64,000 nt of DNA from an uncultured Oligoflexia bacterium. GTDB lineage: Bacteria > Bdellovibrionota > Bacteriovoracia > Bacteriovoracales > Bacteriovoracaceae. This document shows positions 1-64,000 of this stretch, piece after piece. Location of the stretch: positions 1-64,000 of the forward strand of contig CAKZJW010000065.1 of NCBI GenBank assembly GCA_937120495.1, given 5' to 3'. A program made the translations under genes and the position numbers. The notes under the pieces were generated by a model, which saw only the letters and a program-made list of their open reading frames with translations, was not told where the DNA came from and ran no database searches. Every line of letters starts with the position of its first letter. The stretch's first letter is position 1.

Positions 1-1094
1 TTTTTATCTTTTATATTTTTTTCAATTCTTTTTGCCCACTCTTTATTAACCGATAAAAACTCTTTAAAGTTATCTTTTACTTCTAAAAACTGACATGTCT
101 TAAGATTTGCTATCGAACTCACGAGATAAATTTCTGGATAAAATTTATCTTCAAAAACTTCTAACTTTAAAGTTGCTAGAGCTCCTTTTACTGCAGGGTA
201 ATCACGTAAAAGAAGATTTGCCCAAATTTGTTCACTTTGAGCAGTTAAAAAATATTTAGAGCTTTGAGGGATAGAGCTATAGTACTCTGTCGCTGCACCA
301 AAAGCTTTAGCTTGATAAAGAAGTCTTGCAAGAGTTAGATAATAAAGTGAAATTTCTTCAATATCGTCAGTCTTTTCAATTACAGGTTCAACCACTTTTT
401 TAATTAATTTCGCACTGGCCTTTAGCTTATTCTCTTTTGAGTATTCAATCAAAGAAGTGTACGCCAATCTAAGCCTTAAAGGATTTCGTTTATCAAGTTT
501 CCCAATCCAGCGAGTTGCATTTTTACCCGTTCGTAGAGCTTTGAATGATTGCATAACATAATTAATCTTTGACTCAGTATTTTCAAATCTTTGAAGAGCA
601 AGAAGCTCATTCTCTGTAAAAAGAACACCATTTTGAATTAAATCTTTCGTTATATCTTTTGAAACAACATGATCAAGAGCTAAACCGATTTCCGATTTTA
701 AAATATTATGTTCAGAAGATTGAGTAATCCACCCCTTAACAAATGAATTCGTATATCCTTCTTTTCTAAGAAGATAAAGCTTAGCAACTTCTGCTGTTCT
801 CAAAAATCTTTGAGGGATTGCACCCTTAACTTTAGGATATAAGGTAAGAGCTTTTTCGAAGTTATGGCTTAAAATTAGATTAACCCACGTATTAACATCT
901 GGAGACAAAGCACCTGCGGCCTTCCATTTTCCAAAAAGTTGAATTAAAAATGCATCATCAAGTTTTAGCTGTTTTACTTGTTTTAAAGATGACGAAAGAT
1001 CAATATCTTCTCCATCCGTATTCATAAGTAAAGAAGTGCCCTTTTGTCCCCAACAAAGTGCCGAGAAGGTTAAAAGTATTAAAAGAATTTTCAC
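1..1094 (-). CDS. Secreted helical-repeat protein, 3' end cut by window edge
   Basis: Reading from a GTG at 1094 the frame stays open to base 1, giving at least 364 residues with no stop, so the C-terminus lies outside the window. The protein opens with a signal peptide (MKILLILLTFSALCWG) and continues as amphipathic helices rich in Leu, Ala and Lys, which looks like a TPR or similar solenoid. No catalytic motif is visible. The GTG overlaps the TGA of the barrel gene upstream by four bases, so it belongs to the gliding-like operon and is translationally coupled. A GltC-like periplasmic TPR role is possible but is inferred only from context. Confidence 0.75.
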   Translation of the reverse strand, partial: MKILLILLTFSALCWGQKGTSLLMNTDGEDIDLSSSLKQVKQLKLDDAFLIQLFGKWKAAGALSPDVNTWVNLILSHNFEKALTLYPKVKGAIPQRFLRTAEVAKLYLLRKEGYTNSFVKGWITQSSEHNILKSEIGLALDHVVSKDITKDLIQNGVLFTENELLALQRFENTESKINYVMQSFKALRTGKNATRWIGKLDKRNPLRLRLAYTSLIEYSKENKLKASAKLIKKVVEPVIEKTDDIEEISLYYLTLARLLYQAKAFGAATEYYSSIPQSSKYFLTAQSEQIWANLLLRDYPAVKGALATLKLEVFEDKFYPEIYLVSSIANLKTCQFLEVKDNFKEFLSVNKEWAKRIEKNIKDK

Positions 1095-1774
1095 AGTCTA
1101 TTTCCCTCACCAAATAGATAACCAAACTCAATATATCCCATCATATTATGAGTAAGTGTTTCTCCATCTAATTTTTTTTGAGTATAAAATTCATTTTTCA
1201 AACCAAAGCGTGAACTAAAATTCTTACCAAGCCAAAAAGCTAAACCGATATCTGCTGAATAAACAGAAGTATTACCTTGAGCAAGCTCTACTTCACCAAA
1301 ACCAAGGGCTAGGTAATTATCAAAATAAACAACTTGCTTATCACTTACACGAAGTTTTCCATAAAATAGATTATAATTACCAAAAATCTCTGTACTCTTT
1401 AATGCATAATCAGAGTCTGGAAGAAGATTCTTTTCTTCATACAGTTTTTCTCCAGCAGGAGTTAGCTTATTGCTGTAGCTTGAGTAGCGAAGACCTAAAC
1501 TCCAGTCTGAATTGATATGGTAGCGATAAGTTGCTAAAAATTGCTTCGTATCCATATGTGAATCTGGTAGGAAGTCATTTGATCCCCCCATTGTTAACTC
1601 ATGTCTATTAACTAAAGATGAATACCTTGTATTAACAATATAGAGCTTATCCTTAGATATAACAGGTGAAACCTTATCGTCAGGAATATTTAGTGAATCA
1701 AGTTTTGATTCTAAGCTTGCATAAAGATTAGATACAAATAGAAAACTTACTAGTACAACAAATTTATTTAACAT
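1091..1774 (-). CDS. Outer-membrane beta-barrel domain protein
   Basis: 227 residues with a signal peptide ending near Ala19 (FVSNLYA). The mature part shows alternating hydrophobic and polar residues with aromatic ends (for example YRYHINSDWSLGLRYSSYS and YIEFGYLFGEG), as expected for membrane-spanning beta strands. It resembles the small outer-membrane barrel proteins that accompany gliding or Tol-like genes in Myxococcota (TIGR04565-like, from memory). The gene overlaps the preceding lipoprotein gene by one base, so both come from the same transcript. It probably gives the envelope-spanning complex an outer-membrane anchor, comparable to GltA/GltB in Myxococcus; the exact orthology is not established. 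Confidence 0.7.
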   Translation of the reverse strand: MLNKFVVLVSFLFVSNLYASLESKLDSLNIPDDKVSPVISKDKLYIVNTRYSSLVNRHELTMGGSNDFLPDSHMDTKQFLATYRYHINSDWSLGLRYSSYSNKLTPAGEKLYEEKNLLPDSDYALKSTEIFGNYNLFYGKLRVSDKQVVYFDNYLALGFGEVELAQGNTSVYSADIGLAFWLGKNFSSRFGLKNEFYTQKKLDGETLTHNMMGYIEFGYLFGEGNRL

Positions 1775-3819
1775 TAGAATCTCCCCTTAAGCATTGTATT
1801 AAACCAAGTAGCAGGAATGGCTTTATCATCAGCGTGAACTTTTAAATCTGCCCACTCAGTCCCCAGAAGAACTAGTCTCCCTCCGCCGCTTCTTGAACAA
1901 ACAACACCAAGAACATAAGGACTAAATCCGTTAGGAGTTATCCCCATAACACTTTTACAATTTTTATTTGGATTATCTAATCCACCACTAAATACAAGAG
2001 GATTAAATGACTCCGAAGATGCACGAAGGCCAAGTTTTACTTGATGCATTGGAGTTTGAAACTGTGTTGTCGTTGCAAAATACGTATCTTCAATTTTTGG
2101 TGCATTAGAGATATCGTTATAACGGCCAATAAATTTCATATTATAAGAAACATTTAATTCATTTAAAAATTTATCCGGCATATTTCGCATAAGAGGACTT
2201 GCAATCACTAGGTTTTTAATCTCTTTCATGGCCTTTAAGATTTGAAGCTCAGCTCCTTTATCATAAAGAACACTCGTTCCAAGAACAAGAGTCTCTCTCT
2301 CTTTTACTGCACGAAGATTAATAGTCTGTAGAAGTGGGTTCATAACAGAAACGTCTGAAAGGTTTTCTTTGTAAAACTTAACTTCAGGATCTCTCGTTGA
2401 GTCGGCAAAGAATAATACCTTTGATCTATCTTCAGGGAATACTTCAACAATAAAACTTTCAGTAGTTGAAGTTTTATAATCACTAGTCGCTTTAACATGA
2501 AATTGATGAACACCAGGCTCGTCTATTTTCATAAAGATTCTTCCAGAAGAAATTGATACGAATTTTCTTATTTTCTTTGGAAAAATTTCAACTGTAGGTG
2601 TGATTCTTGGATCTTCACCATCAGTTATTTTTAAGTTTCTTGTTTCAGTTTTATTAAATCCTAAATAAATCAACTCACCAACAGGCCATGCAGATCTATC
2701 GATGATTGGAGATTTTCTATCTTTAACTTTTATAGCAATTTTAAGAGTTTCATAAGAACAATTATTTTTCCAACCGCTATCGTCTAAAACACATGCTTTA
2801 AAACCGATATCAATTGTCTTTCCATTATATGCAGGAGGAATATCATTCCACTTAACATTATAAACCGATGAATAACTATCAGCATTTTCTATTAGCTCAG
2901 CAGTAAATTTACCAAAGTTAGGTCTACTACTTGTGAACTCAATTGATGGTGAAATTTCTTTATTAAGATCATACGCTGCAATTTGAAAGCTTGCATCAAG
3001 CCCTTGTTCAAGCACAGGTGTTTGAGCTGTATTTGGGGTCTGAAGATTAACACCAAGCCTTTCATCATAAACAGTTATATCAAATTGTTTTTCACCAATA
3101 TGACCTGCAGGATTTGTAACTACAATTTTACTTGTGTGCTCTATTCTACTACCGTCTTGATCTCTATTTACATAATAATAATCTGGAGAGAATTCAACTC
3201 TATATTTTGTATCACTAATCTTTGAAAGCTTAGTATTAGCTGGCATATCACTAGTCACAACTCTAAAAGGACCATTTGGATAATCTTTATTAGAAATATC
3301 AAAGTCATAAGTTAAAGTTTTACCCTCATAAACACTTACTGAATTTGAAGAAGAGATATCAACTGTTCTAGGAGTATCACTAACCTTTAGGATAACTTTT
3401 TCACTCAGCTGTCTTTCAACAGAGTTAGAGCTTCTGAGATTTACTTGAATAACATAAGTTCTTACTTTAATTGATGGATCTTTTGGATCATTTCCATCAA
3501 AAAAACCTGGTGCCCATGTGATTACTAAGTTTTTATCATCAAAAGTCGCCCCAGCAGGAAGATTATCAATCCACACTAGTGGCTTTCCAGGTGCTTTAAC
3601 TTCAGCTTTAAACTGGTATTCACCCTTTCTTCCTTCTTTAAAATCCATTTGATTTAATATAGATAAAGCAAGAGGCTCAATACGAGTTTCTTCCTCGTCT
3701 CTTGGATCCCCATCATCTTGAGAAGTTCTTCTCGACTCACCAGAATTACCAAGTTCTGGATATGGATTGCTTTCACAACCAACAAGAATAATAAGTAATA
3801 AAATTAAAAATATCTTCAT
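1774..3819 (-). CDS. Large surface or periplasmic lipoprotein with Ig/cadherin-like repeats
   Basis: 681 residues. The N-terminus is a lipoprotein signal with lipobox LVGC, so Cys15 would be acylated. Residues about 50-460 read as several successive beta-sandwich modules of roughly 90-110 residues with putative-Ig/cadherin-type phrases (PAGATFDDKNLVITWAP, GKTLTYDFDISN). The last 200 residues differ: alternating hydrophobic strands and helices (KVLFFADSTRDPEV, MKEIKNLVIASPLM, GGGRLVLLGTEWADL) look like a Rossmann-type or GATase-like alpha/beta domain. Eight bases separate it from the AgmX-like gene. I do not recognise a named orthologue; a cell-surface adhesin or complex-scaffold role is inference. 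Confidence 0.7.
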   Translation of the reverse strand: MKIFLILLLIILVGCESNPYPELGNSGESRRTSQDDGDPRDEEETRIEPLALSILNQMDFKEGRKGEYQFKAEVKAPGKPLVWIDNLPAGATFDDKNLVITWAPGFFDGNDPKDPSIKVRTYVIQVNLRSSNSVERQLSEKVILKVSDTPRTVDISSSNSVSVYEGKTLTYDFDISNKDYPNGPFRVVTSDMPANTKLSKISDTKYRVEFSPDYYYVNRDQDGSRIEHTSKIVVTNPAGHIGEKQFDITVYDERLGVNLQTPNTAQTPVLEQGLDASFQIAAYDLNKEISPSIEFTSSRPNFGKFTAELIENADSYSSVYNVKWNDIPPAYNGKTIDIGFKACVLDDSGWKNNCSYETLKIAIKVKDRKSPIIDRSAWPVGELIYLGFNKTETRNLKITDGEDPRITPTVEIFPKKIRKFVSISSGRIFMKIDEPGVHQFHVKATSDYKTSTTESFIVEVFPEDRSKVLFFADSTRDPEVKFYKENLSDVSVMNPLLQTINLRAVKERETLVLGTSVLYDKGAELQILKAMKEIKNLVIASPLMRNMPDKFLNELNVSYNMKFIGRYNDISNAPKIEDTYFATTTQFQTPMHQVKLGLRASSESFNPLVFSGGLDNPNKNCKSVMGITPNGFSPYVLGVVCSRSGGGRLVLLGTEWADLKVHADDKAIPATWFNTMLKGRF

Positions 3820-3827
3820 CTCTTCTC

Positions 3828-5033
3828 CTAATTTCTTCCTACAGGTCTAAGCATAAATGGATACTTAACCGGAACTTTTACCCCTCCACGAGGTTTTGGA
3901 AACTGCCAATTCATCATTTTAGTCGTGATACATTTCTCAGTTGGCTTATGTTTTAGTGTTGTTCTATTTACTTTTGAGTAATCAAGTCTTCCTGTTGCAT
4001 TAATCATAAAGCTCACTTCAACTAATCCTTGAATATCAGGATTTGTTTTTAAACTCGACTCATAACAACGTCTAACTTGTGAAATATATTTTGCTATAGT
4101 TGCATTAATTGCATAACGACTAAGTCCACCTTGTAAAGTTAGGTCTGAATTAGATACGGCAATTGCAGAAATTCCTTTTCCATTACCAGAGGCAATCATA
4201 GAACTTCCATATCCGCCTTTTCCGCCGCCAGCGCCTTTTGTTCCAACGCCACCAAGACCAGCGACCCCAGTGTTTCCAACAGTTGTCTTTTTAAGTCCTT
4301 TACCAAGACCCGCAATTAGCTCTCCACCACTTCCAGCGTCTCCACCTTTACCAGCTCCAGCTGTTGCTTTTTTTAGTTTTTGAGGAACACCGCCAACAAC
4401 TTTTTTCATATCCTTAGAACCGGCCATACTTAAAAATCCTAAATTTCTTTTTACAGCAATTTTTGATTTTTGCGCTTTAGTTAAAGGCTTAGTTTTAATC
4501 TTAGGATTTGTTTGAGCTATTTTAACAACATCCGCTTTTTGAATAATCTTAACTGTTATCGTATCCTTAATTTCTTCTTTTTTCTCTTCTTCAACTGGTT
4601 GATTGAACATGAAGTATAAAATTGGAGTAACGATTAAAAGTGCGAATAAAAAGTTTTCTAAATTTTTAAAGATCCCCTCTGCCGGAGGTCTTTCTATATC
4701 AACTGAAGTTTGTATCACGCTTGAATTATTTAATTTTGAAATTTTAAAAATACCTTGAGTGGCCTTAAGGCTCCAGCCTTCATTAGTTGTTTTAATCAAC
4801 TCACAACCATGGAGGTTTGATATTTTATAATCATTATCAATCTTTTTTAAATCAAAAGAGAAATTCCACTTATTATCTGTATAGTCGAAAGCTTGTCTTT
4901 TTCTAGTGACGATACGTCTGTTCGCATTGGTTTCACTTGTGAATCCAAAAAGCTTATGAAATCCAAATGTATCATTTGTAAAATTTCTTAAAACCTTAAC
5001 TAATTCCCCATCCTGAGTCTGTATAGAGATCAT
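3828..5033 (-). CDS. AgmX/GltJ-like protein with TonB-type C-terminal domain
   Basis: 401 residues with no signal peptide. Residues 1-125 form a soluble, probably cytoplasmic domain; one membrane segment lies at 127-143 (FLFALLIVTPILYFMF). A Lys/acidic linker and a Gly-rich stretch (about 224-290) follow. The C-terminal domain (about 303-398) matches the AgmX/PglI C-terminal family, a TonB-C relative, with Cys333 in VRRCYE and Cys378 in EKCIT placed to form a disulphide. In Myxococcus such proteins carry force from the AglRQS motor across the periplasm. Its place downstream of TolQ/TolR genes and its four-base overlap with the CglF-like gene support that role. The short N-domain lacks an obvious zinc finger. 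Confidence 0.8.
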   Translation of the reverse strand: MISIQTQDGELVKVLRNFTNDTFGFHKLFGFTSETNANRRIVTRKRQAFDYTDNKWNFSFDLKKIDNDYKISNLHGCELIKTTNEGWSLKATQGIFKISKLNNSSVIQTSVDIERPPAEGIFKNLENFLFALLIVTPILYFMFNQPVEEEKKEEIKDTITVKIIQKADVVKIAQTNPKIKTKPLTKAQKSKIAVKRNLGFLSMAGSKDMKKVVGGVPQKLKKATAGAGKGGDAGSGGELIAGLGKGLKKTTVGNTGVAGLGGVGTKGAGGGKGGYGSSMIASGNGKGISAIAVSNSDLTLQGGLSRYAINATIAKYISQVRRCYESSLKTNPDIQGLVEVSFMINATGRLDYSKVNRTTLKHKPTEKCITTKMMNWQFPKPRGGVKVPVKYPFMLRPVGRN

Positions 5034-5290
5034 TTAATTTTCTCCCCCGCATTATTTGCCATATAGTCTACAAAGTTTTTTCTATGTTTTAATAAACCTA
5101 AATCTTTTTCACCAATATTTCCGGTAACAACACTCATGTCTGGCTTTTTATTTTCACCTTCAACAAGCAGTGATTCAAAATCAATACGTTTACCTTTTTT
5201 GTATTTCACTTTCTTTTTTTCAGCAGAGCTTTTAGCAAAAGAGAGATTTGAGAATGATAAAGCCAATATAAAAGTTAATACCCTAATCAT
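5030..5290 (-). CDS. CglF-like small periplasmic gliding protein
   Basis: 86 residues with a signal peptide (cleavage near Ala19, NLSFA). The mature part is short and charged: a Lys-rich start, then GKRIDFESLLVEGENKKPD, the kind of phrase seen in the small CglF/GltF-like proteins of myxobacterial gliding operons. There are four-base overlaps with the genes on both sides. The assignment rests on size, motif and context; the family is short and divergent, so orthology needs a profile search. Confidence 0.6.
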   Translation of the reverse strand: MIRVLTFILALSFSNLSFAKSSAEKKKVKYKKGKRIDFESLLVEGENKKPDMSVVTGNIGEKDLGLLKHRKNFVDYMANNAGEKIK

Positions 5291-8085
5291 TTCAACTGCT
5301 CCTTTCTCGCTTTGAAATACATTGCTAGTCTTTTAGACTCTCTTTTTTCATAGAAACTCTCTAGAGCTGAAATTGTCTCAACGCTATCAGGAGTCGTATG
5401 AAGAGAAGCTAAAGCTTTCTTATAGTCAGTATAATCAAATTCAGCTAAGTTATTTTTCTTTTTAATTTCTTCACTCTTAATAAATGCCACAAAGTTTTCT
5501 TCACCTGAATCAAGATTTTGAATCACACGTTTTTTCTCTGCAAATGCCTTAAGTTCTTCTTCTTGAAGTCTTTGGTAGTCTGCGGCCACTTTTTGAAAAG
5601 GTGCTGCAAGGTCTGCAAGCTGATTCATAACTGATGCAAGCGTTTGCTCATCAAGACCTTCTGGAATTGGTGTACTTTGAAGTTCAATTCCCATGATTTC
5701 ATAAGTCGCTTTTAACATTTGAAGAATATAAATTCTTGTCTCAGCATCACTTCCCTCTAAATACTTATTTGCGTATTTAGCGAAGCGATCAATTGCCTTA
5801 ACTCTTTTTTTGTATTTCCACTTAGAACTTCTTCCGTAGAAATTAATTCGAGAAGGTTTAGCATACTGTTTTTGAATTTTTGCTAAAACAAGTTTTGACC
5901 ATTGTGGTCCTGTAGATTCTTTTTGAGATAAAATAAACTTCTTAGCTTTTAAGCTATTATTTAAGGCTTCAAATCTATTTGCTAGTTGAATCTTCTTATT
6001 TAAAGACCAAGGAAGACCTAGTGATTTTTCATTAATTAAACCTGCTTCATCAAGAGTGACAAACAAGGCTGTTTCATACTTTGGATCAATGCTCTTTGAT
6101 CTTTTTATTTTAGTAATTACTTTTTTTAGAATTCGATCTCTTTTAGGAAAGTTTTGATCGAGTTCGTAAAGTAGAGCTATTTTCAAATAAGTATCATAGT
6201 CAGATTTTCTGTTTAGATTAAGCTTTTCTTGAAGTTTTGCTGCATCAGAGAAACGTCCCATCAGCTCATATTCATTTACAAGAGCTTTCTCATCTTTTTC
6301 TTTTTCTAAAAGGGCAACTAGTTTTGGCTGATCTTTTAATTTAACTGATAGAACTTTCGCATTTGGACATGATTTTTTAGGATAAACACCTTGGAAACAA
6401 AAATTATAAAAAGTCTCAAGACCCTTTTGAGTTTCACCAAGACTGGCCGCTGCTTCAAATTCTGCTTGAGTATAGATTCTATCAAAGTTTTCAAAATCTT
6501 TTTTATAAGTCTTATTAGAAGAAATTGTCGGAACACTTTTCCAAAGACTTACTTGCTTCATGATAGAGGCGTAATCTTTACTTTGATTATAAATATCAAG
6601 AGTTAAGTTCTGAGAAAGAACGGCCCACTTTGAAGCCTTTTCAGTTTTAGCAGCCTTTATTGTAAGAGAGTCAAATAAAGGCAGGGCCTCTTTAAACTTC
6701 TTTTGAGAATAGTATTCTCTAGCAGCAATATAAGTAAATTGATCTGCTTCATCTGTACTTTTAATCTCATTGTCTTTTTGAGATTTATTAAGAATTTGAG
6801 CTATTGCTAAAGAATCTTCTATAACAATATTTGGTTTATTTAATTTTTGCGCCAAAGAGAGACGAGTCTGGCGAAGTTTTCTAATTTCTTTATCACTTTT
6901 TCCAAAAGCTATATCTTCTTTTATCCAACTACCAAGACGAACAAGTTTTTTGTTTTTATCTGGCTGGGCTTTTAACCACCCCTGCTGCATATTTTTTCTA
7001 AGCTTATCATTTGGATACATCTTTAAGTAAATATCAATTGATCGACCTAATATTGGTAGTAAGTCTTCAGCAACCTGAGACTCAGCATCAACTTGAACAA
7101 CATATCTTCTAAGAGTCTCAAGAACTTCTTTAGATTTTTCTTTGTTCGCTGGAAGTACTGTCTTTTTTCTATCTTCTAGACGAGTAAGATACTCCTCTAC
7201 TTTATCCCAATTTCTAAATCCATAAAACTCTTCAAGAAGTCTCACTTCATTATAAATCGTAGGATTCTTTGTATTTAATTTTGCAAGTAAATTACTTCCC
7301 GCATTTCTATTTCCAGCAGCATAGAAAGCTTCCGTTAGTTTTGCATGAAGGTTTGGTCTATTTGTTTTTTTCGATAAACCATCGATATAGCTGTATTCAG
7401 CTTCACCGTTTCCAGAAAGATTAGACATAAACATAATCATATCAGTCAAAGAATTCTCTCTGATATTTCCGCCCATATCCCATAGTGAAAGCTTGATTTC
7501 AGCAACAGCTTTTTCAAGTTTAGTATCTTTATAAAAAAGCCACGCTCTTCTATAGTGAATATAGTTACAAGTTTCTTTTGCTGAACATAAGGAGATGGCT
7601 TTTTCATAATAACCATTTGCCTGTGTAAATCTTGCATCTTCTTCATACCACTCACCAAGGGCAAGGGCTGATTGTTCTTTTAGTTTTTTAGGTGATGCTG
7701 CATCTTTAAAAACCTGAAGGTAGTATCCTTCCGCTTTTTTATAGTCATCTAATTTTGTGGCAAGTCTTCCCATTTGAAACAAAATTTTAACTCGTGTAAG
7801 AGCTGGGTTCTTTGCTGACTTTGCATCAATAAGTGAGCTCTCATATAAAGAGAATGCTCTTTTTCTTTGTATTTCCTTATTGGCTTTAGTGTTTTTACCG
7901 TTTTCTTCTTTAATCGAAACATCAAAGTAGAGATCTGCAAGTCTAAGTGTTAATTCAACCCTACCTGGGTCATCAACATCTAGAGACTCTCGAAGATCTT
8001 CCATCTCTTTTATTAAATACTCTCCAGTATTTGCAAAAGAGCTAAAGCTTAAAATAAATACTAATAATAACAAAATATTTTTCAT
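5287..8085 (-). CDS. Large periplasmic TPR-repeat protein of the gliding-like operon
   Basis: 932 residues with a signal peptide (FILSFSSFA, cleavage near 18). Residues about 30-200 hold clear TPR units (for example LGEWYEEDARFTQANGYYEKAI), and degenerate helical hairpins continue to about 730. The C-terminal third is Lys/Glu-rich helix, probably coiled coil. Periplasmic TPR proteins of this size (AgmU/GltD, AglT/GltE) are fixed parts of Myxococcus gliding complexes, and this gene sits between the TolR pair and the AgmX-like gene. Which Glt protein it corresponds to cannot be told by eye. It directly abuts the TolR-like gene upstream. Confidence 0.75.
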   Translation of the reverse strand: MKNILLLLVFILSFSSFANTGEYLIKEMEDLRESLDVDDPGRVELTLRLADLYFDVSIKEENGKNTKANKEIQRKRAFSLYESSLIDAKSAKNPALTRVKILFQMGRLATKLDDYKKAEGYYLQVFKDAASPKKLKEQSALALGEWYEEDARFTQANGYYEKAISLCSAKETCNYIHYRRAWLFYKDTKLEKAVAEIKLSLWDMGGNIRENSLTDMIMFMSNLSGNGEAEYSYIDGLSKKTNRPNLHAKLTEAFYAAGNRNAGSNLLAKLNTKNPTIYNEVRLLEEFYGFRNWDKVEEYLTRLEDRKKTVLPANKEKSKEVLETLRRYVVQVDAESQVAEDLLPILGRSIDIYLKMYPNDKLRKNMQQGWLKAQPDKNKKLVRLGSWIKEDIAFGKSDKEIRKLRQTRLSLAQKLNKPNIVIEDSLAIAQILNKSQKDNEIKSTDEADQFTYIAAREYYSQKKFKEALPLFDSLTIKAAKTEKASKWAVLSQNLTLDIYNQSKDYASIMKQVSLWKSVPTISSNKTYKKDFENFDRIYTQAEFEAAASLGETQKGLETFYNFCFQGVYPKKSCPNAKVLSVKLKDQPKLVALLEKEKDEKALVNEYELMGRFSDAAKLQEKLNLNRKSDYDTYLKIALLYELDQNFPKRDRILKKVITKIKRSKSIDPKYETALFVTLDEAGLINEKSLGLPWSLNKKIQLANRFEALNNSLKAKKFILSQKESTGPQWSKLVLAKIQKQYAKPSRINFYGRSSKWKYKKRVKAIDRFAKYANKYLEGSDAETRIYILQMLKATYEIMGIELQSTPIPEGLDEQTLASVMNQLADLAAPFQKVAADYQRLQEEELKAFAEKKRVIQNLDSGEENFVAFIKSEEIKKKNNLAEFDYTDYKKALASLHTTPDSVETISALESFYEKRESKRLAMYFKARKEQLK

Positions 8086-8598
8086 CTACTTTCCTATTAC
8101 GGCTAACTGTATTGATTGGTACTGACTTGAGGTCAATACTCCCATTATTTGAGATACAGTTGTACTTTTAACTTCTTTATCCGCTTGTAAATTAATTTCA
8201 CCTGGAAATGGGTCAGAGTGACTCTTGGCCCATGAGTTTTTAATATAATTTAACTTCTTAAGTAAAAGATCCGGGCTTTTAGTAACAGCTGTAGTCGCTC
8301 CAACGAGTTTTTGATCAAGATATAGGTTTCCATTTTTAGACAAAGATAAAACTGGTGCCTCTCTTACTATAGAAGGAGTTACTGAGTTTGGAAGCTCAAC
8401 ACCCTTAGTGATCAAGATCTCTGGTGAACTAGAAAAAGTTTGAAGTAAAAAGACAACAAGCATGCTAAACATATCAACCATCGATGTTAACATCAAAGTG
8501 AATCCAGCAGCTTTAATCGCCCACGATTTCTTTCTTTTTCTATTTACTAAATGCTTTTCAAAAGCGGTACTTTCAACAAGGCTTGAATTTAATCTCAT
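8086..8598 (-). CDS. ExbD/TolR-family motor protein (second copy)
   Basis: 170 residues. A cytoplasmic N-terminus rich in Lys/Arg leads to one membrane helix (TLMLTSMVDMFSMLVVFLL, about 34-52) and a periplasmic domain. Asp42 in SMVDMF is the proton-carrying Asp of ExbD/TolR/MotB-type proteins, so the protein should be an active stator part. Two different TolR-like proteins next to one TolQ-like protein match the AglR-AglQ-AglS motor of Myxococcus. It overlaps the other TolR gene by one base. Confidence 0.88.
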   Translation of the reverse strand: MRLNSSLVESTAFEKHLVNRKRKKSWAIKAAGFTLMLTSMVDMFSMLVVFLLQTFSSSPEILITKGVELPNSVTPSIVREAPVLSLSKNGNLYLDQKLVGATTAVTKSPDLLLKKLNYIKNSWAKSHSDPFPGEINLQADKEVKSTTVSQIMGVLTSSQYQSIQLAVIGK

Positions 8599-9080
8599 TA
8601 TTTACCTCTCGCAGATAACACGCCGATATTTACGATTTTATTTTTACGTAGAACATCGAGTGTCTTAACAAGGTTTCCATAATTAATTTCGCTTCTTGGA
8701 GTAACTGTCGCTGAAGCGATTTCAATTGCTTTATTTTTAAAGTTCAATACTTTGCTTTGAACAATCGTGTTCATCTGAAGCATCATATCTTCAAAGTTTT
8801 CACCCTTAACTCTAAAACCTTTTACCGTTCTTCCATTCTTTTTAAGATTAAGTCGTAACTTTTGAGAACCTTGATAAACAACATCCAGATCATATGTGAT
8901 CTTCTTATTTGGCTTAGCATCTGTTCCATGGCTTTGTTTGATTTCAACTGTTCCAATTTCTATCCAAACAGCTGTAACGAGGAGGAAACAAACACATGTC
9001 GAGAGCAAGTCTATAAACGGTGTTAAGTTTAAGTCAGCATTTAAATCTTTCTTAGATCCAAGTCCTGTTTTATTTCTCAT
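8598..9080 (-). CDS. ExbD/TolR-family motor protein (first copy)
   Basis: 160 residues with the standard ExbD/TolR plan: short basic N-terminus, DLNLTPFIDLLSTCVCF membrane helix (about 17-42) and a periplasmic alpha/beta domain that ends near the C-terminus. The signature TPFIDLL is intact and Asp24 is the expected proton-binding residue. It is diverged from its neighbour, as AglQ and AglS are from each other. The gene starts 31 bases after the TolQ-like gene, and the two products would form one proton-driven motor in the inner membrane. Confidence 0.9.
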   Translation of the reverse strand: MRNKTGLGSKKDLNADLNLTPFIDLLSTCVCFLLVTAVWIEIGTVEIKQSHGTDAKPNKKITYDLDVVYQGSQKLRLNLKKNGRTVKGFRVKGENFEDMMLQMNTIVQSKVLNFKNKAIEIASATVTPRSEINYGNLVKTLDVLRKNKIVNIGVLSARGK

Positions 9081-9111
9081 AATTCATCCTAAAAAAATGA
9101 AAACTAATAAA

Positions 9112-9819
9112 TTAGTTTCTAGTTACAGAGTCTGTATTTTCTTTATTCGATCCAGCGCTAAAGTCTGTAGCGATAGATTCATCAGTATTTTCTGAGTAGA
9201 ATAAAAAGTCATGATAAAGAGCAGATGCCTCTTCTGTAAGCTTCGTTACAATTCCTTCAGTTTTAGAAGTAAAAACTGCAAAGGCAATTAGTGCTGGAAT
9301 AGCTGCTAATAATCCAAAAGCCGTAGAGTTTAGTGCTTCAGAAATACCTTGAGAAAGAAGGTTTGCTCTTTCTACTGGACTTGCTGCTGCAACACCGGCA
9401 AATGAACTAATTAGACCTGTAACTGTCCCTAGAAGACCAAATAACGTTGCAACGTTACCAAACATTGCTAAAAAACCAGTTCTTTTATCAATAGAGCTAA
9501 TTTCTTTAGATAGTTGTTCATCCATACGTGCTTGAAGTGCTTCGTCTCCAGCTCCGGCCATTCTCATTTTACAACCAACAGTAGCAACGTTTCCGATTGC
9601 TGTGTCTTTCGCTGACATTTCGATATAGTTTTTAGCTGCACCGAAGTCACCACTTGCTATAAAAGAAAGTATATTTTTTCTAAAATCTTTTGGAGCAGTT
9701 TTAAACTTCGCGTATAGAGCGATTGTTCTCTCTACTATAAGAGCACCAGTTAAAAGTCCAAAAAGTAAAATAAAGTACATAAAGAATCCACCAGCGTGGA
9801 ATTGTTCGATAAGATTCAT
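9112..9819 (-). CDS. MotA/TolQ/ExbB-family proton channel protein (AglR-like)
   Basis: 235 residues with three membrane helices (about 11-35, 116-143, 162-185). The second and third carry the family signature GLLGTVTGLI and STAFGLLAAIP, including the conserved Pro175. It is the first gene of the nine-gene minus-strand operon and has a strong ribosome site (AGGAGG) seven bases before ATG. With the two TolR-like proteins it should form the inner-membrane motor; the downstream Glt-like genes make AglR the closest named analogue. TolQ of a Tol-Pal system is less likely because no TolA, TolB or Pal gene is seen. Confidence 0.9.
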   Translation of the reverse strand: MNLIEQFHAGGFFMYFILLFGLLTGALIVERTIALYAKFKTAPKDFRKNILSFIASGDFGAAKNYIEMSAKDTAIGNVATVGCKMRMAGAGDEALQARMDEQLSKEISSIDKRTGFLAMFGNVATLFGLLGTVTGLISSFAGVAAASPVERANLLSQGISEALNSTAFGLLAAIPALIAFAVFTSKTEGIVTKLTEEASALYHDFLFYSENTDESIATDFSAGSNKENTDSVTRN

Positions 9820-10016
9820 GGAATACCTCCTTGATTTCCAAAAATACTTGAATGATTTATTTCAAACAGCTTTAGAATAGTATTCCTAGAGAGCTCGAAT
9901 GGAAAACTCTCTTTACTCTAACTGGTCAAATGTAAGATTTTGTTAACTGACCGCACACATCAAGTATATACACGTACTCCTAGACTAGCTATGCAAGTAA
10001 GACATAAGGTATATAA

Positions 10017-10709
10017 ATGAAAATTAGTGACTTAACATTAATAATTCCAATTCTTAATGAACAGGACGAGCTACCGAAGCTATTTAAAAGGCTTAATATC
10101 TATCATAGTGACTTTAGAATCATATTTTGCGACGCAGGTAGCAAAGATAATAGTCTAAGCTTGTTAACAAATTTTTGTCAAAACAATCCAAACACAACAC
10201 TACTAACGGAAAAAATGGAAAAACCGTCTATTCTTAAAACAATATTATTGGCTCAGGACAAAATTCTTACAGAATATACTTTAATCCATCCAGTTGATAT
10301 TAGTATTGATCAGTTAGACTTACTCATCACCTCAAATTTTGACTATATGGTCTTTTTTAAAAAATACGAATCCAATAAGCTTTTCTTTAAAATTCAAGCT
10401 CTCTTTTTAAATTGGATTGACTTGAATATAAAACATAACTTTGTTTGGACAAATGCACTGACTCTAAGAACAGCTCTTTTAAAAGAACTTAAACTCTTTA
10501 AGATTGGTTTTTTAGAGGATGTTGTTATCTCGGATCACTTAAAGAAAAATTATCAGATCAAAATCAATAGAAGCAAAGTCTCTATATCAACAAGAAGGTA
10601 TTTAAAAACGGGGATATTCATACAATTTATCAGAAATTTTAAAATTATTATAAAGTTCCGTTTTGGAAACAAAGATATTGATGAATTAAAGCGTACCTAT
10701 CACAAATAA
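10017..10709 (+). CDS. Family 2 glycosyltransferase, TIGR04283-like
   Basis: 230 residues of GT-A fold. The start LTLIIPILNEQDELP and the nucleotide-binding segment FCDAGSKDNS (37-46) match the compact TIGR04283 glycosyltransferases, which usually read DGGSxDgT here. The canonical acidic motif is replaced by IHPVDIS, so metal binding may differ. The last 30 residues are basic and may touch the membrane. It lies divergent from the gliding-like operon. A TIGR04282-like protein, its frequent genomic partner, is encoded 5 kb away at 15215-15874. The substrate is unknown. Confidence 0.75.
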   Translation: MKISDLTLIIPILNEQDELPKLFKRLNIYHSDFRIIFCDAGSKDNSLSLLTNFCQNNPNTTLLTEKMEKPSILKTILLAQDKILTEYTLIHPVDISIDQLDLLITSNFDYMVFFKKYESNKLFFKIQALFLNWIDLNIKHNFVWTNALTLRTALLKELKLFKIGFLEDVVISDHLKKNYQIKINRSKVSISTRRYLKTGIFIQFIRNFKIIIKFRFGNKDIDELKRTYHK

Positions 10710-10925
10710 AACTCCCAATTATTATTGGCGAGTACTTGATACCTACTACGCTCCCAATTCTTAATGCCTCAACTCTCAGCCAATACCTGTAAATGCCTAA
10801 TATGAATACATATAAAAAATACACGTTTTAGAGCTTAATAAAAAGAATAACAGTTTTTTTCGTTATCATTGTAATAACTCACACTAACAACTCACTTAAA
10901 TCGTCACCAAATTTTAGGAGTAACG

Positions 10926-12596
10926 ATGAAATTATTAACGAGTCTATTTATACTCATAAGCTTTATTAGTTGTGAGAATCAATATCAGGAAAGTTCAATT
11001 GGCTTGCCCCCTAAAACAGAGCAAGTTAGAACTCCAAGTATCCCTGAAGAAGAAGTTGCACCAAGAAGCTCGTTCACTTTAAATGAAAATATTCAATTGT
11101 TTTTGGATTCATTCGTTGAAAAACAAAAAGGCGAAGGTCAAAACATCACAGCTGTGAATTACGAGAAACTTAAAAGACAAGAAAACTTGATACAAACGAG
11201 AGAACTTCTAGACACTATAAAACTTCAGTTTGAAGATCTAGATATATCATCTTTAAGCAAAGCGGAGATACAAGCAAACTATATAAACGCATATAATTTT
11301 GCCGCGGTAATTTTAGTCAAAAGTAATTTGTACAAAGAAGGGATTAGAATCAAATCTATAAAAGACTTATCTTCTTCAATTGGATCTCTTGATATTCTCG
11401 ATAAGAAAATACTATTTTTTGCTCAAAAAGAAATATCTCTTAACGACATAAAGAAAAAACTTAAAGAACTAGCAAACAACGATGCTCGCTATAACTTCTC
11501 ACTCGTGCCTGCATCAAATGGTATAAGCACAATCTACCAAGAAGCCTTTAATGGGAAAGAAATCAACCTTCAACTAGATGCTGTAACTAAAAATGCCCTA
11601 AAACTTCAAAGAGTCATAAAGATTAAAAAGAATAAATACAGAACTAATAATCAATTAAAAGAAATAGAAGAAGAATTATCTTCACATGTCTCTTATAATG
11701 GTTCAAAGGCGCACAGCATTGATAGCTTTATTAAGCTCTATAGAGAAGGTTTTAACTACAAATACAGCAAAAGAAGCTTTAAAAATGACTGGGGCTTAAA
11801 TATTGCGAAAGAAAATCTGTACACACAGAACTCTCTATCTGAAAACATTCAACTTTTTTATGATAAATACGTTGTTTTCAAACAAGAAGGCTCAGAAGAC
11901 ACATTAGTTGATTACGAGCAACTTTATAAAGATAAAAAAGACCAAGACACAAAAAATCTAAAAAGGGCCATTTATGATATGTACGCAGAAGTGGACTTGC
12001 AGAGCCTAAACAAAGAAGAAAGACTAGCACTTCTTATTAATGCCTATAACTTTTTTGCTATAGAAATGGTTAATTCAAATTTATATAAAAACGGTAAGAG
12101 ATTAAAATCAATTACCAAAATAGGCCTTATTCCCTTTAGTGCGTTTAAAAAGAAAATCTTTAATATTGGTGGAAAGATTAGATCTCTAGACAATATTGAA
12201 AAAGGTGGATTCCCGGGTAAGGAATCTGTAAAAGAGCTTCTAACTCATGAAAACGGAACAATTGATGCAAGATTTCACTTTGCCGTTATTTGTGCTGCCA
12301 AAGGCTGTCCTATACTTATGAAAGAAGCATACACTTCAAAAGATATCTATACTCAGCTGGATACAGCAACAATTGAAGGCCTAAAGCAGGCAAGAAATCT
12401 AAACCAAACCCAAGGAAAGCTTTACCTTACTGAGCTTTTTGATTGGTACGCACAAGATTTCAAAAATCATTCTACAAATGGAGAACAAGCGACAGGAAAT
12501 ATATCAAACTTCATACTTGATTTTTCACCGAACACTAACACTACTCTTCCCATAGGCTTTACGAAGTATGACTGGGATCTAAACATTTTGGAGTAA
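10926..12596 (+). CDS. Lipoprotein with two tandem DUF547 domains
   Basis: 556 residues. The lipoprotein signal ends in ISFISC (Cys16). Two DUF547 units follow, about 50-295 and 300-556. Both begin with LxENIQLFxD, contain YINAYNF or LINAYNF, and finish on DWGLNI or DWDLNI, which shows an internal duplication. Only the second keeps the Cys pair of the family (FAVICAAKGCPILM); in the first the same place reads FSLVPASNGISTIY, so that copy has probably lost the family function. It is the first gene of a tight four-gene operon (gaps 9, 10 and 13 bases). A ribosome site (TAGGAG) precedes the ATG. The biochemical role of DUF547 is not established. Confidence 0.85.
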   Translation: MKLLTSLFILISFISCENQYQESSIGLPPKTEQVRTPSIPEEEVAPRSSFTLNENIQLFLDSFVEKQKGEGQNITAVNYEKLKRQENLIQTRELLDTIKLQFEDLDISSLSKAEIQANYINAYNFAAVILVKSNLYKEGIRIKSIKDLSSSIGSLDILDKKILFFAQKEISLNDIKKKLKELANNDARYNFSLVPASNGISTIYQEAFNGKEINLQLDAVTKNALKLQRVIKIKKNKYRTNNQLKEIEEELSSHVSYNGSKAHSIDSFIKLYREGFNYKYSKRSFKNDWGLNIAKENLYTQNSLSENIQLFYDKYVVFKQEGSEDTLVDYEQLYKDKKDQDTKNLKRAIYDMYAEVDLQSLNKEERLALLINAYNFFAIEMVNSNLYKNGKRLKSITKIGLIPFSAFKKKIFNIGGKIRSLDNIEKGGFPGKESVKELLTHENGTIDARFHFAVICAAKGCPILMKEAYTSKDIYTQLDTATIEGLKQARNLNQTQGKLYLTELFDWYAQDFKNHSTNGEQATGNISNFILDFSPNTNTTLPIGFTKYDWDLNILE

Positions 12597-12605
12597 GGAA
12601 AAATC

Positions 12606-13787
12606 ATGAAAAAAATAATTATAACGACATTAATGATATCAAATCTTTCTTTTGCTGCGACAACAGTTTTAGCAACAAAAACAAAGACGAAGAAAAAAAA
12701 GAAAAATTTGAAAACAAACATCAGTTTATCGTACGCGATATCACAAATGAGCAATATGGATGAGTTAATAGAAAGTGATAAAGTTGCACAAGATATCATT
12801 TTAAACAGCTTGAGTTCGACGATCTCTTTAAATTATAAATATTCAAAAAAATTAAAATTAAAATCTACAACAAAAGGCGCTCTAACGAGATCCAACGACA
12901 TCCAAAAACAAGGTAATACGTTCACCAATAGAAATAATATTGATGAGAGTATTCGTTCTAAAAACTTTGATCAAGGATTTAGTGGAAGATATAAATACGA
13001 TAAGAAGCTCGCATTAAATCTTGGCCTTGATTTTGGTATATCAGAGAATTACTCAATTGAGCAATCATTTAAAGATGATAAAATCCAATACCATATTATT
13101 GATGATCCCTACAAAAAAGCCTCAATGATTACTGGTGGAAGATTTAAGCTTAACAAATCTCTTAGCTTCAATGCTCTTTATCGTTTTCAACAAATTGATC
13201 ATACGGAAAACCATACATTCATAGCAAATCAGGGGACAAATTCCAGAAGAATTCATTCTGTAGGAGCACAGCTTAGTTATAGATTAAAAAATAAATCAAA
13301 GTTTCTAATATCAGCTCAGCAAGATGAAACTTTTTATAAAGACAAGGTAGCTCTTTTAAAAGATAATACTTTTCAAACAGATGGAACAGGTAAAGCGTCA
13401 ACATTAAAAGATAGAAACATTAGATTAAAATACAAATTTAAGAAATTTTCTGCTTCTATCGGATATAGCAACAGAGACGATATTACGAGTGGAGCTGAAA
13501 GTTATGACAAGTATTCAATAGCACTAGATTACGGCCACAGCTTGGGAAAAAACAAGATCTCAGCTAAAATTGGTGCTGCATCTAAGTCTTTTAAGTCTCA
13601 AAAAGATGATAATCTTTCAGAGAAAAGAAATGATGAGTCTTTGAATCTAAGATTAGAACTTAAGCGACCTCTACTAAGTAGAGTTAATATGGCCGCCTAT
13701 ATTCAAAGAAATAATGTAAATAGTAATAATGTATTTGGTAAAGTTGAAAATAATAGTTTAGGCTTAACATTAAGTTCTAAGTTTTAA
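12606..13787 (+). CDS. Outer-membrane beta-barrel protein
   Basis: 393 residues with a signal peptide (LMISNLSFA). A very Lys-rich stretch (KTKTKKKKKNLKT) comes just after cleavage, then about 340 residues of repeated amphipathic strands such as LKLKSTTKGALT, RLKYKFKKFSASIGYS and a final Phe (LGLTLSSKF), the usual end of an outer-membrane barrel. I count enough strands for roughly 14-18. No named family is recognised. It lies nine bases after the DUF547 gene and ten before the acidic peptide gene, so the three should be made together. Confidence 0.7.
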   Translation: MKKIIITTLMISNLSFAATTVLATKTKTKKKKKNLKTNISLSYAISQMSNMDELIESDKVAQDIILNSLSSTISLNYKYSKKLKLKSTTKGALTRSNDIQKQGNTFTNRNNIDESIRSKNFDQGFSGRYKYDKKLALNLGLDFGISENYSIEQSFKDDKIQYHIIDDPYKKASMITGGRFKLNKSLSFNALYRFQQIDHTENHTFIANQGTNSRRIHSVGAQLSYRLKNKSKFLISAQQDETFYKDKVALLKDNTFQTDGTGKASTLKDRNIRLKYKFKKFSASIGYSNRDDITSGAESYDKYSIALDYGHSLGKNKISAKIGAASKSFKSQKDDNLSEKRNDESLNLRLELKRPLLSRVNMAAYIQRNNVNSNNVFGKVENNSLGLTLSSKF

Positions 13788-13797
13788 TGGAGTATAT

Positions 13798-14010
13798 ATG
13801 CAAAAGTTTTTAAGTCTTCTTATGTTTATTTTAGTTCTAACTTCTTTTTCTGCTAAGGTTGCTAAAGCTTCAGGTGGCGGGGGTTCTGGTTCAGGGTCAT
13901 CCAGTTCTTCAAGTGGTGGTGACTCAACTGATTCAGATGATATTTTTAGTGATGATGATGACAGTGATTGTGAAGACGAAAACGAAGACTGTTCAGAAGA
14001 AGATGAGTAA
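13798..14010 (+). CDS. Small secreted Ser/Gly/Asp-rich acidic protein
   Basis: 70 residues. A good signal peptide (LSLLMFILVLTSFSAKVAKA) is followed by a mature peptide of about 45 residues made almost only of Gly, Ser, Asp and Glu: first a Gly/Ser tract (SGGGGSGSGSSSSSSGG), then an Asp/Glu tail with two Cys spaced CX6C (CEDENEDC). It would be disordered, strongly negative, and a natural target for O-glycosylation or Ca2+ binding. It lies between the barrel gene and a membrane glycosyltransferase gene. An ATG with GGAG at good spacing supports translation. The function is unknown. Confidence 0.65.
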   Translation: MQKFLSLLMFILVLTSFSAKVAKASGGGGSGSGSSSSSSGGDSTDSDDIFSDDDDSDCEDENEDCSEEDE

Positions 14011-14023
14011 AAAATAAAAATTC

Positions 14024-15247
14024 ATGAGTAGATATAATATAAATTTATTATTTTTGTATCTGCTCAATATCTCTTTTGTCGTAATAAGCTATTTCCTACA
14101 TCAAAAATTCCAACAGACTCATAAATACTCCGAATTTGAATATTTTTTGATATTTCAAGTTCTTTATTTCTTATGGTGGAAATTCTCAAATTTTGAATTA
14201 AAAAATAAATGGCATCTTCTCTTTATTGGATTTTTATTTTTAGGATCCGAACCTCTATTTGAAAATGATCATTATCGTTATTTTTGGGAAGGAAAAGTAA
14301 TAGCAGGAGGCTACAATCCATATAAACTAGCTCCTAATTCTAAAAAACTAAACCATATTGAATTCAGTAAACGAACTCAGATCTCTTATAATAAACTCAC
14401 AACAATCTATCCTCCATTAGCACAAGTATTCTTTACCCTTCTATCTCCACTTAAATACAAAACGGCATTAATGCTTATGCAATCAATTGGCTTGTTAATG
14501 CTAATCTATATTGTATTCAACTTATTTCCTTCAAATAAAAAGTACCTTCTACTTATTTATCCATATCTTTGTAAGGAATTTGTTCAAGCCGTACATATTG
14601 ATATACTTGCTTGTCTTATTCTTTTGATCTTCTTGAATAAAAACAAAGTTTTCACAGGTATTTATCTTTCTTTTTTAACAAAGATAATTTCAATCCTTGC
14701 CCTTCCTTTTTACTTCTTTAAAGGGGTACTAACTAATAGAAAGCTATTAATGAAAACTCTTGTTTGTTCAAGCTTAGTGTTAGTAACGCTTCTTCTATAC
14801 CCTACAGATCTCTCTTATCACTCTGGAGCAAGTGCATTTGTAAAATTTTGGTCTTGGAATTCTCTAATATCAATTATTTTAGTTAATCAAAAATTTAGTC
14901 AAAATGAGATAAGAATAATTAGTCTTCTATTATTCTCAGCTTCTTATGCCTATCTCTTATTCCTTTTCTATAAAAGTAATCGAGATCAGGTAAAAAAATA
15001 TATTTCAGTTTCATATATGTTTTTATTTCTCTTTGCTCCTGTATTACATCCTTGGTACTTGATATGGCCTATGATTTGGGCAATACCAAATAAATGGTAT
15101 TTTTACTTTCTGTTTAGCTCATTTCTTGCCTACTATCCCTATGGTTCTAGTGTTTTAGAAGTGTATGCTGAATGTATACAATTTTGTTTGTTGGGAATTG
15201 CTATCTATAAAGAACTAAAAACTCTTAGTATAAAGTGCATTGATTGA
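14024..15247 (+). CDS. Polytopic membrane glycosyltransferase, GT87/GT-C-like
   Basis: 407 residues with about 9-11 hydrophobic helices across the whole length. An early loop after the second helix reads ENDHYRYFWEG then GGYNPYK, which matches the DxxRYLWDG...GxNPY signature of GT87/PIG-M-like polyprenyl-phosphate-dependent GT-C enzymes; the acidic residue there is the likely catalytic one. Later loops (HPWYLIWP) are also typical. Such enzymes transfer sugars on the outer face of the inner membrane. It is the last gene of the DUF547-barrel-peptide operon and overlaps the convergent gene by 33 bases. Acceptor and donor are unknown. Confidence 0.75.
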   Translation: MSRYNINLLFLYLLNISFVVISYFLHQKFQQTHKYSEFEYFLIFQVLYFLWWKFSNFELKNKWHLLFIGFLFLGSEPLFENDHYRYFWEGKVIAGGYNPYKLAPNSKKLNHIEFSKRTQISYNKLTTIYPPLAQVFFTLLSPLKYKTALMLMQSIGLLMLIYIVFNLFPSNKKYLLLIYPYLCKEFVQAVHIDILACLILLIFLNKNKVFTGIYLSFLTKIISILALPFYFFKGVLTNRKLLMKTLVCSSLVLVTLLLYPTDLSYHSGASAFVKFWSWNSLISIILVNQKFSQNEIRIISLLLFSASYAYLLFLFYKSNRDQVKKYISVSYMFLFLFAPVLHPWYLIWPMIWAIPNKWYFYFLFSSFLAYYPYGSSVLEVYAECIQFCLLGIAIYKELKTLSIKCID

Positions 15248-15874
15248 TTCTTTAAAGTAATCATCACCTGAAGTACTTAGCCAAACTAATAAGTCCTCTT
15301 TTGTGTCGATATCAATTAATCTTTCTAATAAAGAAGAACTTTGGTTCTTTCTCTTTATTCGAGAAAGTGACTCTTTTAAAACATCTGAGTGACTCCAAGT
15401 CATATTTTCAAAAAGAAATGATGCTTCTTCTTTCATACCTATTAAATAATAACCACCATCAACTGCTGGGCCAAAGACGAAATCAGATTTTTCAAGCGAC
15501 ATAAAAGCATCAGAAATATTGCTCTTCCCTAAGTCAGGTGTATCTGTTGCACAAATAATAACCTTCTTATGACCTAAGCATAATACATCTTTTATTGCTT
15601 GATTCATCTTCTGACCTAAAGAATTTCCAACTTGAGAACTAAGAATAAATTTAAATTGATTATCAAATTTAGAAATATCTTTATTATCAGAAAAGAATAT
15701 ATAGACTTCTATATTATTTAAGGACGTGAGCTTCTCTAAAACATAAGATGAACATTTCGAATAAAATTCAAAGGCAAACTCATCACCAAGCTCTTTGGCA
15801 AGTCGTGTTTTAACTTTTCCTAATTCTGGATACCTATAAAAAACAATTAAAGCATTTTCTTTTAAACGCTCCAA
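15215..15874 (-). CDS. TIGR04282/DUF2064-like glycosyltransferase (CofC-like fold)
   Basis: 219 residues. The N-terminal LIVFYRYPELGKVKTRLA is the diagnostic motif of the TIGR04282 (DUF2064) family, nucleotidyl- or glycosyltransferase-like proteins related to CofC. Further family motifs are CATDTPDLG (the Asp-containing substrate loop) and FGPAVDGGYYLIGM. The start overlaps the end of korB by 13 bases, so it is expressed at the tail of the kor operon, yet its usual genomic partner (TIGR04283) lies at 10017-10709. Members are often found near arsenosugar genes; no ArsS or ArsM is present here. Confidence 0.8.
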   Translation of the reverse strand: MERLKENALIVFYRYPELGKVKTRLAKELGDEFAFEFYSKCSSYVLEKLTSLNNIEVYIFFSDNKDISKFDNQFKFILSSQVGNSLGQKMNQAIKDVLCLGHKKVIICATDTPDLGKSNISDAFMSLEKSDFVFGPAVDGGYYLIGMKEEASFLFENMTWSHSDVLKESLSRIKRKNQSSSLLERLIDIDTKEDLLVWLSTSGDDYFKESINALYTKSF

Positions 15875-16866
15875 GTTTCTCCAGACATTAATAGATCTTT
15901 CATCGAGCCTGGGCCTTTCGCATCTTTTTGGCTTTGAATCTGAGCTTGAAAGCTTGAGTCATAGGTATGTGCAGTCAGATCTTTTTTCAATACACCTATA
16001 GGAACTGCTGAAGTCTCTGGGCTTAAATTAGCAAGCATATGAACGAGTCCTTGATTTGTTGGATCGTGCTTAACTAATTGCTCTTCAGTATAACCATCTT
16101 TAAGTTCAACTTCTTTAAGGTTAAAGTCTTCAAAAATAAAGCCTTTATCTTTTTCAGCACCAAAGATCATTGGCTTTCCAGCTTCTAGGCGAACAGAGTT
16201 TTCATCTCTTGTTTTTCTATTTGTATACTTGTCATGAACCTTGTCATTGAAGATGACACAGTTTTGATAAACTTCAATTACAGACGTTCCCTCATGAGCA
16301 TTTGCCTCTTTAAAGACTTCAATCATATGTTTTGGGTCTGTATCAATAGTTCTTGCATAAAAAGTAGATCCACAACCAAGAGCAAATCTTGCGGGACTAA
16401 AAGGCCTGTCAAGAGAACCATATGGAGTAGACTTTGTAGTAAGACCAGGTTTTGAAGTTGGTGAGTACTGCCCTTTTGTCAGACCATAGATTTCATTATT
16501 AAAAAGAATAATATTAACATTCATATTTCTTCTAATAATATGAGCAAGATGATTACCACCTATACTTAAACCATCACCATCTCCTGTAATAATCCAAACA
16601 GAAAGATCAGGGTTATGAAGCTTAAGTCCAGTTGCAACAGCAGGTGCTCTTCCATGAATTGAGTGCATACCATAAGATCCCATATAGTATGGAAATCTAG
16701 ATGAACAACCGATTCCAGAAATAACGGCTACGTTATGAGGTTCTACACCAATTTGCGCCATGGCCATTTGTGTAGCAGATAAAATGGCATAGTCACCACA
16801 ACCTGGACACCATTTTACAGCTTGGTCATTTGAGAAATCTTTTTTTGTTAATTTTTTATCAGTCAT
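15862..16866 (-). CDS. korB: 2-oxoglutarate:ferredoxin oxidoreductase, beta subunit
   Basis: 334 residues. It binds thiamine diphosphate through GDGDGLSIGGNHL and keeps the cluster-ligand Cys residues WCPGCGDY (Cys20, Cys23) and GIGCSSR (Cys54). The C-terminal NCVIFNDKVHDKYT is typical of KorB rather than pyruvate oxidoreductases. With KorA it converts 2-oxoglutarate, CoA and oxidised ferredoxin to succinyl-CoA and CO2 in the cytoplasm. It starts nine bases after korA. The ferredoxin partner gene is not in the window. Confidence 0.93.
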   Translation of the reverse strand: MTDKKLTKKDFSNDQAVKWCPGCGDYAILSATQMAMAQIGVEPHNVAVISGIGCSSRFPYYMGSYGMHSIHGRAPAVATGLKLHNPDLSVWIITGDGDGLSIGGNHLAHIIRRNMNVNIILFNNEIYGLTKGQYSPTSKPGLTTKSTPYGSLDRPFSPARFALGCGSTFYARTIDTDPKHMIEVFKEANAHEGTSVIEVYQNCVIFNDKVHDKYTNRKTRDENSVRLEAGKPMIFGAEKDKGFIFEDFNLKEVELKDGYTEEQLVKHDPTNQGLVHMLANLSPETSAVPIGVLKKDLTAHTYDSSFQAQIQSQKDAKGPGSMKDLLMSGETWSV

Positions 16867-16875
16867 AATTATTAC

Positions 16876-18717
16876 CTAGCTAAGCTTTATATCCTCAAGA
16901 GCTTTTTCCATCATTCCAGAAAGCTCTCTAATCATAAAAGGCTTTCCTTGCATTTTTGTATACCCCTCGGCCATGCAGCTAAATTCTTTATTTAAAAGAT
17001 CTTTCATTTGCCCACCATTAAGTTCACAAACAATTATCTTTTTAAATCCTTTTAAAATTTCATCAACGTTCTTTGGCATAGGATTAATATAGTTTAAATG
17101 CATTAAGCTTACTTTATTTCCTTGTTCAATCTGTGCACTTACAGCCTGGTAAGTTGCTCCATAAGTTCCACCCCAAGAGACAATTAATAGATCACCTTTG
17201 TCTTCACCTAGAAGCTTTTGCTTAGGAATATTATTTTGAACAAGCTTTACTTTTTCTTCTCTAATTTCAATCATGCGCTCGTGATTTTCTGGATCATAAG
17301 AAACATTTCCAGTGTCCTCTTCTTTTTCAAGACCACCTACTCTGTGCATATAACCTTTCATTCCTGGAGTTGCCCAAGTTCGAACTAGATTTTCATCTCT
17401 TTTATAAGGAAGATAAACTTCCGATTCACCCAGCTCTTTTTTTACAAGCTTAGATTTAATTTTTGGGTATTTAGAAATATCTGGAATCTTCCAAGGCTCA
17501 CTTCCATTTGCAATATAACCATCACTTAATAAAACAACTGGAGTCATATGCTCTAATGAAAGTCTTGCAGCCTCAAATGCCATTTCAAAACAATCACTTG
17601 GATGAGCTGCCGCTAAAACTATTACTGGCGACTCTCCATTTCGACCATACATGGCCATATTTAAATCTGACTGTTCAGTTTTAGTCGGAAGTCCCGTTGA
17701 AGGTCCACCACGCTGAACATCTATAATTACAATCGGCAACTCAAGCATCATTGCAAGATTCATCGCTTCACTTTTTAAAGCGATACCTGGTCCACTAGAA
17801 GTTGTGATTGCCAGTGCTCCACCAAAACTTGCTCCTACAGAAGAACAAACTGCAGCGATTTCATCTTCTGCTTGAAATGTTTTAACTCCAAAATTTTTAT
17901 GCTTACTTAGTTCATGTAAAATATCTGAGGCCGGTGTTATTGGATAAGAACCTAAATACAATTCGTGTCCAGAGTTTTCAGCTGCAAACATAAATCCCCA
18001 AGACAAGGCCGTATTCCCATTGATTTGTCTATAAAGACCTTTATCAATTGGAGCGGGCTTAACTTGATATCTATCACCTATGGCTTCAATTGTTTCAGCG
18101 AAATGAAATCCCGCTACAAGGGCCATGGTATTTGCTTGAATTAAAACATCTTTATTTTTAAATTTTTCTTGAATCCATTTTTTTGTTGGCTCAAGATCTC
18201 TTGCGTACATAAAGAAAGTCATTCCTAGAGCGTAGAAGTTTTTACATCTCTCTTTGCTTTTCGTATCTAGATCAAGTTCACTTAGAGCTTCTTTTGTTTG
18301 AGAAGATATATGCGCTTTTATAACTTGGTACTGCTCAAACTGAGGAGTGTCTAGAGGATTTGATTCATACTCAGCTTTTTTAAATGCAAGATCTGTAAAT
18401 GAGTCGATGTTAACAATTAAAGTTCCACCTAGACGAAGGTCTTTTATATTTGCTTTTAGTGCCGCTGGATTCATGGCAACTAAAACATCTGGTTCGTCAC
18501 CAGGAGTATTTACTTTAACTGAACCGATATTTACCTGAAATCCAGAAACACCTGCAACTGTTCCTTGGGGAGCTCTAATTTCGGCTGGAAAATCTGGAAA
18601 TGTAGCTAGATCATTCCCCATTAAAGCAGAGGTATTTGAAAATTGAGTTCCAGTTAGCTGCATCCCGTCACCAGAATCACCTGAGAAGCGAACAACAACA
18701 CTTTCTATTTGTTTCAT
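16876..18717 (-). CDS. korA: 2-oxoglutarate:ferredoxin oxidoreductase, fused gamma-alpha subunit
   Basis: 613 residues, the usual length for the fused gamma-alpha type. Residues 1-190 are the gamma domain (VVRFSGDSGDGMQLTG); the alpha domain begins near 230 with YLGSYPITPASDI and holds EDEIAAV and QRGGPSTGLPTKTEQSD, the CoA and TPP contact loops of this family. No 4Fe-4S ferredoxin domain is fused. It is first in a korA-korB operon. An aerobic organism using KorAB in parallel with the dehydrogenase at 40-46 kb is notable. Confidence 0.94.
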   Translation of the reverse strand: MKQIESVVVRFSGDSGDGMQLTGTQFSNTSALMGNDLATFPDFPAEIRAPQGTVAGVSGFQVNIGSVKVNTPGDEPDVLVAMNPAALKANIKDLRLGGTLIVNIDSFTDLAFKKAEYESNPLDTPQFEQYQVIKAHISSQTKEALSELDLDTKSKERCKNFYALGMTFFMYARDLEPTKKWIQEKFKNKDVLIQANTMALVAGFHFAETIEAIGDRYQVKPAPIDKGLYRQINGNTALSWGFMFAAENSGHELYLGSYPITPASDILHELSKHKNFGVKTFQAEDEIAAVCSSVGASFGGALAITTSSGPGIALKSEAMNLAMMLELPIVIIDVQRGGPSTGLPTKTEQSDLNMAMYGRNGESPVIVLAAAHPSDCFEMAFEAARLSLEHMTPVVLLSDGYIANGSEPWKIPDISKYPKIKSKLVKKELGESEVYLPYKRDENLVRTWATPGMKGYMHRVGGLEKEEDTGNVSYDPENHERMIEIREEKVKLVQNNIPKQKLLGEDKGDLLIVSWGGTYGATYQAVSAQIEQGNKVSLMHLNYINPMPKNVDEILKGFKKIIVCELNGGQMKDLLNKEFSCMAEGYTKMQGKPFMIRELSGMMEKALEDIKLS

Positions 18718-18750
18718 AATAAGTCCTAAATATTTAAAATAACTGAAATA

Positions 18751-18779
18751 TATATACGACTTTTAAAGCGGATTGTCTC
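18751..18779 (-). promoter_or_regulatory. Candidate sigma-70-type promoter for korAB
   Basis: Read on the minus strand, GAGACA and TATATA are separated by 17 bases, with the -10 box 34 bases before the korA ATG. The -35 matches TTGACA in four of six positions. AT-rich DNA yields chance matches, so this is only moderately supported. Confidence 0.4.
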
Positions 18780-19123
18780 TAGTAGATTTTGACATAAAAG
18801 GGATGAAAGTGTTTTCAAAGACTCAACTTTTTGAGCTTCTAAATATTTGAATTTGCATGAGGTTTTGCCCTTACTTTAAATTATACAATAAGCTTCCTCA
18901 GACAAACTAAGAATCTGGTTGCAAGATCTCTCTTATGTCTTATTTTTTTATTAAGTATCTGAGGGTTTAATTTACAAAAGATAATGTCTGAAATCACGGT
19001 GCCTAATGTAAATATTTCCAAGCATGATGAATAAGTTCATAGAGTCTGGGGCAATTTAAGCAGTATAAAAATAAAACCCCCTAGAATAATGACCGTTAAT
19101 TATTTATAGGCTAATTTGTTACT
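18780..19123. other. Intergenic region with no recognised gene
   Basis: About 340 bases between the korA promoter area and the GFA-like gene. I find no reading frame longer than about 22 codons with a ribosome site, no tRNA-like fold and no strong hairpin followed by T residues. A minus-strand TATAAT near 18880-18890 lacks a matching -35 box. It could hold the promoter of the gene at 19124 or extra korA regulation. Confidence 0.5.
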
Positions 19124-19498
19124 ATGACAGAAAATATAATCGAATCCTCTTGTCACTGTGGCGCTCTAAAACTTCAGATCAATGCAGAAGCTCCATCGTC
19201 TTTGACCACTTGTAATTGTTCAGTCTGCAAGAGATATGGATCTATCCATGCATACTTTCATCCTAGTAATGTGAAAGTCATTGCAAAGGCTAATTCCATT
19301 CAAGAGTATTCATGGGGTGATAAAGCCTTGACCTTCATTCGTTGTAGAAATTGTGGTTGTTACAGTCATTGGAGAAGCTTAGATTCTAGTTACAAAGATC
19401 GAATGGGAGTCAATGCTCGACTCTTTACAAACTTAGAGATCGACAAAATTCCTGCTCGACGATTTGATGGAGCAGATACTTGGAAGTTTCTCGATTAA
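19124..19498 (+). CDS. GFA/CENP-V family zinc protein
   Basis: 124 residues, the full length for a single GFA (glutathione-dependent formaldehyde-activating enzyme-like) domain. The zinc Cys residues are in place: CHCGALKL, CNCSVCKRYG and CRNCGCYSHW. Annotation of this family as formaldehyde-activating enzyme is often unwarranted; many members are uncharacterised. It is a single gene with no obvious partner, and no strong ribosome site is seen before the ATG. Confidence 0.85.
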   Translation: MTENIIESSCHCGALKLQINAEAPSSLTTCNCSVCKRYGSIHAYFHPSNVKVIAKANSIQEYSWGDKALTFIRCRNCGCYSHWRSLDSSYKDRMGVNARLFTNLEIDKIPARRFDGADTWKFLD

Positions 19499-19558
19499 GG
19501 TCACTATAAGTTTATAAACCAAAGCCTGCTTTCTAAAGTAGACTTTGTTATTTATTGA

Positions 19559-20428
19559 TTAAAGGTCTTTTTTTTTGAGTTTTAAAACTTTCATTTTATC
19601 CACAGAATAGGCTTTAGCATTATATTCAGCGATATCAGCATTTACAGCGCCCTCTTCAACATCTTTCCAAGTCTTTTTAATCCATTCATGCATATCATTT
19701 GGATCATATAAATCAACTTGAAGGCTATCAGGGGTGCTCACTGATAACAGTCTTCTATCTGCTAAGATTTTCTTCACTTTGACTTTTTCACCTAAACCAT
19801 AATCTCCACCCAATAAATCATTAGGTATGTATATCGTGCGCAAAAACAGCTTGTTAAAGAAATTAAAATCAACATTTGCAACTTCAAAGAAGCTCATTGC
19901 ATATGCCGTACAGCCAGAGCCTTCTCCTCGAAGAGGCCTTTTATCTACTCCACCATAAATAAATGACTCTGAGTTTGAATATTCTTCATGCCACTGCTTT
20001 GCCAATAAGCATTGATCATTAGTGATTTCAATTTGTAGCTTACTAATTCTATTTGTATCACTGAATATTTTAATATCTTTTGAAGACTCAGCATGATTTT
20101 GAAAGTGACCATTATTATCGATAAGTATAACGCTCATTCCAACCTTATCCTTAAGTAAGCTCTCCTTTGCTTTAAATCCCTTACCACTAGTCATTCCAGA
20201 AATAACTTCAACTTCCCCATCACACTTAAAGCCCAAGTAGGCGTGACCAATTTTATGACGAGACCTCTTTCCATGCCCAATACGCATATAGTTTCTTAAA
20301 GTAGTCTTTAAAAGCTTTTTTGGTGTTTTCCAGTTTAACCTGGTTGGGCTATCAATAGCATAAAGATTGAGTTCAGCGGCGCTAACTTTAAAGCTCACTA
20401 GAATAATTGCCATTAATACTAATTTCAT
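19559..20428 (-). CDS. Secreted protein, possible permuted NlpC/P60-like cysteine hydrolase
   Basis: 289 residues from the ATG at 20428, chosen because it follows a purine-rich GGGGA site and opens a clean signal peptide (MKLVLMAIILVSFKVSA); an in-frame ATG 60 bases upstream gives an unlikely polar extension. RHKIGHAYLGFKC comes early and GSGCTAYAMSFFEVA late. His before Cys is the order found in circularly permuted papain-like (YiiX/LRAT-type) domains, where HxxxYLG and the CxxF/Y-type helix form the active site. That reading is inference; no named family is recognised. Confidence 0.6.
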   Translation of the reverse strand: MKLVLMAIILVSFKVSAAELNLYAIDSPTRLNWKTPKKLLKTTLRNYMRIGHGKRSRHKIGHAYLGFKCDGEVEVISGMTSGKGFKAKESLLKDKVGMSVILIDNNGHFQNHAESSKDIKIFSDTNRISKLQIEITNDQCLLAKQWHEEYSNSESFIYGGVDKRPLRGEGSGCTAYAMSFFEVANVDFNFFNKLFLRTIYIPNDLLGGDYGLGEKVKVKKILADRRLLSVSTPDSLQVDLYDPNDMHEWIKKTWKDVEEGAVNADIAEYNAKAYSVDKMKVLKLKKKDL

Positions 20429-20539
20429 TGGGTCCCCATTAAATTGATTAATGGACAGTAGCGAACTCCTATTAATAGAACAATTCAAGTGTATTTATTA
20501 CATTGGATTAGTCATAATTTTGAACCTAAAGCATCAGCT

Positions 20540-20983
20540 TTAATCCTCAATATTAAAAAGAGCCTTTGCCACCCAGAGAGGTCCTATTAAAAGAAAGAAT
20601 ACATCCTTAAAGAAGCTTGGTTTTTTACCCTCAAGCTTGTGTCCCCAAAACTGGAAAGCCCAACTTACTAAGAAGACTATAATAGAGAAAGTGAGTAAAT
20701 CTAGGTTCTGGGAAATAAACATATTCCCGATGTACATAAATATGACAGTTGGAAGCATTACAAGAAAATACTTCTTACTTAAAAGAGCATAGTATACCAA
20801 AGAAAGCCCAGCAAACACCATAGACCAGTTTCCATCTCCCAAGAAACTTGGAGTCGGAATACAGGCAAATAGACCTATTATACTGAACATAATAGCTGGA
20901 ACAGCGAATTTATGGATAGTTTGGTTCGTTCTATTTTGATGGCTCTCAGAGTACTCATCAAGCATATTTTTTATTGTTTTCAT
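20540..20983 (-). CDS. Mpo1/DUF962-family membrane protein
   Basis: 147 residues with four membrane helices. It carries the two family signatures: an N-terminal SHQNRTNQTIHKFAVP and WAFQFWGHKLEGKKPS near 108-123, whose His residues bind iron in yeast Mpo1, a 2-hydroxy fatty-acid dioxygenase. Bacterial members have the same core, but their substrates are largely untested. It stands alone, with about 110 bases to the gene downstream. Confidence 0.85.
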   Translation of the reverse strand: MKTIKNMLDEYSESHQNRTNQTIHKFAVPAIMFSIIGLFACIPTPSFLGDGNWSMVFAGLSLVYYALLSKKYFLVMLPTVIFMYIGNMFISQNLDLLTFSIIVFLVSWAFQFWGHKLEGKKPSFFKDVFFLLIGPLWVAKALFNIED

Positions 20984-21032
20984 CTAGATCCTTATCTTAG
21001 ATATGAACTCATTTTAATACTTTTTTGTTAAA

Positions 21033-21069
21033 AGTTTTTACACTTGTAATATTTTATACAGTTTTTACA
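21033..21069 (+). repeat. Direct repeats upstream of a sigma-54 promoter (candidate activator sites)
   Basis: AGTTTTTACA occurs perfectly at 21033-21042 and 21060-21069, 27 bases apart. They lie about 70-105 bases before the expected start of transcription, the normal distance for sites of sigma-54 enhancer-binding activators. The region is AT-rich, so chance is not excluded. Confidence 0.4.
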
Positions 21070-21112
21070 TGTTCACAAGCACTCTAATGTATTGAAATTA
21101 CTAATTCTTTTT

Positions 21113-21128
21113 TGGCACACCCCTTGCT
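21113..21128 (+). promoter_or_regulatory. Sigma-54 (RpoN) promoter
   Basis: TGGCACACCCCTTGCT matches the -24/-12 consensus TGGCAC-N5-TTGCW exactly, with 10 bases between GG and GC. The start of transcription should fall near 21139, giving a leader of about 37 bases before the lipoprotein ATG at 21176. Confidence 0.85.
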
Positions 21129-21175
21129 TAATATAGGGCAGAGAGTTAATAACAGTTTTTATTAGGAGAGAGAAA

Positions 21176-21736
21176 ATGAAAACACAAAGAGCAGGTTCAA
21201 GATTCCTTAAAAATCTTTTCGTATTTTCAACAGTGGCGCTACTAGCCGTAGCTTGTGGTAAAGAAAACACAAGTGGCGACGATGATGACAGCCTACTAAA
21301 CGGCTACAGTAACTACGGTACTTACACAAACGGTAATGGCCAATCAGTTAACCTTCAAGAAGCACTTAATATTGTAGGTCAAGAAAGAAGATGTCTAGAA
21401 GGTGGTCAAAGAACCCGAAGACAAATTCAACTACAAGGTAATATAAATATCGGTGCTGTTCATATGGGCGTATCTACTTATGGAGATATTGCAATTACAG
21501 CAAATCAAGGCGGTCAAGCTGTACTAGACATATATGTATGTCCAAGAAGCAATCAAGCACCTCAACAGGTAGTACAAGCTTCACAGTTTATCTTAGAAAC
21601 ATCAAACAGTTGCCCAGTTGCACAAATCTCTTATGGGTTTGCTACAGCAACAATTCAAGGAGCATCATTTAATATGGGATTTGCTCCAATCCATATTCCA
21701 GGAACTGATCGTAGATCAGCAATCTGTCAGAACTAA
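21176..21736 (+). CDS. Lipoprotein under a sigma-54 promoter
   Basis: 186 residues. A signal peptide with lipobox VAC (Cys27) is followed by an acidic, Gly/Asn/Gln-rich stretch and a beta-rich domain from about residue 60 (IQLQGNINIGAVHMGVSTYGD and later). It has four Cys in the mature part, two possible disulphides. Codon use favours CAA/GGT and looks tuned for high expression. The ATG has a strong AGGAG site; a near-perfect terminator follows. I do not recognise the family. Dedicated RpoN control and single-gene structure suggest an abundant, condition-specific envelope protein. Confidence 0.8.
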   Translation: MKTQRAGSRFLKNLFVFSTVALLAVACGKENTSGDDDDSLLNGYSNYGTYTNGNGQSVNLQEALNIVGQERRCLEGGQRTRRQIQLQGNINIGAVHMGVSTYGDIAITANQGGQAVLDIYVCPRSNQAPQQVVQASQFILETSNSCPVAQISYGFATATIQGASFNMGFAPIHIPGTDRRSAICQN

Positions 21737-21814
21737 AAAACAAATTACATCTCTTATTCGAGCTTGCGCACACATGAAAATGTGAAGCGCGCTTGAATAC
21801 TCTCTCTCTATTAT

Positions 21815-21850
21815 AAGCGCAGACTTACGCTCTTTGTCTGCGCTTTTTTA
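21815..21850 (+). terminator. Rho-independent terminator of the sigma-54 lipoprotein gene
   Basis: A perfect ten-base stem (AAGCGCAGAC at 21815-21824 with GTCTGCGCTT at 21836-21845) and an 11-base loop are followed by TTTTTTATTTTTT. A second inverted repeat (CACAT-GAAA-ATGTG flanked by GCGC) lies just before it at about 21765-21797. Confidence 0.9.
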
Positions 21851-21880
21851 TTTTTTGCTTATCAATTTTTAAAGAATGAT

Positions 21881-23038
21881 TTAGATATTTAAATATACTT
21901 GAGACTTAGGCCAAACACTTCCAAAATAATTTATCAAACACAACTCATCTACAGAAGCTTTTTCAATATCAACACCAACTGAATTTTGTAATTGATGAAC
22001 TTTGCAAACAAGCTCCTTTCCTTCAGGTGTAATAAATTTTAATTCATCGCCAAGTTTAATAGAAGATTTCTTTATAAGGATGGCCATATAATGAGCTTTA
22101 TTAGTTTCAAGAACCTCACCCACATAAGATTCATCTTTTCTTTGAAGACGATAATTTTTTAATTTTTTAAAAAGTACATCTGTTTTATTTGTATTAAAAT
22201 ATCCTTTGATAACATCATAAGGGTATTCTTTTTTAAAGCTTGCCACGTCACAAGATCCATTCATTGTAAGAAGTGATTTATTAAGTAGATCTTCACTATC
22301 AAAGCGATTATCCACTCTTAATTGTCTTACTCCGCATTCTTTAAGATCCGAAAGACAATCTAGTAGGAATAGTCTTTTTATATGAAACATAAAAGTTCCA
22401 TGTTTATTCTCTATCAACGGAAAACCTTTATGAGGACTCTCTTCACTCTCCCCGCTTGCTTCTAAAAACTCATTTGAGACAAGCCTTCTTTTTTTCTTTT
22501 CATCATCTTCAGGAAGTAAACTTGATAAAAGATTTCTTGGTGTATAAAAAATAAGAATACGCCCAAGAACTAAAAACTCAACATCAACCTCTAGGTTCTC
22601 ACAGTAGTTTTTCACCGTTTTCTTATCTAGCTCAACACTTAATACAACTCTATTTACTCTCTCCCCAACATGGTCTATCCATGACTGAATTCCACGGAGA
22701 TTATGATTTCCCGTTTCAAGGATTAAAGTAATTTTATGATCTAGATTATGTTTAACATATTCAATTGCACCTGGATCTTGAACACGAATTGAATCTATCA
22801 AATCTAATTCTAATTCATTCAGTAGAGATGCTTTTGAAGCAAAGTCTGTTTCACTCATTAAGATATCCCATTCAAGTGATACCTGAGCTCCTTTTTCTTT
22901 TAACTTTGAAAGTGCGTGATTAAATTCGGAAGTATTTAACTTTCCAAAACGAGATAACTCTTTGTGTTCGATTATAACTTCAGAGCCTGGCCCAACTTGA
23001 TTTAGAGCTAATTCAGTATAATAAAAAATAGGCTTCAT
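21881..23038 (-). CDS. U32-family protein lacking the cluster cysteines
   Basis: 385 residues. The middle (VDVEFLVLGRILIFYTPRNL) lines up with the segment of U32/UbiV-type proteins that normally reads EVFVxGRxPLxYSxRC, but the Cys is gone. The last 90 residues form a beta-rich C-terminal domain as in U32 proteins. A Lys/Glu-rich insertion lies near 178-205. Its ATG overlaps the TGA of the U32 gene upstream by four bases, so the pair is translated together, much like UbiU-UbiV. A partner subunit without its own 4Fe-4S cluster is the likeliest reading. Confidence 0.65.
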   Translation of the reverse strand: MKPIFYYTELALNQVGPGSEVIIEHKELSRFGKLNTSEFNHALSKLKEKGAQVSLEWDILMSETDFASKASLLNELELDLIDSIRVQDPGAIEYVKHNLDHKITLILETGNHNLRGIQSWIDHVGERVNRVVLSVELDKKTVKNYCENLEVDVEFLVLGRILIFYTPRNLLSSLLPEDDEKKKRRLVSNEFLEASGESEESPHKGFPLIENKHGTFMFHIKRLFLLDCLSDLKECGVRQLRVDNRFDSEDLLNKSLLTMNGSCDVASFKKEYPYDVIKGYFNTNKTDVLFKKLKNYRLQRKDESYVGEVLETNKAHYMAILIKKSSIKLGDELKFITPEGKELVCKVHQLQNSVGVDIEKASVDELCLINYFGSVWPKSQVYLNI

Positions 23039-24255
23039 TGCAGTAGCCTTTTTCTTAAAATATTATTTCTCTCCAAACCTTTTACAAAAGGAATCTTCAC
23101 AAGTGTCGTGGGCTTTGTTCTTTCTATTGCTTCACCAGTAAGTGATTGAATTGAACTTAAATGATGAGTGATAGGTTTTCCAGAGAATGGAAGAATTTCT
23201 AACTCTTCTTCAAGATTAAAAGCATTTCTAACTTCAATAATAATTGCTTCTTGATCAACAATATCAATTACCCTTCCAACTAAAACATAATCATTAGAAC
23301 TTGCAACTTCTCTTTCATTAAAAATTGTTTCTCTTCCTGCTTTTTCAACTAAGTTTGCTTGGGCATAAGTTCTATGGGTAACTTTCTTTAATTCATTTTC
23401 CCAGTTCTGAAGATCATCAGAAATAAAATCTCCATGCTCTTTATAATAATTAAGAGCTTCAGAATAAGTTTTTGAAATTGTCCCAGCATAAAGATGAGAT
23501 TTCATACGGCCTTCAACTTTAATAGAGTCAATTTCAGCTTTAATATATTCAGGTAAAACCTTTATTCCGTTAAGATCAGTTGAACTCATAAAATAAGCTC
23601 TTTTTTTATCTTCAGAATCTAGATGATCAAAATCAATACTATATTCAAAACGGCAACTATGAGCACAGCCTCCACGGTTTGAATCTCGTCCTTGGGTAAA
23701 ATTAGATATTGTACAGTTTCCAGAATACGCCATACACATTGATCCGTGTATAAACATCTCTACTTCAATGCCAGCTTCTTTTTTTATTTTTCCGGCTTCA
23801 GCAATTGATGTTTCACGTCCAACAACAATTCTTTCAACACCAATAGACTTCCAAAGCTTTGCTGACTCTACATTTAAACAACTGGCTTGAGTTGAAAGAT
23901 GAACAGGAATTGATGAATTGGCATGAACCGTTTTAATTACTCCCAGATCAGATACGATTACTGCATCTATTTTTATAGAATCAAGAAATTGTACAAACTC
24001 AGGTAATTCATCAAGATCTTTATCATGAAGAAATCCATTAAGTACGACGTAGACAAGTGCACCTCTTTTATGTGCAAACTCAACACCTTCGATTAATTCT
24101 TCTTCAGTAAAATTCTCAGCAGCAGATCTCAGGCCAAATTTTAGCCCACCTAAGTATACAGCATTAGCACCGTAACTAATCGCAACTTTAAGCTTATCCA
24201 AGCTTCCAGCTGGAGCTAGTAACTCCGGCGTAAATCTTGACTCATTTACACTCAT
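23035..24255 (-). CDS. U32-family protein (TrhP/RlhA-like RNA hydroxylation type)
   Basis: 406 residues from the ATG at 24255, preferred because AGGGAAG precedes it; an upstream ATG at 24288 has no ribosome site. The family opens with ELLAPAGSLDKL, and the signature MFIHGSMCMAYSGNC is followed by GGCAHSCR, giving the four Cys that hold a 4Fe-4S cluster in UbiU, RlhA and TrhP. Lengths near 400-450 fit TrhP (tRNA uridine 5-hydroxylation) better than RlhA. Known members use prephenate and act on RNA in the cytoplasm; which RNA is the target here is unknown. Confidence 0.8.
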   Translation of the reverse strand: MSVNESRFTPELLAPAGSLDKLKVAISYGANAVYLGGLKFGLRSAAENFTEEELIEGVEFAHKRGALVYVVLNGFLHDKDLDELPEFVQFLDSIKIDAVIVSDLGVIKTVHANSSIPVHLSTQASCLNVESAKLWKSIGVERIVVGRETSIAEAGKIKKEAGIEVEMFIHGSMCMAYSGNCTISNFTQGRDSNRGGCAHSCRFEYSIDFDHLDSEDKKRAYFMSSTDLNGIKVLPEYIKAEIDSIKVEGRMKSHLYAGTISKTYSEALNYYKEHGDFISDDLQNWENELKKVTHRTYAQANLVEKAGRETIFNEREVASSNDYVLVGRVIDIVDQEAIIIEVRNAFNLEEELEILPFSGKPITHHLSSIQSLTGEAIERTKPTTLVKIPFVKGLERNNILRKRLLQ

Positions 24256-24326
24256 ATTCTTCCCTAATTTAAATAATTTAGATGCCATGCATTTACCAAA
24301 ACTTTAAGATAAGTTAAACTATTAAT

Positions 24327-25448
24327 GTGAAAAAGATATTAGTTCTCATTGTTTTTGCATCAATTGGTGCGGGTTGTTATTTTATATTTGACCGTTATCG
24401 CTCAAATTCTAATTCCACGATTCCTCTACCCTATGTATTTCATAATACTGTCTATAAAGATATCAATATTGAGAAAGCACCAATTGTCATAATTGGTGAC
24501 AGACTTGGCTATAAGTTAGCTAGCTTTAAAAACTATATGGCATCGAGAATTTCAACAAATCTATCAAAACAAATTAAAATTATATCTCTTGCTCAAAAAG
24601 GCGAAGGTCTTCATAGGACATTAAAAAAAATTAAAAACCTTAAAAGACTACCCTTAGTAACAATTTATCTTGGTGGGAGTGAAGAAACTTACGAACAGCG
24701 TTTTAAATCAAAAGATATTAATACAATAACTAAAAATTTTAAACTCTACGAAGACGATAGAACAAAAACAGCATTAATGATATTTCCATCTCTTGCAAAG
24801 TTTATATACACTCCTGTAGATTATAAAAAGTATATAAAATCAATTACTCCAGATGAAAATGAATACAGCGATTTTCTTGTACAACAAAGAAATATGATTC
24901 ATTTCAAACTCTACGAGCAAGAGTTGAATGAGCTTTTTTCTTATATTAAAGAGCATGGTAGTTACCTCTACGCTCTTACACAGCCAATAAACTATTCAGT
25001 CCCACCAAAAAAGTCTTGTTCAAATTCTTTAGATGAAATTACTAAGAAACGATTTGACGAGGCAATTGAACTTGTTAAGAAAAAAGACTTCAAAAAAGCC
25101 TATAGCGTATCTAAAGACCTTGTTCTTATTGCAAACACAAATGCAAAAATATTTTATGTTCACGGCCAAATTGCTAGTAGCCTCGGCTTTAACAAAGAAG
25201 CACAAAAAGCTTTGCAAATGGGTGTTGCTCTAGACTGTAAACAGTGGCGAGGCTCTCCAATATACAACCAAATTCTCAAAAAAGTTGGTAGAAAAAACGA
25301 AGTATTAGTTTTTGACTTTGATAAATTATTAATAAAAGAAAAGCAAAAAAATATTGTCTTTCAAGACGATGTCTATCCACAAAATTTATATTATGAAAGA
25401 GTTGTAAATATTCTATCTGATAGAATTCGAAGACTACTAAAACTATAG
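24327..25448 (+). CDS. Membrane-anchored SGNH-like protein with catalytic residues altered
   Basis: 373 residues from GTG. One N-terminal membrane helix (ILVLIVFASIGAGCYFIF) leads to an extracytoplasmic domain whose layout follows SGNH hydrolases: IVIIGDRLGYKLAS (block I, Ser replaced by Arg), VTIYLGGSEE (block III, Asn missing) and FQDDVYPQNLYYE where D-x-x-H is expected. A TPR-like helical insertion lies at about 240-300 (FDEAIELVKKKDFKKAY). It should therefore be a non-catalytic binding protein unless chemistry has shifted. It lies eight bases before the cNMP-binding gene. Confidence 0.55.
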   Translation: MKKILVLIVFASIGAGCYFIFDRYRSNSNSTIPLPYVFHNTVYKDINIEKAPIVIIGDRLGYKLASFKNYMASRISTNLSKQIKIISLAQKGEGLHRTLKKIKNLKRLPLVTIYLGGSEETYEQRFKSKDINTITKNFKLYEDDRTKTALMIFPSLAKFIYTPVDYKKYIKSITPDENEYSDFLVQQRNMIHFKLYEQELNELFSYIKEHGSYLYALTQPINYSVPPKKSCSNSLDEITKKRFDEAIELVKKKDFKKAYSVSKDLVLIANTNAKIFYVHGQIASSLGFNKEAQKALQMGVALDCKQWRGSPIYNQILKKVGRKNEVLVFDFDKLLIKEKQKNIVFQDDVYPQNLYYERVVNILSDRIRRLLKL

Positions 25449-25456
25449 GGCTAATA

Positions 25457-25882
25457 ATGAATGATCTCGTGATAACTGTTTCCAAAGATGAATTAATTTG
25501 CAAAGAAGGTGATCTTTCAAGAGACCTTTATAAAATAGTATCTGGAAAGCTTATGATTTGTTCGAGAAACAACTCTATGGTTACTCCTCTGGCTTATCTC
25601 GAGCCGGGAGAATACTTTGGAGAATTTTCTTTTTTTGATGGAATGCAAAGATCGGCAGATGTAATTGCTACAGAAGAATCTACACTTATAAAAATTCCTT
25701 TAGCTGAATTAAAGAAACAATTCCCGCGCTGGCTTCTTTTAACAACAAAAAGCATGACAAAAAAACTTAGAACAATGGGCGAAGTAATAAGTCACAAAGG
25801 AATTAAAAGAAAAAAAGCGACAACAACACCTCTGAGTATCGAAGAACAAAGGCACTATTACAATATCATAGTAAATAGCTAA
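25457..25882 (+). CDS. Stand-alone cyclic-nucleotide-binding domain protein
   Basis: 141 residues, essentially one cNMP-binding domain: ICKEGDLSRDLYKIVSGKL and the phosphate cassette FGEFSFFDGMQRSADVIA with the Arg that holds the cyclic phosphate. There is no helix-turn-helix after the domain, so it is not a Crp-type DNA-binding regulator; the basic C-terminal tail is only about 35 residues. It would sense cAMP, cGMP or c-di-GMP and act through a partner. It is co-transcribed with the membrane SGNH-like gene. Confidence 0.8.
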   Translation: MNDLVITVSKDELICKEGDLSRDLYKIVSGKLMICSRNNSMVTPLAYLEPGEYFGEFSFFDGMQRSADVIATEESTLIKIPLAELKKQFPRWLLLTTKSMTKKLRTMGEVISHKGIKRKKATTTPLSIEEQRHYYNIIVNS

Positions 25883-25966
25883 GGATCTAAATGACTCCTA
25901 GTGCTATTATATCCGGTAAATTGACACCATATTCCTCTCACTTAGCTTAAATATTGGCTAAAAAGT

Positions 25967-25982
25967 TGGCATGAAACTCGCA
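25967..25982 (+). promoter_or_regulatory. Sigma-54-type promoter for the small lipoprotein gene
   Basis: TGGCATGAAACTCGCA has GG and GC exactly ten bases apart and matches the -24 box fully; the -12 box is CGCA instead of TGCA. Transcription should start near 25993, about 63 bases before the ATG at 26056. Confidence 0.65.
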
Positions 25983-26055
25983 ATATAGATAGTAAGAGAG
26001 TTTCCAAGGTAGGAATCCTCGACATCAAGACGTAAGTTATTAAACAGGAGGTTTT

Positions 26056-26202
26056 ATGCGTAAGTTAATCCTAATCATGGCCCTAGCATTAATTGCAGTA
26101 AGCTGTGCCAGCACTACAAGTAAAAAGAATGCATCAAACGATCAAGACACGGTAAAACAGTCACAAGAAAAGTGGGCCAGCTTTAGTCGCTTTGATAGGT
26201 AA
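26056..26202 (+). CDS. Small lipoprotein of 48 residues
   Basis: The frame from ATG 26056 to TAA 26202 encodes 48 residues: a hydrophobic signal with lipobox AVSC (Cys17), then about 30 polar residues rich in Ser, Thr, Lys and Asn ending FSRFDR. A strong AGGAGG site lies seven bases before the ATG, and a sigma-54-type promoter and an AT-rich hairpin bracket the gene. It resembles other entericidin-sized lipoproteins only in size; no family is recognised. Confidence 0.75.
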   Translation: MRKLILIMALALIAVSCASTTSKKNASNDQDTVKQSQEKWASFSRFDR

Positions 26203-26229
26203 ATTTTAAAGAATTTACATTTTTATTTG
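26199..26229 (+). terminator. Weak AT-rich hairpin terminator after the small lipoprotein
   Basis: GTAAATT and AATTTAC form a perfect seven-base stem with a six-base loop, followed by ATTTTTATTT. The stem includes the stop codon of the lipoprotein gene. Low GC makes it a weak terminator at best. Confidence 0.4.
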
Positions 26230-26256
26230 TTAATTTACTAAGTTTCACCTTATATT
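26227..26256 (+). promoter_or_regulatory. Sigma-70-type promoter for speA
   Basis: TTGTTA and TATATT are separated by 18 bases; the -10 box ends 38 bases before the speA ATG. It overlaps the tail of the preceding hairpin, so termination and re-initiation are packed together. Confidence 0.5.
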
Positions 26257-26294
26257 AATCAAAATTTTGATGAATATATATGTGAGCCCAATTA

Positions 26295-28214
26295 ATGAGT
26301 GAAATAAGTAAATGGTCGATTGAAGAAGCCATTCATACCTATCAAATTGATAGATGGAGTGAGGGGTACTTTAGTGTTAATGCTAAAGGTGAACTTGTTG
26401 CGAGGCCAACAAAAGAAGAGTCTAGTAATATATCACTATCTGATATTACAAATGAAATGAAAAAAGAAGGGATTCAATTTCCTGCTGCTATTCGCTTTCA
26501 TGATATTCTTCGCTCCCAAGTAAGAACATTAAATGAAACATTTCAATCTACAATTACTGAAGCTAATTTTAAAGGTCAATACTTTGGTGTCTTTCCAATT
26601 AAAGTAAATCAACTAAGAGAAGTGATAGAAGAAGTTGTCGATATTGGAAAAGATTATAACTACGGGCTAGAAGCTGGAAGCAAAGCTGAATTACTTGCTG
26701 TATTAGCGTACAACGAAAACCCAAATTCTTTAACTGTCTTAAATGGATATAAAGATTTAGATTATATGCAACTTGCAGCTCTTGGAACACAACTTGGTAA
26801 AAATTGCGTTGTTGTGATTGAAAAGCTTAGTGAGATTTACTTGTTACTAGATGTAATGAAGTCTATGAATATTGAGATTAAAATTGGAGTGCGCTCTAAA
26901 TTAGGATCTAAAGGTTCAGGAAAATGGGCAGAGTCAGCAGGCGAAGGAGCCAAATTTGGTTTATCTATCTGTGAAATATTAGACTTACTAGAAATATTAA
27001 AAAAAGAAGAAAAGATTCATCTTTTAGAATTATTTCATTTCCATATTGGTAGCCAAATTCCAGATATCAGAACAATTAAAGAAAATATTACCGAAGCATC
27101 TAGAATCTATACAGACTTAATTAAACTCGGTGCACCTATCAAGTTCTTTGATGCTGGTGGTGGAGTTGGTTTAAATTACGACGGGTCTCGATCTAATTGT
27201 CCTTCCTCAACAAACTATACACTAAAAGACTATATTGGTGATGTAGTCTATATCTTGCGAGATATTTGTGATGATGCAAAGGTCGAACATCCCAATATAG
27301 TTACAGAAACTGGTCGCGCTGTGTGTGCACACCACTCTTGCGTTGTAACAAATGTATTTGGCAATGTTGAACTAACAAATAATAAAGAAATCGATACTGT
27401 ACCAGATAGCACTGATCACCTTATTCTTAAAAACATAAAGCTTTTATTAAAAGATTTAAATAATTCTAATTACCAAGACATCTATAATGATGCATGTATT
27501 TTAAAAGATGAAGCCATCTCCGCTTATAAGCTTGGAATTATAGATTTAAAGCAAAGAAGTAAAATTGAAACCTTGTTCTGGAATATCAATCATAGAATTA
27601 TATCAATGACTGAAAACCAAAAATATGTTCCTGCTGAAATAAAAAAACTTAAGTACACACTTGCTTCAAAGTATCTCTGTAACTTTAGTGTATTTCAATC
27701 GGCTCCTGACTCTTGGGCCATAAACCAAATTCTTCCAATTGTTCCCCTTAGGAGACTAGACGAAGAACCAACTAAGCCCACTACTCTAGCAGATATTACT
27801 TGTGACTCTGATGGAAAAATCAGTTCATTTCTTGGTGCCGAAGGAAATAGATCAACCCTGCCTTTGCATGAGTTAAGAAAAGATGAACAATATATAATTG
27901 GATTATTTTTAACAGGTGCCTATCAAGATATTATGGGTGATATGCATAATTTATTTGGACGCCTTAATGAAGTTCATGTTTACTCAGATAAAGATGATCC
28001 GCAAGGCTTTTATATAGAAGAAGTAATACACGGACACTCGGCTGCAGATGTCTTAGGTATCATGCAATACACACCAGAGATGATGTGCGTAAAAATCAAA
28101 TCTCAAATCGACAAACAAATCAAAGAGGGTAAAATAAAGCCCAGAGTGGGAGTCGCTTTAAATGATTTCTATGAAGCAAATATCCATGGCTATACTTACT
28201 TAGAAAACTTATAG
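26295..28214 (+). CDS. speA: Biosynthetic arginine decarboxylase
   Basis: 639 residues, the full length of the SpeA family. It is a PLP enzyme of the alanine-racemase fold: Lys103 in GVFPIKVNQ is the expected Schiff-base lysine, and HFHIGSQIPD, FDAGGGVG and TETGRAVCAHH are signature loops of the barrel. It converts arginine to agmatine in the cytoplasm, the entry to polyamine synthesis via agmatinase or agmatine deiminase; neither gene is nearby. The ATG has only a weak ribosome site. The stop overlaps the convergent carbonic-anhydrase gene by six bases. Confidence 0.95.
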   Translation: MSEISKWSIEEAIHTYQIDRWSEGYFSVNAKGELVARPTKEESSNISLSDITNEMKKEGIQFPAAIRFHDILRSQVRTLNETFQSTITEANFKGQYFGVFPIKVNQLREVIEEVVDIGKDYNYGLEAGSKAELLAVLAYNENPNSLTVLNGYKDLDYMQLAALGTQLGKNCVVVIEKLSEIYLLLDVMKSMNIEIKIGVRSKLGSKGSGKWAESAGEGAKFGLSICEILDLLEILKKEEKIHLLELFHFHIGSQIPDIRTIKENITEASRIYTDLIKLGAPIKFFDAGGGVGLNYDGSRSNCPSSTNYTLKDYIGDVVYILRDICDDAKVEHPNIVTETGRAVCAHHSCVVTNVFGNVELTNNKEIDTVPDSTDHLILKNIKLLLKDLNNSNYQDIYNDACILKDEAISAYKLGIIDLKQRSKIETLFWNINHRIISMTENQKYVPAEIKKLKYTLASKYLCNFSVFQSAPDSWAINQILPIVPLRRLDEEPTKPTTLADITCDSDGKISSFLGAEGNRSTLPLHELRKDEQYIIGLFLTGAYQDIMGDMHNLFGRLNEVHVYSDKDDPQGFYIEEVIHGHSAADVLGIMQYTPEMMCVKIKSQIDKQIKEGKIKPRVGVALNDFYEANIHGYTYLENL

Positions 28215-28736
28215 TTTCTTAATAATTTCTTTATTTTTAAAATCTGCTGCATATCTTAGATAAGACTTATAGTGATTATTAAGCATATCAATTTCATTAT
28301 CTCTCAGCTCTCTTGTTACCCTTGCCGGAGAACCCATGATCATAGACTTTGTTGGAAATATTTTACCAGGAGCAACTACACTCCCCGCAGCAACGATAGA
28401 ATACGGAGGAATAACTGCGCCATCAAGCACTATAGCTCCCATTCCGATCAAACTATTATCTCCAATATCGCAAGCGTGCAAAGTAACACTATGGCCAATA
28501 GTTACATTCTCTCCGATTATAAGTGATTTCTCTTCAGTAACATGAAGCATAGATAGATCTTGAATATTGGTATTTTGCCCAATAATTATGTCATTTACGT
28601 CTCCACGAAGAACACAATTGTGCCAAACGGAGACCTTTGAATTTAATTCTATTCGTCCAATAATTTGAACTCCCGGAGCGATATAGCAGTCATCTGCAAG
28701 CTTAGGTAAATAATTTTTATAGCTATAAATTGCCAT
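28209..28736 (-). CDS. Gamma-carbonic anhydrase-like hexapeptide protein
   Basis: 175 residues from the ATG at 28736, which has an AGAGGA site and gives the usual family length; a longer frame upstream merely reads antisense through maf. Left-handed beta-helix repeats (VSVWHNCVLRGDVNDI and following) carry the zinc His residues in SMLHVTEE and GHSVTLHACDIG. Members are annotated as gamma-carbonic anhydrase or YrdA/PaaY-like and often show little activity. Its start codon is 28 bases from that of maf, divergent. Confidence 0.88.
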   Translation of the reverse strand: MAIYSYKNYLPKLADDCYIAPGVQIIGRIELNSKVSVWHNCVLRGDVNDIIIGQNTNIQDLSMLHVTEEKSLIIGENVTIGHSVTLHACDIGDNSLIGMGAIVLDGAVIPPYSIVAAGSVVAPGKIFPTKSMIMGSPARVTRELRDNEIDMLNNHYKSYLRYAADFKNKEIIKKL

Positions 28737-28764
28737 TAATTCCTCTTTGTGGTTAAACCTAGGT

Positions 28765-29361
28765 ATGAAACATGTTATATTAGCAAGCACATCAAAGTAT
28801 CGTAAAGAGCTTTTAGAAAGACTCGCAATTGAGTTTGAGTGTATGGCTCCAAACGTAGATGAAGATTTATTTAAAGAGAAAATTGCAGACCCTACTGAGC
28901 TTGCTAAAATTCTTGCGAAAGAAAAAGCCAATGCAATTGCAAAAAACCATCCAAGTGCGATTGTTATTGGAAGTGACCAATTAGCGGAATGCGAAGGTCG
29001 TATTCTAGGAAAAGCGCCAACAGAGAAAGAAGCTTTTGAGCAATTAAACTTTTTAAGTGGAAAAGAACATAAGTTGATTACAGCGTTTACTGTTATCAAC
29101 AACAAAGAAGAAATTAGTAAAGTTAACACTACAGTTCTTAGGATGAAAAAATTAAGTCCTGAGCAAATTAAAAAATATATACAATTAGACAAACCTTTTG
29201 ACTGTGCAGGTACGTACAAACTTGAACTTCATGGGATTAGTTTGTTTGATAAGATTGAGACAACAGACCATAGTGCAATTATTGGTTTACCTCTAATAGA
29301 GCTTGGTAATGTTTTAAGTCAGCTAGGTCAGTTAATTCCGCCACCAATTAATAAATTGTAA
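28765..29361 (+). CDS. Maf-family nucleotide pyrophosphatase (YceF type)
   Basis: 198 residues from ATG 28765; an in-frame TTG at 28747 lies in a worse context. The catalytic start ILASTSKYRKELL holds Ser8, Ser10 and Arg13 of the SxSxxR motif, and IGSDQLAECEGRILGKP-type and DCAGTYKLELHGI segments point to the YceF subgroup, which acts on 7-methyl-GTP. It removes modified nucleotides from the cytoplasmic pool. It heads a co-directional run that reaches the TPP-controlled transporter. Confidence 0.9.
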   Translation: MKHVILASTSKYRKELLERLAIEFECMAPNVDEDLFKEKIADPTELAKILAKEKANAIAKNHPSAIVIGSDQLAECEGRILGKAPTEKEAFEQLNFLSGKEHKLITAFTVINNKEEISKVNTTVLRMKKLSPEQIKKYIQLDKPFDCAGTYKLELHGISLFDKIETTDHSAIIGLPLIELGNVLSQLGQLIPPPINKL

Positions 29362-29386
29362 TTCGTTTATTTAAAGGGAAGCGTAA

Positions 29387-30082
29387 ATGAAAAAGAAACT
29401 TTGGATTATTGAAGATATGCAAGACCTTCACCCTGCCTACAAGAATGTTTTTGAGGGTGATAAATTTGAACTATTTTTTTTCCAGTCATTCGACGATTTT
29501 TCACAAGCATATCTTGATGAAAAGAACTCTCCTGATTTGATCATTGCAGATATAATGCTTAGTGATGGTCACTTTATAAAACTTCTCAATGAATCTGATA
29601 TCACTTTAAATACACCCTACCTTGTAATTTCATCATCTGATGACATCGAGACAATGCGAATAGCTTTTGAAGCTGGTGCAATTGATTACCTATTAAAACC
29701 TTTTAACTACAATGAAACATTAGCAAAAGTTGAAAGACATATATTTAAAATTGAAGAAAGAATTCTTGAAACGTCAAAGTCTCTTGATTCCTTGAGAATT
29801 AACCTTAGTTTATTTACAAATAAAGAGATTAAAATAATCGAAAGCTTTAACATAAAAGAAGATAAAACTCTTCATCGTAATGAAATAGTAAAGATTATTT
29901 GGAAAAACATAACAATACACCCAAATACTCTAGATGTTCATATCTATAATTTACGTAAAAAGCTTAAAGTTCACGGTTATATTATCAAAGCAATTGGTAA
30001 TGGATTGTTTAAGTTCCTAGATACAGAAGTAAAAACAAATAATTCAGTAGTTGAAAATACGTCGGAACCCGCTACAATATAA
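29387..30082 (+). CDS. Orphan OmpR-type response regulator
   Basis: 231 residues: receiver (about 4-118) with acidic pair Glu9/Asp10, phosphoacceptor Asp55 (LIIADIML), Ser82/83 and Lys104 (LLKPF); then a winged-helix DNA-binding domain (about 135-215) with the recognition-helix phrase NTLDVHIYNLRKKL. The chemistry is intact. No histidine kinase lies in the window, so its partner is elsewhere. A secreted-protein gene starts three bases after its stop. Confidence 0.9.
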   Translation: MKKKLWIIEDMQDLHPAYKNVFEGDKFELFFFQSFDDFSQAYLDEKNSPDLIIADIMLSDGHFIKLLNESDITLNTPYLVISSSDDIETMRIAFEAGAIDYLLKPFNYNETLAKVERHIFKIEERILETSKSLDSLRINLSLFTNKEIKIIESFNIKEDKTLHRNEIVKIIWKNITIHPNTLDVHIYNLRKKLKVHGYIIKAIGNGLFKFLDTEVKTNNSVVENTSEPATI

Positions 30083-30085
30083 CTG

Positions 30086-30643
30086 GTGAAGTATACATTA
30101 AAACTATTTATTCCAATTCTACTCTTGTTTCAGACAAGTGCTGCCTTTTCGAAAGAAGATTCTTCCGTTAAGTTGATAAGAGCCCTACTAGACACAAAAG
30201 TTAATTATAAAAATTTAAAAGTTAAGACCTGTCCTTTTAACAAAGAAAAGTGGATCCTACTTCTTCTATCTAAAAAAGGATTTACTGAGTCGATTAATTT
30301 TTCAACAAAATGTGATATCAAAGGCAAGTATTCTCCCAAAAGAGAAGTTCCTTTTCCTGTAAAGCTTCAACTCAGAAAGATTCCTGATTTTAGCAAAGTT
30401 GATTTTAATTTTTTAATAAATTTAAGCTATACACCGAGTCCAAAAATAAAAGTTTCTCTTTCTAAAGCCAAAGTTTATGGAAAGAAAAAAGTAGTAGAAT
30501 TTAGCGCACAGTATTCTGCTTTAATAGACCCATTTACAAAAGGACTTATTAAAGAAGATCTTGGCGGACAAATTTTGATAAAAAAAATTAATGGAAAGCT
30601 AATAAATAAAACATACCCTCTAAAGATGAAAAAAGGAAAATAA
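30086..30643 (+). CDS. Secreted protein of unknown family
   Basis: 185 residues from a GTG start, three bases after the response regulator stop. The signal peptide ([16 protein letters not shown]) is clear. The mature protein is basic, with a central beta-rich part ([19 protein letters not shown]) and two Cys (TCPFN and STKCDIKG) that could pair. No domain is recognised. Its closeness to the regulator and to ychJ suggests co-transcription only. Confidence 0.65.
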
Positions 30644-31134
30644 TGCAAAACTGTCCATGCGGTAGCTCAAAAGAATACGCTCAATGTTGTGAAATTTACC
30701 ATAATAAAACTCAGCAGGCTCCAACAGCAGAAAGCTTAATGCGTGCTCGATATAGTGCATTTGTAAAAGACCAAATCGATTATGTGGGAAGTACTCACAA
30801 ACCTGGAACAACAGATTTTGATCCCGCAGATGCTAAAAGATGGGCCAATGACTCTACTTGGAAAGGTTTAGAAATCGTAAGTACATCTAAAGGTAGAGAA
30901 GCTGATAATGATGGAATTGTTGAATTTAAAGCTTCATACACAGATGTTGAAGGTAACGATATTACTCATCATGAAATTTCACAATTTGAAAAGATTGATG
31001 GAAAATGGTTCTACGCTGAAGGACAAATTGTTGGAGCTGGGCCTATAAAAAGAGCAACTCCAAAAGTTGGTAGAAACGAGCCATGTCCATGTGGATCAGG
31101 AAAAAAATATAAAAAGTGCTGTGCACTGGCATGA
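30643..31134 (+). CDS. ychJ: YchJ-family SEC-C protein
   Basis: 163 residues. SEC-C zinc motifs lie at both ends: [13 protein letters not shown] (N-terminal) and [14 protein letters not shown] (C-terminal), with a central NTF2-like domain starting [15 protein letters not shown]. This is the full UPF0225/YchJ layout. The function is not established; SEC-C motifs in SecA and MutS-like proteins bind zinc and contact partners. Its A overlaps the last base of the gene before, and its TGA overlaps the srkA ATG. Confidence 0.93.
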
Positions 31135-32156
31135 TTAAAAATGCTTGGGGTGGTGAAACTCAACACTTCTACTCTCTTACACCAGATAACGTTCTCGATG
31201 CATTTGAGTCTCTTGGACTTAAATCCACAGGGCGTGTATTACAATTAAACTCAATGGAAAATAGAGTTTTTGAAGTTGAACTCGAACTAGATCACATTCC
31301 TGATAACCCTAGTGAACGATTTAGAATTATAAAATTCTATCGTCCAGGAAGATGGAGTAAAGACCAAATCAATGATGAGCATGAATTCTTGTTCGATCTT
31401 TTAAGTCACGAAATTCAGGCCATCGCTCCTCTAAAATTTAATGATCAATCGGTTTTTCAAAATGATCAGAAATTATACTTTTGCCTCTTTCCAAAAAAAG
31501 GAGGGCGCGCTGCAGATGAGTGGACAGACCCACTTCTTTCTCAAATGGGAAGACTCCTTGCGAGACTTCACAATATCGGCGCAAGTAAAAAATCAGAACA
31601 TAGAATTCATTTAAATATCGAAACATATGGAATTAAAAATTTAGAATATCTTCTTCAAAATAATACCATCCCACTTGAATACGCAAATAGTTATGAAACA
31701 ATTGTTCGCCAAATTTGTACAGAAAGCCAGCCTCTTTTTGAAGGAATAAAAACTCAAAGAGTTCACGGTGATTGTCATCATGGGAACACACTTTTAGCTG
31801 GTGAGAATCCATTTTTAATTGATTTTGATGATATGGTTGTCGCTCCAAAAATTCAAGATATCTGGATGGTTACTCCTGGGGATGATGAATACTCTAAGAA
31901 CCAAAGAGAAGTTCTTCTTCAGGCCTATGAGTCTATGAGTGACTTTGATAGAAGAGAGTTAAAACTTATTGAAACGCTTCGTGCTCTTAGGATGATTCAT
32001 TTTTCAAGTTGGATTGCTCATCGATATGAAGATGATTCTTTTAAAAGAGTTTTTCCAACATTTAATACTACTCAGTACTGGGAAAGAGAGCTCTTTTGTT
32101 TAAGAGAATCTCTTGGTAAGATTATAGATAATGTCAGGGGTGCCCAGTATTACTGA
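31131..32156 (+). CDS. srkA: Stress-response protein kinase SrkA-like (YihE)
   Basis: 341 residues from ATG 31131, which overlaps the ychJ TGA as ATGA; a further in-frame start 15 bases upstream is less likely. It is an aminoglycoside-phosphotransferase-like kinase: [12 protein letters not shown] is the catalytic loop and [13 protein letters not shown] the metal-binding segment. SrkA in E. coli phosphorylates protein Ser/Thr and limits death under stress. The last codons are also the 5' half of a TPP riboswitch. Confidence 0.9.
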
Positions 32157-32208
32157 GGCTGAGATAATACCCTTTTAACTTGAACCCGCTAATACGGGCG
32201 TAAGGAGA
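32131..32208 (+). promoter_or_regulatory. TPP (thiamine pyrophosphate) riboswitch, THI element
   Basis: The conserved parts appear in order: AGGGGTGCCC (32136-32145), a P3 hairpin (GCCCAGT/ACTGAGGC), CTGAGA (32159-32164), TACCCTTTT, AACTTGA, then the P5 hairpin ACCCG-CTAATA-CGGGCG and TAAGGAG. The first 26 bases lie inside the end of srkA. The last part, AAGGAG at 32202-32207, is also the ribosome site for the GTG at 32214, so TPP binding should block translation. No intrinsic terminator is seen, which agrees with translational control. Confidence 0.92.
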
Positions 32209-32213
32209 ACAAA

Positions 32214-33617
32214 GTGAAAAACCAAATCGACATTCTGTCGTACCTCACTCCAATAGATTGGATCGTCTTTTTCTTTATTATAGCTCTAACGATAGGCTCT
32301 GTTATTTTTGGCCAAGCCATTAAAAATAAATCTACCTCTGAAAAAGAGAGCTTTATTGATCTTATGCTGATGGGAAGACAACTTACTCTTCCAATGTTTA
32401 TCGCAACCCTTGTGGCCACGTGGTATGGTGGAATATTTGGAGTCTCACAGATTGCTTTTGAAAATGGTATTTATAATTTTGTGACTCAAGGCTTTTTTTG
32501 GTACATCTCTTATATTATATTCGCTTTATTTATTACAAAAAAATTAGCTGGTTTCGAGGCCATGACTCTTCCTGATTTAGTTGAACAAATGTTTGGACCA
32601 AAGTCAGCAAAACTAGTCGCTGTATTAAATGTAATAAACCTTGTACCTATCGCCTATGCAATTAGTATTGGTCTTTTAATACAAATGCTTTTTGGATTCA
32701 CACTCATTGTATCTGTTACTGTCGGTATCTCACTTGTTCTTGCGTATTCCCTTTTTGGTGGTTTTAGAGCGGTTGTTTTTTCTGATATCGTGCAATTCTT
32801 TGTTATGTGTCTCGCTGTTGTAATGATTTTAGTTTTTTCATTTACTACTTTTGGGGTTGCTCCTTTAAAGACATTGCCTGACTCGTATTACAACCCCATG
32901 GGAACATATGGTTTACTAGAGACTCTTAGTTGGGGGATGATCGCTGTTTCAACTTTAGTGGATCCAAATTTTTATCAAAGATCTTTTGCTGCTCAAAATT
33001 TTAGTGTAGCTAAAAAAGGAATCTTAATTTCGACGGTTATCTGGATAATATTTGATCTCTGTCTTACTTTTGGTGCCATGTATGCGAAGGCAATTATCCC
33101 TGAAGCCGATAGCGCACATGCCTATTTTACTTATGCGATTCAACTTCTACCTGAGGGAGCTCGAGGTTTTGTTCTCGCAGGGATTGCAGCTACAGTTTTA
33201 TCTACTCTAGATTCCTATATCTTTCTCGCTGGTTCTACTTTGGCCTATGACTTAGTTCCAAAGCGCTTGCGTGGAAAAGTATCTATTCACCATATAGGAG
33301 TTTTATCAGTAGGAGTTCTATCAATCATATTTGCTTCAGTATTTGAAGGTAATATAAAAAACGTTTGGAAAACACTTGGGAGCCTCTCAAGTTCTGCTCT
33401 ATTAGTTCCTATTATCTTTGGTCACCTTTATCCAAAAAGGTTAAAGGATTCTCAATTTATATTTGCTTCACTTTTAGGAATAATATCGACAATGGTGTGG
33501 AGACTTGGTGGATTTAAGCAGCAGTTTAACTTAGATGAAATCTATATTGGTTCTAGCTGCTGCTTATTAGCTGTATTATTTTTTAGTTTTAAACAGAGAA
33601 ATTTTTCTAAAAACTAA
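32214..33617 (+). CDS. Sodium:solute symporter, probable thiamine-related uptake
   Basis: 467 residues with about 13 membrane helices. It is an SSS-family protein, recognisable from LVATWYGGIFGVSQIAFENG near residues 60-80 and TVLSTLDSYIFLAGSTLA near 325. The GTG start lies six bases after a Shine-Dalgarno that is part of a TPP riboswitch, so the gene should be expressed only when TPP is low. TPP-regulated SSS transporters have been predicted before (ThiV type); substrates could be thiamine, HMP or the thiazole. It overlaps the convergent barrel gene by 11 bases. Confidence 0.9.
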   Translation: MKNQIDILSYLTPIDWIVFFFIIALTIGSVIFGQAIKNKSTSEKESFIDLMLMGRQLTLPMFIATLVATWYGGIFGVSQIAFENGIYNFVTQGFFWYISYIIFALFITKKLAGFEAMTLPDLVEQMFGPKSAKLVAVLNVINLVPIAYAISIGLLIQMLFGFTLIVSVTVGISLVLAYSLFGGFRAVVFSDIVQFFVMCLAVVMILVFSFTTFGVAPLKTLPDSYYNPMGTYGLLETLSWGMIAVSTLVDPNFYQRSFAAQNFSVAKKGILISTVIWIIFDLCLTFGAMYAKAIIPEADSAHAYFTYAIQLLPEGARGFVLAGIAATVLSTLDSYIFLAGSTLAYDLVPKRLRGKVSIHHIGVLSVGVLSIIFASVFEGNIKNVWKTLGSLSSSALLVPIIFGHLYPKRLKDSQFIFASLLGIISTMVWRLGGFKQQFNLDEIYIGSSCCLLAVLFFSFKQRNFSKN

Positions 33618-34218
33618 CACCTAGATAAAAATTCACAAGTGATAATGCTGATTTGAAACTATCGTCTTTTAAGTTTCCAGATCTTTCAAAAACAGCTAGA
33701 GTTTGTGAAATTCCAACCCAGTCACAACCTAATGTAAATCGATCCCATTGCCACTGGTTACCAATTCTAAAACTCACACCTGCATCGTGTACAGATCCAG
33801 CTTCTTTATCCGTTAGGGCTCCTAGTATTTCTGTTGTTGAAATAACTATCTTTTGAGATCTATAATAAAGAGATGGTCTTATATAGAATGTATTACTAAC
33901 AAATTTCTTATAGTTGATACTAAACGCAAACCCTTTACCTGCTTCATCCCAAAGGTCTTGTGCTTCATCAGTACTATCATCCTCATCACCAGAAGTGACA
34001 CTTGAGCCGGCCTGTTGAAGCTGAGTTAATTGAGCTGTAAGAGTTGACTTGGAGTCAAGAAAGACTCCACCTTCAAGAGAAGCTGAAGTTGTATCAAACT
34101 CAAAACCAAGAGGTGCTGCAACAACTGTAAACTTTTTCTCCTCTCTACTAGCTGAAGAGTCTGCAAATAAGCTTGTTGAAATTAAAAATGTACTAATAAG
34201 TAATAATAAATTTTTCAT
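33607..34218 (-). CDS. Secreted beta-barrel-like protein
   Basis: 203 residues, signal peptide LISTFLISTSLFA. An acidic loop (SGDEDDSTDEAQDLWDEAG) interrupts amphipathic strands such as FYIRPSLYYRSQKIVIS and VSFRIGNQWQWDRFTLGC, ending in Phe (FYLGVSF), as small outer-membrane barrels do. An AAGGA ribosome site precedes the ATG. It lies alone, downstream of the terminator of the acyl-CoA dehydrogenase gene. No family is recognised. Confidence 0.65.
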   Translation of the reverse strand: MKNLLLLISTFLISTSLFADSSASREEKKFTVVAAPLGFEFDTTSASLEGGVFLDSKSTLTAQLTQLQQAGSSVTSGDEDDSTDEAQDLWDEAGKGFAFSINYKKFVSNTFYIRPSLYYRSQKIVISTTEILGALTDKEAGSVHDAGVSFRIGNQWQWDRFTLGCDWVGISQTLAVFERSGNLKDDSFKSALSLVNFYLGVSF

Positions 34219-34234
34219 ACGTCCTTTGTTTTTA

Positions 34235-34271
34235 GTAAATAGAAAGACCAGCTAATGCTGGCCTTTTTTTT
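34235..34271 (-). terminator. Rho-independent terminator of the acyl-CoA dehydrogenase gene
   Basis: On the minus strand AAGGCCAGC, loop ATTA and GCTGGTCTT form a nine-base stem with one G-U pair, followed by TCTATTTACT. On the plus strand the same place would give an A-C mismatch, so the minus orientation is the working one. Confidence 0.65.
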
Positions 34272-34291
34272 GTTTATAATTTTCGTAATTC

Positions 34292-36082
34292 TTAGTGGTT
34301 TTTCCAATCTTCATAAATTCCAGCAAATCTAGGAGCTACTAGTTTTGAATAGCGGTCAAAAAGGTCTTTTCTTGATGAATCGATATTAACATGCTTTTGA
34401 AGAACTCGGAGTGTTTCAATGTATGCAAGTGCATTTGCAATCGTCTCAGCATGAATCATTAGCTTCATAACATTCTCTTCTTTAAGCCATTGTTTAGCAT
34501 CAAAGAACTTCATAAGTTCAGCAGGGTTGTCCATATTTGTTTCAGGTTTTAATGTTTTAATTAAAAGCTTCACAAAGTTCTTTTTAAATTCATATTGAGT
34601 TGAATTGAATTTACTCTCAGACTCTGAACTTGCTCCAAAGAAGTTTGCTAGAGGGTTTGCATTCACTAGACCTGTAAAGTACTTTGAAGGTCTTCTCATA
34701 ATAAATTTCATTAAATCTTTCATGGCCATTAATGCTTGAATTTGAGTTGTTCCCTCATAAAGAAGAGTTGCAAATGAGTCTCTATGGAATCTCGATGCAT
34801 CATATTCTTCAATAAATCCATAACCACCTAGGGCCTGTATTCCTCTTTGAGATAGATGAGTAAAAGTTTCTGCTCCATACATCTTAACAAGAGGAGTTCT
34901 TCTTCTTACCCACTTTTTAGCTTCATCAAACATTGCAACTTGTTCATCAGAGAGCTTTTCTCCGTGACGCTTCATCATATCGATTTTTTGATATTGATCA
35001 AAATAAGAAATTGTATCAACCATTAATGCACGGAAGGCATCTCTTTCAGTTTCCCAGTCTTGCAAATTTCTCGCATAAAGAGGAAGCTCAAGAAGGTTCT
35101 TTCCAAACTGAGATCTCTCTTCAGCATATTTTCTTGCATAACCTAAAGTCGCCTCTAGACCACCAACACATTGAAGTCCAACCGCAATTCTAGCTTCATT
35201 CATTAAGTGAAGCATAAGCTGGAAACCTTTATGTTCTTTACCAACAAGTTTTGCAATTGAGTTTTCATAAACAACTTCACAAGTAAATGATCCGTGAAGT
35301 CCCATCTTTTCTTCATTTTTTGCAATTTGATAATTTTGTATTTTTTCGCCATCTTTTTCTAAATCTTGTTCACATAAAAATAACGATATACCATTAAGCC
35401 CCTCAGGAGCTCCTTTGATTCTTGCTAAAACAAAACCAAGTCCACCACCACCGTTAGTGATAAATATCTTTGATCCATTTAATAAGTATGTTCCATCATC
35501 TTGAGGAGTTGCCGTCGTTTTTACACTTCCAACATCACTACCTGCACCTGGCTCGGTAAGACACATTGATCCAGATAAATCTCCTGCAATGATTTGAGGG
35601 ATTAATCTTTTTTGATCTTCTTCGTCACAAAACCTTTCGATCATGTCGATAATAGATGTATAGAAACCAAGTTGAGTTGCACTTGAAAGACATGCTCTAT
35701 TTAACTGAGTAAATCCAATAAGGTTCGTTATTACAGGTGCCCCCATTCCGCCAAATTTTGTATCTGCTGAAACGCCTATAACTGCAAGCTCTTTTGCTTC
35801 GTTATAAAATTCTGTAAGACCAGGACCTGGAATCGTTCTTCCATCCTTAACAGTACCAGCTCCTTCGTGATCAAGTTGTCTTGCTCTACCTGCAACACTT
35901 GTTCCTGCCCACTCTCCAGTAGCTGTAATCATCTCTTCGATAAATTGAAGAACTTCTTCTTTATTATTAAAACCATCTTCGGTTGGAAATGTTGGGTAAT
36001 ACAAAGAAATAATCTTGTCCCAATCAATTGCATTATCAAATAGCCACTTCCACTCTGAACTGTCCGTATAAAAATTTGCCAT
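34292..36082 (-). CDS. Acyl-CoA dehydrogenase, 596-residue type
   Basis: 596 residues: N-terminal, middle and C-terminal acyl-CoA dehydrogenase domains (about 40-455), then a C-terminal helical extension typical of the longer FadE-like enzymes. LTEPGAGSDVGSVKTTA is the FAD/substrate loop, and GGYGFIEEY and LLYEGTTQIQ the C-terminal signature, with the Glu of YEGT in the place of the catalytic base. It oxidises acyl-CoA to enoyl-CoA in beta-oxidation. AAGGAG precedes the ATG. No electron-transfer flavoprotein gene is near. Confidence 0.95.
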   Translation of the reverse strand: MANFYTDSSEWKWLFDNAIDWDKIISLYYPTFPTEDGFNNKEEVLQFIEEMITATGEWAGTSVAGRARQLDHEGAGTVKDGRTIPGPGLTEFYNEAKELAVIGVSADTKFGGMGAPVITNLIGFTQLNRACLSSATQLGFYTSIIDMIERFCDEEDQKRLIPQIIAGDLSGSMCLTEPGAGSDVGSVKTTATPQDDGTYLLNGSKIFITNGGGGLGFVLARIKGAPEGLNGISLFLCEQDLEKDGEKIQNYQIAKNEEKMGLHGSFTCEVVYENSIAKLVGKEHKGFQLMLHLMNEARIAVGLQCVGGLEATLGYARKYAEERSQFGKNLLELPLYARNLQDWETERDAFRALMVDTISYFDQYQKIDMMKRHGEKLSDEQVAMFDEAKKWVRRRTPLVKMYGAETFTHLSQRGIQALGGYGFIEEYDASRFHRDSFATLLYEGTTQIQALMAMKDLMKFIMRRPSKYFTGLVNANPLANFFGASSESESKFNSTQYEFKKNFVKLLIKTLKPETNMDNPAELMKFFDAKQWLKEENVMKLMIHAETIANALAYIETLRVLQKHVNIDSSRKDLFDRYSKLVAPRFAGIYEDWKNH

Positions 36083-36183
36083 GGATACTCCTTAAACTGA
36101 ATTTATTTAAATCTTTTTGCACTAACTATTTTTCTTTATTATACTATAAAAAGCAAATTTCACATATGTTAAAAAGGAATAAA

Positions 36184-36519
36184 ATGTATAGAGTTTACGG
36201 AATACCTAATTGTAATACAGTAAAAAAGGCCTTAACGCATCTAGACGAGGCAGGAAAAAAGTATGAATTTATAAACTTTAAGAAACAAGCTCCCACAAAG
36301 GATGAATTAAAGATCTGGAAAGAGGCTTTTGGTGACTGGCCCGTTAACAAAAAAGGTCCAACTTATAGAAAGATCAAAGAAGAATTTGAAGCAGCAACGG
36401 CTGCTGGAAAATACAAACTTTTAATGGAAACAACTTCAGCAATTAAAAGACCAATTGTGATGAAAAAAGATTCTGTTAAAACTTTTGGCTATTCTGAAGA
36501 TGAGTTTAACAAATTATGA
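36184..36519 (+). CDS. ArsC/Spx-family thioredoxin-like protein (YffB type)
   Basis: 111 residues from ATG 36184, which has AAAAGGA before it; an upstream ATG adds six residues with no site. YGIPNCNTVKKAL places the single Cys10 as in YffB/Spx-like proteins, followed by YEFINFKK and the IKRPIV cis-Pro loop and FSEDEF-like end. Proteins of this group reduce disulphides or bind RNA polymerase (Spx); with only one Cys, it is not a classical arsenate reductase. It overlaps the SDR gene as ATGA. Confidence 0.88.
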   Translation: MYRVYGIPNCNTVKKALTHLDEAGKKYEFINFKKQAPTKDELKIWKEAFGDWPVNKKGPTYRKIKEEFEAATAAGKYKLLMETTSAIKRPIVMKKDSVKTFGYSEDEFNKL

Positions 36520-37364
36520 AACTTGTTTTAATAACTGGTGCATCTACAGGAATTGGATTTGAAGCAGCTAAGTTTCTTTCTCTAAATGGCTTTAGAGTTC
36601 TTGCTGGGGTAAGATCTGATAAAGACTTTGAAAATCTTAATTCCATAAACGAAAACCTTTCTGCAATTAAAATCGATATTACAAAAAAAGAATCTATAAA
36701 TGCAGCTTTTGAAAAAGTTATAAATGAGTTTTCACCTAAAGAGTATTTTGCGCTTATTAATAATGCTGGAATTGTAAAAGCTGCTCCTTTAGAGTTTGTA
36801 GAACTAGATGATTTAAGATGGCAATTTGAAGTTAATGTTACAAGCCAGGTTGCTGTAACTCAAAAATTCCTTCCTCTTCTACGAGAGGTAAATGAGGGAC
36901 GAATTGTTTTTACTGGATCAAACTCTGGTGTATTTACAGTTCCTATGAATGTTCCTTACGGAGCAAGCAAACATGCCATGGAAGCGATTGCTGACGGATT
37001 CAGAAGAGAACTTCTTGCAAACTCAAATATCAAAGTATCTCTTTTACAACCTGGCCAAATTAAAACTCCAATTTGGGATAAGTCTCTAGATGCTGCAATG
37101 AAAGCTAAAGAAAGCTTTCCTCCAGATGTAGATAAACTATATGGAAAGATTGAAAAAAGTATTATCGGAGAAGTTGTGGCGAATGGTAAAGATAAAGCCG
37201 CTGATCCAATTCTTGTTTCTCGGGCTATATATCATGCTTTAACTTCTAAAAGTCCAAAAACTAGATATTCAATGGGTGTTGGTGCTTTTATGACTCAGAA
37301 TATTTTTAAAAGACTTCCGGATAAACTTATGGATAAGATTTTAAGAAAAGTTCTTAAGTACTAG
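36516..37364 (+). CDS. Short-chain dehydrogenase/reductase
   Basis: 282 residues, classical SDR: TGASTGIG (7-14) for the nucleotide, NNAG (82-85), Ser near 135-137, Tyr148 and Lys152 in YGASK. The C-terminal 60 residues are longer than in small SDRs and resemble the membrane-associating retinol-dehydrogenase-like branch. The substrate cannot be read from sequence. It is coupled to the ArsC-like gene by a four-base overlap. Confidence 0.92.
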   Translation: MKLVLITGASTGIGFEAAKFLSLNGFRVLAGVRSDKDFENLNSINENLSAIKIDITKKESINAAFEKVINEFSPKEYFALINNAGIVKAAPLEFVELDDLRWQFEVNVTSQVAVTQKFLPLLREVNEGRIVFTGSNSGVFTVPMNVPYGASKHAMEAIADGFRRELLANSNIKVSLLQPGQIKTPIWDKSLDAAMKAKESFPPDVDKLYGKIEKSIIGEVVANGKDKAADPILVSRAIYHALTSKSPKTRYSMGVGAFMTQNIFKRLPDKLMDKILRKVLKY

Positions 37365-37819
37365 GCTTTCTTCTTCTTTGCAATACGCGCTTTCATATCC
37401 CCGTCTCTATCAAAAATACGAAGCTGGTAGTGCTTTGGTCTGTGAGTGATAAAGCTTGGGTTTACTGCTATAAAAATAGACTTTAATTTATCATCTTGCA
37501 TGCTCTCTAAGATTTTTAATTCTTCGGGGTAATGAATTGATAAAAAATTAGATTGTGTTGAAATTTGTTCTGCTCTAAAAATTGATTTATTTTTTTCATT
37601 GTATAAATAAATAGTTCCAGGCAGAAGTTCAAACGGATTACTATCTTGTGTTTGAAAAGATACTGAGTTTGACTCTGGGTCAAACTCAGCAATATACGTA
37701 TTAAATATCAATCTTTTATTCGCTCTTTCATCAAATTGCCAAATTAACAATTGATTTTCAGAATTGAAAACATCATTAAAGAATCTTGTAATTTCTTTTT
37801 GATCTTTTTTATCGCTCAT
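37361..37819 (-). CDS. Unknown cytoplasmic protein, possible PilZ/YcgR-like N-domain fold
   Basis: 152 residues with no signal peptide. Beta-rich segments (LLIWQFDERANKRLIFNTYIA, with later IYLYNEKNKSIFRAEQIS) look like the split-barrel N-domain seen in YcgR-type proteins, and a basic tail ends KARIAKKKKA. No RxxxR PilZ motif is visible, so c-di-GMP binding is not supported. It overlaps the convergent SDR gene by four bases. The function is unknown. Confidence 0.6.
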   Translation of the reverse strand: MSDKKDQKEITRFFNDVFNSENQLLIWQFDERANKRLIFNTYIAEFDPESNSVSFQTQDSNPFELLPGTIYLYNEKNKSIFRAEQISTQSNFLSIHYPEELKILESMQDDKLKSIFIAVNPSFITHRPKHYQLRIFDRDGDMKARIAKKKKA

Positions 37820-37854
37820 AAAAAACTCTTTGTTTATTAATTAAAGCATCAAAC

Positions 37855-38124
37855 CTATGCAGCTTCGTTCCAGCTATTCCAAACTTCTTTAGTCCACGTG
37901 GAGTGAGTATCGTTTACCCATTTTTTATCCCAAAGTTTTTTATGAACAAAGTTCTCAAGAGCTTCTGGAGTTTGAACATCTACCCAAAGAGTCATATCCC
38001 ACTCTCCCATTGTACTTGCAGCCCACTTAACTTCCGGCCACTGTTGCATCCAATTCCAGTTTTCCCATACAGGTGCATCTTTAGTCCACTTTACTTGTAC
38101 TTGTGCTGTCCACTTTTCACTCAT
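37855..38124 (-). CDS. Tryptophan-rich small protein, Lrp/AsnC ligand-domain-like
   Basis: 89 residues from the ATG at 38124, which follows AAGGAG by seven bases. Fourteen residues are Trp, about one in six, spaced through the sequence (ENWNWMQQWPEVKW). Even so, MGEWDMTLWVDVQTPEALEN keeps the pattern of the Lrp/AsnC ligand-binding domain (GxYDxxLxVxxxDxxALxxF), and VNDTHSTWTKEVW its last strand (VxxTxTxxVLxEV). No DNA-binding part is present. A dimeric alpha-beta barrel whose faces are lined with Trp is the likeliest structure; the ligand is unknown. Confidence 0.7.
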   Translation of the reverse strand: MSEKWTAQVQVKWTKDAPVWENWNWMQQWPEVKWAASTMGEWDMTLWVDVQTPEALENFVHKKLWDKKWVNDTHSTWTKEVWNSWNEAA

Positions 38125-38184
38125 GATCAATCTCCTTGAACTTTAAATTACTATTTAAATATTATGAAGATCTTTTCGGGGGAA

Positions 38185-38685
38185 TTATTGATGGGATAAA
38201 GTTTTTAATTTATTTTGCACGTAATCAAGCAAATTTTTCGAGGCTTCTTTAATTTTATCCTCATATTCGCTTTCAACTTTAAATCGCTTCTTATCTTGAT
38301 TAAATCTCTCCTGCTTCGAAAGTGCTTTTCTGGCTTCTAAAGTAGCAAACTGTTCAATCTCAGAATACATTTGATCAAAACTTGATAAGTCTAAATCTGT
38401 AGAGAAGTACTCTAGTTGGTCTTTTAAGTTTTTAATCCTCAGGCAGCCCTCTGAGATTTCGCACTGGTCTTGAATTACACCCTTAGAGATAATCTCGATA
38501 CTCTCTAATATTGAAAGTTCGCGCAAATGAGCTTTTCTTACGGCTTCTTTGTTAGCCTTTTCAATTTGTTTCTTCTGAATATTCACTTTTCCAGCTATAA
38601 CACCAAAATAAATTGATAGAGATAAAACAATCAATCCCATTATAGAAAATATTATAATTTGATTTTGCTCAATAAAATTAATCAT
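38185..38685 (-). CDS. DUF2489-like membrane-anchored helical protein
   Basis: 166 residues: one N-terminal membrane helix (IIIFSIMGLIVLSLSIYF), then long charged helices. The segment QCEISEGCLRIKNLKDQL carries the two Cys and the EGCxRIK phrase of the DUF2489 family. The function of this family is unknown. Its start overlaps the end of the NamZ-like gene by eight bases, so the two are co-translated. Confidence 0.75.
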   Translation of the reverse strand: MINFIEQNQIIIFSIMGLIVLSLSIYFGVIAGKVNIQKKQIEKANKEAVRKAHLRELSILESIEIISKGVIQDQCEISEGCLRIKNLKDQLEYFSTDLDLSSFDQMYSEIEQFATLEARKALSKQERFNQDKKRFKVESEYEDKIKEASKNLLDYVQNKLKTLSHQ

Positions 38686-39823
38686 AAATAAGATACCTTT
38701 CTCTTATTAGCTTATAAGCCTCTAAGTCTTTATTCCATTTCACTTCAACTTCATCATAGCTCTTTCCAGATACGAGATCATTGTAAACATACTCAACACC
38801 TACAAGTTTATTAAAAAAGCTTTTTGAAATGAAAAAATTACTACTAGTAAATTCATTAAATACTTTAAATATATATTTAAGAGTGAAACCTCTTTTTTGA
38901 GAACTATTCTCATGGCTTAAATCTATACCATAACATTTTTCATCTTTATGCTTCGGATTTTTACTCATGCCTTCAATACTTCTCGGTATAAAGTAATAGT
39001 CGTAATGGTTTAGACTTGGGTGACCAATATGAGTAAAGGGTCTATAAGTTCCTCGACCAACCGATACATCAGTTGCTTCAAAAGGCGCAAGGCTTGGGTA
39101 GAGTTCAATACTTTTTTTGTTTGGAAGGTTAGGACTTGGTTTAATACTCAAATTATAAACGTCTGAGCGTTTCCAATTTAGAACTGGGATAATATCAAGT
39201 TTTAGCTTTTTACTCCATCCTTCACCAACAATCATCTTGGCCAATTCTCCGATTGTTAACCCATAAGTAATTGGTATAGGGTACATTCCAACAAACGATT
39301 TTAATTTTAAATCTAATACTGGTCCGGAGACAATATTGGCATATGGGTTTGGTCTATCAAGAACAATACAGTGCTTTTTAAATTTAGCACAAGCATCAAG
39401 AACATATTTGAGACTTGATATATAAGTGTAAAATCTAACTCCAATATCTTGGATATCAAATATTAAAGTATCAATTTCCTTAATATCTTTTTCTTTTATC
39501 GTTTTGTTTTTCCCATAAAGGGACACGATCTCTAGTCCTGTCGTAGAATCAATAGTCGAATCTACAACCTCTCCAGCATCATGGGTTCCACGAATTCCGT
39601 GTTCAAGAGCGAATAATTTTTTAATTTTAATATTTTTTGAAAGAAGAAAGTCAATTAGATGAGTTGTCTTTTTATATGAAGAATCTACAACTGAAGTTTG
39701 ATTTACTACTAGAGCCACATTTTTATTCGATATTAAATTAATATACGCATTTGTATTTTCTGCCCCTACGATTACCGAAGCAATTAGGTTTAAGCTAAAG
39801 ATACTAAAAACGATTAATTTCAC
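38678..39823 (-). CDS. NamZ-like exo-beta-N-acetylmuramidase (DUF1343)
   Basis: 381 residues from GTG, with a hydrophobic signal peptide. The DUF1343/NamZ family phrases are clear: ALVVNQTSVVDSSY, LFALEHGIRGTHDAGE, LIFDIQDIGVRFYTYIS, CIVLDRPNPYAN and VSVGRGTYRPFTHIGHP. Glu in EHGIRG and the Asp/Arg residues fit the proposed active site. NamZ removes MurNAc from the non-reducing end of peptidoglycan fragments. In a predator it could serve wall turnover or digestion of prey wall. GTGA overlap links it to the gene before. Confidence 0.9.
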   Translation of the reverse strand: MKLIVFSIFSLNLIASVIVGAENTNAYINLISNKNVALVVNQTSVVDSSYKKTTHLIDFLLSKNIKIKKLFALEHGIRGTHDAGEVVDSTIDSTTGLEIVSLYGKNKTIKEKDIKEIDTLIFDIQDIGVRFYTYISSLKYVLDACAKFKKHCIVLDRPNPYANIVSGPVLDLKLKSFVGMYPIPITYGLTIGELAKMIVGEGWSKKLKLDIIPVLNWKRSDVYNLSIKPSPNLPNKKSIELYPSLAPFEATDVSVGRGTYRPFTHIGHPSLNHYDYYFIPRSIEGMSKNPKHKDEKCYGIDLSHENSSQKRGFTLKYIFKVFNEFTSSNFFISKSFFNKLVGVEYVYNDLVSGKSYDEVEVKWNKDLEAYKLIRERYLIYD

Positions 39824-40215
39824 TTACCGATCTCAATAATTTTCATCTGTTTATCGATAACCTTTCCATCCTTCTTCAAAAGAAGATGCAGCTGCCAATT
39901 ACCAATCATTACAAACCAAACATTTTCAACTAAAAAGTGATCTTTTTTTCTTGTTATTTTAACTTTATCAGATCCATGCTCATGTCCATTTTTCATCTTC
40001 ATCCATAAGTAAGTAAATACTTTCTGAGTTGGCATTGCTTTTTTAGACGATTTTAGATCGGTAAAATAGATTTTAAAGTCTGAGGAGTAAGACCTAGAAG
40101 GCTTTTTCAAAAATTCTAACTTTGCGCAATATTTTTTTAGTTTAAAGTCACAAGTGTTTTTTGCAAAAGCTGAGTTCATTAAACATAGCATTAAAACTAT
40201 AACTAAATTTCTCAT
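39820..40215 (-). CDS. Small periplasmic protein, YtkA/FixH-like beta fold
   Basis: 131 residues from the ATG at 40215, chosen for its AGGAG site and clean signal peptide (LVIVLMLCLMNSAFA); an in-frame ATG 33 bases upstream adds a polar stretch. The mature part includes MKNGHEHGSDKVKITRKKD and WFVMIGNWQLHLLLKKDGK, like the histidine loop and GxWxLxV strand of YtkA/FixH-like domains. It overlaps the NamZ-like start. A metal-binding or assembly role is inference. Confidence 0.6.
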   Translation of the reverse strand: MRNLVIVLMLCLMNSAFAKNTCDFKLKKYCAKLEFLKKPSRSYSSDFKIYFTDLKSSKKAMPTQKVFTYLWMKMKNGHEHGSDKVKITRKKDHFLVENVWFVMIGNWQLHLLLKKDGKVIDKQMKIIEIGK

Positions 40216-40301
40216 TATATCTCCTTTTCTACTTTTCTTTTTCACCAAAAGAGTACTTCACTCAAGTTAATTAGAAAACCTTTTTTCCCCCTTACATGAA
40301 C

Positions 40302-40330
40302 TTGTCTAAGTTTCCTAAAAAACATATAAT
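40302..40330 (+). promoter_or_regulatory. Sigma-70-type promoter for sucAB-lpdA
   Basis: TTGTCT and a perfect TATAAT are separated by 17 bases; transcription would start near 40337, about 32 bases before the sucA ATG. It is one of the best sigma-70 matches found in the window. Confidence 0.75.
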
Positions 40331-40368
40331 TATAGGTGTTTAGATCAATTTAAAAGATACCAAAAGGC

Positions 40369-43104
40369 ATGAACAGCATGACAACAACTCGCGATTACTC
40401 TCACCTTACAAGTTCAGACACAGCATATATTGATTCAATGTATGAAGATTACAAAAGCAATCCAGATTCAATTGATGAATCATGGAAAATGTTTTTTCAA
40501 GGATTTGAATACAAGTTTGACGATACTTCACTAGACTCTATGGATACTGAAACTTTAAAAAAAGAATTTAACGTTTTTAGAATTATTCAATCCTATCGTT
40601 CACGTGGACATCTTCTTTCAGACACAAACCCTATTCGCCCGAGAAAAGACAGACATGCCCACCTTAATTTAGCTGATTACAATCTAGAAGAAAGTGATTT
40701 AAATAAACCATTTTTCTGTGCTCAAATGCTGGGACTGAAGAATGGAGCGACTCTTTCAGATATCATTACTCATATGAGAAGAATCTATTGCTATAAAATA
40801 GGTCTAGAGTATTACCACTCAATGAATACAGAAATAAGAAGATGGGTTCGAGAGAAATTTGAAGGTGAAGCTCATACAATTGATCTTCCAATGGAGAAGA
40901 AAAAAAGAATCTTAGAAAAATTAAATCAAGCACAAGTTTTTGAAGATTTTTTACAATCAAAATATATAGGTCAAAAGCGTTTCTCACTTGAAGGTGGAGA
41001 AACAACGATACCTGCTCTTGATGCGCTTATTAACAAGGGCGCTGAACTCGGTGCAACTGAATTTGTTTTTGGTATGGCCCACAGAGGAAGACTAAATGTA
41101 CTTGCTAATATTATCGGTAAGTCTTACGAGTTTATTTTTAAAGAATTTGAGCCTGGAGAAGCAAGTGAGCATACAGGTGGTGGAGATGTTAAGTACCACC
41201 AAGGTTTCTCTTCAATTAGCAAAACTCCAGCTGGTGATGATGTATATTTAAAAATCATGCACAACCCCTCTCACCTAGAGACAGTTGGTCCTGTTGCCCT
41301 TGGATATGCAAGAGCACAGTCAGATATTAGATATCAAAAAGATACAAAAAAAGTTGTTCCTATTATCATCCACGGAGACGCTGCCGTTGCTGGTCAGGGA
41401 ATTGTTTATGAATCACTTCAAATGGCTGATCTTCCAGCTTATGAATGTGGCGGAGCTATTCACTTTGTCATTAATAATCAAATTGGTTTTACAACTGATT
41501 GGCATGATGCTCGCTCAAGTCATTACTGTACTTCTATTGCTAGAACACTTGATGCACCAATCATTCACGTTAACGGTGATGACCCAGAAAGTGTTGTATA
41601 TGCAATGGAATTTGCGGTGGAATTTAGACAAAAGTTTCAAACTGATATTTTTATCGATATGGTTTGTTACAGAAAACACGGTCACAACGAAGCAGATGAA
41701 CCAAAATTCACTCAACCACAACTTTACGGCCTAATCAAAAAAACAAAAAATCCTAGAGAATTATATACAGCATTTTTAACCAGTAGAGATACTGTCTACA
41801 AAGAACTTGCTGATAAAATGCAAAAAGAATTCACAAAACTTCTATCAGAAAAGCTCAGTGATGTTAGAGAAAAGAAAACGAAGAAAAATAAAGTAAAAGG
41901 TCCACACACTGAGTGGCTAGATCTTAGGTGGTCTAAAGAGAAAGACTTTGAAAAATCTCCTTCTACAGGTGTATCAAAGAAAAATCTTGAACTTATCTTG
42001 AATAAGATTACTTCTACTCCAGAGGATTTTAATCTTCTAAAGAAAGCTGGAAAAATCTTAGCTGATAGAAAGAACCGTTTTAAAGAAGGTCGAATTGATT
42101 GGGCGATGGGTGAATTGCTGGCATATGGATCTCTTCTTCTTGAAGGTGATAATGTTCGCTTTACAGGACAAGATGTAATAAGGGGTACCTTCTCTCATAG
42201 ACACGCAAAAGTTCTAGATGAAAAGACAGCAAAACCTTATTGTGGACTTGCTCACTTAAAAGATGATCAAGGACAATTAAAAATTTATAACTCCCACCTA
42301 TCTGAATATGCTGTACTTGCTTTTGAGTATGGATACAGTCTTGCCAGCCCAAAGAGTTTAAATATTTGGGAAGCACAATTTGGAGATTTTTCAAACACAG
42401 CTCAAGTTGTTGTTGATCAATTTATTTCTGCAGGTGAAGTAAAATGGGAAAGAATGAGTGGCCTAACAATGCTTCTACCTCACGGCTATGAAGGACAAGG
42501 CCCAGAACACTCATCATGTAGACCAGAAAGATATCTTCAGTTAACAGCTCAAAACAATATGGTCATTTGTAACTGCACAACACCTGCCAATATGTTTCAT
42601 GCGCTACGTAGACAACAAATGTGGGAGTTTAGAAAACCACTAGTTGTTTTCACACCAAAGTCACTTTTAAGACATGCACAATGTATATCTACAGCCGATG
42701 ATTTTACAAAAGGTTCATTCCAAGAACTTATCGATGATTCTTCTGTAGCAAAAAAGAACGTAAAGAAAGTTATCGTTTGTACGGGAAAAGTTTATTACGA
42801 CTTATTAAAATATAGAGATGAAAATAAGATTCAAGATGCTGCGATTGTTAGACTTGAACAACTCTACCCTTTTGCCAAAGGACAATTTGATAAGATGTTA
42901 AAGTCTTATCCAAATGCAAAGTTAACTTGGGCACAAGAAGAACCTCTTAATATGGGTTACTGGTTCCATCTATTAACTAGAGAAAATGAAGTATTTAAAA
43001 ACTTCAGACCAGTGACAAGACCTATGAGTGCAACTCCAGCGACTGGATTTGCAGCAAGTCACGCAAAAGAGCAGAATGATTTACTAGTAGACGCATTTAA
43101 ATAA
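40369..43104 (+). CDS. sucA: 2-oxoglutarate dehydrogenase E1 component
   Basis: 911 residues, normal for SucA. The N-terminal E1o segment (YIDSMYEDYKSNPDSID) is present. TPP and active-site motifs follow: GMAHRGRLNVLANI, HGDAAVAGQGIVYE, GDDPESVVYAM and CYRKHGHNEADEP; the C-terminal transketolase-like half has HGYEGQGPEHSS. With SucB and Lpd it converts 2-oxoglutarate to succinyl-CoA with NADH. An ATG nine bases later is an alternative start. Confidence 0.97.
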   Translation: MNSMTTTRDYSHLTSSDTAYIDSMYEDYKSNPDSIDESWKMFFQGFEYKFDDTSLDSMDTETLKKEFNVFRIIQSYRSRGHLLSDTNPIRPRKDRHAHLNLADYNLEESDLNKPFFCAQMLGLKNGATLSDIITHMRRIYCYKIGLEYYHSMNTEIRRWVREKFEGEAHTIDLPMEKKKRILEKLNQAQVFEDFLQSKYIGQKRFSLEGGETTIPALDALINKGAELGATEFVFGMAHRGRLNVLANIIGKSYEFIFKEFEPGEASEHTGGGDVKYHQGFSSISKTPAGDDVYLKIMHNPSHLETVGPVALGYARAQSDIRYQKDTKKVVPIIIHGDAAVAGQGIVYESLQMADLPAYECGGAIHFVINNQIGFTTDWHDARSSHYCTSIARTLDAPIIHVNGDDPESVVYAMEFAVEFRQKFQTDIFIDMVCYRKHGHNEADEPKFTQPQLYGLIKKTKNPRELYTAFLTSRDTVYKELADKMQKEFTKLLSEKLSDVREKKTKKNKVKGPHTEWLDLRWSKEKDFEKSPSTGVSKKNLELILNKITSTPEDFNLLKKAGKILADRKNRFKEGRIDWAMGELLAYGSLLLEGDNVRFTGQDVIRGTFSHRHAKVLDEKTAKPYCGLAHLKDDQGQLKIYNSHLSEYAVLAFEYGYSLASPKSLNIWEAQFGDFSNTAQVVVDQFISAGEVKWERMSGLTMLLPHGYEGQGPEHSSCRPERYLQLTAQNNMVICNCTTPANMFHALRRQQMWEFRKPLVVFTPKSLLRHAQCISTADDFTKGSFQELIDDSSVAKKNVKKVIVCTGKVYYDLLKYRDENKIQDAAIVRLEQLYPFAKGQFDKMLKSYPNAKLTWAQEEPLNMGYWFHLLTRENEVFKNFRPVTRPMSATPATGFAASHAKEQNDLLVDAFK

Positions 43105-43125
43105 ATAACTAAATAAGGAATAACA

Positions 43126-44334
43126 ATGGCAATTGAAATCAAAGTACCCCAAGCAGGTGAATCAGTTACAGAAGCAGATCTTGCAGCTTGGCTAAAAGAA
43201 GATGGTGACTATATCAATGAAGGTGACCTTGTTTGTGAACTGGAAACAGATAAAGCAAACATGGAATTACCTGCAGATGGCGAAGGTATCCTTAGAATAA
43301 AAGTTGAAGAGGGGGAAACTGTAGCCGTAGGTTCAGTAATTGCTGTTCTTGAAGAGGGTGAAAAACCTAAAGATGCTCCAAAAAAAGAAGAAGCAGCTTC
43401 TGAGCCAGCAATTCCTTCAGTTGGAACACAAAGCCCAGCAAGTGAAAAGATTGTTCAACATGCCTCACCTGCTGCAGGAAAAATACTTGCCGAAAAATCT
43501 ATCGATTTGTCTTCTATTAAAGGCACTGGTAAGGATGGCAGAGTTACTAAAGAGGACGCTCTTAATGCGCAGTCTGCAAAACCTGCGAAAGCTGCAGCCC
43601 CAGTGGCAAGTGCTCCAAGCATGGTTTCAGGTTCAAGAGAAATTACAACTGAAAAGATGTCTCGCCTTAGGAAAACAATTGCTAAAAAACTAACAGAAGC
43701 CAAAAACTCTACAGCAATGCTTACAACTTTCAATGAAGTGGATATGAAGCCACTTATGGATATGAGAAAAAAATATCAAGATCAATTTGTAAAAAAGCAT
43801 GGAGTAAAATTAGGTTTTATGTCACTTTTTACAAAAGCTTGTACGATAGCAATGAAAAATCACCCATTAGTAAACTCACAAATTGAGGGCGATAATATGC
43901 TTATCCCAAGTTATGTTGATATGGGAATAGCTGTCTCAAGTAAAAAAGGTCTTGTTGTTCCAGTTGTTAGAAATGCCGAAGCTATGGAGCTGCATGAGAT
44001 TGAAAAAGAAATTGGTCGCCTTGCTACTAAAGCTCGTGATGGAAAAATCACAATTGATGATATGAGTGGCGGAACATTTACTATTACAAATGGTGGTGTT
44101 TTTGGATCAATGCTTTCAACTCCTATTATTAATATCCCACAGTCTGCAATTCTAGGAATGCATAATATTGTTCAACGCCCATGGGTTGTTGATGGTGAAA
44201 TTAAAATTCGTCCAATTATGTATATCGCTCTTTCTTATGATCACAGAATTATTGATGGGAAGGATTCTGTAGGTTTCTTAAAAACCGTTAAAGAGCTTCT
44301 AGAAGATCCTCAAAAAATGATTTTAGATCTATAA
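43126..44334 (+). CDS. sucB: 2-oxoglutarate dehydrogenase E2, dihydrolipoyl succinyltransferase
   Basis: 402 residues: one lipoyl domain (1-76) with Lys43 in ETDKAN as the lipoylation site, an Ala/Pro/Lys linker, the E3-binding domain (about 108-145, [20 protein letters not shown]), a second linker, and the catalytic domain from about 170 ending with [15 protein letters not shown], which holds the His and Asp of the HxxxDG active site. It forms the core of the complex. A ribosome site AAGGA precedes the ATG 21 bases after sucA. Confidence 0.96.
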
Positions 44335-44364
44335 GAATAGAAAGATAAAAAATAAGGAAAATAT

Positions 44365-45774
44365 ATGAGTGATAATAAATTTGATGTTGTAATAATTGGT
44401 TCTGGCCCAGGTGGATATGTTTCTGCAATTAGATGCGCTCAACTTGGATTTAAAACAGCAATTATTGAAAAGTATAATACGTTAGGTGGAACATGTCTTA
44501 ATGTTGGTTGTATACCATCGAAAGCTCTTCTAGATTCAAGTGAGAGATACCATGAAACGGTTCACTCTCATGCAGATCATGGAATAAATGTTAAAGACGT
44601 TAAACTTGATTTTAAAAAAATGATTAAAAGAGTCTCTGATGTTGTTGAACAAACAAGTGGTGGTGTTAAGTTTTTAATGGATAAAAACAAGATCACTACA
44701 TTTCATGGTCATGGATCATTTATTGATAAAAATACAATTTCAATAAAATCAGAAAAAGAAACGATTGAAATAAAAACAACAAATACAATTATTGCAACTG
44801 GATCAAAACCTTCTGCTTTTCCTGGAATGAATGTTGATAAAAAAAGAGTCATAACTTCTACTGAAGCACTAAAACTTAAAGAAGTTCCAAAGCATATGAT
44901 CGTTATTGGTGGTGGAGTTATTGGACTAGAGCTTGGAAGTGCTTATAGACGTCTAGGTGCAGAAGTTTCCGTAGTTGAGTATGCTGATTCAGTTATAGCG
45001 ATGATGGATTCAGACATGGGTAAACAACTTCAAAGAGCACTTAAAAAAGATGGAATTAAATTTTTAACTTCTCATCAAGTAATAAGTGCAAAAACTGATG
45101 CAAAAGAAGCTGTCGTTATTGCCAAAGATATGAAAAAAGATAAAGAAGTTACTATCAGAGGTGATTACTGTCTAGTAGCTGTTGGTAGAAAGCCTTACAC
45201 TGATAGTTTAGGTCTTGAGAATGTTGGTATAACTTTGGATGAGAGAGGAAGAGTTCCAACAAATGGTCTACTTCAAACTTCAACAGAGGGAATATTTGCA
45301 ATTGGTGATGTAACTGATGGTGTAATGCTTGCACATAAAGCTGAAGAAGAGGGAACATTTGTTGCTGAATTTTTAGCCGGACAAAAGCCTCATCTAAATT
45401 ATAATCTAATTCCAGGTGTCGTTTACACTTGGCCAGAAGTTGCGAGTGTTGGACAAACAGAAGAAGAGTTAAAAAAATCGGGAATAAAATTTAAAAAAGG
45501 TTCGTTTCCATTTAAAGCTCTTGGACGAGCACGAGCAAGTAATGAAAGTGCAGGTTTAATTAAGGTTCTGGCCCATGCTGAGACTGATGAAGTCCTTGGT
45601 GTTCATATGGTTGGTCCAAGATGTGCAGATATGATTGCTGAAGCTGTTTTAGCAATGGAGTTCAAAGCAAGTGCAGAAGACATTGCAAGAACATGCCATG
45701 CTCACCCATCATATACTGAAGCATTCAAAGAAGCGTGTCTAGCTGCTACAGAAGACCGCGCAATTCACGTTTAA
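44365..45774 (+). CDS. lpdA: Dihydrolipoyl dehydrogenase (E3)
   Basis: 469 residues. FAD-binding GSGPGGYVSAI, redox disulphide GGTCLNVGCIPSK, NAD-binding VIGGGVIGLELGS and the C-terminal HAHPSYTEAFKEA with the catalytic His-Glu pair are all present. It reoxidises the lipoyl group of SucB and probably of other lipoyl complexes. It is third in the suc operon, 30 bases after sucB with an AAGGAAAA site. Confidence 0.97.
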   Translation: MSDNKFDVVIIGSGPGGYVSAIRCAQLGFKTAIIEKYNTLGGTCLNVGCIPSKALLDSSERYHETVHSHADHGINVKDVKLDFKKMIKRVSDVVEQTSGGVKFLMDKNKITTFHGHGSFIDKNTISIKSEKETIEIKTTNTIIATGSKPSAFPGMNVDKKRVITSTEALKLKEVPKHMIVIGGGVIGLELGSAYRRLGAEVSVVEYADSVIAMMDSDMGKQLQRALKKDGIKFLTSHQVISAKTDAKEAVVIAKDMKKDKEVTIRGDYCLVAVGRKPYTDSLGLENVGITLDERGRVPTNGLLQTSTEGIFAIGDVTDGVMLAHKAEEEGTFVAEFLAGQKPHLNYNLIPGVVYTWPEVASVGQTEEELKKSGIKFKKGSFPFKALGRARASNESAGLIKVLAHAETDEVLGVHMVGPRCADMIAEAVLAMEFKASAEDIARTCHAHPSYTEAFKEACLAATEDRAIHV

Positions 45775-45780
45775 ATTAAA

Positions 45781-46692
45781 ATGTGGACGCCAGTTAAGAT
45801 TCTTTTATTGGCGTCCTATATTCTTTCGTTAAGCGCCAACGCTCAAGATGATACCCATAATTTAATTTCAAAGGAAATCACAGGCTTTGCCAGCCAAATA
45901 GATTCTTTTTTTGCAGAAGAAAGATCTCAACACTTTGTAAACAAATCTCAAATCAGACTTTTTGTAGACACAGAATTTAGAGAATCAACAGAACCAGTAT
46001 CTACGCCAGATATGAGGATAAAGCTTGTATTACCTAGAACTCAAAAGCGACTACAACTTATAATTGAAAGTGATAAAGAAGAAGATAAAGATGATGACCA
46101 AGAAATTCAGAGTTTATCCAGTTCATCAGATAAGAAAAAAGATAATACTAAGGCTGGTATCGAGTATTTTTTACCAAATCCCAAGATAAAAACTTCACTT
46201 GGATCTGGTATTCTCTTTCGAGAAATAACTCCGCTCGTATTTGCGCGCTTGAGAATGAGAAAAAGAATTAAGTATAAATCATGGTTAATAAAGCCTGAAC
46301 AAGAACTGATGTGGATTAGTTCTGATGGATATAGCACGAAAACAAGCCTAGATTTTGACAAGAGACTAAATAATGAATACCTCTTTAGGGTTGCAAACGA
46401 TATAAAATGGAACGATAAAGAATATGATGTTGATTTTAGAAATGGACCAAGCCTTTATCAAAAAATTAATAAAAAGATCGGACTAAGTTATAACTTTAGA
46501 ATTATAAGTTCAGATGCTCCCGTTCTTGCGGTAAATAATTATTCATTCTCCGTAAACTATAGACAGCTTCTCTATAAAAAATGGTTTTTTTGGACTGTAT
46601 CACCGGCTTTAAATTTTCCTCGTGAAAATAACTTTCACAGAACCCCAGGGCTCACAATTCGTTTTGAAATAATTGCAGGATATGTAAAATGA
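45781..46692 (+). CDS. Secreted beta-rich protein downstream of lpdA
   Basis: 303 residues with a signal peptide (LLLASYILSLSANA). After an acidic Lys/Asp linker (about 98-120, ESDKEEDKDDDQEIQSL) the rest is amphipathic strands (KYKSWLIKPEQELMWIS, NYSFSVNYRQLLYKKWFFW), so an outer-membrane barrel is likely. It starts six bases after lpdA without a clear ribosome site and probably relies on coupling. No family is recognised. Confidence 0.6.
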   Translation: MWTPVKILLLASYILSLSANAQDDTHNLISKEITGFASQIDSFFAEERSQHFVNKSQIRLFVDTEFRESTEPVSTPDMRIKLVLPRTQKRLQLIIESDKEEDKDDDQEIQSLSSSSDKKKDNTKAGIEYFLPNPKIKTSLGSGILFREITPLVFARLRMRKRIKYKSWLIKPEQELMWISSDGYSTKTSLDFDKRLNNEYLFRVANDIKWNDKEYDVDFRNGPSLYQKINKKIGLSYNFRIISSDAPVLAVNNYSFSVNYRQLLYKKWFFWTVSPALNFPRENNFHRTPGLTIRFEIIAGYVK

Positions 46693-47330
46693 TTGAAGTT
46701 CTATATGAAGATGATTATTGCATTGTAGTCAATAAGCCTTCTGGTCTTCTTACACATCCTTACAAAAAGGAAACAAACGAGAGAGAAAATTTATTATTTT
46801 CCGTCCGTGATCAAATTGATACATATCTCTACCCTATACATAGGCTTGATCGTCCTACATCAGGAATCGTCATTTTTGGAAAAGAGAAAGAGTTTATAAG
46901 AAATCTTCAAGAAGTTTGGCATACAGACCTAGTAAATAAAAAGTATCTTGCTCTTGTACTTGAAAAGGATTTAAAAGATGGTGCTTACAATTTTGCCTTA
47001 AAGTCTGAATCAGGAATTTTTCAAGAAGCGACAACAGAATTTAAAGTCATAGAACACTTTGAAGAGTCATCCTATATAGAATGTCTTATAAAGACAGGAC
47101 GTAGGCATCAAATAAGGCGCCATTTTTCTAGAAGAATGCAACATCTCGCTGGAGATAGAAAGTATGGAAAGAAAAGACATAATGATTATTTTTTAGAACA
47201 TTATGGCTTGAAACGTTTATTTCTACATGCGCATTACTTTAGTTTTGTTCACCCTGTAACAAATAAGAATATAGTGATTCAAAGCAAACTTCCAAAAGAT
47301 CTTCAGCTAGTTCTTAGTCAGTGTAAATGA
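46689..47330 (+). CDS. truC: TruC-like RNA pseudouridine synthase
   Basis: 213 residues of RluA-family fold. YPIHRLDRPTSGIVIFG holds the catalytic Asp, and RRHQIRRHFSRRMQHLAGD the conserved basic loop. The absence of an S4 domain and the RDQIDTY lead-in match TruC, which modifies U65 of tRNA in E. coli. The gene overlaps the preceding one as ATGA and its end overlaps the convergent gene by 24 bases. Confidence 0.85.
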   Translation: MIEVLYEDDYCIVVNKPSGLLTHPYKKETNERENLLFSVRDQIDTYLYPIHRLDRPTSGIVIFGKEKEFIRNLQEVWHTDLVNKKYLALVLEKDLKDGAYNFALKSESGIFQEATTEFKVIEHFEESSYIECLIKTGRRHQIRRHFSRRMQHLAGDRKYGKKRHNDYFLEHYGLKRLFLHAHYFSFVHPVTNKNIVIQSKLPKDLQLVLSQCK

Positions 47331-48200
47331 AGAACTATTAGCGATTAAATCTTTTGTCACTTTTCCAATTGGATAAGTACTTTCCACATAATAAATTTCA
47401 TATTGCTGTTTCTTTTTGAAGTTTTTCCCAGAAAACTTTAATTTAATAAAACCTAGTTTTTTATCATAGTCAGAAAAAGCATATTGAGTTGATTGGTAAT
47501 TATCAATTGCTACAAGGTTAACTATCTTGTCATTTTTTTTAAATATATTCAGATATGTTTTTTTTGATTTTAATTCAAAGTGTACTTCTTTTACATCTAG
47601 ATCCGTTATTCTATCAAAGCCATTTATAAGTTTTGCTTTATATTTTTTAAATTTTCGATATTGAAAAAAAAGATTTGAATTCCAAAAGAAAACATCTCCT
47701 TTATCAATTTTCATATTTGCAATTTTATAACTACCATTTTTATGAATAATATAGAGTTTTCGTTCATTTTTAAAAGAAGAATCTTTCCATCTTACAAGGT
47801 AACCCTTTTTAATCTTTTGGACAGAATCGAGCACTGGTTTTCTAATCTCAGAGAGAACATCGAACTGAGCTGAAATTTCTTCAACAGGTCTTTTTGAAAT
47901 AGCAATTCTTGCAGATGCCGTAAATTGCTTAAGAAGTAATTTTTTATTTTTTATTTTATATATCCAAAAAAGATTTTCCATAAAAGAGACAATGTCTTTT
48001 TGTGAGGATTTTCTTATTTTTAAAGATCTATCATAGATTTTATATTCAAGATCAATTTTTATATTAGAAGATGAATTACTATTTACATCTTCTTTTACTC
48101 CAGCAAGATCTCTGGGCAATAAGATTGTTTCCTTTCTCAAATCTAAAGCATTTGCTAAAGAGCTAAAAAATAGGAATAGACAAAGAGTCTTCTTGGTCAT
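47307..48200 (-). CDS. Secreted protein of unknown family
   Basis: 297 residues from the ATG at 48200, chosen because it opens a clean signal peptide (MTKKTLCLFLFFSSLANA); 78 bases of the longer frame have no such feature. That start lies inside the last 38 bases of the gene before, and no strong ribosome site is seen, so coupling is likely. The mature protein is Lys-rich and built of short beta strands. It includes KGYLVRWKDSSFKNERKLY and ENLFWIYKIKNKKLL. No domain is recognised; it probably works with the 567-residue neighbour. Confidence 0.55.
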   Translation of the reverse strand: MTKKTLCLFLFFSSLANALDLRKETILLPRDLAGVKEDVNSNSSSNIKIDLEYKIYDRSLKIRKSSQKDIVSFMENLFWIYKIKNKKLLLKQFTASARIAISKRPVEEISAQFDVLSEIRKPVLDSVQKIKKGYLVRWKDSSFKNERKLYIIHKNGSYKIANMKIDKGDVFFWNSNLFFQYRKFKKYKAKLINGFDRITDLDVKEVHFELKSKKTYLNIFKKNDKIVNLVAIDNYQSTQYAFSDYDKKLGFIKLKFSGKNFKKKQQYEIYYVESTYPIGKVTKDLIANSSSFTLTKN

Positions 48201-49866
48201 TTTTATAAATTGGTTCATAGAAATCATATGTAAATACCCATCCTGCATAAATAGTTCCGTGTAGCCAAATCGATCCAATGCTATACTTAACCTCTAAAGG
48301 TGGTAAGTCACTCTCTGGATACAAACATTGTCTTGCTGTTAAATATGGCTTCCAAGAGACTTTGAATTCGCCTCCGATAGCACTATTAACCTTTCTCTTT
48401 ACTCCAATATCAAAATACCCGCCAAGAAAAACACTTGTTCTTACTGCTGCTTGAATACAGTTTTTATTAATACATCCCTCAGGAACTTCACCACCACCAA
48501 TACTAAAACCTGCACCAAAACCACCAATCAAACCTACTTCTGCGTTAACACCAATTTTATTTAAAAATGGAACTCCTAGGTATGCTTTCAGATCTAATCC
48601 TCCGTTAATAGAGGCAAAGAGATTAGTAAAGTCTTCCCATCTCTCTTTTTCATTACAACAAACTAGTGATTTTGCACTCTTCTTTCTTAGCACAAAGCGC
48701 TTTAACCAAGGAGTACAATGAAATTGAATTGGACCAAGCTTTACAAGCTCACACAAAACACCAAAATTTGTTCCTGGTACCTTCCCGGCTTTACCATAAT
48801 TATTTTTCACAGCTCGGGCCTTAAGTGGATCAAAACTCCACAGCCTTATATCTTTCATCTCTGATTTAAAGTCTTTACCTCCACACATAAGTGGTCCTTT
48901 TTCAGACTTTACAATCTCAGCAGGAAGATTTGCTTCCAGTGGATATCCAGCAAAAGATTTAACTTCAGGCTTTTTCTCAAATATTAAACTGTTTTTAAGA
49001 TTTAACGCTACTCCATCAATAAGTTTTAACTTAAGTCTCGAATCTATTGATGAAATTTGATTTTTATTTAATTCATTTAATATATTTTTTAGACTTTTAG
49101 GATATATCTCCTCTACAACTTTTTTAAAACAAGCGTTATTCAAGAGATCTTTACAACGTGTAAACTTGTTAAAGAATTCAGTTTTAACTTTTGCAAGTTC
49201 AAAATTAATCTTATTTTCTTTTTTCAATATTTCGTGTTCTAGCTCACTCTCAGTCTTCGCTTGAGTTTCACTTAAACCGCCATTTAAATGAGCAACCTTA
49301 ACAGACATTTCAAGAAGATTTGCGTTTGCACTACTGTTTTTATCTCTCGATTTCTTAGCAACTTCATTCATAAACCAAGTTATTGCTGTATCATTATCAT
49401 TGATACAAACAGATTGCTTTGAACAAGGCTGCATTGTTTGAAATGCAAGCATTATTACAGAATGCTCTTCATTACTGAGTCGCTCAGAAGCAGGAAAATA
49501 ATTATGGTTTTTTAATCCATCAACAATTTTAGAGATTTTTGATAAATCAGCTTCTTTACCAAATTTTTCATATAACGATGAAACCTTATTAATCAACTTT
49601 GCCCTATCAGCACCTTTGATAAATTTTGCTCGTTTTTTTATGAAGGTCTCCATTGTAGAGTCCTGACCTCCATCTTCTTGCATTTTATACGAAAGCTTTA
49701 AGGCAGATAAATTGAATGATTCCATTAGTATATTTTTTGAGTCATCTTTTAGAAGCTCTTCAATCTTTTCTGTTAACTCATTTTTACAGAACTCGAAATC
49801 ACTTTGCTCTTGAGCAAGTGCACAGATTGATTGAAAAAGAATGAGGCAAATTAGTAAATACTTCAC
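48163..49866 (-). CDS. Large secreted Cys-containing protein of unknown family
   Basis: 567 residues from GTG with a signal peptide (LICLILFQSICALA). The first 260 residues are helical and carry Cys in spaced pairs (FMNEVAKKSRD region, QPCSKQSVC). The second half is beta- and Gly-rich (GLDLKAYLGVPFLNK, GGFGAGFSIGGG) and ends in strands with aromatic residues (GTIYAGWVFTYDFYE). About a dozen Cys suggest several disulphides. No family is recognised. Confidence 0.6.
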   Translation of the reverse strand: MKYLLICLILFQSICALAQEQSDFEFCKNELTEKIEELLKDDSKNILMESFNLSALKLSYKMQEDGGQDSTMETFIKKRAKFIKGADRAKLINKVSSLYEKFGKEADLSKISKIVDGLKNHNYFPASERLSNEEHSVIMLAFQTMQPCSKQSVCINDNDTAITWFMNEVAKKSRDKNSSANANLLEMSVKVAHLNGGLSETQAKTESELEHEILKKENKINFELAKVKTEFFNKFTRCKDLLNNACFKKVVEEIYPKSLKNILNELNKNQISSIDSRLKLKLIDGVALNLKNSLIFEKKPEVKSFAGYPLEANLPAEIVKSEKGPLMCGGKDFKSEMKDIRLWSFDPLKARAVKNNYGKAGKVPGTNFGVLCELVKLGPIQFHCTPWLKRFVLRKKSAKSLVCCNEKERWEDFTNLFASINGGLDLKAYLGVPFLNKIGVNAEVGLIGGFGAGFSIGGGEVPEGCINKNCIQAAVRTSVFLGGYFDIGVKRKVNSAIGGEFKVSWKPYLTARQCLYPESDLPPLEVKYSIGSIWLHGTIYAGWVFTYDFYEPIYKNDQEDSLSIPIF

Positions 49867-49946
49867 ATTCTCTTATCGTCAAATTAGCTACTTACCTTTA
49901 AGAGATAACTTAACTCATTGATTTTATACGAAAAAGGTTTGCAATT

Positions 49947-50738
49947 ATGAGCCTTTTAGCCTATATAACGAGAATGCAAGAAATTGATGAGCGCTTTGAC
50001 GGCGTAGCCCGTATCTATTCAAATGAAGACTACCAGACCTTAAAGAAAAGTCATATTGCTGTTGTTGGAATTGGTGGTGTTGGATCATGGGCCAGTGAAT
50101 CACTTGTCCGATCAGGAGTTGGAGAGATAACAATAGTAGATCTTGATGATATTTGTGTATCTAATACTAATAGACAAATTCATGCTCACGATGGGAATTA
50201 TGGAAAGCTTAAAGTTCACGCAATGAAAGAGCGTCTTTTAAACATTAATCCTAACCTAAAGATTAATTGTGTTGAAGATTATTTTTCAGAATCAAATAAA
50301 GATGAAATTTTCAAATACAAATTCGACTACGTTATTGATTGTATCGACTCAATGAGAAGTAAATGTATCCTCATATCTGAGTGCTATAAAAGAGATATAA
50401 AGGTTTTCACTACAGGTGGAGCTGGTGGTAAATTTGATCCTCGACATGTAAGAATAAGGGACCTCAATAGAAGTCATAATGATAAACTTCTTCTTTTAGT
50501 AAGAACAAATTTAAAACGCTTTTATAATTTTCCAAAAACAAAAGCGTTATATGGAATACATTGTGTTTTTTCTCCTGAATTTAAAACATTACCTGACCAA
50601 GTATGTGAGGCAAAAAGTCTTAATTGCCAAAATGGGTATGGCTCCCTTTCACATATTACAGGCATCTTCGGACTTATGGCCGCAGGCTTTGTAGTTAATG
50701 ATCTTTTAAATAAAGAGTCTAGAGTCGAAATTAAATAA
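49947..50738 (+). CDS. tcdA: tRNA threonylcarbamoyladenosine dehydratase
   Basis: 263 residues, E1-like/ThiF fold. VVGIGGVGSWASESLVRSG binds ATP; DLDDICVSNTNRQIHA is the diagnostic TcdA phrase. It cyclises t6A37 in tRNA to ct6A. The start used is the first ATG; another at 49974 would also leave the full domain. The C-terminus (HITGIFGLMAAGFVVNDLL) is membrane-associating as in E. coli. It overlaps tatD-like gene by one base. Confidence 0.93.
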   Translation: MSLLAYITRMQEIDERFDGVARIYSNEDYQTLKKSHIAVVGIGGVGSWASESLVRSGVGEITIVDLDDICVSNTNRQIHAHDGNYGKLKVHAMKERLLNINPNLKINCVEDYFSESNKDEIFKYKFDYVIDCIDSMRSKCILISECYKRDIKVFTTGGAGGKFDPRHVRIRDLNRSHNDKLLLLVRTNLKRFYNFPKTKALYGIHCVFSPEFKTLPDQVCEAKSLNCQNGYGSLSHITGIFGLMAAGFVVNDLLNKESRVEIK

Positions 50739-51394
50739 TGAATTCTTTCATTGATATTCACACACACAAGCCAAGCAATAATCATATTTCCATAAACATT
50801 CTTGATTCAAAAGACAACCTATTAAAACATGACCTTGATTTTAAATTTTGCTTTGGAATTCATCCTTGGCATATAGAGCAAGTAAATTTTGATCAGTTTA
50901 GACAAGATCTTACTTCTTTAAAATCTCATAAGAATTTTTTTGCACTTGGTGAGTGTGGTCTTGATCGCGTATCTGAAGTTGATTTTTGCAAGCAAGAAAC
51001 TGTCTTAAAAAAACAGGTTGAGCTAGCAAAAGAGTTAAATATTAATATTCTTATCATTCACTGTGTTCGAGCATATAATGAATGTTTTAAAATTTTAAAA
51101 GATTTAGAATACAAAGGTAAAATAATTTTTCATGGCTTTAATGGAAACATTGAAACGGTACAAATGCTGCAAAAGCTTGATACATATTTTAGCTTTGGAC
51201 ACCTGATACTTCGTCCATCAAAAGCACAAAAAGTTTTACCCAAAATAGATACAAATCGAATATTTTTTGAAACTGATGATAGCCAACACACGATCTCTGA
51301 AATATATGAACATGCCCAAACAATTATTGGAGTATCGACAAATCAGCTAGTTAGCATTGTCAAAACTAATTACCAGTCCCTAGAATCTGAATAA
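50738..51394 (+). CDS. TatD-family metal-dependent hydrolase
   Basis: 218 residues, somewhat shorter than typical TatD (about 260). Metal ligands are visible: DIHTHK (His8, His10), GECGLDR (Glu), IIHCVRA (His), FHGFNG (His) and FETDDS (Asp). The loop HPWHIEQ follows the YchF-like short branch. Family members act as Mg-dependent DNases or tRNA-processing enzymes in the cytoplasm. It is co-translated with tcdA (TAATG). Confidence 0.88.
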   Translation: MNSFIDIHTHKPSNNHISINILDSKDNLLKHDLDFKFCFGIHPWHIEQVNFDQFRQDLTSLKSHKNFFALGECGLDRVSEVDFCKQETVLKKQVELAKELNINILIIHCVRAYNECFKILKDLEYKGKIIFHGFNGNIETVQMLQKLDTYFSFGHLILRPSKAQKVLPKIDTNRIFFETDDSQHTISEIYEHAQTIIGVSTNQLVSIVKTNYQSLESE

Positions 51395-51462
51395 ACTCTA
51401 TACACACTTATAATTATTACAAGTTATCCCCCCTTAAACTCATTAAGCGATAGAATAGATAA

Positions 51463-52056
51463 ATGATGAAAGCTTCACTTATATTCGCACTGCTATTTAG
51501 CTTAAACTGCTTAAGTAGCTCTCAGTTTAAAAACTGCTCAAGTGAGATTGTTAAAAATCACAAAGAAGCCAATCAAATAATTAAATCTGCACTAGATCGT
51601 TTAACATCAAGAAGCGATATCAAAGATATTGAGTATGCATTTGGTAAATACTTCAAGCTTAGTCTTTTAAAAGCGAAAGACACTTCCTTAATTAAAAAAG
51701 TTATAAGTAATATAAAAAGAATCGCTAAAAGTTCTTCAAAAACAAACTATACATGTCATAAAGCCGACTTTTCTATTTGGTGTTCTACTAGCCCCTTAGC
51801 AATAGTTCCTCCACCAAAGTCTCGCGTACATCTTTGTAACGGGTACTTTACAAAAATTAATAAAAGGCAGCAGGTCGGAACAATTATCCACGAGTGGTTT
51901 CACCTATGGGGAGGAAGTAATATCAACTATCTGCCTGAGACATATTGTAGTGATAGTGCAAACCTAAAATCCAGCTCTCTGATAAGAAACTCTGATCAGT
52001 ACATGTTATTTATTTACCACCTTGGTAAAAAAGGTAAATATTTGGGCTGTTTTTAA
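51463..52056 (+). CDS. Secreted M35-like zinc metalloprotease
   Basis: 197 residues from tandem ATGs, with a signal peptide. The zinc site HEWFH lies in GTIIHEWFHLWGG, and the C-terminal LIRNSDQYMLFIYHL matches the NADxYxxF segment of Lys-specific M35 (aspzincin) proteases. The GTxDxxYG loop, which holds the third ligand Asp in that family, here reads GGSNINYLPETYC, so the third ligand may differ. Six Cys in the mature part would form disulphides. It suits a secreted enzyme of a predator; activity needs testing. Confidence 0.7.
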   Translation: MMKASLIFALLFSLNCLSSSQFKNCSSEIVKNHKEANQIIKSALDRLTSRSDIKDIEYAFGKYFKLSLLKAKDTSLIKKVISNIKRIAKSSSKTNYTCHKADFSIWCSTSPLAIVPPPKSRVHLCNGYFTKINKRQQVGTIIHEWFHLWGGSNINYLPETYCSDSANLKSSSLIRNSDQYMLFIYHLGKKGKYLGCF

Positions 52057-52145
52057 TATACGCCACGCACAAAGACCTTTTATCGCTTTACATAAACCTA
52101 TTTTTCACATAAAAATAGATACTTAAACTTTCACGGGAGTATCTA

Positions 52146-52247
52146 ATGGGTGCAGGTAGAAAAAAGACTGAGCTTAAAATGAAAAGAAAAAGAGCTCAAG
52201 CTAAGAAAAAAGCTAAAATTAAAGCAAAAATTGAAGCTAAAAAATAA
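52146..52247 (+). CDS. 33-residue highly basic protein
   Basis: An ATG with GGGAG ahead opens a 33-codon frame ending TAA at 52247. More than half of the residues are Lys or Arg (RKKTELKMKRKRAQAKKKAK), with a Gly-Ala-Gly start and Ala/Ile between, so it could form a basic helix for binding nucleic acid or ribosomes. A terminator hairpin starts directly after the stop codon, which supports a real transcription unit. No family assigned. Confidence 0.6.
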   Translation: MGAGRKKTELKMKRKRAQAKKKAKIKAKIEAKK

Positions 52248-52275
52248 AAGGGACTTAAATTAAGTTCCTTTTTTT
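52248..52275 (+). terminator. Rho-independent terminator after the basic small protein
   Basis: AAGGGACTTA, loop AAT and TAAGTTCCTT form a ten-base stem (one G-U pair), followed by seven T. The last T touches the ATG of the next gene at 52276, leaving no leader for it. Confidence 0.75.
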
Positions 52276-52941
52276 ATGCCCATGAAACACTTTGCTTTTA
52301 TAGACTGCTTTATCAACGACCCTGCTAATCACTGTGTTAATGATATTGCTTTGAAAAACAAAATTACGGCAAGCTATCACATGCCCAGTAAGTTTGGTTT
52401 TAATAGTCTCAAGGCCCTCTCTCACGTAGATGGCTTTATCATTCTTGGAAGTGCTTCTCATATATCTGAAAAACTAAAATGGCACAAAGAACTTCTCGAT
52501 TTTATAATTCCACAAATTGAAAAAAATATTCCAACCCTTGGTATCTGCTTTGGCCACCAACTAATCGCTGATTACTACGGATGCGAAATTGATTATATTC
52601 AAAAAGATAAAAAAATTTTCTCTGTCACAAGAGAACTAAATTTCAAAGAAGATTTTGGTTTTATTAAAAAAGAAACAAAACTATCTCTTGGTTATGCACA
52701 TGCTCAAATTGTAAAAAACATCTCGGATAGATTTACTGTTATCGCCAAAAGTTCTGAGTTTGAATTTGAAGCTCTAAAGCATAAAGAATACAAATTCTAC
52801 AGTTTTCAAGCTCACCCTGAAGCTTCTGAAGATTTTTTAATAAATGAAGCGAGTATAAGTTCTCAAATAGAAGCGGAGAAAATAAAGTCATATGGAGATT
52901 TAATCATTTCTAACTTTATAACTTTGGCCAAGAAAGATTAA
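52276..52941 (+). CDS. Class I glutamine amidotransferase-like protein
   Basis: 221 residues. The nucleophile elbow GICFGHQLIADY (Cys91) and QAHPEAS (His180, Glu182) give a complete catalytic triad of the GATase1 fold, as in GMP synthase-like or gamma-glutamyl-polyamine hydrolase-like free-standing amidotransferases. The natural partner or substrate is unknown. The start lies directly after a terminator T tract and has no ribosome site; a second ATG six bases on is equally placed. The 3' end overlaps the convergent gene by 26 bases. Confidence 0.88.
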   Translation: MPMKHFAFIDCFINDPANHCVNDIALKNKITASYHMPSKFGFNSLKALSHVDGFIILGSASHISEKLKWHKELLDFIIPQIEKNIPTLGICFGHQLIADYYGCEIDYIQKDKKIFSVTRELNFKEDFGFIKKETKLSLGYAHAQIVKNISDRFTVIAKSSEFEFEALKHKEYKFYSFQAHPEASEDFLINEASISSQIEAEKIKSYGDLIISNFITLAKKD

Positions 52942-53593
52942 AAAAATCTTTTTCAAAAAACTCACTAGATATTTCAAGTTTCGAATATAAGACTGAGCTC
53001 GGCAGCTTTGCTTTGAACTGAAATTCCTCACCTTTTAAAATAAAAGATAATTGATAAGCATGTAAATACATTAAGTCATTTTTTGAACCTTTATATCTTT
53101 CATCACCAATAATAGGAGATCCAAGTGATTTCAAAGCAACTCTTAGCTGATGCGTCTTACCAGTTGAAGGCTTTAGTACAAATAACCGAAGCCCTTCCTC
53201 AATTGAGGGTAAAGCAAAAGAAAAGAACTGAGTGATCGCCGGATTTGTTTTTTCTAAAGAGAGCTTATAAGAGCCATCACGACTTTTTTCCATATCACCT
53301 TTAATGAGACCCTGTTTTTTCTTTGGTTTCTTATTAGATAAAGCAATATAGATTTTCTGTATTTCTTTCTTTTCAAATTTTTCAGATAAAACTCGTGCAA
53401 TTTTTTTCGTCTTTGCGAATATCAATAAACCCGTTGTAAATTTATCTAGACGATGAATAGGAAAAACATTTGGGAAATCGTCTTTAACAAGAGAGACTAA
53501 CCCCTCACCTTCCTCGCTGTGAAAGGAAAGTGCTTCTAATTTATTAATGACAAGAAAATCTTTATTCGAAAAAAGAAGTTCGTACTTACTCAT
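52916..53593 (-). CDS. RluA-family pseudouridine synthase
   Basis: 225 residues. IHRLDKFTTGLLIFAKT holds the catalytic Asp, and LKPSTGKTHQLRVALKSLG the substrate-binding Lys/Arg loop. The N-terminal part lacks an S4 domain, as in the small RluA-like or TruC-like enzymes. RNA target not known. It lies directly downstream (eight-base overlap) of the secreted protein gene on the same strand. Confidence 0.88.
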   Translation of the reverse strand: MSKYELLFSNKDFLVINKLEALSFHSEEGEGLVSLVKDDFPNVFPIHRLDKFTTGLLIFAKTKKIARVLSEKFEKKEIQKIYIALSNKKPKKKQGLIKGDMEKSRDGSYKLSLEKTNPAITQFFSFALPSIEEGLRLFVLKPSTGKTHQLRVALKSLGSPIIGDERYKGSKNDLMYLHAYQLSFILKGEEFQFKAKLPSSVLYSKLEISSEFFEKDFFNLSWPKL

Positions 53594-54758
53594 ACTTAAG
53601 GTTAATAGTTAAATCTCTATCGCCAGCACCTTTGTAAGTAACAGAATCTTTGTACAGTGGATTATCATAATTTATTGTTAGTGTTTTAAATGCATAAGTA
53701 AATGAACCGTACGTTGAACCAAATACAAATGGTCCAGAGAAAAATTTGAAATACTTCTTATAATACTTTGCCATGTATTTTGGTTTATTTACGTTTAGCT
53801 TAGATAATAATCTAGTTTTTCTAAGCATTAAGTAATTAAAACTTAATGATCCGATAACACCAACTCTTTGAACAATTAGAGAGTCCATCTTATATGTAAG
53901 ATTTAATGTCGTTTCGCTATTTGATCTAAAGAGAGAAGAGATAATACTTCTCGTATTATTCCATACACAATAGTTATGAAAGCCTCCAGTATAAAGAACG
54001 TTTAACTCTCCACCTTTTTTATCAAATTTATACCTATTGTGACCAGCTGGAGAAACAATTAATTTAGCATCATTTGGGATATCTAAAGCTGACTTATACT
54101 TACTCACAGGTAAATCTGGTACAATCCCTGTCTGAAGAAATTCTTTTAGGTTTACTAAGTGTCCTTTTTCATCAACTGGCTCTTCAATAAGAATGATATT
54201 TTTACTTGCTTTAGAATCTATTATTTTTTGTACATTCTCAGTCGTCTCTTTTGCCCAATCATATGTTGGGTGTGGATGTACATTTATATGTAACCTATCA
54301 GTTGTTCTAGTAAAAACATAAGGTAAGGCCTTAGCAATATTAACACGACAGTAGATTTTATTAACTTCAAAATCATTATCAAAATCAGAAAATGAATTTA
54401 TTAAGTAAAAACCTTTATAAAAACTCTTCGGAATTGTTCCTTTAAATTTCTTTCCAGCAAGTGTTACTTCATAGTTTCCTATTGGACCTTTATCTTTATT
54501 TTCATTTTTATGTTCACTTACTTTCAAGCGCATATCAAAAAGTTGGTTATCTTTCGTTATTCTAAAGTCTCTAATTAGACTTTTATTTAGATAAACAGTT
54601 TGATTAACCTCTTCAATTAAAAGGTTCTTTTTTGCTGAGTAATAATAGCATTCTAAGTCAAAAGACTTATCAGTAGATTTAAAAAGAGCATCTAGCCTTT
54701 GATCGTAGTCTGTTGCTAATGCATTAAACGCTAAAAAAATTAAAACCAATATTTTCAT
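53586..54758 (-). CDS. Secreted protein of unknown family
   Basis: 390 residues from the ATG at 54758, preferred because GAGG lies just ahead and it gives the signal peptide KILVLIFLAFNALA; an ATG 12 bases upstream has no site. The protein is mostly beta-strand, with IILIEEPVDEKGHLVNLKEFL and VSPAGHNRYKFDKKGGELN as alpha/beta-like segments in the middle. That part resembles a LamB/CheC-type sugar or von Willebrand-like fold only loosely. The function is unknown. Confidence 0.55.
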   Translation of the reverse strand: MKILVLIFLAFNALATDYDQRLDALFKSTDKSFDLECYYYSAKKNLLIEEVNQTVYLNKSLIRDFRITKDNQLFDMRLKVSEHKNENKDKGPIGNYEVTLAGKKFKGTIPKSFYKGFYLINSFSDFDNDFEVNKIYCRVNIAKALPYVFTRTTDRLHINVHPHPTYDWAKETTENVQKIIDSKASKNIILIEEPVDEKGHLVNLKEFLQTGIVPDLPVSKYKSALDIPNDAKLIVSPAGHNRYKFDKKGGELNVLYTGGFHNYCVWNNTRSIISSLFRSNSETTLNLTYKMDSLIVQRVGVIGSLSFNYLMLRKTRLLSKLNVNKPKYMAKYYKKYFKFFSGPFVFGSTYGSFTYAFKTLTINYDNPLYKDSVTYKGAGDRDLTINLKYE

Positions 54759-54821
54759 AAAAAGCCTCATAACTTATTTAAACTCAATTGCTTAACGCGA
54801 CGTATATATCAAGAAACACTA

Positions 54822-54849
54822 TTGCTTACCATCGAATTGTAAATATAAC
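54822..54849 (+). promoter_or_regulatory. Sigma-70-type promoter for lysC-dapD
   Basis: TTGCTT and TATAAC are 16 bases apart, ending 52 bases before the lysC ATG. No lysine riboswitch fold is apparent in the leader, which is only about 45 bases. Confidence 0.5.
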
Positions 54850-54901
54850 CTACTCTTAAGGCATAGAAATTACGTAAAAAAAGTAATATATTGATTTAGA
54901 T

Positions 54902-56251
54902 ATGAATAACAAAAGCTCAGATATTATCATTTCAAAGTTTGGTGGAAGCTCAATGGCAAGCTTTCAGACAATGATAAATTGCGCCCAACTTATACAAAAC
55001 CAAAAGAGCAATATTGTTGTTCTCTCTGCTGTGTACTCTACAACAGATACAATTCTAAAGTTAATAGATTACGCCACGACTGACAAATGGAGTGAATGCG
55101 AGAAGAGTTTATTTGCTCTCAAAGAGATGCATCTGGATATTACATTCCAACTAAAAGACAAGGCTCTAATAAATCAGCAAATTAAAGATCAGATAAGTAA
55201 ATTGATGACTATTTTAAAAGGTATTAACCTTTTAAAAGAATGCTCCACTAAGGCCCGAGATAAACTTCTATCTTTTGGAGAAAACTTATCCACTCTTATA
55301 TTTAGTGAACTTCTCAAAGAGATGTCTTCTTCTGAAGTCATTCTTCTAGATGCTAAAAACTTTATAAAGACAGACTCTTTTTTTGGTGAAGCTGAACCTA
55401 ATACTAAACAAATAAAAGAAGCATTCAATAATCTTGATCTTTGCCAAGATAAGTACTTTATCATTCAAGGCTTTATTGGTTCAAATGAAGATGGTGAAAC
55501 AACGACTCTAGGACGAGGAGGCTCTGACTATACAGCAGCTCTGATCGCAGAAGCGACAAATGCGAAAGTTCTACAGATTTGGACTGATGTAGATGGAATA
55601 TCTACAACTGATCCAAGACAATGCTCAGATGCTTATCGTATTGATAAGTTAAGTTATAAAGAAGCTAGTGAGCTCGCTTTTTTAGGTGCTAAAATTCTTC
55701 ACCCAATTTGTTTGATTCCGGCTAAACGTGCAAAGATTGATGTTTTTATTGGCTCAAGTCAAGTTCCATCAAAGGGAACATGGGTCGGAAACATTGAAGA
55801 TACAAACTCTAGAATAAAAGCCATAGCACTCAGGCAAAATCAAAACTATTTAATAATTAATAATTCAAAAATTTTAAAACATTCTCAATTTACTCAATCC
55901 ATATTTACCCTTTGTGAAAAGTATAAAGTTCAAATGGACTGTTTAAGTTTAAATGAATCTTCAATTTCTTTTTCAATTGATCAGAAAGTATTTGAATCAA
56001 ATTCTTTTCAAAAGGAACTAAGAAATCACGGTGAGTTTATCGCTCTTAAAAATACAGAAGTGATTTCAATAATTGGGTCAAACTTAAACTATAAATTACT
56101 TAACTCTTTTATGAATCAGCTAGATGATGTTTTTGCTATGAGCTTTGGTTCTTCTGACTGTTCCGTTAGCTTTTGCGTGAATAAAGAAAATAGCACTCAT
56201 CTAATCAACAAAATACATACATTAACCCTTAATGGACAAGGAAGCATATGA
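54902..56251 (+). CDS. lysC: Aspartate kinase
   Basis: 449 residues, monofunctional. The kinase part begins IISKFGGSSMAS (Lys12) and holds TTTLGRGGSDYTAALIAEA, with Asp in the active site; the last 150 residues form two ACT-like domains that bind lysine for feedback control. It phosphorylates aspartate, the first step to lysine, diaminopimelate, threonine and methionine. Co-transcription with dapD suggests it is the lysine/DAP-dedicated form. Confidence 0.93.
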   Translation: MNNKSSDIIISKFGGSSMASFQTMINCAQLIQNQKSNIVVLSAVYSTTDTILKLIDYATTDKWSECEKSLFALKEMHLDITFQLKDKALINQQIKDQISKLMTILKGINLLKECSTKARDKLLSFGENLSTLIFSELLKEMSSSEVILLDAKNFIKTDSFFGEAEPNTKQIKEAFNNLDLCQDKYFIIQGFIGSNEDGETTTLGRGGSDYTAALIAEATNAKVLQIWTDVDGISTTDPRQCSDAYRIDKLSYKEASELAFLGAKILHPICLIPAKRAKIDVFIGSSQVPSKGTWVGNIEDTNSRIKAIALRQNQNYLIINNSKILKHSQFTQSIFTLCEKYKVQMDCLSLNESSISFSIDQKVFESNSFQKELRNHGEFIALKNTEVISIIGSNLNYKLLNSFMNQLDDVFAMSFGSSDCSVSFCVNKENSTHLINKIHTLTLNGQGSI

Positions 56252-57003
56252 GCTATCAAGATATTTTAAATAAATTAGAATCTGGAGAATTGAGAGCCGC
56301 TACGAAGTCTGATGGTAAGTGGTTTGTGAATACGCTAGTTAAAGAAGAAATTCTAAATGCATTTAAAGATGGAAAGCTTGCTGACATGAAAGAGACCGGT
56401 TACGAGGGCTTTGTCGACAAACATAATATACCTGCAAGAAGCTTCAAACCTGAAGATGGTGTTCGTCTGGTTCCGGGTGGTTCAAGTGTAAGGACTGGAA
56501 GCTTTGTGGCAAGTGGAGTCATCATTATGCCTCCGGCCTATATAAATATTGGCGCATATGTAGACTCTGGTTCAATGATTGATTCACATGCACTAGTTGG
56601 TAGTTGTGCTCAAATTGGAAAGAATGTTCATCTATCTGCTGGAGTTCAAATTGGTGGAGTTTTAGAACCTATCGGGATGAATCCAGTTATCATCGAAGAT
56701 AATTGTTTTGTAGGCGCTGGTGCTGTCATTGTTGAAGGTGTCTTAGTTTGTGAAAATGCTGTTATCGCTCCAGGCGTGATTCTCTCAAAAGGAACACCTG
56801 TTTATGACTGTGTTAATGAAAGAGTATTTATGGCCAAAGAAGGCATTCCTAAAGACGCTGTTGTAGTACCTGGCTCTAGACCTGTAAATAAATCCAATGC
56901 CTGGGCAAATAAGCTCAATATCAATCTTCAATGTGCTGTTATTATAAAATATAGAGATGAAAAAACTGATGGAGCCTTGGAACTTGAAAGTTTTTTAAGG
57001 TAA
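56248..57003 (+). CDS. dapD: Tetrahydrodipicolinate N-succinyltransferase
   Basis: 251 residues. Left-handed beta-helix repeats (PPAYINIGAYVDSGSMID, CAQIGKNVHLSAGVQIGG) are the DapD signature, with GVLEPIGMNPVIIEDN following. The enzyme succinylates tetrahydrodipicolinate in the DAP/lysine pathway, needed for peptidoglycan. It overlaps lysC as ATGA. It is a little shorter than the E. coli protein because of a trimmed N-domain. Confidence 0.95.
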   Translation: MSYQDILNKLESGELRAATKSDGKWFVNTLVKEEILNAFKDGKLADMKETGYEGFVDKHNIPARSFKPEDGVRLVPGGSSVRTGSFVASGVIIMPPAYINIGAYVDSGSMIDSHALVGSCAQIGKNVHLSAGVQIGGVLEPIGMNPVIIEDNCFVGAGAVIVEGVLVCENAVIAPGVILSKGTPVYDCVNERVFMAKEGIPKDAVVVPGSRPVNKSNAWANKLNINLQCAVIIKYRDEKTDGALELESFLR

Positions 57004-57115
57004 CTTATTGAATATACATGCCCACTTAAGACATATATGTATTCTTTTCACCGCGATGCACAACTTATAAAATTCTATGTATAATGCCACCACTAAACCC
57101 ATGCACTAGGATTCT

Positions 57116-57835
57116 ATGAAGATCATTTCACTATTTCTATTAATACTTAGTTTTAACTCTTTTTCTCAAGATCAAAAGGTAAATATTATTGCTCCTAATT
57201 TAATAGATGGAGCCCTTCATAATTATTGGTGGATGGAGCATGATAAAAAAGTTGAAGCTTTTAAAACAACAAACCTTCATAAGGGTATGCTTAAAAGAGG
57301 ATTGAATCTTCTTGAGAGACCTGCTGATGAAAAGCTTTGGAGCAAATTTGAAAATGGACAAGTCTATTACTTTTTCTTCTCAAATATTGAAAACCCAATT
57401 AAAGAAAAATTTCTAATCCAAAGAATTAAAAAAGTTGTTCGCCTTTATAAAAAAGGAAAAATGTATAGCGAGAAAATAACTTACCTTGTTGAGGCATTTA
57501 AAACATGGACAGGTTATGAACAAGTTGAAGGGACAATTAAAAGAGCTGATGGTCACGACGGAATTTTTTCAAACATAGGTAAAAATAAAAAGAAAGTTAT
57601 ATTTAAAGAATTTGAAACAGGTGTTGGTACTATTGATAAAATCGCTGAAGATAATACTATCTGGCCTTTTAATCCTAAGTCTCTTTACTTTGGTACAAAA
57701 TATGATGACCAAGGTAAAAAGCTTTATAATACTGTTAAATTCACAGATTCTCAAAAATGGACACTAAATGTTGAGGTAGATAAAAACGGCTACCTAATAG
57801 AAAGTCCAGAACTAGGTCTTCTAAAAAAAGAGTAA
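57116..57835 (+). CDS. Secreted protein of unknown family
   Basis: 239 residues with a signal peptide (ISLFLLILSFNSFS). The mature protein is Lys/Glu-rich and has a beta-rich C-terminus (GKKLYNTVKFTDSQKWTLN). No domain or motif is recognised. A good TATAAT at 57082-57087 lies upstream without a clear -35 box. It ends two bases from the convergent TRAP gene. Confidence 0.6.
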   Translation: MKIISLFLLILSFNSFSQDQKVNIIAPNLIDGALHNYWWMEHDKKVEAFKTTNLHKGMLKRGLNLLERPADEKLWSKFENGQVYYFFFSNIENPIKEKFLIQRIKKVVRLYKKGKMYSEKITYLVEAFKTWTGYEQVEGTIKRADGHDGIFSNIGKNKKKVIFKEFETGVGTIDKIAEDNTIWPFNPKSLYFGTKYDDQGKKLYNTVKFTDSQKWTLNVEVDKNGYLIESPELGLLKKE

Positions 57836-57837
57836 GG

Positions 57838-59094
57838 CTAAACTGCAAATAAAGAAATTGCTGGTATAAAAGAAATCAGTATTAACCCAATCAATAGTAC
57901 AAACAAAAGAGGTATTACTGATTTGATTACACTTGCTAAATTTTCTTTAAAAATTCCTGAAGCCACGAATAAATTAATTCCAATCGGTGGTGTTATATAA
58001 CCAATTTCAAGGTTAACAATCATCATTACACCAAAGTGCACAGGGTTCATTCCATAGTGAATTGCCATTGGAGTAAGGATCGGTGCTAAAACTAAAATTG
58101 CACTCATAATATCCATTACACAACCAACAATTAACAGAAGAATATTAACCCCTATGATAAAAGTAATTTTACTTGTAATCATAGCAGACATATATGCGAC
58201 AAGATTTTGAGGAATTTCCTCATAGGTCATAAACTTATTAAAACTCATCGCTAGAATCAGAATAAGAAATAAAGTTCCAAGCAGACCTGCTGTTTCTTCA
58301 AATAGTTTCGGAAGATCTTTTAGTTTTAGTTCTCTGTGAATTCCAAATTCTACAATTAATGCATATAAAACTGCTACCGCAGCAGATTCAGTTGCTGTGA
58401 ATAGACCTGAATAGATTCCACCTAAAATTACAACTGGCATAAATAAAGAAAGAATCCCGCGTTTAAGAGAAGTTAAGAACTCTTGTGTATTCCAAGTCCC
58501 CTTGCTCCCTTTAGGTGCTCTAAAAAGCGCATAAACACATAATAAACCTATAAGAACAATACTTGGCCCAATACCTGCTTTAAAAAGATCAACAACCGAC
58601 ACTCCGGCCATAATAGCAAAGATAATCATCGGAATACTTGGAGGAACAATTATCCCCAACGTTCCACCTACACTTAACATACCCATGGCCATCTTTTTAT
58701 CATAGCCCGCTTGAAGAAGTGCCGGATATAAAATACTACCAACAGCAATAAGCGTAACTGGGCTTGACCCAGAGATTGCCGCGAATACCGCACAAGACAA
58801 TACAGAGGCTATTGCAAGACCAGATGGAATTGGTGCCGTTGCCGCTTTTGCAATATCAATAAGTCTTTTTGCGATAGAACCTTTAGTCATAAGCTGTCCA
58901 GCTAAAACAAATAGAGGAATAGCTAGAAGGATTTCTTTATTAGCTGCATAGAAGATATCTCCTATTACAATATTGATACTTTCTTCAGATATAAAGTGAT
59001 AACAAAAAGCTGCGATACTTCCCATGATAACAAATAAGGGTTGCCCAACTAATATAAGAGCAATGATTAAAACAAATACAAAAGCCCAGATCAT
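57838..59094 (-). CDS. dctM: TRAP transporter large permease, DctM
   Basis: 418 residues with about 12 membrane helices, standard DctM length. Family segments include ISGSSPVTLIAVGSILYPAL and GTLGIIVPPSIPMIIFAI. It forms the sodium-coupled transport pore together with DctQ. It overlaps dctQ as ATGA. Codon use and spacing agree with the rest of the operon. Confidence 0.94.
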   Translation of the reverse strand: MIWAFVFVLIIALILVGQPLFVIMGSIAAFCYHFISEESINIVIGDIFYAANKEILLAIPLFVLAGQLMTKGSIAKRLIDIAKAATAPIPSGLAIASVLSCAVFAAISGSSPVTLIAVGSILYPALLQAGYDKKMAMGMLSVGGTLGIIVPPSIPMIIFAIMAGVSVVDLFKAGIGPSIVLIGLLCVYALFRAPKGSKGTWNTQEFLTSLKRGILSLFMPVVILGGIYSGLFTATESAAVAVLYALIVEFGIHRELKLKDLPKLFEETAGLLGTLFLILILAMSFNKFMTYEEIPQNLVAYMSAMITSKITFIIGVNILLLIVGCVMDIMSAILVLAPILTPMAIHYGMNPVHFGVMMIVNLEIGYITPPIGINLFVASGIFKENLASVIKSVIPLLFVLLIGLILISFIPAISLFAV

Positions 59095-59585
59095 GCTCCG
59101 AACTCCTTTTTAAGTTTTAACTGCTCATTAGGGTTAAAAAAGAAAAACACATTCCTAAGTCCCATTGAGAAAAAAGTATAAGGAATTATAATTTGTAGTG
59201 TCCAAAGTGGAACTTGTAGAACGACTGACTTGTCACCAAAGCTAAAAGATTCCTTTACATAGGAATAGGCGTAATAAACAAACATTGCGCAAAATAAAAA
59301 CATTACAAAATTTTGAATTCTTACAAATATAAGTTTTCCCTTCTCTCCCCAAAGTTTATCTCCAACTTCTGGTCTTAGATGGGATGCTTTTTCTGCAACA
59401 AGAATTGCTCCTACAAAACCGCCCCAAATCATAAGATAGACTGCTGACTTTTGGGCCCAAGGGATACCTGTGTTAAAAACCTCTCTTGAAATCACGTCAC
59501 AGATAACTAAAATAGTCATCAAAGCCATGGAAATAGAAGCTATTATTTTTTCAAATCGAGAAAGTATATTTATAAGTTTTTGCAT
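59091..59585 (-). CDS. dctQ: TRAP transporter small permease, DctQ
   Basis: 164 residues with four membrane helices (for example SIAALMTILVICDVISREVF-like at the start and IIIPYTFFSMGLRNVFFFF at the end). The phrase VFNTGIPWAQKSAVYLMIWGG matches DctQ. Small and poorly conserved, it is identified mainly by position between dctP and dctM. It overlaps dctP by one base. Confidence 0.9.
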   Translation of the reverse strand: MQKLINILSRFEKIIASISMALMTILVICDVISREVFNTGIPWAQKSAVYLMIWGGFVGAILVAEKASHLRPEVGDKLWGEKGKLIFVRIQNFVMFLFCAMFVYYAYSYVKESFSFGDKSVVLQVPLWTLQIIIPYTFFSMGLRNVFFFFNPNEQLKLKKEFGA

Positions 59586-60571
59586 TATTTATTTTTAAAC
59601 TCTTTTTTAGCTTTTTGAATAATATTATAAATCTTTGAAGCTTGCCCACCGATAGATTTCACCATCTCTTTATGAAGAGGAAGTAGTTTCTTTTTAAAGT
59701 TTTCTTTTTCTGATTCATTAAGCGTGTAAACTTCAATACCAGAACCTTTTAGAACTGAAACCAACTCATCACCAAGAGCACGAACAGAAATTCTTGACTC
59801 AGGAGCAAGAGCGCGTCCACGATCTAATAGAATTTTTTTATCTTCTGCATTAGTCTTTTTCCAAAAACGAGCACTATAAACAATAGCTGCAGGTTGGTAG
59901 ATATGTTTAGTCATACTGAAAAATTTAATGGCCGTATTCCACTCAGCTGCAAGAGTAAATAGTGGCGTATTATCAAAACCTTTTACAACTCCAGTTTGAA
60001 GAGCGGGAAGAGTTTCAGCAGTTGAGATTGCTTGAGGAGCGGCACCTAGTGCTTTCCAGAAAGCTAAGTGAACCTTACTTTCTTGAGATCTCATTTTTTC
60101 TCCAGATAGATCTTCTGGATTCTTTATTGTTTTAAATTTGTGTCCAATATTTCTCCAACCATTTTCTGCCCAAGTAACAAGAACTAGATCTTTTTTTGCA
60201 AATAGTGCTTCAAAAACTTCAAACAAATGATTATCTAAAACATAATCTGCCTCTTCGTAGCTTTCAAATAAATAAGGAAGCTCAAGAACATCAAGCTCAG
60301 GGACAACTGAGGCAAGAGCAGCTGAAGTTAATCCACCACCTTGAATATTTCCACGTCTAATTTTTTGAAGGATTTCTAATTCTCCACCTAATTGACCACC
60401 AAGGTAGGTTTTAATTTTAAGTTTACCCTTACTTTTTTTCTTAACTCTCTTCTTAATATCTTCAAGAGTCTGGGCCCAAGGTGTACCTGCAGGAGCTACT
60501 GTTCCAAATTTAACTTTTTTTGCATATGCTGTATTTAATAAAATACAAAGTGATAAAATTAATATTTTCAT
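59585..60571 (-). CDS. dctP: TRAP substrate-binding protein, DctP/TatP type
   Basis: 328 residues with a signal peptide (ILILSLCILLNTAYA). The mature protein opens KVKFGTVAPAGTPWAQ, and the conserved Arg in GEKMRSQESKVHLAFWKALG fits carboxylate binding. DctP delivers a small acid to the DctQM membrane unit. It follows the tatT lipoprotein gene by nine bases. The ligand is unknown; hydrophobic ligands are proposed for TatT-linked members. Confidence 0.92.
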   Translation of the reverse strand: MKILILSLCILLNTAYAKKVKFGTVAPAGTPWAQTLEDIKKRVKKKSKGKLKIKTYLGGQLGGELEILQKIRRGNIQGGGLTSAALASVVPELDVLELPYLFESYEEADYVLDNHLFEVFEALFAKKDLVLVTWAENGWRNIGHKFKTIKNPEDLSGEKMRSQESKVHLAFWKALGAAPQAISTAETLPALQTGVVKGFDNTPLFTLAAEWNTAIKFFSMTKHIYQPAAIVYSARFWKKTNAEDKKILLDRGRALAPESRISVRALGDELVSVLKGSGIEVYTLNESEKENFKKKLLPLHKEMVKSIGGQASKIYNIIQKAKKEFKNK

Positions 60572-60580
60572 TTTTATACC

Positions 60581-61468
60581 TTAGAATTTGTCGTCAATAT
60601 CTTTTAATAATTTTCTAGCTTTCATTTTCTCTATAATATTTTCAGAAATGATATTTGGATCATTTACCTTAGAGTTTAAGACTTGATTTAAAAGCTTTTT
60701 GTATTTTTTTCTATTATCTTTCTTAGTCATATAATAGTCAGCATACAAAACCTTTGTACCAAGATAAGTTGGAGCTTCTTTTAAGTTTTTCTCAAAGCGT
60801 TTTTTACTCTTATCCATATCCCCTCCAGCAAAACCTGGTGCAAGAGCGAAAAATGCTCCCCAATACCTATCAGCTGCTGAATAAAAAAACTTAGGATCAA
60901 GCTTTTCAACATTTGAAACAAGTGACTTTATCAATGTTTTATATTTTAACGTTGTAGCAATCCCAGAGTTTTTAGCCCACTTTCCAAGATTTGAAGCTGT
61001 CCAGTACATTGCAGCCACTTCGTCTTTTCCAAGAAGGCCTAGATGCTCCTCTACTTTTGGATTTTCAGAATCTTTCATCGCTTGAGCAAACTTTTCATTT
61101 GTGGCCATGGCTTTCTCACCAAAGCTAGTTCCTATTTCCCAAAACTTCTTTTTCGTCTCTATATCACTATAGTGAGCGTCTGCTAAAAAATAGTGCGCTC
61201 GAGACAAGCGTGTTAAATATTTATAATTTTCATTTGTAGAATTAGATAGTTTTTTATATTTTTCAATAGCCATCTCTAGCTCAGCTTTAACATGTCTTTT
61301 ATTCCAGTGAACTAATGCTTCACTTCTAAGCTTTTTAGATTCTGCTTTTGATAGAGAAATTTTACTATCGGATTTAAACCAACCTGAAATTCTACTGGAA
61401 GCACAACTACTCACCAAACTTACTACACTTAATAATACTAGAACCCTAGTCTTTGAGTTAAAAGACAT
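60581..61468 (-). CDS. TatT-family lipoprotein (TRAP-associated TPR protein)
   Basis: 295 residues. A lipoprotein signal (LVSSC, Cys22) is followed by TPR-like helical pairs: ELEMAIEKYKKLSNSTNEN, RAHYFLADAHYSD and the phrase DRYWGAFFALAPGFAGGDM, which fits the TatT family of Treponema (TP0956-like). TatT forms a trimer with a pore-like groove that binds the DctP/TatP protein. Position first in the operon directly before dctP supports this. It starts after a GGGGGAAG ribosome site. Confidence 0.85.
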   Translation of the reverse strand: MSFNSKTRVLVLLSVVSLVSSCASSRISGWFKSDSKISLSKAESKKLRSEALVHWNKRHVKAELEMAIEKYKKLSNSTNENYKYLTRLSRAHYFLADAHYSDIETKKKFWEIGTSFGEKAMATNEKFAQAMKDSENPKVEEHLGLLGKDEVAAMYWTASNLGKWAKNSGIATTLKYKTLIKSLVSNVEKLDPKFFYSAADRYWGAFFALAPGFAGGDMDKSKKRFEKNLKEAPTYLGTKVLYADYYMTKKDNRKKYKKLLNQVLNSKVNDPNIISENIIEKMKARKLLKDIDDKF

Positions 61469-61538
61469 TCTTCCCCCTAAGTTAATTTCTAATTAATATT
61501 ATTGTGACTTCCTCTTACAAAACTGTAAAGATATATAC

Positions 61539-62069
61539 ATGGATTACCTAGCACTCACTAAATCATGGTTGGAAAAGACGATTATCGGACTCAACCTTTG
61601 CCCATTCGCGAAGACCCCTTATGAGAAAGGAAAAATCATTTTTTCTTTATGTGAGAATTCTTCTTTCGACAAAATTTATCAGGCTTTTATTGATGAACTA
61701 GGGAAATTAAACTCAGAAGAATTTGAAACAACTCTTTTTATAACGCCTAATGCCAGTGATGATTTTTTTGAATTTAATGATTTTATTGGGGAACTTGAAG
61801 CTCTCTTAGAGGAAAATGATCTTTCTAAGATATATCAACTTGTTGGTTTTCACCCTAAATTTATCTTTGATGGTATGCAATTCGATGAGCCTGCAAACTA
61901 CGTAAACAGATCTCCATTTCCTCTTATTCATATTTTAAAAACTGAAAGCATTGAGAAGTTAAATTTATCTAAAGAAGAAGCTGAAGCTATAAGTACAAAA
62001 AATGAAAAGACAATTAGCTCCTTAGAATCTAAAGAGCTAAATAGCCATTTCAATTATCTAGTAAAATAA
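61539..62069 (+). CDS. DUF1415-family protein
   Basis: 176 residues. The family phrases LTKSWLEKTIIGLNLCPFAK, FITPNASDDFFEFNDF and YQLVGFHPKFIFDGM, with NRSPFPLIHILK, are clear. The function of DUF1415 is unknown; a conserved Cys (LCPFAK) and His pair may form an active site. It lies divergent from the TRAP operon with 70 bases between starts. The start has little leader, so leaderless translation is possible. Confidence 0.85.
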   Translation: MDYLALTKSWLEKTIIGLNLCPFAKTPYEKGKIIFSLCENSSFDKIYQAFIDELGKLNSEEFETTLFITPNASDDFFEFNDFIGELEALLEENDLSKIYQLVGFHPKFIFDGMQFDEPANYVNRSPFPLIHILKTESIEKLNLSKEEAEAISTKNEKTISSLESKELNSHFNYLVK

Positions 62070-62491
62070 AATCTTGCTTTCAGAACATTTTTAATTATAA
62101 ATCCATCATCGTATTCCACAGTAACAATTTCTTTATCTATTTTACAATTTGAAGTTAAAGTTAACCTTTCCGGTCTAAAAAATGATCTTTTCTCTTTTAG
62201 CCTTCCACAAACTGATTCAATTCCTTTCTTATCAATAAAAATAATTTCTTTTGTCTCGGTATTGTAGCTAAGACCTTCAACTTTTACTCTAAAATCTGTT
62301 TCATAAGTATCTTCATCAAAAGAATCGTCTATTTGTGTTACAACAACCCAAGCACGTCCTAAATCCTTATTGATATCAAACCGAGTTGTATATTCAAGGC
62401 TATTAGAATGAGATAGCTCAACAATAGGTTTCTCTAATGCAAATGAGTTTAGTGTAATTAGTGATAAAGATAGGATAAGTAATTTTTTCAT
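62054..62491 (-). CDS. Small secreted protein of unknown family
   Basis: 145 residues from the ATG at 62491, chosen for its GGAG site and signal peptide (LLILSLSLITLNSFA); the longer frame upstream has no such start. The mature part is beta-rich, acidic, with two Cys (ESVCGRL, TSNCKID) likely paired, and resembles small periplasmic proteins with a lipocalin-like or beta-sandwich pattern. Own promoter at 62525-62553. It overlaps the DUF1415 gene by 16 bases at the 3' end. Confidence 0.65.
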   Translation of the reverse strand: MKKLLILSLSLITLNSFALEKPIVELSHSNSLEYTTRFDINKDLGRAWVVVTQIDDSFDEDTYETDFRVKVEGLSYNTETKEIIFIDKKGIESVCGRLKEKRSFFRPERLTLTSNCKIDKEIVTVEYDDGFIIKNVLKARFYFTR

Positions 62492-62524
62492 GTGTGTTCT
62501 CCATTTGTTATTAACTATGGAGCT

Positions 62525-62553
62525 TATATAAACGCTCAAATCGACTTGTTCAA
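62525..62553 (-). promoter_or_regulatory. Sigma-70-type promoter for the small secreted protein
   Basis: On the minus strand TTGAAC and TATATA are separated by 17 bases; transcription would begin near 62518, about 27 bases before the ATG at 62491. Confidence 0.6.
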
Positions 62554-62618
62554 TGGCTTCTGACAATCCTAACAAAAGCTTAACAAAGAAAGGTTTAACT
62601 CTATAAAAAAGTAAGACT

Positions 62619-63314
62619 TTAACTTGAATGACTCGAAAAGATTGAGAATGTTTCAAAATGCTTTATTTCAAAAACTGTAAGCCAAGGATGATTATTTTCT
62701 ATAAGAGTTTTAACGCCTCTTCCACGAGCAATTATTTTAATTTTTTTATTTGAGGAAATATCTGAAAGTTTTTCTAACACTTTATTTATCTGGCTAACAA
62801 TACCAAAGTCATAAATAAAATAATAATCACTAATTGGAATACAGTTTGGATTGTCTAAATTTTCTTCTATAAGTTTGCAATTAGAGAACCCTTTATTTTT
62901 ATAAATCTTATTTCCATCCTCTACTCTTTGAGAAACTATCTCTACCCCTATAAAAAATGATTTCGGATAGAGCTCTCCAATTACAATCCCGGCTCTGCCA
63001 AATCCGGCCCCTAAGTCACAAAGAATCTCACCTTCTTTGAGATCTAACTCCCTACAACATTCAATTAACTCATAATAAGTCGTTTGAAGCTGTCTAGGAT
63101 GAAGTCCAATCCAAGCTTCGCTTCCAGCGTAGAGAGACTTTCCCCAAGATTTATAGTTACCATTTGGAAATTTGACTTGTGCATTATCAACTAATGAGGA
63201 TTCAATATCATAGACACTAAAGCCATAATAGTCATCGACAACATCAGAGTGTTTTTGTTTGGTTTGATAATCAAGATTATCTTTAATATTCGATTCGATC
63301 TGTTTAAGTTTCAT
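62619..63314 (-). CDS. Class I SAM-dependent methyltransferase-like protein
   Basis: 231 residues. ILCDLGAGFGRAGIVIGE is motif I, which binds S-adenosylmethionine; FIGVEIVSQRVEDGNKIY is motif II with the acidic residue at the strand end. The lead-in HPRQLQTTYYELIECC resembles the region before motif I in DOT1-like and protein methyltransferases. The C-terminal strand region is short. Substrate unknown. No ribosome site is obvious ahead of the ATG. Confidence 0.8.
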   Translation of the reverse strand: MKLKQIESNIKDNLDYQTKQKHSDVVDDYYGFSVYDIESSLVDNAQVKFPNGNYKSWGKSLYAGSEAWIGLHPRQLQTTYYELIECCRELDLKEGEILCDLGAGFGRAGIVIGELYPKSFFIGVEIVSQRVEDGNKIYKNKGFSNCKLIEENLDNPNCIPISDYYFIYDFGIVSQINKVLEKLSDISSNKKIKIIARGRGVKTLIENNHPWLTVFEIKHFETFSIFSSHSS

Positions 63315-63364
63315 TGCTGTATTAAGCTATATATGTAAAAATGTTCTCATTCACAAGGTTAATT

Positions 63365-64000
63365 ATGCAATACACAACAGAATTTTTAAAAGAAATGCCA
63401 AAGTCCGATCTTCACCTTCACCTAGATGGATCATTAAGATTAAGTAGTATGATTGAGATGGCCAAGTCATCTGGAATTGAATTGCCTTCAAACACTGAAG
63501 AAGGTCTTAGAGAAAAAGTTTTTAAAAAGTCATATGCAAACCTTGGTGAATATCTTGAAGGCTTTAAATACACATGTGGAGTCCTTAGGAACTCTGAAAA
63601 TATTCAAAGGGCAGCGTATGAATTAGCACTAGATAATCTCGCTGAAAATGTGTGTTATATAGAAGTTAGATTTGCTCCTCAACTTTTGATGAATACTTCA
63701 ATTGGTTTAACACTTGATGAGGTTTTAATTGCTGCAAACAAAGGTCTAGAACAAGCCAAAAAAGAATACAATAATTCAAAAGAAGTGACCGAGCTTGGAA
63801 AGCCCAAGTTTAATTACGGAATAATTTGTTGTGCTATGAGAATGTTTGGTCCAACTGGTTTTTCTCCTTATTACACTAATCTCTTTAATGTGATGAAATA
63901 TTTTAAGCCTATGGAAGTTATTGTTCTGGCATCAATGGAGCTTGCTAGAGCAAGTGTACGTCTTCGTGATGAAAAAGGATTACCTATCGTTGGGATAGAT
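63365..64000 (+). CDS. add: Adenosine deaminase, 3' end cut by window edge
   Basis: The frame from ATG 63365 stays open to base 64000, 212 residues of an expected 330-350. The opening LPKSDLHLHLDGSL-like motif (SDLHLHLDGS, His17 and His19) gives two zinc ligands of the adenosine/AMP deaminase family; CYIEVRFAPQL follows, as usual. It deaminates adenosine or adenine in purine salvage. The His and Asp residues of the C-terminal half are beyond the edge, so adenine deaminase (Add-like) is not excluded. AAGG precedes the ATG. Confidence 0.92.
   Translation, partial: MQYTTEFLKEMPKSDLHLHLDGSLRLSSMIEMAKSSGIELPSNTEEGLREKVFKKSYANLGEYLEGFKYTCGVLRNSENIQRAAYELALDNLAENVCYIEVRFAPQLLMNTSIGLTLDEVLIAANKGLEQAKKEYNNSKEVTELGKPKFNYGIICCAMRMFGPTGFSPYYTNLFNVMKYFKPMEVIVLASMELARASVRLRDEKGLPIVGID

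Follow-up and report, generated by a model that had tools for sequence, protein, structure and literature searches.

A conserved operon of a DUF547 protein, an outer-membrane barrel and an SGG-headed exported protein in Bdellovibrionota genomes encoding TIGR04282, GT2 and GT-C proteins

What brings a DUF547 lipoprotein, an outer-membrane barrel, a short acidic peptide and a membrane glycosyltransferase together in one operon? The question was raised by the window, a 64,000-nucleotide stretch of DNA from an uncultured Oligoflexia bacterium (genome assembly of 3.3 Mb in 150 contigs), in which a preliminary description had placed four genes, separated by 9, 10 and 13 bases, at 10926-15247. All four open reading frames were recovered there, co-directional on the + strand and with the same gaps. 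A TIGR04283-like GT2 glycosyltransferase gene lies 216 bases upstream of the operon, and a TIGR04282 gene is convergent with the last gene, the two overlapping by 33 bases at the 3' end of the latter. These two flanking genes had been overlooked in the preliminary description. They belong to the same functional set as the four-gene operon, and the features are as follows.

10017..10709, + strand: TIGR04283-like GT2 glycosyltransferase (NCBIfam TIGR04283 below cut-off; Pfam Glycos_transf_2 above cut-off)
10926..12596, + strand: tandem DUF547 lipoprotein, 556 aa (Pfam DUF547 above cut-off; lipobox-like FISC)
11073..11825, + strand: first DUF547 copy, a pseudo-domain (aligned to the second copy and to relatives)
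11826..12596, + strand: second DUF547 copy, all invariant residues present (alignment; AlphaFold2 model)
12606..13787, + strand: 16-strand outer-membrane beta barrel, porin-like, 393 residues (AlphaFold2; Foldseek)
13798..14010, + strand: secreted acidic peptide, 70 residues (signal peptide, SGGGGSGSG head; orthologues beside the barrel)
14024..15247, + strand: putative GT-C type polytopic membrane glycosyltransferase, MptB-like (NCBIfam MptB below cut-off; 14-member alignment)
15215..15874, - strand: TIGR04282 family protein, CofC-like (NCBIfam above cut-off)

Scans for promoters and terminators gave scores not above those of shuffled sequences.

Products of the operon and its flanking genes

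The first gene product matches Pfam DUF547 (PF04784) in two stretches at 84.1 bits against a cut-off of 27, and its signal sequence carries a lipobox-like FISC ending at Cys16-17. The residues invariant among 26 DUF547 proteins include N88, Y90, N91, E141, H167, F168, A169, C172, C177, P178, W223, D227 and F228, which in the alignment give the pattern N-x-YN, E, H-F-A-x-x-C-x4-C-P. The two copies in the window are 35% identical, and the first lacks the invariant His, both Cys and the C-terminal WY-DF motif; on these losses it is probably a non-catalytic duplicate. The tandem-DUF547 lipoprotein of the preliminary description is borne out by the two Pfam stretches and the lipobox-like site; only its second domain is intact. 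The second copy was modelled confidently by AlphaFold2 (mean pLDDT 92.5), and neither its model nor its sequence found a significant match in the PDB, and the Cys-protease and transglutaminase folds, considered as candidates, were set aside on that ground. DUF547 occurs in bacteria and plants. The papers searched gave no function for the bacterial domain, and no fold matched, so the role given to this protein below is a guess.

The second product, already described as an outer-membrane barrel, was predicted by AlphaFold2 to form 16 strands (mean pLDDT 82.9), with the Occ/OpdQ/OmpG porins as its nearest PDB folds in Foldseek (TM ~0.5). Its Pfam matches all fell below cut-off, and no family was assigned.

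The fourth product, a putative GT-C enzyme, shows the hydrophobic segments of a polytopic membrane protein, as read from the sequence. It had been called GT87-like, an identity that could not be kept: a Pfam search gave no GT87 match, and the similarity to NCBIfam MptB (NF038066; E 1.9e-6, 26.6 bits) lies below the cut-off of 40. An alignment of 14 members revealed invariant E80, N81 and D82, followed by RY, while a sequence search for a structurally solved GT-C relative returned none. Relatives with named records belong mostly to Bacteriovoracaceae and Halobacteriovorax. Halobacteriovorax is placed in the phylum Bdellovibrionota.

The upstream GT2 protein exceeds the cut-off of Pfam Glycos_transf_2 and is related to TIGR04283 (E 4.4e-18, 65.7 bits) without being a member by its cut-off of 182; it is the probable sugar-transfer partner of the pathway. 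The convergent gene belongs to TIGR04282, scoring 184 bits over 15218-15874 of the - strand, above the cut-off of 134. Genes for AglJ-like polyprenyl-phosphate-hexose GT2 enzymes adjoin the GT-C gene in many loci; in the genome of the window, AglJ-like matches lie on other contigs than the operon.

Conservation of the core and its nesting with sugar genes

A single-sequence search with the barrel of the window recovered no relative. Relatives were reached through searches with the barrel's neighbour genes, whereupon the run of DUF547, barrel and short peptide was recognised in other genera; barrel counts come from profile searches made afterwards within Bdellovibrionota. Genes of the relatives, many of which are incomplete metagenome assemblies, were called with a simple open reading frame caller. 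A weak barrel match in G004 was rejected, as the module genes are absent around it.

A DUF547 gene followed by the barrel gene was found in 22 loci of 21 genomes, spanning 12 genera and two families of Bdellovibrionota: 16 loci in the family of the window (15 genomes, with two loci in G059) and six in a second family, f11. In 20 of the 22 loci an exported SGG protein comes third. It is the stand-alone peptide in 11; in the other nine, namely the six f11 loci, G100 and both copies in G059, it is a DUF547 protein whose mature N-terminus is glycine-rich and of SGG or SGN type. Assembly Ns break the upstream DUF547-like gene of the first G059 copy (L083). Fusion of the SGG head to DUF547, seen in eight genomes, links the peptide and DUF547, since either form may occupy the third position. 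What is conserved, in genomes encoding TIGR04282, GT2 and GT-C proteins, is an operon core made up of a DUF547 protein, the 16-strand barrel and an SG(G)n-headed exported protein. Chance adjacency is ruled out by the conserved order in two families. The four-gene cluster is real and conserved, an envelope module found in predatory bacteria of the Bdellovibrio type, and to that extent the surface operon first described is borne out.

The GT-C gene is the looser member. All four genes stand in this order in the window genome, G005 and G144, with a fused SGG-DUF547 variant in the two G059 copies. Elsewhere the GT-C gene is convergent (G014), nearby (G008, G087, G088 and G108), divergent beside the DUF547 gene (five f11 loci) or unlinked to the operon (G007, G032 and G107), and the position after the core is often taken by GT-C or TIGR04282. 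The adjacency looked for in relatives holds for the core in its 20 loci; a GT-C gene follows directly in only three genera.

Among 129 genomes of the family of the window, the barrel was found in 15, GT-C in 24 and TIGR04282 in 41. The sets are nested: GT-C accompanies the barrel in 14 of 15 genomes, and TIGR04282 accompanies the barrel in 15 of 15 and GT-C in 24 of 24. All nine barrel genera are included in the 15 of 48 genera with GT-C (hypergeometric 3e-6, a value short of full phylogenetic correction). On this nesting, the module seems to be accessory to a sugar pathway of wider distribution. Conversely, GT-C occurs in 10 and TIGR04282 in 26 genomes without the barrel, so the peptide cannot be their sole acceptor.

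The acidic peptide and the role of the module

The peptide of the window has a signal peptide, predicted as elsewhere in this analysis by a home-made rule, and 46 mature residues, 40 of which are Gly, Ser, Asp or Glu, in agreement with the composition first reported. The mature form has an SGGGGSGSG head and an acidic tail, with a net charge of -18. Complete mature orthologues are 46-66 residues long and conserve the SG(G)n head and the acidic tail (net charge -8 to -19), whereas their Ser+Thr content ranges from 5 to 33%, the window peptide marking the upper end. It falls to 10% in G107 and to 5% in G032, where no Ser/Thr run exceeds one; the longest run in peptides other than that of the window is 1-3, and the six-Ser run is confined to the window.

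These figures bear on the surface glycopeptide proposed in the preliminary description: the peptide would itself be the product, its Ser tract O-glycosylated by the GT-C enzyme, with the barrel as its exporter or anchor. GT-C enzymes work at the outer face of the inner membrane, and the Ser+Thr content of the window peptide, the GT-C gene directly behind it in three genomes and the near-constant company of GT-C and barrel are all in keeping with such a product. The Ser tract is however unconserved, the orthologue composition counts against a conserved glycan acceptor, both sugar genes exist in barrel-free genomes, and eight genomes carry the segment as the N-terminal head of a DUF547 protein instead of as a free peptide. 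The glycopeptide proposal is on balance quite improbable.

The peptide keeps close company with the barrel. Its stand-alone form adjoins a barrel in 13 of the 13 family genomes that possess it; in G105 and G106 the first barrel has no gene of the set behind it and the peptide precedes the second barrel of the same genome, a pair that in G105 (locus L115) lacks an adjoining DUF547 gene. The net charges of peptide and barrel are anticorrelated (rho -0.77, n 11, p 0.005; n 8 and p 0.08 with near-duplicates removed), and the charges of DUF547 and GT-C show no such relation. The anticorrelation is suggestive of contact between peptide and barrel.

The most economical model, put forward with a good deal of reserve, makes the module an accessory for outer-membrane export or display that serves a polyprenyl-phosphate-sugar/GT-C pathway; the peptide would be the soluble partner of the barrel. 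In the cytoplasm, the TIGR04282, TIGR04283-like and AglJ-like GT2 proteins would load a sugar onto polyprenyl phosphate, and the GT-C enzyme would transfer it at the periplasmic face of the inner membrane. At the outer membrane the DUF547 lipoprotein may handle or modify the product, which the barrel would carry across or display. The flexible SGGGG head of the small protein might reach into the barrel pore as a plug or tether, with the acidic tail bound to basic regions of the barrel; in f11, where the head is fused to DUF547, the tether would carry the DUF547 domain itself. The gene order in 22 loci, the SGG protein third in 20, the constant place of the peptide beside the barrel, the fusion of head and DUF547 in eight genomes, the nested gene sets, the AglJ-like neighbours, the charge anticorrelation and the barrel model all speak for it. 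The weaker charge correlation without near-duplicates and the unlinked GT-C genes of three genomes speak against it.

Part of the same evidence would fit a peptide that serves as an assembly or periplasmic transit chaperone of the barrel, with the barrel as an uptake porin of the predator and the glycosyltransferases as neighbours serving another product. The peptide keeps to the barrel more strictly than to GT-C, their charges are complementary, and the barrel fold is porin-like; the nested co-occurrence with GT-C and TIGR04282, and the repeated presence of one or the other in the next position of the operon, speak against mere neighbours, and such a role is considered unlikely, if worth keeping in mind.

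A different use of the head was also considered, by analogy with the oligoglycine acceptor of sortase: SGGGG would be a ligation handle whose free N-terminus is joined to an envelope partner by DUF547 acting as a thiol enzyme, and the barrel would display the ligated product. The invariant His, two Cys and Glu of DUF547 and its unmatched fold would allow for this. Moreover, SG follows the predicted signal cleavage site in 18 of 200 signal-peptide-like genes near the clusters, including unrelated YHS and short secreted families, versus 1 of 239 elsewhere in the same genomes, an excess partly due to the peptide and DUF547-fusion families, which themselves carry SG and inflate the count. The Cys pair may instead be a structural disulfide, and ligation seems very doubtful. 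No more can be said for its extension to a general N-terminal sorting or ligation system, in which SG(G)n-headed exports would be recognised by the DUF547 enzyme and joined to or threaded into the barrel, possibly with a GT-C-made glycan as partner.

Finally, the linked pathway might be an arsenosugar-type metabolism with the barrel as its outer-membrane porin. NCBIfam labels TIGR04282 and TIGR04283 as arsenosugar glycosyltransferases, and ArsM-like and radical SAM genes flank a DUF547-GT-C set in G007, G008, G017 and others. Those proteins reach only 104 of the 400 bits (ArsM-like) and 60 of the 300 bits (ArsS-like) of the curated cut-offs and so fall outside both families, and neither an ArsM-like nor a radical SAM/ArsS-like gene lies beside the operon of the window. 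A literature search on bacterial DUF547, TIGR04283 and arsenosugar gene clusters yielded nothing usable. The arsenosugar pathway is given little credence here.

Comparison with known systems

No description of an operon of DUF547 lipoprotein, barrel and SGG peptide was found in the papers searched, in line with the preliminary view that the combination was undescribed, and several known systems share parts of it. One is that of the DUF3570/DUF4266 clusters with ApbE, in which an exported DUF3570 protein of ~400 residues is encoded alongside a small secreted one (PMC8238504). The window likewise has genes for an exported protein of about that length and a short secreted protein side by side in an envelope cluster. 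Its barrel, however, has no DUF3570 match and no [S/T]GA[S/T] flavinylation motif, its peptide bears an N-terminal SGGGG head instead of a C-terminal CXC (absent from 12 of 12 peptides examined), and its partners are DUF547 and sugar enzymes; models and motif thus rule out membership.

In relatives, DUF547 (PF04784) genes lie beside genes for TIGR04282, TIGR04283-like GT2, VTT-domain and FAD oxidoreductase proteins, whereas in the window the lipoprotein form has a barrel and an SGG-headed peptide as its operon partners. The GT-C enzyme resembles the MptB-type polyprenol-phosphomannose-dependent GT-C mannosyltransferases (NF038066) in being polytopic and in its C-terminal similarity, and differs in its score below cut-off and in operon context. 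In the RcsF-OmpA type, a lipoprotein threads through a barrel by a flexible N-terminal segment; the peptide of the window has no lipid and no sequence relation to it, the likeness being confined to the idea of threading. In conclusion, the operon represents a conserved and apparently undescribed module of the cell envelope in predatory bacteria, whose outer-membrane functions at prey contact are of interest, and by supplying DUF547 with defined partners, the barrel and the SGG peptide or fusion, as well as with a linked pathway, it makes the role of DUF547 testable.

SG start of secreted proteins

Five unrelated secreted proteins encoded near the clusters in relatives' genomes (loci numbered L), of YHS-domain, short secreted and spondin-like kinds, have SG placed, as in the acidic peptide, directly after the predicted signal peptide:

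L104, 2219-2740, SG-starting secreted protein
L106, 10545-11075, likewise
L083, 2806-3183, likewise
L053, 6077-6481, likewise
L075, 8805-9455, likewise

This start, common to the peptide and these unrelated proteins, is possibly a shared N-terminal signal.

Second barrel paralogue

A second barrel paralogue adjoins TIGR04283, TIGR04282, AglJ and GT-C genes, with MsrB/MsrA downstream, and is preceded by the peptide gene in genomes G105 and G106:

L178, 4985-6593, second barrel paralogue
L180, 1854-3478, the same
L113, 12266-13483, the same
L051, 9899-11116, the same

Other gene sets

Sigma-factor-like, small membrane and VTT-domain genes precede the DUF547 genes of genus g32 (L056, L077, L079, L080), joined at some of these loci by a MerA-like FAD oxidoreductase. 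Apart from the module, a conserved set at L047, L048, L050 and L117 comprises an ArsM-like methyltransferase, a single DUF547, a radical SAM protein and a GT-C; it scores under the arsenosugar cut-offs.

In the window itself, upstream of the operon, a minus-strand gene run (1091-9819) encodes one ExbB/TolQ-like protein and others that are ExbD/TolR-like, besides a lipoprotein, a large protein rich in repeats and a Gly-rich one whose end is TonB/AgmX-like; the run resembles predators' clusters of the Agl/Glt gliding-motor type.
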